Positions 1-34,244 of a DNA stretch of 34,244 bases are shown piece after piece. Every line of letters starts with the position of its first letter. Within the stretch, counting starts at the first letter, position 1. The DNA is from a virus. A program made the position numbers and the translations under genes. The notes under the pieces were generated by a model, which made no database searches, had not been told where the DNA came from, and worked only from the letters and a program-made list of their open reading frames with translations. The stretch lies in the IMG/VR virus record IMGVR_UViG_3300030328_001307, positions 942 to 35,185 of that record; one strand, given 5' to 3'.

Positions 1-1924
1 CTACATGATAAACAGTCCATTCATGGGCATGGGTTTCGGATTTAACAATAATACAATCGGGTTTTTGTCCTAATCCATGACCGACAGTACCAGCAACAGA
101 ACTTCCAGTACCCGAACCCTCATATCGCACAATACTAAATCCAGCAGTTGTATTAGCTTGAACAGTTGAGGAAAGTGAACCATCAGTATTACTTGCAGTA
201 GTACCACCATTTGCTACCCAGTTCCAGCTAACAAAAGAATCACCACTATTATTAACATTTACAGCATCTTCTACTGCAACACCACCTTTTAAAAACTTTG
301 TTACTGAATCATTAGTTGATGCTTCTACTGAAGTATCATTACTATATAGTTCTTTATTTGCACCTCTACTTGAATCTACTAATGTGTGGTAATAACTAGC
401 ATTATCTCTATCTTTAATCCAAGTTAATCCACTTATACCTTTATCTGTTTCAGGCATACTATCTTGGCTTAGCATTTTAAAACCACTTGGAACACTATGA
501 TAAAAGTTTCCATTACCATCTGCATCTGCATTACCACCAGCTGTTTCGTTACCAGCAAAAGTTCCGTTATCTCCAAAATTCCAAATAAAAGTAATAGATG
601 TATTTGATGTGGCCGCAAACATAGGTGTTTTGTTATTGTCAAAAGGCACACTTCCAACTAAACTTCCAGAGTTATTATAATATGAAAGTAAACCATTATC
701 TATATCTAAAGCCATGCCTATAACATCACCTCCTGCAATAGTTTCACTAATAAATTTAACAAATGTATTAGTACCATTTACTTGTTGATAAAACCCTCTA
801 TCTCCATAACCTACAGCAGAGTTCCAACCACTACCATTATTATTTCCGGGATAATAATTACCACTTGAATAATTGTGCATATCTTCTTGAAGAAATACTC
901 CAAGATCAACAGTATTACCACCTCCATCACCACTAACTCTACATTCAGCATAATATTTTCCAGAACCTTTAGGTCGTAAAGTTGGAACCATCGGATAACC
1001 TTTATTTGTTCCATTAGTCCAATGGGTTAAATTACCTTCATATAATACTTGAGAATAACTAGGATTATATGGTCTCATTATGGGTAGATTAAATGTAGGT
1101 GTATCATTGCGTTGGTCAGATGCTGTTAAACCACTAGATGTAAAATCATTTGTGTTTCCACTAGTATCATCTCCGAGTGCTGAATCTGTACCAAACTGTA
1201 ATCTAAAACCATTAGTGCCGTAAGTAATTCCAGTTAATGTTTTTGGGATCCATAATCCAGTTGAGGCATCAATTAAACCAAAGGTTGATGGTGTTAGTGC
1301 TGTTCCATCTACAAGATTAACTTCAGCCATATATCCATCAAAATATTTACTTTGACTTTTTCTGTTTCCTACAACACAAGCATCAGCAGTATTGTTAAAT
1401 GCTGTATCAAAATCTTGGGCAACTGAACTTCTGTTATCAGTTCCAAACGAAGTAATTTCATCACCATCTACATACAACTTAACTCTGTTACTAGCTGTGC
1501 CTTGAGTGGTATCAACTGCCATTAGGAAATGATAAAATTTTGAATTATCTTCAAAAGTTCTGTTAGTTATTAAAACATTATCAGTATATCTTGAAATACT
1601 TAAAGTGTTTGCAGATAGAAATCTAAGTTCAAACATAGAATTATTATCTGATGAAGAACCATCATAAGACGAAATTATATGTTGTTCTGTTCCTAACACA
1701 CCTCGTTTAACCCAAGCACTTACAGTAAAAGTTCTTCTATTTCCATTTGAGCTTGGTGTTCTTTCTAATTGTGCACTATCCCCATCATTAAACATACAAC
1801 TTTTAGCAATCGTTCCATTGTCTGTAAAAGGTACGAACTTACCAACTCGTTGCCCTTGCCCATTACCAGAATAAATTATTGGAAAGAAATATTCTTCGCC
1901 ATTTGGTATTGTTGGTGTTGCCAT
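1..1924 (-). CDS. Tail fibre/adhesin with LamG- and SPRY-like domains, 3' end cut by window edge
   Basis: I read this frame codon by codon from the ATG at 1924 to base 2 and found no stop, so 641 codons are visible and the C-terminus lies beyond the left edge. The protein starts MATPTIPNGEEYF. Residues about 30-215 have the concanavalin A/LamG pattern (RTFTVSAWVKRG, then LYVDGDEITSFG, then DGYMAEVNLVDG). Residues about 300-440 look SPRY-like (SGKYYAECRVSGDGGG, then GLLSYYNNSG). A later segment (LTWIKDRDNASYYHTLVD, then SRGANKELYSN) is a recurrent phage-fibre module. These domain assignments are by eye. It probably binds a host surface glycan or protein. It is a paralogue of the gene just upstream, whose stop lies one base before this ATG. 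An AGGGAG ribosome site sits inside the upstream gene's end. Confidence 0.82.
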   Translation of the reverse strand, partial: MATPTIPNGEEYFFPIIYSGNGQGQRVGKFVPFTDNGTIAKSCMFNDGDSAQLERTPSSNGNRRTFTVSAWVKRGVLGTEQHIISSYDGSSSDNNSMFELRFLSANTLSISRYTDNVLITNRTFEDNSKFYHFLMAVDTTQGTASNRVKLYVDGDEITSFGTDNRSSVAQDFDTAFNNTADACVVGNRKSQSKYFDGYMAEVNLVDGTALTPSTFGLIDASTGLWIPKTLTGITYGTNGFRLQFGTDSALGDDTSGNTNDFTSSGLTASDQRNDTPTFNLPIMRPYNPSYSQVLYEGNLTHWTNGTNKGYPMVPTLRPKGSGKYYAECRVSGDGGGNTVDLGVFLQEDMHNYSSGNYYPGNNNGSGWNSAVGYGDRGFYQQVNGTNTFVKFISETIAGGDVIGMALDIDNGLLSYYNNSGSLVGSVPFDNNKTPMFAATSNTSITFIWNFGDNGTFAGNETAGGNADADGNGNFYHSVPSGFKMLSQDSMPETDKGISGLTWIKDRDNASYYHTLVDSSRGANKELYSNDTSVEASTNDSVTKFLKGGVAVEDAVNVNNSGDSFVSWNWVANGGTTASNTDGSLSSTVQANTTAGFSIVRYEGSGTGSSVAGTVGHGLGQKPDCIIVKSETHAHEWTVYHV

Positions 1925-1925
1925 A

Positions 1926-3347
1926 TTAACTCCCTAAATTCTTTGAACAAATTGCTAATGCTCCAGTTGGTACAGTATATTTAAAGTTTCCGTGTCCATT
2001 ACCATCTGCATTTCCACCTGCACTTATTGCTCCGTTAAAAGTAGAATCTTGTCCAAAATTTAAAGTACATAATGATGACCCATCTGCACCCCAATACATT
2101 TGTGGGTAATGTGGTACACCACTTAGTAAATAAGTTGGAGATGTTGAATCAAAGTCTTTTGTAATATAAGAAGAACCATCTAATGTTATAGTCATTATAT
2201 TATTATCAAAATCAGTAAATACTCCTAATGTATGGTTTCCACTAAAAGAAGTTCCTCCAGTTGCAGTGCTTACATTCATTCCATGTTGCCATAGACTATA
2301 ATCACTTCGTTGATTTATTCCTAAAAGTTTCCAACTTGTACCAGAATCTGTAGCTGTTTCTGCATTTTCAGCATCAATCCATCCAAAAGAAAAGGCATTT
2401 CCTGCTGGAAGTGTATTTGTATATATTTCGTAATACCATTTTCCACTACTAATTACAAAAGTTCCAAAACCAAAAGACCCAACAGCACCATCTCCATTTT
2501 CTGTTACTTGTAAATTTACTCCAGTTACATTTCTATCCATATAAGAACCATAAGCTGGTTTGCTTATCGGGTTTAATACACAAAAATTATTCGTGGGTGT
2601 GTCAAAAACTTGGTCGTGTGCGGCAAGTCCAGTTGTCGTATAATCATTACCTTGCCCAGATTCATCGTCGCCCAAATCTGAGGAATCTCTACCATCAATA
2701 TAAAATCCATTAGTGCCAAATGTCAAACCACTTACATCTTTGGGAATCCAAATTCCAGAATCGTTTGTTTCACCAAAACTAGATGGGTCAGCTACAGTTC
2801 CATCAAGCATGACAATATCTGTCATATAGCCACTAAAAACTCTATCTGAACCAGTGTCATAACAGCCTATGGCATTTTCATAAGAAGAACTATTTATATG
2901 TGTATCGTAATTTTGTGTTGGTTGTGTTGCAGAAGCAAAAGAAGTTATTCTTTCACCATTTACATAAATTCTAATTCTTTCACTAGAAACTGCATTAGTC
3001 GTATCAGCTACAAGTACAATATGATACCAAGCTGAAACATCTCTAAAGTGAGCAGTAGTTTCAAATCTTAGTGTTTGCGAACCACTAGCATATCCTTGAA
3101 CAAAAAGGTCATCACTATTAAATTCAACTGCAAAAAAATTTGTAGTGTTTCCAGTTCTTGTTCCAAACAAACCATAATTACCTAATTCACCTCTTTTTAC
3201 CCACATACTTAAAGTCCAAGTTCTTTGATTTCCACTAGAACTAGGGGTTCTTTTCATATAAGCTGTTTCCCAATTATTAAACCTAATTGATTGGTCTATA
3301 GAGTAGGTACTAACTCCAGATTTTTGCCATAATTCGCTACTAAACAT
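1926..3347 (-). CDS. Tail fibre-like protein with LamG and SPRY-like domains (short paralogue)
   Basis: 473 residues. The N-terminal half has a LamG/concanavalin A fold signature (RTWTLSMWVKRGELGNYG, IRIYVNGERITSF, FSGYMTDIVMLDGT). The C-terminal half has an SPRY-like block (SSGKWYYEIYTN, FGWIDAENAETATDSG, HTLGVFTDFDNNIMTITLDG). It ends with a TVPTGALAICSKNLGS tail, the boundary at which the downstream paralogue continues into a further fibre module, so this looks like a one-unit version of the same design. It follows the T7-type fibre with a 3-base gap and is presumably translated with it. Likely role: adhesin or fibre tip in host recognition. No catalytic motif is visible. Confidence 0.78.
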   Translation of the reverse strand: MFSSELWQKSGVSTYSIDQSIRFNNWETAYMKRTPSSSGNQRTWTLSMWVKRGELGNYGLFGTRTGNTTNFFAVEFNSDDLFVQGYASGSQTLRFETTAHFRDVSAWYHIVLVADTTNAVSSERIRIYVNGERITSFASATQPTQNYDTHINSSSYENAIGCYDTGSDRVFSGYMTDIVMLDGTVADPSSFGETNDSGIWIPKDVSGLTFGTNGFYIDGRDSSDLGDDESGQGNDYTTTGLAAHDQVFDTPTNNFCVLNPISKPAYGSYMDRNVTGVNLQVTENGDGAVGSFGFGTFVISSGKWYYEIYTNTLPAGNAFSFGWIDAENAETATDSGTSWKLLGINQRSDYSLWQHGMNVSTATGGTSFSGNHTLGVFTDFDNNIMTITLDGSSYITKDFDSTSPTYLLSGVPHYPQMYWGADGSSLCTLNFGQDSTFNGAISAGGNADGNGHGNFKYTVPTGALAICSKNLGS

Positions 3348-3350
3348 ACT

Positions 3351-4790
3351 TTATCCAAATGCGAGTTGAGGACTACCTAACAATATAGAATTATCAGCTT
3401 TGACAATATAAGGTACGACATCATATGCACTATTAGTTGAACTTAAAGTTAAACCTGCTGATGCAGGAGTTTCATAATCTCCGTGCAAACTTACTGTTCC
3501 TGCACTACTACTTCCCGGCTGAATAAATATAATTACTCCTGTTTGCCCTACTTGAGATGCTTCAGTAGTAGGTGCGGCTAATGTATTAGAACCACTAGCT
3601 AAAGTAATAATAAAATTTTGATAGGTATCATAATCTAAAACACCAGATGTTGCCGATAAAGCCGCTGTATATGTTGAAGGTAATTGTGCTTTAGTAAAAG
3701 TATTTTGTAATGCTGTACCTGCCGCACCTAATGTTGTTAATTGTGCAGAAGCATTAGCATCATCTAATAAAGCACGACCTGCTGAAGTACAAGTTATTTC
3801 CTCAACAACTCCTGCACCTCCACTCGAACGACCTAATATTTTATCTGTTGCAGATACATTTTGTATTTCTGCATAAACAACACCTTGATCTTTAATAGTT
3901 ACCGCACCACTTGACACGGAAAAATTATCTGAATGAAAACTAGCTACACCTTTATTTGAAGTTGTCGCATCTTCTCCTGCTATGGTAATTGTATCTGTAG
4001 CTGAACCTGTTGTATCAATCCCTTCCCCACCTGCTATGGTTAAAGTATTACCCTCACTAATATTTTGATTACTACCAGAATCACCTGCCGCTGTAAAACT
4101 ACTCATAGTTCCTGAGCCATCTGCACCATCAGATCCATCAGATCCTGCGGCACCAGTTGCTCCTGTTGCACCTTGTGGCAAACCTAAAGCTAATACTCCT
4201 GTAGATGTATTATAAGATGCTGTAGCTGATGCTCCGGGAGATAATGTGCTTACTGTTACACCACCTGCAATAGGTTGAGAACTTACAGAAACATTACCAG
4301 AACCATCAAATGACAATATTTTACTAGCCCTTGTTGTCGGTATTGCTAATGTAGGTGATGTATCATCACCATCTAATAAACTTATACTTCTTGTAATTTG
4401 ATCTTTATTATCACTAAATATAGCAACAGCTTTATCTAATTCTGTATTTAATGCAGTAATATCAAATGTACCATTGACAGGAAAATCTGTTGTTCTTTCT
4501 ATAGTAATACGTCTAACAACTACAACCTTATCATCTGCTGTAAGTCCAGAGCCAAATGTAATAGTTGCACCTGTGCCAAATTCATATGCACTATCGCTAG
4601 AAGAATTACTAGCTGTTACCTTATAAGTAGTAGTTGTAGTAGGATTAGCATTGTATGTAGCTAATGTACCATTCTTATAAACTTTTAGATCATCAATAGC
4701 AAAAAATTCAAATGTAATACTAAATGCTGTTTGACCACCTGAAGCTGTAAAAACTTGTCTACCTGTATTCTGTGCTGATGCTATTGTCAT
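3351..4790 (-). CDS. T7 gp17-like tail fibre
   Basis: 479 residues. The first ~150 residues match the T7 tail-fibre N-terminal domain that fixes the fibre to the tail: RQVFTASGGQTAFSITFEFF, DDLKVYKNGTL, TADDKVVVVRRITIERTTDF, DITALNTELDKAVAIFSDNK. A short collagen-like Gly-X-X stretch (about residues 205-227, GATGATGAAGSDGSDGADGS) follows, then a beta-rich region with SDTITIAG-type repeats and a C-terminal domain with GSNTLAAPTTEASQ. Its ATG overlaps the stop of the gp16-like gene by four bases (ATGA). It probably forms the trimeric fibre stalk, with the two LamG/SPRY proteins downstream as receptor-binding partners. Confidence 0.88.
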   Translation of the reverse strand: MTIASAQNTGRQVFTASGGQTAFSITFEFFAIDDLKVYKNGTLATYNANPTTTTTYKVTASNSSSDSAYEFGTGATITFGSGLTADDKVVVVRRITIERTTDFPVNGTFDITALNTELDKAVAIFSDNKDQITRSISLLDGDDTSPTLAIPTTRASKILSFDGSGNVSVSSQPIAGGVTVSTLSPGASATASYNTSTGVLALGLPQGATGATGAAGSDGSDGADGSGTMSSFTAAGDSGSNQNISEGNTLTIAGGEGIDTTGSATDTITIAGEDATTSNKGVASFHSDNFSVSSGAVTIKDQGVVYAEIQNVSATDKILGRSSGGAGVVEEITCTSAGRALLDDANASAQLTTLGAAGTALQNTFTKAQLPSTYTAALSATSGVLDYDTYQNFIITLASGSNTLAAPTTEASQVGQTGVIIFIQPGSSSAGTVSLHGDYETPASAGLTLSSTNSAYDVVPYIVKADNSILLGSPQLAFG

Positions 4791-7700
4791 TCTATACCTG
4801 CCAAATAATTATAAACACTTTTAAATTCGTCATCCCAAAACCATAAACTATTTCCCGGAATACTTCTTCTGAATATAGCGTGTCTTTGTCTTTCTGACAA
4901 GTCATCACTAGTAAATGCTTTATGTAAATCAAACAACATTCCCGGAGATGCACCTGTTATTTCACCCCACGCATCTGTTTCATCTGGCGTTCCAAACCTA
5001 CCATCTAAACCTAACATTGGTCGCACACCCATAGGTGTACCAAAAAATCCACCACTTATAGTTTCTATTGCATAGTTCATATCACCGGCTAAAGTTGGTA
5101 AACCAGATAATTCAACTGCTCTTACTATTTTTTCTCCAAAATCTTTAGAGTCATAATAATCTCCACTTTTTAATTGATCGGCTACCCATCCAAGTGTAAC
5201 CATACCTACAGCACCCGATATAGCCGCACTTGCTCCATCTCTGTTTTGTAAAACATTTGTACCAATTCTTTTAACTGACGATACACCATAAGAATAAAAC
5301 TGAAATAACAATGCCATATACGCATTATTAAATTTTCCACCATAATCTGTTTTTTCAAATCCTAATCCACGCATCAAAGGATTATTCATTAATTCACTTA
5401 TACCTTCATTATTTATTCTTATTACACCCTGCATCATATTTGGTCTATCTGCTACACCCGGTGTTACAATAGTACGTTGTACATCAGAATAAATTGCAGT
5501 AGCTAATTTTCTTTGAGCAATAGTGCCTCCTTTAAATCTACTCCATTCTTGTGCATTAGCTAATATTTGATCACCATTTTTTTGTATTGGCATTTTGGCT
5601 ATAGTTAATGCAGTTTTTTCGTCTATACCAAAACTAGCTAATCTGCGTCTACCAAACTTATCTAACGATCCATCTGCCCATTTTAAAGAATCTTCTATTA
5701 GTCTGTGCATAGCAACTAGGCCGTGCATTTCTTTAATCATATGAGTCCAAGGAGTTAAACCATTTAATATATAAAACATATTTTGTGGGCGTTCTAAATA
5801 TTGCCCTAAATATTTGTCAAACCAACCCATAGTATTTCTACGACTATGACTAATACCACCATCATACATAAATCTTCTGTTAAAACTATTTAGGGTCATT
5901 TCAATAACAGGAGATAAAAAACGAATATCTGATAGATTAGATTTACGCCAAGAATTCATACCCATAGCAAAAGGTTCAATATTTCCTTTCATTACAGAAC
6001 CTACACCATTAGTCATTATTGGTCTGGCTAATTCAGGCAATGCACTAAATATAACACGACCCATATATGCTAAAGAAGCCCAATTACGCATTGCTTGGGC
6101 TACACGAACATTTATACTTGTAGGATCAGCACTATATAATGTGCCTAATATTTTATCTTTTTCATCTATAAATGAATTTAATATAGCATTTCTATTTCTA
6201 CTAGTTGTGCCATCTAATATTAAATCTATTTCTGTATTAATAAGATATTCTTGTAAATGTACATCACCAAATTTATTAGCTAATTCTACTGCCGGTGCTA
6301 CACGTTGTTGATAAGATCGTAAAATAAATGACGCATCTGTTTCTATAAAATCTATAACATCTTTATTAGGTATTTTTAATTTTCTATCTAATAGTGGTGT
6401 TGCACCAATCTTGTATCTATTATTACTTACACCATATCCGGCTATACCTTCTCCATCTTGCCATCTAGCTTGATTATCTACAATATCATTGTAATAAAAT
6501 TCTACTTCTGCATCTAATATTTCTTCTGTTGTTCCATTTGGATTTATTCTTTCTTCATCTGTCCTTGCCATTCTATTTCTTTGTATAATATAATTACGTC
6601 TACTTAAATTGTTATGTAATTGTCCTTGTACGTATCTTCGTAATATTCCTTTAAATTGTTCAACATTTTCTAAAATAGCTTCTCTTTTCCACATTCTATG
6701 AAAATAATCATCATCTCCCCAATAAGGTCTATCTGCAGGAAATACTTCTTGTATTCTACGTATGCGATTAGTATCTTCTACTAATTCTGCTTTCATTTGT
6801 TCAAGTCGTCTATAATTTTGTGCACCTACTAGTTCACGTGTTTCATCTGTAAGTAATCCTTCTATTCTGTTAAGTGCATATTCTTTTTTACGAATAAGCT
6901 GTAAATAACTTTGTTGGTTAGCATACATACCTTGTTGTGCTAATTGATCGTCATAATATTTTGTAACCTTTTTCCAAATTTGTGCAGATTCTGCTATATT
7001 AGCAATAACATTTTCTGGCAATGTATTTGTTAAAGATTCTGGATCTATAATATATCTACCTAATAAAATACTATATTCTTTAAAATCTATTTGACCATCA
7101 GCACCACGTGCTTGTCTGTTAAATAAATTTTGTGCTTTATTAACAAGTGATTTAGTAGCAATAGCTGTTCTAACCAACCCTTCTCGAAATACACCTATGT
7201 TTGGGTCAGCACCATATAACTCTAAAAATTTTTTTTCTATAGTTCTTAATGCTAATGCTATTTGTGAGTTGTGTCTTGTACCTACTGCTGTAACTACAGA
7301 TTCAGGTAATGCTTTTTCTAAATCATTAATTGTATTTACTGTTGCGTAATCACCACTTAATTCAATGTGTTTCATTACAATCATTTTTTTTAGTTTTTCA
7401 TTAGATACTTTTTTATCCAATGTGTTTTGCACCATAGACGCATTTGTCCAGTTAGGTAATAACTTTAATAAACTGTTTGTGTCAGATTTTGCTATAACGG
7501 CAGATTCTAATTTTGTATCTCTTATAACAGCACTATTAATACGGCGTTCATATTGTCTAAAACTTTCTGTATCTAATTTTTCATATGCCGGTAGTTCTTC
7601 ATATATAGATTTTTTAATATTAAATCTAATCCAATCTTCTGGTGTTTTAAAATAATTTGGCCCTACTCTTATGCCTAAATTATTTAGATATACTAAATGT

Positions 7701-8728
7701 TTATTGGTCATCCATTGACCTTTAGCTTTTACAAAATCAACATCTACTTGATTTTTTTTAGTATCAAATTTAGCAATTCTATTACGATTACCAACATTAG
7801 GATTAAATTCTGCAACACCTACTGCCTGTTCAATACCTTTATCACTTAATGCACGATCAACTGTTTCCCTAGGCATAGTACCAATATGTCTTACTGATAC
7901 TCGTGTTTCATTAACATTAGGTGTGCGTTCATTTTTATTTGTAATTACAACACCGGGTGCATCTGATTTAAAATTAAATATTATTTCTGTATTGTCTGGA
8001 TTTATACCACCTTCTATTTCATCCATAGTTTGATTGTAATTATCTACAACATCATCTGCTCTACCTGTAGGAAACATTCTTCTTGTTGCCTGCTCACCTA
8101 TTGTTTCTGTTAGTCGCCCATAAATACCCCCAAACAACCCACTAACTGCAAATGCAAATGACATATTAGCTACACTTTCACCATAGGTAGCTGTAGGATC
8201 TAAAGCTATTCTAGGCACTTCTGTTGCACCAATTAAACCTGCACCTATTGTACCTGCTTTAGCCGCACCTTTAAAAAATCCTATACCTTTAGCAAAAGGA
8301 ATAGGAACATAAGTTACAGGGTCAGCAAGTGCCGCCACAAATCCGGGAGTTAATCTATCGCTATAATCTAGTCTGCCTTTAGAATCTAGGTTTCTATCTA
8401 TACGATTCATTATAGCTTCCATATGTTTGCGATTACGCACACCCCTAAATGATTTAGCAAAAGGTTTATATCGTAATGGTAATTCTTCTAGTACATCTAT
8501 TGTTTCTTTTGGTTCTGATAAATAGGTTTTATCCATATCATAATAGTCAGCTATTTGTCCTAACCACGATAATTGTATGTGGTCTTGGACATCCTGCATA
8601 TACGTGTTTCTAAATTGTATTGGTCTGTTTGTAGCTTGATATGTTGGCTCAAACTGAAAAGTATTATTAGCTATAGTTTTTTGTTCTTGTGGTTCTAGTT
8701 TAATAACTTTTAAATCTTCATATTTCAT
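4787..8728 (-). CDS. Large internal virion protein (T7 gp16-like position)
   Basis: 1313 residues, the longest gene here, placed after the gp14- and gp15-like genes and before the fibre, exactly where T7-type phages encode the ejected core protein gp16. A hydrophobic Gly/Ala-rich stretch near residues 145-170 (PIPFAKGIGFFKGAAKAGTI) and further hydrophobic segments (ISGAVGMVTLGWVADQL) fit a protein that enters the host envelope. I do not see the lytic transglycosylase motif that T7 gp16 carries at its N-terminus. Assignment rests on size and synteny more than on sequence identity. The start shares one base with the stop of the gp15-like gene. Confidence 0.75.
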   Translation of the reverse strand: MKYEDLKVIKLEPQEQKTIANNTFQFEPTYQATNRPIQFRNTYMQDVQDHIQLSWLGQIADYYDMDKTYLSEPKETIDVLEELPLRYKPFAKSFRGVRNRKHMEAIMNRIDRNLDSKGRLDYSDRLTPGFVAALADPVTYVPIPFAKGIGFFKGAAKAGTIGAGLIGATEVPRIALDPTATYGESVANMSFAFAVSGLFGGIYGRLTETIGEQATRRMFPTGRADDVVDNYNQTMDEIEGGINPDNTEIIFNFKSDAPGVVITNKNERTPNVNETRVSVRHIGTMPRETVDRALSDKGIEQAVGVAEFNPNVGNRNRIAKFDTKKNQVDVDFVKAKGQWMTNKHLVYLNNLGIRVGPNYFKTPEDWIRFNIKKSIYEELPAYEKLDTESFRQYERRINSAVIRDTKLESAVIAKSDTNSLLKLLPNWTNASMVQNTLDKKVSNEKLKKMIVMKHIELSGDYATVNTINDLEKALPESVVTAVGTRHNSQIALALRTIEKKFLELYGADPNIGVFREGLVRTAIATKSLVNKAQNLFNRQARGADGQIDFKEYSILLGRYIIDPESLTNTLPENVIANIAESAQIWKKVTKYYDDQLAQQGMYANQQSYLQLIRKKEYALNRIEGLLTDETRELVGAQNYRRLEQMKAELVEDTNRIRRIQEVFPADRPYWGDDDYFHRMWKREAILENVEQFKGILRRYVQGQLHNNLSRRNYIIQRNRMARTDEERINPNGTTEEILDAEVEFYYNDIVDNQARWQDGEGIAGYGVSNNRYKIGATPLLDRKLKIPNKDVIDFIETDASFILRSYQQRVAPAVELANKFGDVHLQEYLINTEIDLILDGTTSRNRNAILNSFIDEKDKILGTLYSADPTSINVRVAQAMRNWASLAYMGRVIFSALPELARPIMTNGVGSVMKGNIEPFAMGMNSWRKSNLSDIRFLSPVIEMTLNSFNRRFMYDGGISHSRRNTMGWFDKYLGQYLERPQNMFYILNGLTPWTHMIKEMHGLVAMHRLIEDSLKWADGSLDKFGRRRLASFGIDEKTALTIAKMPIQKNGDQILANAQEWSRFKGGTIAQRKLATAIYSDVQRTIVTPGVADRPNMMQGVIRINNEGISELMNNPLMRGLGFEKTDYGGKFNNAYMALLFQFYSYGVSSVKRIGTNVLQNRDGASAAISGAVGMVTLGWVADQLKSGDYYDSKDFGEKIVRAVELSGLPTLAGDMNYAIETISGGFFGTPMGVRPMLGLDGRFGTPDETDAWGEITGASPGMLFDLHKAFTSDDLSERQRHAIFRRSIPGNSLWFWDDEFKSVYNYLAGIE

Positions 8729-10983
8729 TATCTATTGCCTAATTTTTTAGCTATTATTTGCCTAGCTTGATCTGCATCTATGCCTTCTTGACGCAATCTT
8801 TTAAATGCACTTGTTTTCATTAAATCATCTTCAATAGTTTGTGTAGTAATTTCAAAAGGATATATAGTCATATGATTGCCATTTTTATCTTCTATTGCTT
8901 CTATTCGTCCTCCATCATATTTTACTACTTGCATTGCTACTTCATTTTGATTGTTTGTATATGCTCTATTATTTAATCCTACAAGAAAAATATTTTCACC
9001 TAATTTCATTCGTTCACGCTGTGTGTTATCTGTACCTGTAAATTGGTTTCCACTATTTTCGGCAATATATTTATCAAGCGTTTCAACCATAGCATCATAT
9101 AATTCATCACCATATACACGTGCACTAATAGGGTATGAAACAAGCATATCTTCATCTGTGTTATCACCAAAGTTTAATTGGATTTTTGATGCACCATAAA
9201 ATCCTTCTAGTATTGGTTTACGATCTTCTAAATATGTTTTAAACTTTCCAATTTTCCAATTACTTATATCAGTTGTGTATGCAAATCCAGTTGCTAGATT
9301 ATCTACCATCCACATTGGTGCTTTATCACCATACATTTTTTTTAAAAACTTTTTACCTGCTTTTACAAAATCTCCAGTATAATCTACACCGGGTGTATTT
9401 TTTAAATTTACAAGTTTAAGACTTGGTTCCATATTTAAAATTTCTCTAGCTTGTTGTGGAAAATCTTGAGATATTCCACCGGGATTAGTAAAATAATTTT
9501 GAATCATTGTGTTTAATAATAGTGATGCTTTTGCACCATCTCCATCTGTTCGACCATATAATGCAAATAGATTTTTTTCATCTGGCACTCTATTACCATC
9601 AGGTAGAGTTGTATATGCTAATTCAGGTATTACTTGATTAGCTAGTTGTGGGTTTAAAGCTAGTGTTTGCATAGCTGTAAATAATCTATCTTCTATATCT
9701 TCAGTAATGTATGTTCGTCTTAACGATTTCATACTTGGAATAAAATTTTGTGTATCTTTTGGATCTAAAGTAAATGTAACACCTGTTTGACCTGTAGATA
9801 AAGTTACCCACTCATTTCTTTTTTCTTGACTAGCGTCATACCATAATTTATTAAAATATTTTTTTGATCCAAATGGCACTTCTTGACCAGAATTTATAAT
9901 TTGTGCTAATTCTTCAGAAGACGTACCAACTATTGCGTCATCAAACATACCTTTAAAAATGTTATTATTAGTATTAAAAATATCTAATACAGTACCAAGT
10001 GTATTACTATCCATATTTTTAGTTACATTTAGCCATTCTTGTTTAGTTACTTTACGTTTGCTATTATCCGGTAGTTGTAATACTACTTGATTAACAGAGC
10101 CGGTTGCTAATATTCCTAAAGCTGCATTATTACTTTGTACTCTTTGTAATCCTAATTCTGTTGTATCGTCAATATCTGCCGGTGCTAATGCTTTAGGAAA
10201 TGCTTTTTGTATTGCTTGTAGTCCTTCTATTTTAGTTGTTAATACTGCTTGTTTTTCTCTAACTGCGGCTATATTGTATCTTTGAGGTATTGTCTTTGAT
10301 TCATCTATAAATGGTTGCAAAGATTGTCCTGCAAGAAACGCACCTTCTGCACCTGTATTTATTCTATTAATTTCTAATTCAGCACGACTTTTTAAACTTT
10401 CTAATACTTCTTCATTATTAGCACCTTGTATAGCTAATTGTGCTTTTGTTTTAATAGGTGATAGAGTTTGTATTATTTTGCCATAGGTACTTGGTGCATC
10501 TTTTAATTCTTCTTTAATTTGTCTTTCTATTGGTTCTATAGCTAATTGGAAATCTTCATACGTTCCACCATTATTTATAATTTCTTCACTAATACTTTTA
10601 GAATTAAACTCATATAAATCTTCTACTTGTTGTTTAAGTATAAAAAATTGTTCTTGTTCAAACTGTTTATTTATTTCTGGATTAAAAGGGAAAGAACGTA
10701 TTTTTGGTATATCTAATTCTACAGTAGTATATTTAAACCCATTTTCATCTGTTCGTGTTGTGTATTTAGTATCTATTTTAAAATTATTAAGTGCTTGCTC
10801 TGCTTGATACCCAACAATAGTATCAGACAATTTATCAATACCTTTCACTATTTTTTCTGTAGCTACACCCCACGCTTCGGCTGTTCTACGAGTTTGATCT
10901 GCCGCTTCTTGATATCCTGTAGGATTAACAACACCAATGCTACCTTTTAAATTTGTTGTAAACTGTTCTCTACGTACTGCCAT
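8728..10983 (-). CDS. Internal virion protein (T7 gp15-like position)
   Basis: 751 residues, begins MAVRREQFTTNLKGSIGV, mostly predicted helical with long charged segments. It sits between the gp14-like and gp16-like genes and shares one base with each neighbour, so the three are tightly coupled. By synteny with T7-type phages it is the second ejected core protein, which with gp14 and gp16 builds the channel for DNA entry. No enzymatic motif could be recognised. It could alternatively be annotated simply as a structural protein of unknown fold. Confidence 0.68.
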   Translation of the reverse strand: MAVRREQFTTNLKGSIGVVNPTGYQEAADQTRRTAEAWGVATEKIVKGIDKLSDTIVGYQAEQALNNFKIDTKYTTRTDENGFKYTTVELDIPKIRSFPFNPEINKQFEQEQFFILKQQVEDLYEFNSKSISEEIINNGGTYEDFQLAIEPIERQIKEELKDAPSTYGKIIQTLSPIKTKAQLAIQGANNEEVLESLKSRAELEINRINTGAEGAFLAGQSLQPFIDESKTIPQRYNIAAVREKQAVLTTKIEGLQAIQKAFPKALAPADIDDTTELGLQRVQSNNAALGILATGSVNQVVLQLPDNSKRKVTKQEWLNVTKNMDSNTLGTVLDIFNTNNNIFKGMFDDAIVGTSSEELAQIINSGQEVPFGSKKYFNKLWYDASQEKRNEWVTLSTGQTGVTFTLDPKDTQNFIPSMKSLRRTYITEDIEDRLFTAMQTLALNPQLANQVIPELAYTTLPDGNRVPDEKNLFALYGRTDGDGAKASLLLNTMIQNYFTNPGGISQDFPQQAREILNMEPSLKLVNLKNTPGVDYTGDFVKAGKKFLKKMYGDKAPMWMVDNLATGFAYTTDISNWKIGKFKTYLEDRKPILEGFYGASKIQLNFGDNTDEDMLVSYPISARVYGDELYDAMVETLDKYIAENSGNQFTGTDNTQRERMKLGENIFLVGLNNRAYTNNQNEVAMQVVKYDGGRIEAIEDKNGNHMTIYPFEITTQTIEDDLMKTSAFKRLRQEGIDADQARQIIAKKLGNR

Positions 10984-11504
10984 TAATCTGGTTGCCTGTC
11001 TTTATACCAATCATAACCGGCTTGTGCTAATGTACCGGCTGTTCCTATTGCTTCTCCTATTGCACCATATTTAGCCGCTGTTGCTCTTGATTTAGCTCCG
11101 GATAAACTTGCCTCTTTGGCTAATCCTGTTTGTCGTGCTTCTGATTGATAATTAACTACATCTGTTAATCCATTAATTTGAATACGACTTATATCTTGTT
11201 TAACTATTTTTTTACTACTTTTAAAAAATGCACCAAAACTTGGTGAATCTAAATTTACACCACTTGCCGCAAAACTTGCTTTGTTTGTTTTTGCTTGTTG
11301 TAATGCTTGTCTTTTTCTATCGTTAATTCTTTGTTGTGCCGCCAACATAGCTTGTTTTGCATTTTCTTCTTGTTGTCGGCGTTGCATTTCTAACGCTTGC
11401 TGTCTATACATTTCTTCTCGGTTATCGTATTTCTGTTGTTGGAAAAACCCCATCATACTTACACCTGTACTTATAGCCGTAAATGCTGTACCAATATCAC
11501 ACAT
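10983..11504 (-). CDS. Internal virion protein (T7 gp14-like)
   Basis: 173 residues, MCDIGTAFTAISTGVSMMGF then a long Gln/Arg/Ala-rich coiled-coil (about residues 22-75, REEMYRQQALEMQRRQQEEN) and a segment KASFAASGVNLDSPSFGAFF typical of gp14-like proteins of podoviruses. A Gly/Ala-rich C-terminus (GAIGEAIGTAGTLAQAGYDW) may associate with membrane. In T7, gp14 forms the outer-membrane pore during ejection. Here the role is inferred from pattern and from its place right after tail tube B. Confidence 0.78.
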   Translation of the reverse strand: MCDIGTAFTAISTGVSMMGFFQQQKYDNREEMYRQQALEMQRRQQEENAKQAMLAAQQRINDRKRQALQQAKTNKASFAASGVNLDSPSFGAFFKSSKKIVKQDISRIQINGLTDVVNYQSEARQTGLAKEASLSGAKSRATAAKYGAIGEAIGTAGTLAQAGYDWYKDRQPD

Positions 11505-13954
11505 TAGTAATAAACCTCGGAAGTAATTGATATAATTCTCATAGGTACAGGCACAGTTTGTGTTATAGTTATAAACGGAGTTTGTGTATATCCTAGTGTA
11601 TGCACATCCTTTTTACCTGTATATCCTACCATTTGTAATCCATTGTCATTAAGTAATACATCATTACCATTAACTTGTATATTATATGTTTTAGATAATT
11701 CTAATACAGTTTTTCCTATTTTACGTGGATAACCATAAGTAGATCCTAATCCTCGTACTGCTTGTCGTGAGTCAATCGGTAATGTTTCTATTTCTACTGT
11801 ATAATTTAAACCTATATCACACGCTGATGCCGGTTGTTGAAAATTAGCTACACCTCCAGAAGTTACTGTTGCAGAACCATAATATCGTATATCATCCGTT
11901 TCAGACGATCCAGATGTAGCGTGCACAATTTTACCTCGTAAATCGGGATTAGTATTAAGACCTGTAAATACTCTGCTTGTTGTAAATTCAACAACAGCAT
12001 TATCAGAGGCAGATACATTTACATCTACAACAATAATATATTCTCCTGATGTACCTGTACTATTAACACTTTGTATAATACACGCTGTAGAATTTACTGT
12101 AAATTTTTCACCTGTTGTTGGTGCGTTTGTAAAACCATCAACTATTAATTGTCTTGCACTTGTTACTGCACCATTTACTTTTGGTGCTCCGTGTGGTTGA
12201 TACGATCCCGATAATGTTTTTGTTACTGAACAATCTGTAGGTAATGCAAACATTGAATTAGATAATTGTTCTAAATAATATTTTGTTGCTCCATTTACAG
12301 TTCGTTCTGTAACAACATATAAAAAAGAAGTTATACCGGTTGCTGATATAAATTTACCATCTGTTTGCCATATACACCATCCTGCTAATTTTTCATTTCT
12401 ATGTCCTGTAAATGCTCCTATAGAACCATCATTATTAACAAATAACAAAAACTGTTCAGTACGCACACCTGTTGATTTAAGTATGGCAGAATCTTTTGGA
12501 CTATCTACTGCTTGTGGTGAAAGATAAGTAAGCACAGTTGATACATAATCTTCTGTTGCTGTGTTATAAAAAAACTCTCGTACTGTTTTACCATTAGGTT
12601 GCACAAAAATTGCCGCACCATCAAATAATTTTGGCATACATTCTTGTGTTGAACCTAAATTACTTTGTCTTTCTATTTTTAAATCTGTTGGTGTAAGTGG
12701 TTTACCTACTTGTGCTTTAAGATAAAACTCACCTGTACTTGTAAATATTTCTAAATTTCTACCAGATACTATATGACGAATTTCATTTATTTGATCAGAT
12801 GAAATAGATATTTGAATAGAATCAGTATCTTCTGCATCACCAACATCAAAATTAAAAAACTCACTGGTTCTACTTCCCGCTATAAAATCAGTAATGGCAC
12901 CACCTCCAAAAAATAATCTTTGTTGATGAAACTTACACGTTGTAGGATAACCATTGTATGCACTATAAACTTGCTCATCCCATTGTTTTGTTGGTGGATG
13001 TCCTATAATTCTTACATTAGTACCCCCACCATCTGCTGAATCTCCACCTGTATCAGAACTACTAGCTGTATAAGTGTATTTATCATCATCTAATACAGTA
13101 ATAGTAAATGTGCCGTTTAAATTACTTGCCGCTAATCCATCACCATCTTCATTAAGTATAGCTTCTGCACCTTCTACAGTTATACTAGCACCATTAGCAA
13201 AGCCGTGTGCAGGATGTAATACTGTTACTGTACCTTCTCCTTCTTCACTTTTTAAAGGGTCATCATCTAATTCTATTCTTATATTTTTTTTTAATGTTCC
13301 TGTTGCTGTAGTAGCATTAGTATATCCTGTAATAAGTATTTCAGATCCGTGATACCTAATACGTGTTCCTACCATACTAGCATCAAAATAATCTGCACTT
13401 GTAACTAATGCTACACCTGTTCCTGCAGTTGTAGTATTTATATCTAAAGTAACATCATCATCTGCAAATTTAAAATAAGGTTGATATACTGCATCTTGAT
13501 TTGTGCTTTCTCTAAATGCAAAATCTGTAAGTGTAAATGTTGTTGCTCCTGTTCTCTTTAATACTTTAGGCAAGTGCGAAGAATGAGCAATTATCATTGA
13601 ATCAGCTTGTTGTGTATATGATAATTTAAACAAAGTATTTGTTGTCCAAGGACAACTTGTAAATGTTTGTAATAATGTGCCATTAGTTGATAAGACTAAT
13701 AACTTTGTGTTTTGAAATGCAACTATATATTCTTGATCTTCATTAAATATAAATGGCTCTATTCTTGTAGATTCACCTAAATCATATCTAAATAAAGTAC
13801 CTTGTCGTCTTTCAACAGGGCCTTGATTTAAAGTAAATACATTGCGTGCTTTTTTTAATGCTTGTTCAAAAGCATCAAGGTCGGTTCTACCAATAACTGT
13901 TTCATCTATTTCTCCTCGAGAAAAACTATTTTGATGAGTTCTCTGTATTGCCAT
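11504..13954 (-). CDS. Tail tubular protein B (T7 gp12-like nozzle)
   Basis: 816 residues from the chosen ATG at 13954 (MAIQRTHQNSFSRGEID). The frame is open upstream to a TTG at 13978, but that start would overlap the preceding gene and adds a non-matching leader. Typical features of the family: N-terminal SFSRGEIDE, FTLNQGPVERRQGT, EDQEYIVAFQNTKLLVLS and the late motif AVRGLGSTYGYPRKIGK. It forms the tail nozzle with the gp11-like protein encoded four bases upstream and carries the fibres. It ends sharing one base with the gp14-like gene. Confidence 0.9.
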   Translation of the reverse strand: MAIQRTHQNSFSRGEIDETVIGRTDLDAFEQALKKARNVFTLNQGPVERRQGTLFRYDLGESTRIEPFIFNEDQEYIVAFQNTKLLVLSTNGTLLQTFTSCPWTTNTLFKLSYTQQADSMIIAHSSHLPKVLKRTGATTFTLTDFAFRESTNQDAVYQPYFKFADDDVTLDINTTTAGTGVALVTSADYFDASMVGTRIRYHGSEILITGYTNATTATGTLKKNIRIELDDDPLKSEEGEGTVTVLHPAHGFANGASITVEGAEAILNEDGDGLAASNLNGTFTITVLDDDKYTYTASSSDTGGDSADGGGTNVRIIGHPPTKQWDEQVYSAYNGYPTTCKFHQQRLFFGGGAITDFIAGSRTSEFFNFDVGDAEDTDSIQISISSDQINEIRHIVSGRNLEIFTSTGEFYLKAQVGKPLTPTDLKIERQSNLGSTQECMPKLFDGAAIFVQPNGKTVREFFYNTATEDYVSTVLTYLSPQAVDSPKDSAILKSTGVRTEQFLLFVNNDGSIGAFTGHRNEKLAGWCIWQTDGKFISATGITSFLYVVTERTVNGATKYYLEQLSNSMFALPTDCSVTKTLSGSYQPHGAPKVNGAVTSARQLIVDGFTNAPTTGEKFTVNSTACIIQSVNSTGTSGEYIIVVDVNVSASDNAVVEFTTSRVFTGLNTNPDLRGKIVHATSGSSETDDIRYYGSATVTSGGVANFQQPASACDIGLNYTVEIETLPIDSRQAVRGLGSTYGYPRKIGKTVLELSKTYNIQVNGNDVLLNDNGLQMVGYTGKKDVHTLGYTQTPFITITQTVPVPMRIISITSEVYY

Positions 13955-13958
13955 TACA

Positions 13959-14573
13959 TTACGAACTGCTTGGTACAACTGCTCTTATACCATTTGCCGT
14001 TCCTCTATTTCTTACTTCAATTAATAATGTGGTATTAAGTTTTCTAGTTGTTTGTGTTTGTGATTCCATACTTCTAGCAACAACTAATTGTCGTTGTGCT
14101 CTTTGTTGATATAATACAGAAAGTTGATCATTTCTAGCTATTGCACCTGCAAATAAACTAGCGAGTTCAAATACTAACGCTTGTGTAAAATAATCAGGAA
14201 ATTCTTTTTCGTGTGGTTGATATGTATAATGACATACTACTGTGTCATTAGTACCTGTGTTTGTAAATAATTCTTCACCATATCTATCGTATAATATTAC
14301 ATTATCAGATACTGTTACTGTGTGTATCAAAATAACATCATTAGGTATTTGATATGCTGAATCCCATTTATCTAAAGGATCTGTTGCAAGTTTTGTAAGT
14401 TGTGCTTGTTTTGTTGCAAATCTCCATCTTGCTTTAGTAAGCATTGCTCTTAATGTTGTTTCATACAGTTGATTAGAAACTTTACTTTCAACTGTATTGT
14501 CAGTAAATGAAGCAATAGTGTTTGCTCCAATTAAAACTAGTCCTTGATTACATATATCTATTTTACTTACCAT
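13959..14573 (-). CDS. Tail tubular protein A (T7 gp11-like adaptor)
   Basis: 204 residues. MVSKIDICNQGLVLIGANTI, then NQLYETTLRAMLTKARWRFA and DPLDKWDSAYQIPND, are hallmarks of the gp11/tail-tube-A adaptor family, and the length matches. It makes the ring between portal and nozzle. It is followed directly by tail tube B and preceded by a strong GC hairpin that separates it from the capsid genes. Confidence 0.9.
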   Translation of the reverse strand: MVSKIDICNQGLVLIGANTIASFTDNTVESKVSNQLYETTLRAMLTKARWRFATKQAQLTKLATDPLDKWDSAYQIPNDVILIHTVTVSDNVILYDRYGEELFTNTGTNDTVVCHYTYQPHEKEFPDYFTQALVFELASLFAGAIARNDQLSVLYQQRAQRQLVVARSMESQTQTTRKLNTTLLIEVRNRGTANGIRAVVPSSS

Positions 14574-14585
14574 AATTTAAATATC

Positions 14586-14603
14586 GGGGGAGTTGCCTCC
14601 CCC
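14586..14603 (-). terminator. GC-rich hairpin between capsid/decoration genes and tail genes
   Basis: Perfect 7-bp stem GGGGGAG/CTCCCCC with a 4-base loop, in an otherwise AT-rich 36-base gap. On the minus strand it is followed by GATATTTAAATT, not by a clean T run. It could act as a partial terminator, raising capsid over tail expression as T7 Tphi does after gene 10, or as an mRNA-stabilising hairpin. Confidence 0.55.
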
Positions 14604-14609
14604 AATACC

Positions 14610-14858
14610 CTATGTACCATTAATACTAGTTACTGTAGCCGCCGCCGTTGCACTTGATACAACAACAACATCTACTGTTCTAGTTCCACCAGTTGACCCA
14701 ACAGCAACGATTACATCATTCTGTTTAAGTTGATTGGTAGCATTATTAAAATAACCAGATGCTACAATAGTACCTATAGCATCTGCAGAGTTGTAGAGCC
14801 AAACATTTTGATCTCCACCACCCGCAATTTTTTTTAAATTTGCTTGAGTAAAAGCCAT
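14610..14858 (-). CDS. Small capsid-associated protein, putative head decoration protein
   Basis: 82 residues, MAFTQANLKKIAGGGDQNVWLYNSADAIGT. It is a small beta-rich protein (VIVAVGSTGGTRTVDVVVVS) encoded 10 bases after the major capsid gene with a good ribosome site, and followed by a strong hairpin, so it should be made at about capsid level. Similar small proteins directly after the capsid gene occur in many podo- and siphoviruses. Function as decoration or head-fibre anchor is inference from size and position. Confidence 0.6.
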   Translation of the reverse strand: MAFTQANLKKIAGGGDQNVWLYNSADAIGTIVASGYFNNATNQLKQNDVIVAVGSTGGTRTVDVVVVSSATAAATVTSINGT

Positions 14859-14868
14859 AATGTTTCTC

Positions 14869-15693
14869 CTATTCTGTAATTTGACATTCTATAGCACCAT
14901 CATTGTCAATCATCACAGCACCCATAGACATATATGAAGTGATTAGATTACTGACTTTTTCAGGAATATAGTTTACTTCAGTTCTTACATCAGAACCCAT
15001 AGCAAGACCAACGGATGATCTGTGCCAAGCGTGGCAATCTCTAGTTGTACTAGAAAGTGACAATCCAGAGAAAGTGAACCATAAAAATCCTAACCATCTC
15101 TTAGCCGTCATACCACCTGCATATGGAAGTTCTTTTTCACCAATGTACTCTGCTCTTGAAAACTGATCTATTTGTAATAAATCAGCCCAACCTGCAGGTG
15201 ATACGACAAAGTATCTTTGTCCATCATCAGGTACATCTGCTTCACCAAATGCTTCGTAAACTGTCAGGGCTTTGGCAAGTGTTAGTGCCGCAGACCCGTG
15301 TACTATATTGTTACTATTAGACCCTGCATCAAGTACATCAACAATTAATTGATCTGTTTTTCTACCTAATGCCGCCGCCGCTGATTGAGAAAGCACTTGT
15401 CTTTCATCAATGTTAGTTTTCAACTCATCTAATCTATCAACATAATCTGCCGCATAGAAATCAGATAGAGTTACATCAACTGTATTGTGCGTTACTTCCA
15501 TAGTTGGAACATTAGCGTGTCTTGACTTTTCAGTCGCAGACCCTTTGCCCACCTTCTGGAATCTCGCTTGATTGCCTTTTACATTATTAAGCTGTCTTAC
15601 TGTATTTCTCAGTTTAGAACCCATACGTTGGTATGCCATATGTACTTCAGATTCAAACTGCTTAATAAAGGCAGTAGTAATGGAAGTTGCCAT
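14869..15693 (-). CDS. Major capsid protein
   Basis: 274 residues, HK97-fold-style phage major capsid protein. Characteristic stretches: ITTAFIKQFESEVHMAYQRM, GKGSATEKSRHANVPTMEV, VDVTLSDFYAADYVDRLDEL, RKTDQLIVDVLDAG, RYFVVSPAGWADLLQIDQFS and MSMGAVMIDNDGAIECQITE. It follows scaffold and the gp13-like gene and has a GGAG ribosome site. Codon use is less AT-biased than in neighbouring genes, as expected for a highly expressed protein. Confidence 0.9.
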   Translation of the reverse strand: MATSITTAFIKQFESEVHMAYQRMGSKLRNTVRQLNNVKGNQARFQKVGKGSATEKSRHANVPTMEVTHNTVDVTLSDFYAADYVDRLDELKTNIDERQVLSQSAAAALGRKTDQLIVDVLDAGSNSNNIVHGSAALTLAKALTVYEAFGEADVPDDGQRYFVVSPAGWADLLQIDQFSRAEYIGEKELPYAGGMTAKRWLGFLWFTFSGLSLSSTTRDCHAWHRSSVGLAMGSDVRTEVNYIPEKVSNLITSYMSMGAVMIDNDGAIECQITE

Positions 15694-15723
15694 TCCTATC
15701 TCCTATTTAGTTAATATTACAGT

Positions 15724-16260
15724 TTATGAATTGTCCGTAGAATTCTGATTAAGGGTTCTCCAACGTGGGCCACACACATCATCTATGGGTTCACCATTAA
15801 AACCTTTCGGTTCTATATAAAAATACTTCATTTTTACGTTCTTGACAAGTACCTCCTTATCAGAAATTGTAAATCCCATATATTGCACCCACCGAAGTGA
15901 TTGTTTTTGTTCTGCTGTAGCAAAGTTAAAAACAAATTTATAATGACTTGCAACCCATTCAAATGCTCTTTTTTGATTACGTAAATACCGCCAAGACTTA
16001 AATGGTTCATCAGTAGATAACCACCACGCCGCACCTTTAGTAGGTGATTTATACATTGGACATACACCCCACATAGCAATAGGAACATCTTGAGCATTAA
16101 ATACAGTAAAGGTATGAGTGTTAGGTCTATTGGCTCTAAATGGATATAACAATGACCATAAGGGATCACGACCCATTAATGCTAACTCATATTTATCTAA
16201 CTGACGTAGATTTGGTGCTAACCTAAAGGCATCTTCAGGTATAGATATGTCCATATACAT
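15724..16260 (-). CDS. T7 gp13-like virion protein with acetyltransferase-like fold
   Basis: 178 residues. MDISIPEDAFRLAPNLRQLD, MWGVCPMYKSPTKGAAWWLS and NFATAEQKQSLRWVQYMGF resemble the T7 gp13 family, whose members look like GNAT acetyltransferases (gene products involved in virion assembly). The C-terminal SLRWVQYMGF corresponds to the usual GNAT end motif. In T7 this gene lies after tail tube B, whereas here it lies between scaffold and major capsid protein. Its ATG overlaps the scaffold stop (TAATG), with a second ATG two codons in. Confidence 0.72.
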   Translation of the reverse strand: MYMDISIPEDAFRLAPNLRQLDKYELALMGRDPLWSLLYPFRANRPNTHTFTVFNAQDVPIAMWGVCPMYKSPTKGAAWWLSTDEPFKSWRYLRNQKRAFEWVASHYKFVFNFATAEQKQSLRWVQYMGFTISDKEVLVKNVKMKYFYIEPKGFNGEPIDDVCGPRWRTLNQNSTDNS

Positions 16261-17045
16261 TATCTGTACAATCGGGCAAAAGCATCATCTACACGTTTTA
16301 CAAATGATTCATCTCTTTCTTTAGGATCAAAATATCGTGGATCTTTCATCATAGACCTTACATCTTCAAGCGACATTTTATTCATAGGTTCGGTTTGTAT
16401 TGTAGAAATGGATTGCTTATTCATATCCATAATTCTTTCAAGCACTTCAATACCTTCTGCACTTTGACCTAAAGTTGCTGATATGTATTCATATTGATTT
16501 GGTGCAAAATATGAAGATGTAAAACTATCTACTGCATCTAAACGAGCATTTGCATTTTCACCTAATTTTTCTATTTCACCATCTAAATTAGTTTGTGCAT
16601 CTTGATATGAATTAACATATTTATTTACACCATCTTCAAACATTTCTTGTGAATAAGCATTTTCAGCACAATGATCTACCCACCAAGAATACATAGGATT
16701 CTCTGCAACATCTTCTTCAGTAACACCTTCTGGTAATGCAGGCATAGCATATTCTTCGGGTGCTTCAGATATTGCTTCTTCCGATAATTCATCTATAATT
16801 TCATTACGTAGTTCCTCTTTTTTTCCTCCAACAAACTTCTCTAAATGTTCATTTGATTTTAACAATTCATCTGTTCGTATTTCTCCTGTATCTCCATTCC
16901 AAAATTTTTCAGGCACATTCTCTGGTCTTTCACTTGAAATTGTTTCACGTGGAACATCTCCTTCAATAGGTTGTGGTTCTGGTTGAGGGTCTTGTGTAAT
17001 GTTTTCAGGTACAGGTTCTTGTGTTTCTTCAGCATTATCTGACAT
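16260..17045 (-). CDS. Capsid scaffolding protein
   Basis: 261 residues, very acidic, with Pro/Glu-rich N-terminus (MSDNAEETQEPVPENI) and predicted helices (KNEIIDELSEEAISEAPEEY-like region, LEVLERIMDMNKQSIST). Low complexity and charge are typical of T7 gp9-type scaffold/assembly proteins, as is a basic C-terminal end (ERDESFVKRVDDAFARLYR) that would contact capsid protein. Position between portal and major capsid supports this. A GGAG ribosome site lies eight bases before the ATG, inside the end of the upstream gene. Confidence 0.8.
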   Translation of the reverse strand: MSDNAEETQEPVPENITQDPQPEPQPIEGDVPRETISSERPENVPEKFWNGDTGEIRTDELLKSNEHLEKFVGGKKEELRNEIIDELSEEAISEAPEEYAMPALPEGVTEEDVAENPMYSWWVDHCAENAYSQEMFEDGVNKYVNSYQDAQTNLDGEIEKLGENANARLDAVDSFTSSYFAPNQYEYISATLGQSAEGIEVLERIMDMNKQSISTIQTEPMNKMSLEDVRSMMKDPRYFDPKERDESFVKRVDDAFARLYR

Positions 17046-17322
17046 CTTGTTTCTCCTTTACTATGCGTTGACTTTGCCCTTTGTTAAATCGTCTTTGGAT
17101 AAGTCCAACAATATATCGTTGTCCTTCAAGATGACGTAGTGAAGAATCAGATATTTCTGACCCTGCTACAGATTCAATAGTTATTTGACGTAGATAAGAA
17201 AGAATAGCTTGTGCATCTTCTCTTTTAAAAACACTTTCAAATAATGTATTGATTCGTTCTTCTTCTTGTGGATTTCTCTCAAAGTTGTCCAAACCAATTA
17301 TACGATTGGGCTTTGTTTTCAT
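17035..17322 (-). CDS. Small conserved phage protein, Bbp19-like
   Basis: 95 residues. NTLFESVFKREDAQAILSYL followed by SLRHLEGQRYIVGLIQRRF resembles the small Bbp19-type family often found between portal and scaffold/capsid genes of podoviruses; its function is not established. The recognition is by pattern only. No Shine-Dalgarno is seen upstream of the ATG, where the bases are only A/T with a promoter-like -10. Its 3' end overlaps the scaffold start by 11 bases. Confidence 0.6.
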   Translation of the reverse strand: MKTKPNRIIGLDNFERNPQEEERINTLFESVFKREDAQAILSYLRQITIESVAGSEISDSSLRHLEGQRYIVGLIQRRFNKGQSQRIVKEKQDVR

Positions 17323-17328
17323 ACTATA

Positions 17329-17356
17329 TTTATATCACTTATAAAAAAGAAATCAA
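17329..17356 (-). promoter_or_regulatory. Candidate sigma70-type promoter before capsid genes
   Basis: Minus strand TTGATT, 16 bases, TATAAA, placed in the 30-base gap between portal and the 95-residue gene. The -10 ends seven bases before that gene's ATG, so a transcript from it would be leaderless or nearly so. In an AT-rich genome such hexamers also arise by chance. Confidence 0.3.
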
Positions 17357-18954
17357 CCTGTTCTACTTGCGGCGTCTAACATATCTTTTCCAGACATTCC
17401 GGCTTGCTGTCCTGCCTGCATCATTTGTTGTATTTGCGTTGCCGCTTCTTGCATTTCATCATCAGACCTAATTAGTTCTTCAGGCACACCTAATTTTCTA
17501 GCTATAAATTTAGCTAAATCATTTTGTTTAACGAGAACATTGGCTAATTGAGGGCCTAGTCGTGCTTGTAATAAACTTACAAATCTATCTACAGTAGCTA
17601 CATCTTGTTGTTGCTGTGCTTGTGCTAATGGCGAAGATGATCTAATTTTTATTTCTCTACCATTAATAACAGGTATTTTAATTCTGCCTTGTTTTTTAAG
17701 AATATATACAACACGCTGTAATACAGGATTAACTAATTCTGCTTGTAATCTACCAAACGCCGCACCTATTTGACGAGATAAGTCTGCCATACGTTCTGCT
17801 ACTTCTGTAGCTGACATAGGTGTTTTTTCATTTGGTGTACCTAACATATCATTATACAATGCTTTTTTAATATTTGTTCTCATATCTCGTAACACTAAAT
17901 CAGATACTTGAAAGTTTCCTGCAGGTTGAACAGGTGTTAAACCCGTACTGCCTACAGCTTTTGGTATGATTGTTCCCGGTATTAATTGAATATTATCAAC
18001 ATTAATTACACCATCATCTTCTACTTGATACATACCCGATATTGCCATTTGGGCATTTTCTAATATTAATTCTATAACTAAATTTGCAGTTTTTATTGCA
18101 GGTAAAGCTAATTGAAGTGGGCCTCTACCATATACTTCTCCTGCACATTTACTCCATCTATATACAATAAAAGGATTAGAACCTATGCCTTTAAATGTTT
18201 TTGTTAATAATTCTGCTTGATACATTTCTGCAATTACACAGTATGTATATTCTTCTTCTTTTGTATTATCATAATTTCTATAAACAGCTTCAATGATTTT
18301 ACAATCCTTATCTGGATTCTTCATCATATCTTCTTTCATTCTTTCAGGTATTATTGCATTAGGAAATGCTACAAATAATTGTTTATGTTTAACAGAACGT
18401 TCTCTAAATATGTGATCTATCTTATCGTCGTGCCCTGCATCTAATAAAACGTGTGGTAAAGGAATGGATCTAAATTTAACCGGCTGTACAGCATCACCTT
18501 CCTCAACTAATAAAACTCCTGTGCCTACTGCACAATCTAAAAATGTTTCGTGTACTTCTTGTGAAAAATTAGAGTTTTGTAATATTTCAAATACATATTC
18601 AGTTACACTATCTAGTGTTTCATTAATTTCTTTTTGTTCACCTTTAGGAATTTCAGAACCCGATACAAAATCAGCCCATCTTGCATAGTTTGGTACAATG
18701 CCGGATTGTAAACGAGAAGCAAATTCTTGTACACCAACAACAGCCGTTTCATCAAAAATTCTTTCACTTCTGCGTTTAGCTATACTTTCAGAATAAAATG
18801 ATTCTCTTTGTGGTAAAGCATATTCATAGCAATCCTCAAATATAGGAATCCATTGGTCTTTAATACCTTTAGCTTTACGATAACGGGCTAATAGTTGATT
18901 AACTTTAGATTGAGTTAAATCAACTACAGCTTGTGGTTTAACATCTACAACCAT
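17353..18954 (-). CDS. Portal (head-to-tail connector) protein, T7 gp8-like
   Basis: 533 residues, the normal size for the T7-type connector. Recognisable family stretches: FEDCYEYALPQRESFY, RSERIFDETAVVGVQEFASR, LQSGIVPNYARWADFVSG, YGRGPLQLALPAIKTANLV, MSATEVAERMADLSRQIGAAFGRL (split over about residues 385-410). It forms the dodecameric DNA entry/exit ring that docks the terminase. The ATG overlaps the stop of the preceding 86-residue gene and has an AGGGG ribosome site. The C-terminal ~80 residues are Gln/Met-rich (MQEAATQIQQMMQAGQQAGM). Confidence 0.92.
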   Translation of the reverse strand: MVVDVKPQAVVDLTQSKVNQLLARYRKAKGIKDQWIPIFEDCYEYALPQRESFYSESIAKRRSERIFDETAVVGVQEFASRLQSGIVPNYARWADFVSGSEIPKGEQKEINETLDSVTEYVFEILQNSNFSQEVHETFLDCAVGTGVLLVEEGDAVQPVKFRSIPLPHVLLDAGHDDKIDHIFRERSVKHKQLFVAFPNAIIPERMKEDMMKNPDKDCKIIEAVYRNYDNTKEEEYTYCVIAEMYQAELLTKTFKGIGSNPFIVYRWSKCAGEVYGRGPLQLALPAIKTANLVIELILENAQMAISGMYQVEDDGVINVDNIQLIPGTIIPKAVGSTGLTPVQPAGNFQVSDLVLRDMRTNIKKALYNDMLGTPNEKTPMSATEVAERMADLSRQIGAAFGRLQAELVNPVLQRVVYILKKQGRIKIPVINGREIKIRSSSPLAQAQQQQDVATVDRFVSLLQARLGPQLANVLVKQNDLAKFIARKLGVPEELIRSDDEMQEAATQIQQMMQAGQQAGMSGKDMLDAASRTG

Positions 18955-19214
18955 TATACCCCTAGAGTTGGTCTAGTTTGCAAATCACCTGACACCATAA
19001 ATCCCTGACCGCCTTTTCTACCAGATAATAGAGATCGTCTACCTCTTTTACCTGCTAAACCTGCAGCACTCTCTTGATATTGTTCATCTTTGAGTTTTGC
19101 TTTTTCGGCTAACTCTGTTCGTCTAGCTTCTGCTCGTTGCTGACGTAGAGTTTTTTCATAAGGGCTAGGTGGTGGTGGTGGTGGTGGTCTGTATCCTCCT
19201 CCGCCTCCGCACAT
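18954..19214 (-). CDS. Small Gly/Pro-rich protein between large terminase and portal
   Basis: 86 residues, starts MCGGGGGYRPPPPPPPSPYE, then a basic coiled-coil (about residues 22-50) and a conserved-looking tail GRRSLLSGRKGGQGF. Small proteins of this build occur after the terminase in other marine podoviruses, but their function is unknown to me. The Shine-Dalgarno is very strong (AAGGAGGT, six bases before ATG), so it is clearly expressed. Perhaps a head-completion or minor virion component; that is inference from position. Confidence 0.75.
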   Translation of the reverse strand: MCGGGGGYRPPPPPPPSPYEKTLRQQRAEARRTELAEKAKLKDEQYQESAAGLAGKRGRRSLLSGRKGGQGFMVSGDLQTRPTLGV

Positions 19215-19216
19215 AG

Positions 19217-20722
19217 TTACCTCCTTCTTTCATAAATGTCTTTAGGTTTACCACTAAAAACATCAAAATTACGTTTCGCTATTATAGGTGTACTATATTT
19301 CTTACCAATCGTCAACGACCTACCTTCTCCTGCACCTAATAATAAATATTGAAGTGCGTCGTGTATGTGTGAAAATCTATTCTTATTTGGGCGTTCATCA
19401 TAGCGTTCTCCCGATACTTGTAGTCGTCTATAATGATAACCACCTGCAAATCCTCTAATTAAATTATTACAACTTTTATCTATAAGAATACCGGATTCAC
19501 CATCAACCATTCTTGTTAATGTGGCGTTCACACTTTCTAAACGAAGTGTAACATCATTACTAGGTGCAGGTCGTGCAGTAATACCTTTACCTCGCAGTAT
19601 TTGAAATGGTGTACTTTCATCTGTTTGTACTCTATGATCACCGGCAGGATCACCAAATATATAAAAAGGTCTAGGATGATATCTTGCCATAGATTGTTTC
19701 ATTAAATCAGAAAACTTAACTATACCCATATCTTCAGCTACAAGTTCTTCTAATACTATCCACCTTGTTCTTATTTTTTGTGCAAATACACAGGCAGGAG
19801 TTAATCCAAAATCTATTCCTACATAAATAGGTAATGATTCAGCAATAGCTAATTCACCTTTAGCTACGTGTACATCTTGTCTAAATGCTTCATATACAGG
19901 TTTACCATCCTCTACCTGTCCTAGTTTATTTAATACATATACATCTATCCACGATTTTGTTTTACCTCTAATAATATTACTGTAATAATTTGGAGTTAAG
20001 TTGTTTTGATTCTCTGATTGATTATACTTTTTATATTCAACCACCTGATTATTCTTATCTTTAATTTCTTCCATAGCAGGTGGTTGATTAAAAAATTTCC
20101 AGTTATCTGGTTTAATTAACATCTTTGCTTCTTGTTTACTTATGTAGTCAGGTATAATAGTTTCACCTGCCATTATTGCCCACCAATGATCGGTATCAGG
20201 TGGATTGGTATCGCAAACGACTCCATACCAAGTTGGGCCACCATCACGCATAGATGGAAAACGACCAACACGCATAGAACAAGCATCAACAATACTTTTA
20301 GGAATCTCTCGTGCTTCATTTATCCATACTCCCGTTAATTCAAGAGATAACAGTTTCTTTACATCTTCTGGTCTATCAAGAGCCAGAAAGATTACCTCAC
20401 AGTCAATATCTCCCTTTTTAAGTTTGTGTGTGTAAGGTACACTCCAAGTAAAACCACCCCAATCATCTTCGGGAAACCAATCTAACCAAGTCTTGATTGT
20501 AGTTGTTTTAAGCTGTGGATTTGTGTTACGAATAACTGCCCAACGGGTTTTACGTATTCCTTCTGGATTTGGTTTTTGTGATATGGCTCGTTTAATTATT
20601 TCAATACAACAAGCTACAGATTTACCACTTCCTACAGGGCCACGTATTCCTCTAAAGAAAGTATCATTTTTTAGAAATTCTTTAACAACCTGTCCATCAG
20701 GTTTATAAGTTAGTGATGCCAT
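19217..20722 (-). CDS. terL: Terminase large subunit
   Basis: 501 residues. ATPase: Walker A GPVGSGKS at residues 28-35, Walker B region GVWINEAREI at 131-140 with the catalytic Glu at 136, and coupling segment VVCDTNPPDTDHWW near 168-181. Nuclease: acidic residues in VGIDFGLTPA (Asp304), FGDPAGDHR (Asp358) and HIHDALQYLL (Asp455). It packages DNA into the prohead with the small subunit encoded far upstream at 23679-24065. The start overlaps the preceding small gene by 20 bases. Other minus-strand and plus-strand frames here are shadows. Confidence 0.95.
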   Translation of the reverse strand: MASLTYKPDGQVVKEFLKNDTFFRGIRGPVGSGKSVACCIEIIKRAISQKPNPEGIRKTRWAVIRNTNPQLKTTTIKTWLDWFPEDDWGGFTWSVPYTHKLKKGDIDCEVIFLALDRPEDVKKLLSLELTGVWINEAREIPKSIVDACSMRVGRFPSMRDGGPTWYGVVCDTNPPDTDHWWAIMAGETIIPDYISKQEAKMLIKPDNWKFFNQPPAMEEIKDKNNQVVEYKKYNQSENQNNLTPNYYSNIIRGKTKSWIDVYVLNKLGQVEDGKPVYEAFRQDVHVAKGELAIAESLPIYVGIDFGLTPACVFAQKIRTRWIVLEELVAEDMGIVKFSDLMKQSMARYHPRPFYIFGDPAGDHRVQTDESTPFQILRGKGITARPAPSNDVTLRLESVNATLTRMVDGESGILIDKSCNNLIRGFAGGYHYRRLQVSGERYDERPNKNRFSHIHDALQYLLLGAGEGRSLTIGKKYSTPIIAKRNFDVFSGKPKDIYERRR

Positions 20723-20897
20723 AATTAACCGCTAGTTCATATAACTTTTCTCTAGCTTGTTCAGATAGAGATTCTATAATTCTATCAGCTTCGTGGTTTG
20801 TTACCAACTCTTTTGGGTAATGTTTCATATGTTGTGATTTAACAACAGTACGTAGTGTGTCTATTTCTCTAATTGAATACTTTGTAAATATTGTCAT
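20703..20897 (-). CDS. Small unknown protein upstream of the large terminase
   Basis: 64 residues, MTIFTKYSIREIDTLRTVVK, with HMKHYPKELVTNHEADRIIE and SEQAREKLYELAVNYGITN. It is predicted helical, with no family recognised. It overlaps both neighbours: ATGA with the HNH-like gene and 20 bases into the terminase gene. It could be a packaging accessory; no sequence evidence beyond position. Confidence 0.65.
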   Translation of the reverse strand: MTIFTKYSIREIDTLRTVVKSQHMKHYPKELVTNHEADRIIESLSEQAREKLYELAVNYGITNL

Positions 20898-21115
20898 TTC
20901 TTGGCTCTGTTTATACTAGCTGTTGTAACTCTAATATTTCTTTTTTTATTATTTCTAGGATTACCATCTCTATGGTCAATATCTTTACCATCTTTTTTAT
21001 TTACTTTTTTAAGTCGTAAGAATAATCGTCTTAATTTATTACGAGAGGCACGATCTTTTTTTGACGAAGATGAGGATTGGAACTTATCATATTCGTGTCT
21101 ATAATCTCTTTTCAT
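20894..21115 (-). CDS. Small HNH-type protein next to the terminase
   Basis: 73 residues. A basic N-terminus (SKKDRASRNKLRRLF) is followed by residues 45-62 DIDHRDGNPRNNKKRNIR, the core of an HNH nuclease: the D-x-D-H/G-N pattern and downstream Asn residues are visible. It is shorter than a standard HNH domain and the first strand/zinc ligands are not evident. HNH proteins encoded beside terminases are known in some cos-type phages to be needed for DNA cleavage during packaging. Here that role is inference from position. It is coupled to both neighbours by ATGA overlaps. Confidence 0.7.
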   Translation of the reverse strand: MKRDYRHEYDKFQSSSSSKKDRASRNKLRRLFLRLKKVNKKDGKDIDHRDGNPRNNKKRNIRVTTASINRAKK

Positions 21116-21675
21116 TTTGCTGGTGTAGGAGTAAGTAATGTTGTAAAAAATGCACTACCAACCTTAACTCCTTTTTTTAATAATGATTTTATTTTCTTTT
21201 TTTTATTTTTTTTATTTGTTTCTTCTGCACGATATTGACTAATTTTTTTTCCACCTTTTTCTCCGGAAATATCAACTTTACCTTTTTTTAATTCTTCTTT
21301 TGCTTTCTTTTCTGCTAATCTTTGTTTAGGTGTTGATTGTTCTTTTCGTCTTATATCGGATTTTTCTTGCCGTCTTTTGTGTCGTTCTTGTCTTTTTTGT
21401 TCTTGTTCATATTCTTCTTTTGAATCATAACTTGGTTCAAAAGACATTCTATATTTTTTGCCTCGTCTTTTGTTTGCTTTTACTTCTGCTAAAAGTTCTT
21501 TCTTTAGTTGTTCTCTAAACTTTGGACTTACTTTGTCTAATTGTTTTTCAATTTTACCTGCCTCTGTATCTTTAAGAATTTCGTCAAAAAGTTTCTTTTG
21601 TTCTTTTTTACGTAATACTAATCTTTTCTTTGCTTCTTTAGATAACGGAAATTTTTTTATTTTATCATCACTCAT
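21112..21675 (-). CDS. Lysine/arginine-rich protein of unknown function
   Basis: 187 residues, dominated by Lys, Arg, Glu and Gln, predicted as long charged helices (for example residues 85-125, EEYEQEQKRQERHKRRQEKS). It ends with a lysine cluster and a short hydrophobic tail (GVKVGSAFFTTLLTPTPAK). No family recognised. It belongs to a block of four very basic proteins between small and large terminase. Nucleic-acid binding or condensation is a reasonable guess from charge alone. Starts within the end of the 63-residue gene (8-base overlap). Confidence 0.7.
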   Translation of the reverse strand: MSDDKIKKFPLSKEAKKRLVLRKKEQKKLFDEILKDTEAGKIEKQLDKVSPKFREQLKKELLAEVKANKRRGKKYRMSFEPSYDSKEEYEQEQKRQERHKRRQEKSDIRRKEQSTPKQRLAEKKAKEELKKGKVDISGEKGGKKISQYRAEETNKKNKKKKIKSLLKKGVKVGSAFFTTLLTPTPAK

Positions 21676-21859
21676 TGTTGTTCCTTATATGTTGTTCTGC
21701 CATTTTATATGCTGTTTCTTTAGTATGACCTTTAAGCATTTTAAATTCTGCATATTGTTTTATTTGTATTTGTCTATGCAATTCTACTTCTGCTTTAAGA
21801 GAACGCTCCATACTTTCAGCTACTTTTTTATTTCGTTCTAATATTTTTTTATTTGTCAT
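21668..21859 (-). CDS. Small charged helical protein, unknown
   Basis: 63 residues, MTNKKILERNKKVAESMERS, then LKAEVELHRQIQIKQYAEFK; reads as a single amphipathic helix or coiled coil. It is linked to the 527-residue gene by an ATGA overlap and to the 187-residue gene by an eight-base overlap, which argues that it is genuinely translated. No family recognised. Confidence 0.65.
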   Translation of the reverse strand: MTNKKILERNKKVAESMERSLKAEVELHRQIQIKQYAEFKMLKGHTKETAYKMAEQHIRNNNE

Positions 21860-23439
21860 TTTGTACTTTTAACTATTTGGTCTAATTGATTCGCATATCG
21901 CTGTACTGCATTTTGTTTAGCAATTTTAGAAACATTTGGATTACGTAATATTTCTTTAGTCTTATTACGTAATTGTGTAGCTAGTTTTCTTTCACTAGGT
22001 GAAATACGACCTTCATCTACTAATGTTTTAAATCGTTTATTAAGTTTAGCATAAAATACTTCTTCTTTATTTTTAAGTAAACTTTTTTTAGGTGGTGTTT
22101 CTTTTTTGTTTTTATTTAGACCAAGTTTTTGTTGAGCACGACCTTTACTTTGTTTTGCATATTTAGGACTACTACGTACTTTATCTACATATGCTTTAAC
22201 ATCTCTCATAAATGGAGAACCTTTTTTTATTTGTTCAGATGTTACATTATTTAATTTTTGTTTTACTCCATCGGTCATTTTTTTCTGATGTTTATTACGT
22301 ATAAATATTCTATTAACTTGGTATCTTAATTGCTTATAACTCATACCTAATTCTTTGGCTCTGCTTGCTATTAATTGATCTAATGCTTTTTTAGGATTAG
22401 CACTACGATCATATGCTCTATCTTGTGCAGTTCTTTCACTTTGTTTATCTCTTGCTCTATTAGCTTCTTTAGTAAACCTGTTATCTCTATATCCTCTACC
22501 TTTTGTTGTTTTACTCATAGATGTATTTTTTGCACCTGCAGGAGCTTTATCTGTTACACCATCAACTTTCTTTTTTATATCTCTTACATCTTGTACTTTT
22601 TCTTCTTGATCTTTTTTTCTTTTAGTAAACAGACTTTTGTCCATATTTCTTTCTGTTTTCTCTGATGAACTTTCTTTTTTCTTTGAACTTTTTTTCATTG
22701 CAGAAGCATCTCTAGGACTATCTGCTTTCTTTTCTGCTTTCTTTTTCTTAAAGGCATTAATAATTTTTTTCCCTAACGCACTTGCTTTATCTATAATTTT
22801 TTCTCCTGCTTTTGTTTTAGCAAGTATTTTTCCACCTTTAAAAAGATAACGAACACCTGCGATTGTTACTCCACCTATTCCTATGAAACTTGCGGCAGTT
22901 AATAAATCGCTACCCGTTATTTTTCTACCACTACTTTGTGCTAATCTTTCCTCTGTTGTACCTCTACGCTCTCTCCTACCTTTAGCACCACTTACTGTTG
23001 GGGTTGATGCCGGTGGTGTTTTTTTCCTTCGTTCATTATATGCCTTACGTTCTTCAGGCGACATTTCACGAAGTTGTTTACGAGTTAAACGTTTTTCAAC
23101 TTTAGGAGGATTACTATTTTTTCTAACTGTAAATGTACCTTCAGATTCACGTATTACTTTTGTAATTTCTTTATCTAAATTTTCTTTTGCTCTAGGATCT
23201 AAAGAATCTTTTTTATTTACAGGTGGTGCAATATTTTTTCTTGTAATTGTTTTTTGATTATTTGGAGATACAAATACAAATTTATCACCTTGTTGTTTAA
23301 TATCTATTTTGTCTTTTGCTACACCTTTTTTAGCTAAACGCTCACGCAAATAAGCACGATACCTACCCATATTTGCTCTGGCTGTATAATTAGTAGGATT
23401 ACGTCTAAGTTCTTTTTTACGATCTTGAGGTGTTGCCAT
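21856..23439 (-). CDS. Large, extremely basic protein with one hydrophobic segment
   Basis: 527 residues. The N-terminal ~180 residues are rich in Lys/Arg (DRKKELRRNPTNYTARAN, RKQLREMSPEERKAYNERRK). One hydrophobic segment lies near residues 180-205 (LLTAASFIGIGGVTIAGVRY), followed by lysine blocks (NAFKKKKAEKKADS). The C-terminal part is helical and basic. A membrane-spanning or membrane-seeking helix inside a DNA-binding-like chain is unusual. It could be an injected protein, a nucleoid/genome-associated virion protein, or a host-takeover factor; none is proven. The start ATG has an AAAGG motif upstream in the end of the 29-codon gene. Confidence 0.75.
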   Translation of the reverse strand: MATPQDRKKELRRNPTNYTARANMGRYRAYLRERLAKKGVAKDKIDIKQQGDKFVFVSPNNQKTITRKNIAPPVNKKDSLDPRAKENLDKEITKVIRESEGTFTVRKNSNPPKVEKRLTRKQLREMSPEERKAYNERRKKTPPASTPTVSGAKGRRERRGTTEERLAQSSGRKITGSDLLTAASFIGIGGVTIAGVRYLFKGGKILAKTKAGEKIIDKASALGKKIINAFKKKKAEKKADSPRDASAMKKSSKKKESSSEKTERNMDKSLFTKRKKDQEEKVQDVRDIKKKVDGVTDKAPAGAKNTSMSKTTKGRGYRDNRFTKEANRARDKQSERTAQDRAYDRSANPKKALDQLIASRAKELGMSYKQLRYQVNRIFIRNKHQKKMTDGVKQKLNNVTSEQIKKGSPFMRDVKAYVDKVRSSPKYAKQSKGRAQQKLGLNKNKKETPPKKSLLKNKEEVFYAKLNKRFKTLVDEGRISPSERKLATQLRNKTKEILRNPNVSKIAKQNAVQRYANQLDQIVKSTK

Positions 23440-23441
23440 AA

Positions 23442-23531
23442 TTAACCTTTAGTTCTTTTTTTCTTTTTTGTCAATTTATTAGCCGTTTTTTTAGTTCTAA
23501 CAGTTCCGTATGATTTTAATGTACTAGGCAT
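23442..23531 (-). CDS. Very small basic protein, first gene of the late operon
   Basis: 29 residues, MPSTLKSYGTVRTKKTANKL followed by a lysine run. Eleven of 29 residues are Lys or Arg. A perfectly placed GGAG ribosome site precedes the ATG and the stop lies three bases before the ATG of the 527-residue gene, so this is very likely a true gene or a translated leader peptide. Unknown function. Confidence 0.6.
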   Translation of the reverse strand: MPSTLKSYGTVRTKKTANKLTKKKKRTKG

Positions 23532-23561
23532 TTTTACTCCTTCATAATCAAACCTTAACAG

Positions 23562-23602
23562 AAAAAAAAAAAATTGCAACGAACCTTGAAAGACTTTGTT
23601 GC
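23562..23602 (-). terminator. Weak hairpin followed by 12 T in the late leader
   Basis: On the minus strand GCAAC/GTTGC forms five base pairs (two more A-T pairs beyond an A-C mismatch), 11-17-base loop, then AA and a run of 12 T. It lies between the small-terminase stop and the first late gene. It looks like a leaky intrinsic terminator or attenuator. The stem is weak, so the call is tentative. Confidence 0.4.
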
Positions 23603-23625
23603 GTGTAAGGGGGGTATTTATATCT

Positions 23626-23642
23626 GATTGACCGACTTTTCT
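23626..23642 (-). repeat. 17-base duplicated motif, left copy
   Basis: Minus strand AGAAAAGTCGGTCAATC, identical to the plus-strand sequence at 25530-25546. It sits in the leader of the late transcript and is enclosed by a 9-bp stem (minus strand AAGGG-T-GGGT at 653-644 against ACCC-CCCTT at 615-607, offsets within 23600) so the motif would lie in the terminal loop of the RNA. Could be an operator or an RNA element; see findings. Confidence 0.7.
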
Positions 23643-23663
23643 AACCCACCCTTGACCTCATAT

Positions 23664-23692
23664 AATATATGACTTGTGCTACTTTAGGTCAA
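23664..23692 (-). promoter_or_regulatory. Candidate late promoter
   Basis: Minus strand TTGACC, 17-base spacer, TATATT: five of six matches to each sigma70 hexamer with ideal spacing. It overlaps the last codons of the small-terminase gene and would start transcription near 23657, ahead of the 17-base motif, the hairpin/T-run and the late genes. Host RNA polymerase use fits the lack of a phage polymerase gene. Confidence 0.5.
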
Positions 23693-24065
23693 TGTTAATA
23701 CTAAAATCACCCTTGACCAAGTGTTGGTGCTTATCTGGTGCTTTGAATCCTGCCCTGTCAAGTATATCCTTACTAGCTTCTAACTGTACGTACTCTGACT
23801 TAGCACCAACACACAAATCAAGTAACCTAGACTGTGCCTTGACTGCACTCATTCCCAAGTTATGGGTGATTTGTTCAAACATATACTTCTGTACTTCTGG
23901 ATTCCGTAGCATACGGCTTGCACTTACTCTGGAACTATTTCCCTTGTATCCTGCGACTTTACTTGCTTCAGTTATTGTGCATCCTGTAGCTACGAGTGTA
24001 TCGACTAGTTTCTTTGCTTTAGTAGATATGACTTTAGTCTTTAATGCAACGGACATACTCTTCAT
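23679..24065 (-). CDS. terS: Terminase small subunit
   Basis: 128 residues. An N-terminal helix-turn-helix is visible at about residues 18-62 (KLVDTLVATGCTITEASKVA, then SRVSASRMLRNPEVQKYMFE), the standard small-terminase pattern. It is followed by oligomerisation-type helices (SAVKAQSRLLDLCVGAKSEY, LEASKDILDRAGFKAPDKHQ). It recognises the packaging site and loads the large subunit. It is separated from the large subunit gene by six small or basic genes. A second in-frame ATG at 24056 is the better start if the promoter at 24063-24091 is used, because that promoter's -10 includes the first ATG. Confidence 0.85.
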   Translation of the reverse strand: MKSMSVALKTKVISTKAKKLVDTLVATGCTITEASKVAGYKGNSSRVSASRMLRNPEVQKYMFEQITHNLGMSAVKAQSRLLDLCVGAKSEYVQLEASKDILDRAGFKAPDKHQHLVKGDFSINIDLK

Positions 24066-24091
24066 ATATCAAGTACTGACGAAAAAGTCAA
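24063..24091 (-). promoter_or_regulatory. Candidate promoter of the small terminase gene
   Basis: Minus strand TTGACT, 17 bases, TATATG. The predicted start point falls at about 24056, the A of the second in-frame ATG, which would give a leaderless message. Five of six -35 matches, four of six -10 matches. Confidence 0.4.
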
Positions 24092-24117
24092 CATACCTAT
24101 TGTAGCAATGATTCCTA

Positions 24118-24140
24118 AACTACTCTGAAGAAGAGTAGTT
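24118..24140. repeat. 9-bp inverted repeat upstream of the small terminase promoter
   Basis: AACTACTCT and AGAGTAGTT flank a 5-base GAAGA spacer, perfect pairing. It is 27 bases upstream of the -35 candidate. Could be an operator or a small hairpin; not followed by a T run in either direction. Confidence 0.55.
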
Positions 24141-24170
24141 AAGTAATCCTAACTAGCCCTGCAGGCGGCT

Positions 24171-24187
24171 GTAATACCCAGTATTAC
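24171..24187. repeat. 7-bp inverted repeat
   Basis: GTAATAC, CCA loop, GTATTAC, perfect. It lies between the 24118 hairpin and the large structured element, in the 437-base gene-free divergent region. Confidence 0.5.
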
Positions 24188-24205
24188 TAATGATATATGA
24201 ACAAC

Positions 24206-24435
24206 AGAGTTTATCACACTACCAAGCCACCCTTTATTTTAATTTTTGGGTGGTGAATCTAGTACCAGACCCTACGGCGGGAAATTTACGGATTCCCCTA
24301 ATTTTATGCGTTAGAAGGTGGGCGTGCTTTATTAGCCCTCCGGGCCACGCCCTCATTATATTAAGGGAAGGCATAAAATTAGACTAACGCCTCCGAAATT
24401 TGTCTGGTACTAGATTCAGTAGTGTGAGAAACTCT
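24206..24435. ncRNA. Large structured element (three-way junction fold), unknown class
   Basis: No gene lies here. Pairings read directly: P1 24206-24222 with 24419-24435 (16 of 17 paired, one A-G mismatch); P2 CCACCC 24227-24232 with GGGTGG 24248-24253; P3 24255-24270 with 24402-24417, 16 bp perfect; P4 24282-24292 with 24392-24401, 10 bp and one bulged A; P5 24298-24309 with 24371-24382, 12 bp; P6 24320-24326 with 24346-24352 (GGGCGTG/CACGCCC); P7 GCCC/GGGC 24335-24345. An alternative 7-bp helix 24308-24314 with 24384-24390 competes with or crosses P5. Strand of any transcript is unclear. It could equally be a DNA element such as a replication origin or packaging site. It does not match a ribozyme or riboswitch class that I can recall. 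Confidence 0.6.
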
Positions 24436-24462
24436 TGGGTGATTATATTATTTATATATAAT
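24435..24462 (+). promoter_or_regulatory. Candidate early promoter inside an AT-rich palindrome
   Basis: Plus strand TTGGGT, 16 bases, TATAAT (24457-24462), predicted start near 24469, 34 bases before the ATG of the 177-residue gene. The -10 lies in a palindrome (24440-24464, 9-bp arms TGATTATAT/ATATAATCA) that also presents a TATAAT on the minus strand at 24442-24447. A minus-strand start would fall near 24435, the edge of the structured element. Confidence 0.4.
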
Positions 24463-24502
24463 CATTAATATAAACTTTCATTTAAAACATAAGGAGTAAA
24501 AA

Positions 24503-25036
24503 ATGAAAAATGTTAAATCAAATCTTAAAGTTGGTGACACTCATCCTGACTTTATTAAATCTAAAAAACCTAAAGTTACTGAATTCCAAGCAGTAGCAGA
24601 TACTATCATCAAAATGGTAGATGATAACTACATAGTTACAAATTCATTTGACCCTGCAAAAATTCTTGTAGGTGGTATTTGTAATTCACTTCACGACTTC
24701 TTCATTCCTAATGCAGAAAGTTGGCATGAAAGATGTGTAACTAAAGCTCAAGAATTAAATGAGCTTAAAGATACAAAGCGTGAACAAGACCAAGAAATCG
24801 CAGGTGATACTCAAACGCGTCAAGATAAAATTAATCTTCAAGACGCTATTGATAACACACGTGAAAACTTCGCTACTGCACAAGAAGACGTTGCAGTTGC
24901 AAAGAAGAAAATAGAGCAACTTGAAACTATGCTTGAAGAAATGAGTGCAGTTTATCAGACCTCTTTTCAAGAAACTTGGGTTCCATCTAAAGACAAAAAG
25001 AAGAACGTTCAACTTCCTAAGCGTCTTCAAAAATAA
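24503..25036 (+). CDS. Unknown coiled-coil protein, first plus-strand gene
   Basis: 177 residues, MKNVKSNLKVGDTHPDFIKS. A globular N-terminal half (VTEFQAVADTIIKMVDDNYI, KILVGGICNSLHDFF) is followed by a coiled coil at about residues 80-155 (KAQELNELKDTKREQDQEI, AKKKIEQLETMLEEMSAVYQ) and a basic end (KDKKKNVQLPKRLQK). No family recognised. It has a good ribosome site (AAGGAG) and is closed by its own terminator at 25046-25083, so it is probably a single-gene, strongly expressed early transcript. Codons ending in C are more frequent than in later early genes. Confidence 0.8.
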   Translation: MKNVKSNLKVGDTHPDFIKSKKPKVTEFQAVADTIIKMVDDNYIVTNSFDPAKILVGGICNSLHDFFIPNAESWHERCVTKAQELNELKDTKREQDQEIAGDTQTRQDKINLQDAIDNTRENFATAQEDVAVAKKKIEQLETMLEEMSAVYQTSFQETWVPSKDKKKNVQLPKRLQK

Positions 25037-25045
25037 TCCTTCCTT

Positions 25046-25083
25046 GTATCACACCTGCAGTAATGTGGGTGTGGTACTTTCTT
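25046..25083 (+). terminator. Intrinsic terminator after the 177-residue gene
   Basis: Ten-pair stem GTATCACACC with GGTGTGGTAC (25046-25055 and 25068-25077, one G-T pair), 12-base loop, followed by TTTCTTTT. Confidence 0.75.
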
Positions 25084-25108
25084 TTAATCTTAACAATGGA
25101 GTAATACA

Positions 25109-25456
25109 ATGAAAGTTGGAATTATCGGTAGTCGTTCATTCGTAAATACAATGGACGGTTATAAAATAATCAAATCTATTCAAGATAAAATAAAATTCAC
25201 AACAATAATTAGTGGTGGTGCTCGTGGTGCAGATACAATCGCCAAGAAATACGCCAGAGAATTTGGAGTTAAATATATTGAATTTCCTGCCGATTGGAAT
25301 AAATATGGTAAACAAGCAGGATATCTCCGAAATGTTGATATTGTGAAAAATAGTGATTTAATTATTGCCTTTTGGGATGGTAAATCACGTGGTACTGGTC
25401 ATAGTATTCGTATTGCAGATAAATTAAAAAGACCTGTTATAATAGAATACGTATAA
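25109..25456 (+). CDS. SLOG-family (DUF2493/YspA-like) nucleotide-binding protein
   Basis: 115 residues. GSRS at residues 7-10, SGGARGAD at 35-42, FPADWNKYGKQAGYLRN at 59-75 and IIAFWDGKSRGTGHSI at 85-100 are the typical motifs of the small stand-alone SLOG/DUF2493 family, which has a Rossmann-like fold and is thought to bind nucleotides or nucleotide-derived ligands. Frequent in phages, cellular role mostly unproven. It stands alone between two intrinsic terminators, with a GGAG ribosome site. Possible jobs: sensing or sequestering a host defence signal, or nucleotide metabolism; both inference. Confidence 0.88.
   Translation: MKVGIIGSRSFVNTMDGYKIIKSIQDKIKFTTIISGGARGADTIAKKYAREFGVKYIEFPADWNKYGKQAGYLRNVDIVKNSDLIIAFWDGKSRGTGHSIRIADKLKRPVIIEYV
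25413..25443 (+). promoter_or_regulatory. Weak promoter candidate at the end of the SLOG gene
   Basis: TTGCAG, 19 bases, TATAAT at 25438-25443. The perfect -10 is attractive but spacing is long and the terminator at 25457-25500 follows immediately. Confidence 0.2.
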
Positions 25457-25500
25457 CATAAAAAAAGGTAGGCCTCTAGTAGGTTCTACCTTTTTTTATG
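25457..25500 (+). terminator. Strong intrinsic terminator after the SLOG gene
   Basis: Perfect 15-bp stem CATAAAAAAAGGTAG with CTACCTTTTTTTATG around a 14-base loop. The 3' arm contains seven T, and the 5' arm gives the same on the minus strand, so it should work in both directions. Confidence 0.85.
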
Positions 25501-25529
25501 TATGCGTTGTGAAGGAAAGTGACCCACCC

Positions 25530-25546
25530 AGAAAAGTCGGTCAATC
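25530..25546 (+). repeat. 17-base duplicated motif, right copy
   Basis: AGAAAAGTCGGTCAATC, identical to the minus-strand copy at 23626-23642. Flanked by ACCCA (25526-25530) and TGGGT (25553-25557), which can pair so that the motif lies in a hairpin loop, as in the other copy but with a different stem sequence. It lies in gene-free DNA ahead of the long early operon. Confidence 0.7.
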
Positions 25547-25586
25547 GGCACTTGGGTTGAAGATTTCACTATCATCACTTGTGTGC

Positions 25587-25712
25587 CTACAAGACTACGT
25601 AGATAAAGCGTGGTATAATTCCACGACTGCGTAGTCCTGTAGTTGCACAAACCAAATACTAACAATGTGCAACTATACCAAGACTAAATAGGTTTGAATC
25701 CTATGCTTGGTA
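25587..25712 (+). ncRNA. Three consecutive strong stem-loops, putative structured RNA
   Basis: Stem I: 25587-25602 with 25627-25642, 15 of 16 paired, plus an inner 5-bp hairpin CGTGG/CCACG (25609-25625) across a 6x1 internal loop. Stem II: TTGCACA 25643-25649 with TGTGCAA 25666-25672, able to extend to 10 bp by taking three bases from stem I. Stem III: TACCAAG 25676-25682 with CTTGGTA 25706-25712 enclosing a 5-bp stem ATAGG/CCTAT and the 7-base loop TTTGAAT, close to a tRNA T-arm. No complete tRNA can be folded. It is the leader-like region before the early operon; the rest to 25794 shows only a small GACT/AGTC hairpin. Confidence 0.55.
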
Positions 25713-25863
25713 AGACTTGTCAGAGTCTATAACTCATACTGACTGCTTAACAGAAGTGTGTTCAACTTAGATATGTTGTAAAAAGGTCTAGGTTATGGCT
25801 ACATCTTTAACAGAACGAGATGTAGCTATAGCTATATTAGACTTAAAAACAAAGGAGTATATT

Positions 25864-26004
25864 ATGTCTATTAAAGCAATGGAAAAAACCATTATTGAAA
25901 AATTATCTGTATTGTCAAAAGACGAATTAATATTTGTCAATAAATATATAGATAATATTATTAATTACCCAGAAAATTACCCAATAAGGAGTTGTAATGT
26001 CTAA
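25864..26004 (+). CDS. Small unknown protein, start of the early operon
   Basis: 46 residues from the ATG at 25864 (MSIKAMEKTIIEKLSVLSKD). I prefer this start because an AAAGGAG ribosome site precedes it in the same leader used by other genes of the operon. The frame is open to an upstream ATG at 25795 (69 residues, MATSLTERDVAIAILDLKTK) with a weaker AAAGG site, which may also be used. No family recognised. Overlaps the next gene by eight bases. Confidence 0.6.
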   Translation: MSIKAMEKTIIEKLSVLSKDELIFVNKYIDNIINYPENYPIRSCNV

Positions 26005-26320
26005 ATTTCTAAAAGAAGATTCACGCCAACATCATTATGAAACTATTGTGCGTGAAGAACATGTTAAAGAAATCAATCGGATCAATACATTCCGAGAAAT
26101 GTCAAATGAATATCAAGATGTTATTCAAACTAAATATGCAGATGATACAATCTCACACGATAAATTTGGTTTGGCTATGACATACTACAAAGAAATGGAA
26201 TTCTTAACAAAGTTATGTCTATTGCAAATAGAAAACAATATGATTTCAGATGAATATGTAGGTTATATGAAAGACATTGCTAAAGCTGTAGACAAGTTAG
26301 AAAGGATTGCAAATGGCTAA
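25997..26320 (+). CDS. Unknown early protein, helical
   Basis: 107 residues, MSKFLKEDSRQHHYETIVRE, predominantly helical and acidic (YQDVIQTKYADDTISHDKFG, YMKDIAKAVDKLERIANG). AAGGAG ribosome site. It overlaps both neighbours, so translation is coupled. No family recognised. Confidence 0.7.
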   Translation: MSKFLKEDSRQHHYETIVREEHVKEINRINTFREMSNEYQDVIQTKYADDTISHDKFGLAMTYYKEMEFLTKLCLLQIENNMISDEYVGYMKDIAKAVDKLERIANG

Positions 26321-26456
26321 AAAAATTAAAATAAAAGAGTTTGATGAATGGTTAGAAAAATGTCCAATACCATATAACACTTCCTGTTCTAATGATGGGC
26401 TTACTGAAGTATATGAATTTGATACATCAGAATGTGAGTATGAAGATTATGAGTAA
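26313..26456 (+). CDS. 47-residue acidic protein with a W-x-x-x-C-P motif
   Basis: MAKKIKIKEFDEWLEKCPIP, then YNTSCSNDGLTEVYEFD and an acidic tail CEYEDYE. The ribosome site AAAGGA lies before the ATG inside the end of the previous gene. The FDEWLEKCPIPY core parallels LDWIKTCPYE in the 46-residue protein at 27923-28063, so the two look like members of one small family with an aromatic/Cys-Pro core and a beta-strand tail. Function unknown. Confidence 0.65.
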   Translation: MAKKIKIKEFDEWLEKCPIPYNTSCSNDGLTEVYEFDTSECEYEDYE

Positions 26457-26462
26457 ATATAT

Positions 26463-26723
26463 ATGGCTATTGAAGCATTAGAACAACAGTACGAGTGGGA
26501 GTTGAATTCTGAACTTTACACTCTACAATACCTAATTAAGTGTGAGTATGAGATGCGAACTATACTAAAATGCACAGGTGCTATAGAAGTGGCTTTGCAT
26601 AATTGTGAAGCGAAAGAGTTATCGCAAGATAATTTGGAACGCATCACCACTTCTCTAACCATACTTAAAGAACAAGCTAAGGGGTTAGCTGAACTATTAC
26701 GAAAGGAAAAGTATGACCTTTAG
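26463..26723 (+). CDS. Unknown early protein, coiled-coil
   Basis: 86 residues, MAIEALEQQYEWELNSELYT, then TLQYLIKCEYEMRTILKCTG and LTILKEQAKGLAELLRKEKY: three helices with heptad-like spacing. The ribosome site is poor (TAAATATAT before the ATG); translation may depend on the preceding gene, whose stop is six bases upstream. No family recognised. Confidence 0.6.
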   Translation: MAIEALEQQYEWELNSELYTLQYLIKCEYEMRTILKCTGAIEVALHNCEAKELSQDNLERITTSLTILKEQAKGLAELLRKEKYDL

Positions 26724-26759
26724 CTTAACATTAATCTAACCATAAACAAAGGAGTAAAT

Positions 26760-27620
26760 ATGTTAGATGATATAAAACAAGACTACGAGTTTCCTACAGA
26801 AATGGTGGAGCTTGAAGCACTAAACAGGACAGATAATTTTGGCAACAAAAATTATTCTGTACCTCTTGATATGGCAAGAGCGTGTGTACGTACAGATACC
26901 GGTCAGGTTCTGGGTATTCACGGCAGTAAATACAAACCAATAGCACACAAAGATGTTGTTGATAATGTAATGCGAGGTGTTGATAAGACAGGCATTACAG
27001 ATTACAAAACAGATATCAAAATATTTGAAGGTGGTGCAAAAATGAGAGGATCTATTACATTTGAGAACCTTGTCATTGAACCACAAAAAGATGATATCAT
27101 TAAGTTTCGTATCAACTTCTTCAATTCATACGACCAATCGTGGGCATTTGCTACAATATGTGATGGCTTACGCTTGTGGTGTATGAATGGTTGCACAACA
27201 CCTGTAAATGCTTCTACTTTGCGATTCAAACATACAAGCAAAGTAAACATTCAAAGTATCAAAGAGCGTGTTTTGACAGGATTTCATTTCTTCAAAGACA
27301 TTGGTAAAGAATATTCTGAATGGGCAAACATACGATTAAGTGCACACTCTGTTCAAAAATTCTTAGAACAAACTGTAGCTAAAACATTTAAGCGTTCATC
27401 TAACTCAATACCATTCAATGTAACGAGAACAGAAACATTACTTGAAAATTTTAATCGTGAGAGTCGTTCATTAGGTAATACTAAATGGGCGTTGTACAAT
27501 GCAATGACATACTGGTCTACTCATACAGATGGACAGCGTGAACACGCTATTCGTAAACGTAGAGAAGATGAAGTAGCTAAAGCACTAGGTTCAAAACAAT
27601 GGCAAGAACTAGTTGCATAG
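26760..27620 (+). CDS. DUF932 family protein
   Basis: 286 residues. YKPIAHKDVVDNVMRGVDKT, FRINFFNSYDQSWAFATICD, LRLWCMNGCTTPVNASTLRF, HTSKVNIQSIKERVLTGFHF and the late REHAIRKRREDEVAKALGSK are the pattern of the phage/plasmid DUF932 family. These proteins are common in phages and mobile elements; biochemical function is not established, and an association with DNA metabolism is only inferred. It has an AAAGGAG ribosome site within the repeated leader described in the findings. Confidence 0.85.
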   Translation: MLDDIKQDYEFPTEMVELEALNRTDNFGNKNYSVPLDMARACVRTDTGQVLGIHGSKYKPIAHKDVVDNVMRGVDKTGITDYKTDIKIFEGGAKMRGSITFENLVIEPQKDDIIKFRINFFNSYDQSWAFATICDGLRLWCMNGCTTPVNASTLRFKHTSKVNIQSIKERVLTGFHFFKDIGKEYSEWANIRLSAHSVQKFLEQTVAKTFKRSSNSIPFNVTRTETLLENFNRESRSLGNTKWALYNAMTYWSTHTDGQREHAIRKRREDEVAKALGSKQWQELVA

Positions 27621-27640
27621 TAGTATATTAATAGTATAAT
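27613..27640 (+). promoter_or_regulatory. Candidate internal promoter of the early operon
   Basis: TTGCAT, 16 bases, TATAAT, placed in the short gap after the DUF932 gene and 22 bases before the next ATG. Confidence 0.35.
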
Positions 27641-27662
27641 AATAGTACGAAAGGAATATATT

Positions 27663-27899
27663 ATGCGAGAAGATCAAATCTTTGATGAAGTCGTAGCAAG
27701 ACTTGGCGAGTCTGACACAATACAAGAGTTTAGATTTGCTGTGCGACCATTCAAACCAACCATATTATCATCACCACTATTTCCAAATGCAAATCACGAA
27801 GGTTATTATAGTAACAAAATGCAAAGTCTTAAACACGACGAAACATACAATGCTATAACATTAGAAATGTGGAATGAGTATTGGTCTAAATATTTATAG
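27663..27899 (+). CDS. Unknown early protein
   Basis: 78 residues, MREDQIFDEVVARLGESDTI, with QEFRFAVRPFKPTILSSPLF and a C-terminal helix ITLEMWNEYWSKYL. Preceded by an AAAGGA ribosome site and a promoter-like sequence. No family recognised. It may be a small binding protein acting on a host target, but nothing in the sequence shows this. Confidence 0.65.
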   Translation: MREDQIFDEVVARLGESDTIQEFRFAVRPFKPTILSSPLFPNANHEGYYSNKMQSLKHDETYNAITLEMWNEYWSKYL

Positions 27900-27922
27900 A
27901 ATCATAAACAAAGGAGTATATT

Positions 27923-28063
27923 ATGGTAAATTTTCAAGTATCTAACATTGAAGGTGCACTTGATTGGATTAAGACTTGTCCATATGAACACACAATATCA
28001 TCTATGCAAGGTGGTTTTATTCACATTAAAATATTCATCCCTATGAATAAGGAGGTAAAATGA
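27923..28063 (+). CDS. 46-residue protein with a W-x-x-x-C-P motif
   Basis: MVNFQVSNIEGALDWIKTCP then YEHTISSMQGGFIHIKIFIP. The ribosome site AAAGGAG is in the same leader as at 25864 and 26760. It resembles the 47-residue protein at 26313-26456 around the Trp/Cys-Pro core and likely shares its fold. Its stop overlaps the next ATG (ATGA). Unknown function. Confidence 0.65.
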   Translation: MVNFQVSNIEGALDWIKTCPYEHTISSMQGGFIHIKIFIPMNKEVK

Positions 28064-28440
28064 ATAAATATATTGTTGACTTAAAATTTGATCGCAAGAC
28101 TTTAAAGTTTAGTAAATCACCAAACACTTGCGAGTTCATTGATTTTCATTTAGATAACCCAAAGGTTTGGGATCTGTACCTAAAGTTTGCAACTGATATG
28201 GTACATCACGGACACAAAAAATTATCAAGTGAAATGCTTATCAATCGTGTTCGTTGGGAAACAATGGTTAATACTACTGACAAACAATTTAAAATAAATA
28301 ACAACCACAAACCTTTTTATGCAAGACTATTGCTATCTTTACCTAGGTTTAAAGAAACAAAGTTCCTTGAAGTTAGACAAAGTTGTGCAGATGACTTATC
28401 ATATTCCGAATGTGAAATATTAATAAGTCCTTATGTATAG
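28060..28440 (+). CDS. Conserved phage protein of unknown function (NNNH-x-P-x-YAR type)
   Basis: 126 residues. KVWDLYLKFATDMVHHGHKK, LINRVRWETMVNTTDKQF and KINNNHKPFYARLLLSLPRF form a pattern I recognise from conserved phage and prophage proteins near recombination or replication genes; no function has been assigned that I know of. Strong GGAGGT ribosome site. It overlaps the regulator gene downstream by eight bases. Confidence 0.75.
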   Translation: MNKYIVDLKFDRKTLKFSKSPNTCEFIDFHLDNPKVWDLYLKFATDMVHHGHKKLSSEMLINRVRWETMVNTTDKQFKINNNHKPFYARLLLSLPRFKETKFLEVRQSCADDLSYSECEILISPYV

Positions 28441-28915
28441 AGTTGCAGTTAAAGAACTTCAAGAAAGACGACAACACCTAGGATTATCTTCGCAAGAAGT
28501 TGCAGAAAAACTAGGTGTTTCCGATTCGTTAATATCGCTTTGGGAATGTGGTAAAAAGCAACCAAGTAGCACTATGTTTTTTAATTGGGTAACTGTGCTT
28601 GGCTTTAACTTTATTCTTAATGTACATCAATCTCAAATCCCAAAAACTTTTGAGCCAAGCTACGATACAAAGCGTTGGATCACGGAAGAATTTGGAGAAA
28701 GGTATAACTATGAACAAGAACTTAAAATCTTTGTCAACCATTATCGGGCAGGTGGAACAATTAAATCAGATTGGCAATACGCTTTCCGATCTTGGTTATT
28801 GCGTTCAAAAAAGTTCCAATCCAATACAAGTCAAACCACCAAGAATACTGAAGAACGTCGTGAAAGAATCAACAATGTCTTTGCTATCAGCGATAAAACA
28901 AAACAAAGTAGATGA
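28433..28915 (+). CDS. XRE-type HTH protein with replication-protein-like C-terminal part
   Basis: 160 residues. Residues about 7-60 form an XRE/Cro-type helix-turn-helix (LQERRQHLGLSSQEVAEKLG, VSDSLISLWECGKKQPSSTM). The second half, TKRWITEEFGERYNYEQELK then GGTIKSDWQYAFRSWLLRSK, resembles the W-x-x-x-F-R-x-W-L-R end found in phage replication initiators and DnaT/DnaD-like proteins. So it may be a DNA-binding protein that organises replication, not just a repressor; this is inference. The last ~200 bases overlap another frame with its own ribosome site (see 28710-29315). Confidence 0.75.
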   Translation: MYRVAVKELQERRQHLGLSSQEVAEKLGVSDSLISLWECGKKQPSSTMFFNWVTVLGFNFILNVHQSQIPKTFEPSYDTKRWITEEFGERYNYEQELKIFVNHYRAGGTIKSDWQYAFRSWLLRSKKFQSNTSQTTKNTEERRERINNVFAISDKTKQSR

Positions 28916-29315
28916 GTATATAGCTACAGAAAACAAAGCAATACAATATCTTAATCTATTGCGAGGAACATTACAGCATTGTCAAAAAATTATGTTGCCT
29001 GCCGATCCTAAATATATTGGCACGGCTATAGAAATATGTGCATCAACCTTCGGGTGTGATGTACCTAATGAACTTGGCTTAAAAATATACAAAGAAATAT
29101 TAGCAAAATATCCACAATGTATTATAGAAATATACACTATAGAATTAATTAAGACTTACAAGTACAGGAGGTTGCCTGTACCTGCAGACTTTTTAAATAC
29201 TTATGAACTACCATACGAACACGGAATGATGTTCATAGAAAATACTTATTTAAAAACAAAAAAGTTTGCAAACATAGTACAAAAGTGCTATAAAATAAAT
29301 ACGAAAGGAGTATAA
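28710..29315 (+). CDS. Unknown early protein, possible helicase-loader-like
   Basis: 201 residues if the ATG at 28710 is used, which has AAAGG four bases beyond a GGAG upstream; that start overlaps the XRE gene by 206 bases in another frame. The next ATG at 28875 gives 146 residues with only 41 bases of overlap but a poor ribosome site. The section IYKEILAKYPQCIIEIYTIE then KTYKYRRLPVPADFL resembles phage helicase-loader/G39P-style helices (a Tyr-Pro followed by a Pro-containing loop). That assignment is weak. The gene ends one base before the exonuclease ATG. Confidence 0.6.
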   Translation: MNKNLKSLSTIIGQVEQLNQIGNTLSDLGYCVQKSSNPIQVKPPRILKNVVKESTMSLLSAIKQNKVDEYIATENKAIQYLNLLRGTLQHCQKIMLPADPKYIGTAIEICASTFGCDVPNELGLKIYKEILAKYPQCIIEIYTIELIKTYKYRRLPVPADFLNTYELPYEHGMMFIENTYLKTKKFANIVQKCYKINTKGV

Positions 29316-29316
29316 T

Positions 29317-30126
29317 ATGCAACCAAAGAAAAAAGTAGAACGACCTAAAACACTTGGTGGTTCGGATGCTATACGCATTATGGAAGGTGATTGGCACACA
29401 CTCTGGTTAGAAAAGACAGGGCGTCAAGAACCTGCCAACTTGGATCGGGTGTTACCTGTACAAATCGGCATTGTTACAGAAGAATTAAACAAGCTATGGT
29501 TTGCACAGGAAACAGGACATAAACTATTATCAGCTAGTAATCAACACGATTTCACAGATGGATTTCGCCACGCTAGTCTTGATGGAATGGTAAATGTTAG
29601 TGACAAAATATGTGTCCTAGAGTGTAAGCATACCAATGCCAACAACACTTTAGAAAATGTTATACGAAAATATATGCCACAGCTACAACATTATATGCAA
29701 GTTGCAATGATGGATAGAGCGTACCTCTCAGTAATTTTTGGTAATATGAGATACGAATGGTGTGAAATAACATATGACAATGAATACATTAAAATGCTTT
29801 ACGAAATGGAAGATACCTTTTGGAAGCAACATATATTAAATGACAAAGAACCAGAAAATATAAAAACAGAAAAAATCATACAAGACTATACAGACAACAT
29901 AAAAGTAAACGATATGATTCGTATTGATATGGAGAAGAACAATGAGTTTGTAGCTAATGCACATACTTGGCGTGAAACGAAAATATCATACGATCAACAC
30001 CGAGCAGTTGGTAAGGTATTGAAAGAACTAATACCTGCCAACTGTCGTCTTGCTGAAGGTGGTGGTATCAAAATATCACGAACAAAAGCAGGACACCTAA
30101 CCATTAAAGAAAACAAAGGAGGTTAA
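29317..30126 (+). CDS. YqaJ-type viral exonuclease
   Basis: 269 residues. Lambda-exonuclease-fold motifs: GGSDA at 14-18, an acidic helix GIVTEELNKLWF at 51-62, HASLDGMV with Asp89, LECKHTN with Glu102/Lys104 and QLQHYMQVA with Gln122/124. These correspond to the PD-(D/E)xK nuclease core of the YqaJ family. It degrades one strand of duplex DNA to provide ends for strand annealing. The following gene is the likely annealing partner, then SSB. Strong AAAGGAG ribosome site. Confidence 0.9.
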   Translation: MQPKKKVERPKTLGGSDAIRIMEGDWHTLWLEKTGRQEPANLDRVLPVQIGIVTEELNKLWFAQETGHKLLSASNQHDFTDGFRHASLDGMVNVSDKICVLECKHTNANNTLENVIRKYMPQLQHYMQVAMMDRAYLSVIFGNMRYEWCEITYDNEYIKMLYEMEDTFWKQHILNDKEPENIKTEKIIQDYTDNIKVNDMIRIDMEKNNEFVANAHTWRETKISYDQHRAVGKVLKELIPANCRLAEGGGIKISRTKAGHLTIKENKGG

Positions 30127-30130
30127 TATA

Positions 30131-30718
30131 ATGGCTAACATTGAACCAAGAGTAAAGAACATACTACAAAAGTATGATCTTAAACCCGAACACGCACTCT
30201 GGGAACTAAAGCGTGGTGGTAAAGCAACACTAGTTATGTTGCACAAATACTGTGAACTTGTTGGAGCTAAAGCAGGTGTTGTTATAGATGACATACTTGA
30301 AGTAGAAACAAACTCTGCACAAGGTATTGCAGTAGTTAAATGCTATGCACACAATGACAAAATGAAAGTCATTACCTACGGAGAAGCAAGTCCTAAAAAT
30401 AGTAAGGTCGCTTATCCATATGCAATGGCAGAGAAACGTGCTGTAGATAGAGCCATACTTAAACTTGTTGGATTACACGGATTTGTGTATTCAGAAGATG
30501 AGTTTGATACAAGTAACGATAAGGTGGGTTCTGCAGATGATGATGCCATCAACACATTTCTTACTAATATTGAAGGTAGCAAAACACTTAAACAAGCTAC
30601 CGGATATTATGAAATGGCAAAAGTAAACATAGCTAAAGCCAAGAAATCTAATCCGGGATTGTATCATGTGGCTGTAGCTAAATATGAATCTAAAAGAGAG
30701 GAACTACAAAGTGTATAA
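30131..30718 (+). CDS. Putative single-strand annealing protein
   Basis: 195 residues. NIEPRVKNILQKYDLKPEHA, then VITYGEASPKNSKVAYPYAM and AEKRAVDRAILKLVGLHGFV form a block I associate with phage Rad52/ERF-like annealing or ssDNA-binding proteins encoded next to YqaJ exonucleases. The pairing with exonuclease upstream and SSB downstream supports a recombinase role. The family name is not certain from sequence alone. The C-terminus overlaps the SSB start by eight bases; the ribosome site for SSB (GAGAGG) is inside it. Confidence 0.6.
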   Translation: MANIEPRVKNILQKYDLKPEHALWELKRGGKATLVMLHKYCELVGAKAGVVIDDILEVETNSAQGIAVVKCYAHNDKMKVITYGEASPKNSKVAYPYAMAEKRAVDRAILKLVGLHGFVYSEDEFDTSNDKVGSADDDAINTFLTNIEGSKTLKQATGYYEMAKVNIAKAKKSNPGLYHVAVAKYESKREELQSV

Positions 30719-31136
30719 TAAAATTACATTGATAGGTAATCTAGGTGCTGACCCCGAAATAAAACAAACGGGTGCAGGATCTAATTACGCCATCTTGTCT
30801 TTAGCTACAAACAGAGTAGTTAAAGGCGAGAAAGATACCGAATGGCACAAGGTTGTTGTTTGGGATGATAAGATTGCAGACATACTTTCTAAATATAGTA
30901 AGAAAGGTAGTCGGGTTTTATTGGAGGGAAGATTAACATATCGGGATTGGACTACCGAAAGTGGTGAGAAACGAACCAAAGCTGAAATACATTTAGATAG
31001 GTTCAATTCAGAAATGAAACTTATGGATTCTAAATCTGATAACACTTCACCATCTATAACTACAGATGAAAAAGTAAAACCTCGAGGCTTTGAAAAGGAA
31101 GGCCTTGATGAATTTGATGATGAGATTCCAATCTAA
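30711..31136 (+). CDS. ssb: Single-stranded DNA-binding protein
   Basis: 141 residues with a GTG start at 30711 (VYNKITLIGNLGADPEI), chosen because GAGAGG precedes it and because SSB proteins begin with this OB-fold strand; the ATG at 30684 would add nine unrelated residues. The OB fold is clear (AILSLATNR, WHKVVVWDDKIADILSKYSK, RVLLEGRLTYRDWTTESGEK). The protein ends in an acidic tip DEFDDEIPI, like the DDDIPF tail of bacterial SSB that recruits partner proteins. Alternative GTG use has moderate support. Confidence 0.9.
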   Translation: MYNKITLIGNLGADPEIKQTGAGSNYAILSLATNRVVKGEKDTEWHKVVVWDDKIADILSKYSKKGSRVLLEGRLTYRDWTTESGEKRTKAEIHLDRFNSEMKLMDSKSDNTSPSITTDEKVKPRGFEKEGLDEFDDEIPI

Positions 31137-31345
31137 TGTTTAAAATATTTGTCGTTACACTTTGGTTAGAATATGAAGGTAGATTATATATGAAATATGC
31201 TGTACCTTTACTAGCCAAGTGTAACATCTTTACGTGGTGGAGTGTGCAAGAGCAATTCAAAGATTCTGTAGTTAATGTAGTTGCTATAAAATGTACACGC
31301 TTTAAAGATTTTAAATACGATAGGAGGATTTATGACCGCAAATGA
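31136..31345 (+). CDS. Small unknown protein after SSB
   Basis: 69 residues, MFKIFVVTLWLEYEGRLYMK with a WWSVQEQF core and a basic end. The ATG overlaps the SSB stop (TAATG) and the gene ends 13 bases inside the next gene, so it fits the operon, but no ribosome site or family is evident. Confidence 0.5.
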   Translation: MFKIFVVTLWLEYEGRLYMKYAVPLLAKCNIFTWWSVQEQFKDSVVNVVAIKCTRFKDFKYDRRIYDRK

Positions 31346-31529
31346 AGCACGAGTATTAAAGTTTGTAAAAGACTTTTTAAGTATGTATGGGTTTAGCCCA
31401 TCTTATAAAGAGATTGCAGAACAATTAGCTTTCTCATCACCTTCACAGGCACACAAAATATGTATGCAATTAGTGAAGAAAAATAAATTAATCAAAGGTG
31501 TAGGTGCACGAAACTTGGAGGTAGAATGA
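31332..31529 (+). CDS. Stand-alone LexA-type HTH DNA-binding domain
   Basis: 65 residues, MTANEARVLKFVKDFLSMYG, then FSPSYKEIAEQLAFSSPSQA and HKICMQLVKKNKLIKGVGAR: the winged helix of the LexA N-terminal domain with the expected spacing. There is no peptidase/autocleavage domain. It may act as a small transcription regulator, perhaps of host SOS-type operators or of the phage's own promoters. AGGAGG ribosome site. Overlaps the next gene by four bases (ATGA). Confidence 0.8.
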   Translation: MTANEARVLKFVKDFLSMYGFSPSYKEIAEQLAFSSPSQAHKICMQLVKKNKLIKGVGARNLEVE

Positions 31530-31750
31530 TTAATAAAATAGAACCAATTACTAAATTAAAACAAAATAAAACTGCACAACTTATTGCAGAATTATATTGG
31601 GATTACTACAAACTATCTAGTAGTGGACAAGAAACACTTGATAAGTTAGCACGAATGTGGGGTGTACCTACAGAAAAAGATATGCAAAAGGCAGATTCAC
31701 ACATTGATGATTTGCCATCAGACACGGAGAGAAATGATGGGAAAGTTTAG
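31526..31750 (+). CDS. Small unknown protein, helical
   Basis: 74 residues, MINKIEPITKLKQNKTAQLI, then AELYWDYYKLSSSGQETLDK and LARMWGVPTEKDMQKADSHI. No family recognised. GGAGG ribosome site and an ATGA overlap with the LexA-type gene argue for real translation. The 3' end overlaps the resolvase-like gene. Confidence 0.65.
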   Translation: MINKIEPITKLKQNKTAQLIAELYWDYYKLSSSGQETLDKLARMWGVPTEKDMQKADSHIDDLPSDTERNDGKV

Positions 31751-32066
31751 CAAGAGCAAGGGATATAGAGTAGAAGCAAAACTTGTAAAGGAGTTTGTTA
31801 AACACGGAATAAAAGCACGACGACAACCAATGAGCGGAGCGATACCAGATTTCCCTTACGATATAGAAATAAGACAAGAACCTTGGCACAAATTAAGTGT
31901 AGAAGTAAAAGCACGGAAAGATGGAGCCGGATTTAAAACACTAGAAAGATGGAAGTCTGGTGCTGACTTGTTGTGCCTTCACAGAGATCACGGCACAACA
32001 ATGGTATGTTTAGACTTGCCTTTATTTATAGATATATTAAAACAGAGTAATGAAACACAAGATTAA
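31737..32066 (+). CDS. Holliday-junction-resolvase-like (Hjc-type) nuclease
   Basis: 109 residues from the ATG at 31737, seven bases after a GGAG site; an ATG directly before it at 31734 would be equivalent. The frame is open further upstream but that part is shadow of the previous gene. SKGYRVEAKLVKEFVKHGIK, PMSGAIPDFPYDIEIRQEPW and LSVEVKARKDGAGFKTLERW show the archaeal Hjc-like PD-(D/E)xK core with Glu near the N-terminus, Asp in the PDFPYD segment and E-x-K. It likely resolves branched intermediates produced by the recombination genes upstream before packaging. Confidence 0.75.
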   Translation: MGKFSKSKGYRVEAKLVKEFVKHGIKARRQPMSGAIPDFPYDIEIRQEPWHKLSVEVKARKDGAGFKTLERWKSGADLLCLHRDHGTTMVCLDLPLFIDILKQSNETQD

Positions 32067-32184
32067 TGACGAAGGTGAAATAGTTGATGAGAATGGTGTA
32101 CCCATTAAAGATCACAAAGGAGAAATTATAGTTGTACCTTTAGAATATAGATACAATTACAAACATTATTTAGAAGATGATTAA
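32050..32184 (+). CDS. 44-residue acidic protein at the end of the early operon
   Basis: MKHKINDEGEIVDENGVPIK then DHKGEIIVVPLEYRYNYKHY. The ATG lies 17 bases inside the resolvase-like gene in another frame, and the stop is one base from the stop of the convergent minus-strand gene. Short beta-type DEGEIVDENG/KDHKGEI repeats resemble a small hairpin fold. The ribosome site is weak. Unknown function. Confidence 0.5.
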   Translation: MKHKINDEGEIVDENGVPIKDHKGEIIVVPLEYRYNYKHYLEDD

Positions 32185-32185
32185 G

Positions 32186-32317
32186 TTATAGGTAGAATAA
32201 AAGTAGAATTAGCCCTACAACAGCTATAGCTGAGTACAGAGGATACTTTGAGATTTTAAGTATAATCTTACCCCAAACCTTACTGCACGCCTTTCTAGCC
32301 CTCTCTATGCTTGACAT
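32186..32317 (-). CDS. 43-residue membrane protein at the end of the lysis module
   Basis: MSSIERARKACSKVWGKIIL, then YPLYSAIAVVGLILLLFYL. A basic amphipathic start is followed by a single C-terminal transmembrane helix (about residues 26-43). A perfect GGAGG ribosome site lies 4 bases before the ATG. Position after the holin gene suggests an antiholin/pinholin-like or lysis-timing role, but nothing more specific is visible. Confidence 0.65.
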   Translation of the reverse strand: MSSIERARKACSKVWGKIILKISKYPLYSAIAVVGLILLLFYL

Positions 32318-32337
32318 TTTTACCTCCAAATAATCTA

Positions 32338-32724
32338 TTATGGTTTTTTGTTTTTGTTTTGCCATTGTTGTCCAATTTTTTCTGCACTACGCCCAACTGT
32401 ATATCCACCTACACCAATCATTATAATATCTAGTAATGAATTTTGCACGGACTCAGGAATATTAGGTGCAGTAAATCCAAACCAATGTGCTACCATTAGT
32501 CCTGCAAACAATAACATCATTATTGGTCGCCAACTTCTTTGCAACCAAGTGCCTTGTGCTTCTAATTGTATAACAGTTGCGGCGGCTTCTATTTCTTTAA
32601 GATCGCCTGTAATAATTTTATGCTGTAGTTCAGCTTTAATTTTTTCTTTTTCTGCTTTAGATGTAATGACTTTATCTACAGTAGAGAATATTGATTTAGC
32701 TATAGGTGCAAGTAAAGGTAACAT
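32338..32724 (-). CDS. Holin (3TM-type phage holin family)
   Basis: 128 residues. N-terminal amphipathic stretch LPLLAPIAKSIFSTVDKV, a charged helix (KAEKEKIKAELQHKIITGDL) and then TM segments at about 67-85 (PIMMLLFAGLMVAHWFGF) and 96-111 (LLDIIMIGVGGYTVGRS). WLQRSWRPIMMLLFA and GGYTVGRSAEKI are hallmark stretches of the GTA/phage 3TM holin family. It would open the inner membrane for the SleB-type lysin, whose stop overlaps the holin ATG. Confidence 0.88.
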   Translation of the reverse strand: MLPLLAPIAKSIFSTVDKVITSKAEKEKIKAELQHKIITGDLKEIEAAATVIQLEAQGTWLQRSWRPIMMLLFAGLMVAHWFGFTAPNIPESVQNSLLDIIMIGVGGYTVGRSAEKIGQQWQNKNKKP

Positions 32725-33125
32725 TAGATTATATTATTGTAAAATTTATGATCGCCAATAGTAACTACAGGCGTCTGGCCTTGTGCCCATTTAGGCATAA
32801 TGTTTGTAGTGTGATAATGTGTTGACCCTTCAGTATTATCTTTTATCTGTTCTTCTAATACCAAATGAGCAAGAGCATACATTTTTAAATACACTTCATC
32901 TACTATAGGTAAGTTTTCCATTTTTTCTTTATTAGGATCACCTTCATTCCAACAACTAAACTGCCATTCTTTTAAACAGACTTCTTTTGGTGTATTGCCA
33001 TACCAACGTCTTGCCTCGGCTCTGTTTTTTATAACACTAGCTACAGCAATCTGACCACTAGTATCTTGGTTGCGGGATTCACCCCACATTGTCTTTGCCA
33101 TTATGTCTATATCTTCAAACTTCAT
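32724..33125 (-). CDS. Endolysin, SleB-type cell-wall hydrolase
   Basis: 133 residues. MAKTMWGESRNQDTSGQIAV with Glu16, SVIKNRAEARRWYGNTPKEV, LKEWQFSCWNE and THYHTTNIMPKWA are the conserved blocks of the cell-wall hydrolase SleB/Hydrolase_2 family; the N-terminal Glu is the likely catalytic residue. There is no signal peptide, so it needs the holin. It overlaps both neighbours by one to four bases. Confidence 0.92.
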   Translation of the reverse strand: MKFEDIDIMAKTMWGESRNQDTSGQIAVASVIKNRAEARRWYGNTPKEVCLKEWQFSCWNEGDPNKEKMENLPIVDEVYLKMYALAHLVLEEQIKDNTEGSTHYHTTNIMPKWAQGQTPVVTIGDHKFYNNII

Positions 33126-33580
33126 ATTATATTTAATAACTTTAACTCATAATAAATAAAAAGCAAGACTCCTGCAATAGCTAATGTAGCTATTATTATT
33201 GTTTTCTTGCGTTGTCTTTCTTCTTCTAATCGTTTTAATTCTCTTTTTTTTTCAGCACGGGCACTAGCAATCTCACCTTGCAATCGTTCCCATTGACCCG
33301 GTGAACCATATAATAAAAAGATTTCACGCAACTGATCACGCATACGAGCAAGTTCTTCTTTACGAAGATGGGCTTCTATAGCTGTTTGTTCTACCGAACT
33401 AAACTTACCAAACAAGGATCTTCCTTTTTTCTCTGCGTGTACTTCTATGTTAGCTTCACCTACAGCCCATTTAGATATATACCCACTTAGACTAGACAAG
33501 TCTTTACCTACTTGTATGCCTTTCATAATTACAGAATGGGCAGTTTTAACTGCGGCAAATGCTGAAAGTGGATCAATCAT
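33122..33580 (-). CDS. Membrane-anchored coiled-coil protein of the lysis module
   Basis: 152 residues. The N-terminal half (MIDPLSAFAAVKTAHSVIMK, SSLSGYISKWAVGEANIEVH) is followed by a long charged helix (residues about 70-125) and a C-terminal transmembrane segment near 126-145 (TIIIATLAIAGVLLFIYYEL). Proteins of this build lie beside lysins in other marine phages. A spanin-like function is conceivable, but the C-terminal anchor is the opposite topology from a classic inner-membrane spanin. ATGA overlap with the lysin gene. Confidence 0.72.
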   Translation of the reverse strand: MIDPLSAFAAVKTAHSVIMKGIQVGKDLSSLSGYISKWAVGEANIEVHAEKKGRSLFGKFSSVEQTAIEAHLRKEELARMRDQLREIFLLYGSPGQWERLQGEIASARAEKKRELKRLEEERQRKKTIIIATLAIAGVLLFIYYELKLLNII

Positions 33581-33735
33581 TAATGTAATCTTTCATTATC
33601 GTGATATTCTTCAAAGCCAACAGATTCTATAAACTCTTTAGCTTCACTTAAACTGTTAAAGGATTTAGCTTCTATAACCACAACATATTGTTTGCGGTAT
33701 TTCTTTACTTTGTATGTTAATCTAACTGCTTCCAT
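33580..33735 (-). CDS. 51-residue unknown protein
   Basis: MEAVRLTYKVKKYRKQYVVV, then IEAKSFNSLSEAKEFIESVG and an acidic end. The strand-strand-helix pattern resembles a small alpha/beta domain. Stop and next start overlap as TAATG, and the start lies 14 bases inside the upstream gene, so it fits the tight packing of the operon. The ribosome site is weak. No family recognised. Confidence 0.6.
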   Translation of the reverse strand: MEAVRLTYKVKKYRKQYVVVIEAKSFNSLSEAKEFIESVGFEEYHDNERLH

Positions 33736-33928
33736 TTAAAAGACCAATTATTATAGTTATCAACAAAGCAATAATAGATGCACTTGATGACCATAGCAAT
33801 ACCTCTAGTCTTCTTATACGATATTCAACAGCATCAAGACGTTGACCTGTCATTTGTCTATACACAACACATTCTCTTTCGTGTGCTTTCATATCTTTAG
33901 CTACATCTTTTATAGTACGTGTGTCCAT
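33722..33928 (-). CDS. Small membrane protein with a coiled-coil, lysis module
   Basis: 68 residues, MDTRTIKDVAKDMKAHEREC, a coiled-coil-like section (QRLDAVEYRIRRLEVLLWSS) and a C-terminal transmembrane helix near 49-65 (SIIALLITIIIGLLNG). The layout is that of hemolysin-XhlA/holin-like accessory proteins, so a lysis role is plausible. It shares one base with the gene upstream. Confidence 0.7.
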   Translation of the reverse strand: MDTRTIKDVAKDMKAHERECVVYRQMTGQRLDAVEYRIRRLEVLLWSSSASIIALLITIIIGLLNGSS

Positions 33929-34244
33929 TATCTTTTATATCCTTTTATATCTTCATCATCTGGTAATGTGTTCATTGTTGCCTTTGTTTTAACTGATTTA
34001 TCTTCATTATATTCTGTAACAAACAAGGCTTTTAACTTATCAAGTGTATCGCAATCACTTATTGCTTTTACTATTTTGTCAGCTTCTGTTCGAACAGATG
34101 CCCTATAAGTTTTAACTGCACTTGGAATAGACTTACTAGAATCTTCAGCTTTTCTTACCACCATCCAATCTGTAGGTGTTAATAAACTAGATGCTTGTTT
34201 TTGTATTTGTGCTGTATATGATTTTTTTAGATCATCTAAATCTT
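33928..34244 (-). CDS. Tail-fibre-assembly/chaperone-like protein, 5' end cut by window edge
   Basis: The frame is open from the right edge (first whole codon at 34242) to the stop at 33928, 104 residues visible. TPTDWMVVRKAEDSSKSIPS and AVKTYRASVRTEADKIVKAI match the D-W-x-x-x-R-x-x-E ... P-x-x-V-x-x-Y-R-x-x-x-R pattern of phage fibre-assembly or tail-chaperone-type proteins. The preceding residues QKQASSLLTPT continue in frame, so the ATG at 34164 is internal, not the real start. If the map is circular this gene follows the fibre gene cut at the left edge, which fits the assignment. Confidence 0.65.
   Translation of the reverse strand, partial: DLDDLKKSYTAQIQKQASSLLTPTDWMVVRKAEDSSKSIPSAVKTYRASVRTEADKIVKAISDCDTLDKLKALFVTEYNEDKSVKTKATMNTLPDDEDIKGYKR

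Follow-up and report, generated by a model that had tools for sequence, protein, structure and literature searches.

Structured RNAs encoded by phages have been described in several systems. The pRNA of phi29 is a noncoding RNA built on a three-way junction, in which the sequence is free to vary while the fold is kept, and it is tied to packaging (PMC12670572). The cabRNA of staphylococcal phages is a structured RNA of ~400 nt that starts inside terS and runs into terL; it illustrates that a structured RNA of the terS region is able to matter for host defence (PMC10686824). The ornate large RNAs GOLLD and ROOL, found in phages and prophages, are modular, with domains that diverge separately, and their function is unknown (PMC12286853).

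Here, we analyzed a structured element located 140 nt upstream of the leftward-transcribed terS gene in a stretch of viral DNA of 34,244 nucleotides (the window), together with its relatives. The closest system in logic is the phi29 pRNA, which preserves its fold but not its sequence; the element likewise contains a three-way junction and has a packaging gene, terS, as its neighbour. Unlike phi29-type phages, which have their own packaging ATPase and no TerS, the phages studied here combine a TerS with a general-type TerL, and the relatives of the element are up to ~500 nt long. We found no equivalent of the loop-loop pairing of pRNA when the P3 loop (AAAAATTAAAATAAA) was compared by eye with the apical loop (GGA/GAA), and P3/apical loop complementarity is not kept across the window and the relatives L084 and L007 (by eye, in predicted folds). 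As for cabRNA, the element is structured and belongs to the terS region, and the window TerS is distantly related to the phi11-type TerS (32%); however, cabRNA lies inside coding sequence, whereas the element is upstream of terS, is largely noncoding in the window, and does not correspond to a sense RNA running from within terS into terL. Like GOLLD and ROOL, it is predicted to be a large, structured, and modular phage RNA, but it consists mostly of one long hairpin beside terS and is not near tRNAs.

The lack of an Rfam match also distinguishes the element from phi29-type pRNA and from GOLLD/ROOL. Rfam 15 at the gathering threshold returned no family for the window and 20 relatives, matches to the element at E values up to 10 were at chance level only, and a tRNA/tmRNA search found none, in keeping with the sequence-only reading, which had matched it to no known RNA class. 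A literature search on pelagiphage hairpins or noncoding RNAs found nothing relevant, and the transcriptome paper on HTVC022P and HTVC027P does not mention antisense or non-coding RNA. With neither an Rfam match nor a literature find, the element appears to be uncatalogued; its host phages are marine and of the SAR11 type.

Fold and genomic context of the element

When folded as RNA, the element has a minimum free energy of -94.8 kcal/mol on the plus strand and -95.7 kcal/mol on the minus strand, against shuffle means of about -56 kcal/mol. None of 200 dinucleotide shuffles per strand matched these energies (z = -8.3 and -8.7, respectively), so that the pairing does exceed chance, as had been proposed from the letters alone. 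All seven helices listed in that proposal (P1, P2, P3, P2b, P4, P5, and P6) are present (Table 1). The seven-helix model has energies of -90.2 and -88.1 kcal/mol, i.e. 5-8 kcal/mol above the minimum of the respective strand, and it is the predicted fold of the nearest relative, L084 (on its plus strand). A hairpin similar to P3, on the 3' side of the terS strand, recurs across many relatives.

Table 1 Features of the element and its surroundings (window coordinates).
Feature	Position	Strand	Remarks
terS, terminase small subunit	23679-24065	-	PHROG 2538 and 51; constant neighbour
terS promoter, TTGACT-17-TATATG	24063-24091	-	sigma70-like; conserved in close relatives
Flank, terS promoter to element	24103-24205	.	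nearly identical to L084
17-bp dyad GTAATACCCAGTATTAC	24171-24187		within the flank
Whole structured element	24206-24435	-	folds and family strand tests (terS strand favoured family-wide)
Outer helix P1, terS-side arm	24206-24222	-	pairs with 24419-24435; 7+9 pairs, one A/G mismatch
Side hairpin P3	24226-24254	-	forms three-way junction; fold
Inner helix P2, terS-side arm	24255-24270	-	perfect 16 bp with 24402-24417
GC-rich insertion	24271-24281	-	in window; missing from L084 and L007 (alignments)
P2b, terS-side arm	24282-24292	-	10 pairs with 24392-24401, one bulge
P4, terS-side arm	24298-24309	-	12 bp with 24371-24382; sequence also in L007
Apical hairpin P5 with nested P6	24320-24352	-	8-nt bulge; near-invariant module 'A'
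P5	24320-24326 with 24346-24352		7 bp
P6, GCCC/GGGC	24335-24345		4 pairs; nested within P5
P4, gene-side arm	24371-24382	-	fold and L084 comparison
P2b, gene-side arm	24392-24401	-	fold
Inner helix P2, gene-side arm	24402-24417	-	fold and L084 comparison
Outer helix P1, gene-side arm	24419-24435	-	fold and L084 comparison
Divergent first gene of plus-strand block	24503-25036	+	177 aa, without known family

Farther down the minus strand that carries terS are the genes for TerL (19217-20722), a T7-like portal, tail proteins, and an internal virion protein. Among isolates, Pelagibacter phage EXVC031P "Hodr" is the closest (83% identity in TerL). The segment, which had been described as gene-free, does lie between divergent genes, but it is crossed by an unsupported 65-aa frame (24190-24387, plus strand). 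No sigma70-like promoter reading into the hairpin was enriched on either strand, and only the terS promoter stood out; the window's divergent gene likewise showed none. No intrinsic terminators were found.

Several other features of this region were recorded. The flank between the terS promoter and the element is better conserved relative to L084 than the neighbouring gene (71% at the amino acid level); it also carries a small hairpin, and its dyad GTAATACCCAGTATTAC resembles an operator. A strong local palindrome (25449-25507; score 31, E = 9e-6), possibly a terminator, is found at the end of a SLOG-like gene (25109-25456). An HTH protein with a weak DnaT-like domain is encoded at 28433-28915 on the plus strand, adjoining a RecE-like exonuclease and an SSB. 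According to a scan of its genes, the phage seemingly encodes neither a DNA polymerase nor an RNA polymerase of its own. We rejected the possibility of hairpin promoters served by an N4-like virion RNA polymerase, as the large virion proteins tested carry no polymerase domain.

Recurrence at one site and sequence turnover with kept pairing

Relatives were collected by scanning IMG/VR with the TerS query, which yielded 80 loci (the first set) comprising 61 non-redundant regions, and by two more scans with diverged TerS queries, which yielded 67 additional non-redundant regions (the replication set). The resulting 128 non-redundant relatives include the IMG/VR loci, the window, and the cultured phage Hodr. 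Hairpins were scored by strand-symmetric self-complementarity, with the best of 1,220 dinucleotide shuffles as the threshold. A hairpin above this threshold occurs at the same site in 70 of the 128 relatives (35/61 in the first set and 35/67 in the replication set) and extends over up to ~240 aligned positions; it is common but not universal, since many regions score at shuffle level. Folding z values in the relatives range from about -6 to -23. Among the 28 contigs that reach 7 kb or more (281 kb in all), a strong palindrome is located upstream of terS in 13 and elsewhere in none. The inverted repeat of Hodr (L087; OQ414635) spans 694 bases (11942-12635 of that genome; E = 2e-50). No such inverted repeat was found in phage MEP301, in which terS is inside an operon. 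The Hodr repeat was also seen to extend into the coding start of terS, which aligns inversely with the interior of the divergent gene.

Comparison with L084 reveals how the sequence changes. P1 and P2 together differ by 9 two-sided changes (4 in P1 and 5 in P2, which remains a perfect helix) and by 0 one-sided changes; P2b reads CGGA/TCCG in the window and TTGA/TCAA in L084, and P4 and P5 are unchanged. The apical module 'A' is common to the window and L007, the outer helices of which differ. A second apical module, 'B', is enclosed by two outer stems that clearly differ. Among its pairs, 11 cells are two-sided and 0 one-sided (0/500 shuffles), and its covariance model finds L009 (E = 6.5e-9) and the Hodr apex (E = 4e-4). 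A conserved CCTACTT apical loop is limited to some members. In the Hodr clade (six members), pairing is preserved in 92% of cells for 160 consensus pairs, of which 32 show two-sided changes, compared with a shuffle mean of 10 (0/500) and 5-10 for slid controls, over which the structure is favoured because it was derived from the same alignment. Some of these covarying pairs fall within the coding start of the divergent gene. In both L030 and L036, a change in the terS promoter spacer appears, by eye, to accompany the change on the gene side.

The helices thus covary in relatives (window versus L084, module B, and the Hodr clade), and such compensatory base changes are expected of a structured RNA, in line with the new phage RNA suggested by the sequence-only reading. 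Part of the covariation could come from arm-to-arm copying, which fits the scarcity of one-sided changes in module B and L084. Taken together, the element is genuine, widespread, and fast-evolving: it occupies a single site, repeats one layout of outer helix, inner helix, 3'-side hairpin, and apical module, and combines very fast sequence turnover with compensatory change.

Of the 39 first-set hairpins scored, roughly half have an arm that overlaps the divergent gene's coding start, over as many as ~150 bases; the gene starts come from automatic assignment, and a few are doubtful (e.g. L018 and L050). For the window, as for roughly half of the first set, the start of this gene falls outside the hairpin. 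The terS-side arm of Hodr, L017, L036, and L059 still carries a decayed inverted copy of the ribosome-binding site and start codon of the divergent gene, indicating that inverted copying onto the terS side occurred in several lineages. We infer the molecular route: the adjacent gene start would be copied in inverted orientation onto the terS side and would then decay under selection for pairing, a scheme of which part is shown. Hairpins of up to ~200 pairs, with arms overlapping a protein gene, have kept their pairing during sequence turnover, which illustrates how a structured RNA may escape sequence searches and grow by inverted duplication.

Strand asymmetry and alternative explanations

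The hairpins favour one strand. Opposed mismatches in the stems are wobble-like when read on the terS strand (G-U:A-C of 90:31 for the first set, 163:36 for the replication set); by stem part, the ratio is 94:37 in noncoding and 78:51 in coding stretches, and the G-U excess is modest once mismatch base use itself is fitted (253 versus 232 expected). The folding energy is lower on the terS strand in 34/39 first-set and 38/38 replication-set loci. After correction for composition with shuffles, the preference holds in 33/39 (p = 7e-6) and 36/38 loci (p = 1e-10), counts that are non-independent because the loci are related; by sequence clusters, 16 of 19 in the first set favour the terS strand (p = 0.002). 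Random windows of the same contigs show no strand preference (46:60). Taken by itself, the window shows only a small raw difference between strands (-1.8 kcal/mol). Strand-biased mutation was rejected as the cause, there being no matching skew at bulged bases of the same stems (G 365, C 350) or at terS fourfold sites (G 586, C 569; A 1161, T 1152).

This asymmetry in wobbles and energy indicates selection on a single strand, most likely of an RNA directed towards terS. Such an RNA predicts the asymmetry, as does single-stranded DNA of the terS strand, whereas a duplex DNA site, an early mRNA leader, or mere arm copying does not. Among the three guesses made from the sequence, the covariation and the terS-strand asymmetry therefore favour a new phage noncoding RNA and speak against a duplex cos/pac site or duplex origin. 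It is quite probable that the element exists as RNA as such, and our preferred reading, which we hold at somewhat better than even, is a structured noncoding RNA of the terS (window minus) strand, tied to terS. These long hairpins form a large and unnamed family, to which the element belongs and which is very probably one of phage RNAs.

In single-stranded DNA, G-T is also more stable than A-C, so the same sign of asymmetry could arise there. Accordingly, the hairpin might act on the exposed terS strand of the DNA as a replication or primosome-loading origin, or as a recombination or packaging signal, which we consider unlikely. The asymmetry fits this explanation as well as it fits RNA, the hairpin has no promoter reading into it, and the phage encodes the SSB, the RecE-like exonuclease, and the HTH protein with a weak DnaT-like domain. 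However, no iterons, nick site, or replication initiator gene could be tied to the hairpin, and its constant partner is terS, not replication genes.

Template switching maintains quasi-palindromes, inverted copies of neighbouring sequence arising and becoming homogenised. The element could then be a mutational by-product, i.e. functionless quasi-palindromes at a divergent junction, grown and homogenised by template switching or fold-back copying. The decayed inverted gene-start copies in several lineages are expected under this explanation, and the two-sided changes without one-sided ones (module B and window versus L084) fit arm-to-arm copying. In contrast to template-switch quasi-palindromes, the hairpins exhibit strand-specific wobbles, which nearby base composition does not explain, and conserved apical modules inside different outer stems; neither these features nor the restriction to one place are predicted by copying, and we regard this origin as rather improbable.

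There is little likelihood that the element is a structured 5' leader, on the plus strand, through which the translation or decay of the divergent early gene is controlled. Hairpins of the Hodr type do span the ribosome-binding site and start codon of that gene, but wobble pairs and energy favour the opposite strand and in the window, as well as in roughly half of the first-set loci, the gene start is outside the hairpin.

Packaging sites are often located in or beside terS, and 11 of the 80 first-set contigs start inside or just beyond the region (about 4 end equally close across terS; hand count), but a duplex cos/pac site or fixed genome end is very improbable, as the starts are scattered without one shared position, long inverted repeats hamper assembly, and a duplex site predicts no strand asymmetry. 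The contigs in question are L004, L011, L016, L021, L025, L033, L037, L049, L058, L067, and L073. Where these contigs start, assembly or coverage probably broke off at the inverted repeat, and the starts may be physical ends; a fixed end was rejected because they lie close by, yet not at one point.

Candidate role and related palindromes

For the preferred reading, a structured RNA of the terS strand, its constant partner, terS, and its position on the late strand point to a putative function in late expression or packaging. The RNA would be present late in infection and would be recognised via its fold instead of its sequence. Tentatively, it could serve the neighbouring late/packaging operon in one of two ways: transcripts in the terS direction would carry it as a structured upstream segment, or it would act in trans as a packaging-associated RNA. 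With terS as its constant neighbour, a link to packaging may hold. The wider proposal, to which we give slightly less than even weight, is a new class of noncoding RNA: a giant hairpin beside terS in which the fold itself would be selected, built and rebuilt by inverted copying of the neighbouring gene and carrying apical modules that can be exchanged. Such an RNA would be required for late expression or for packaging, or else act against a host sensor, and it would be common across a large group of SAR11-type podoviruses. Since the element occurs in a cultured phage-host pair (Hodr and HTCC1062), the existence, strand, and ends of the RNA are directly testable.

Palindromes were also noted in two other phages. 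In Pasteurella phage Pmp11 (L090; OR544128), a 343-base imperfect palindrome (13453-13795; E = 8e-15) spans the starts of divergent cI-like and cro-like genes and may be the record of an inverted duplication. In Burkholderia phage BcepC6B (L088; NC_005887), positions 1-98 form a near-palindrome, self-complementary at 78 of 98 positions, upstream of the terS gene block.
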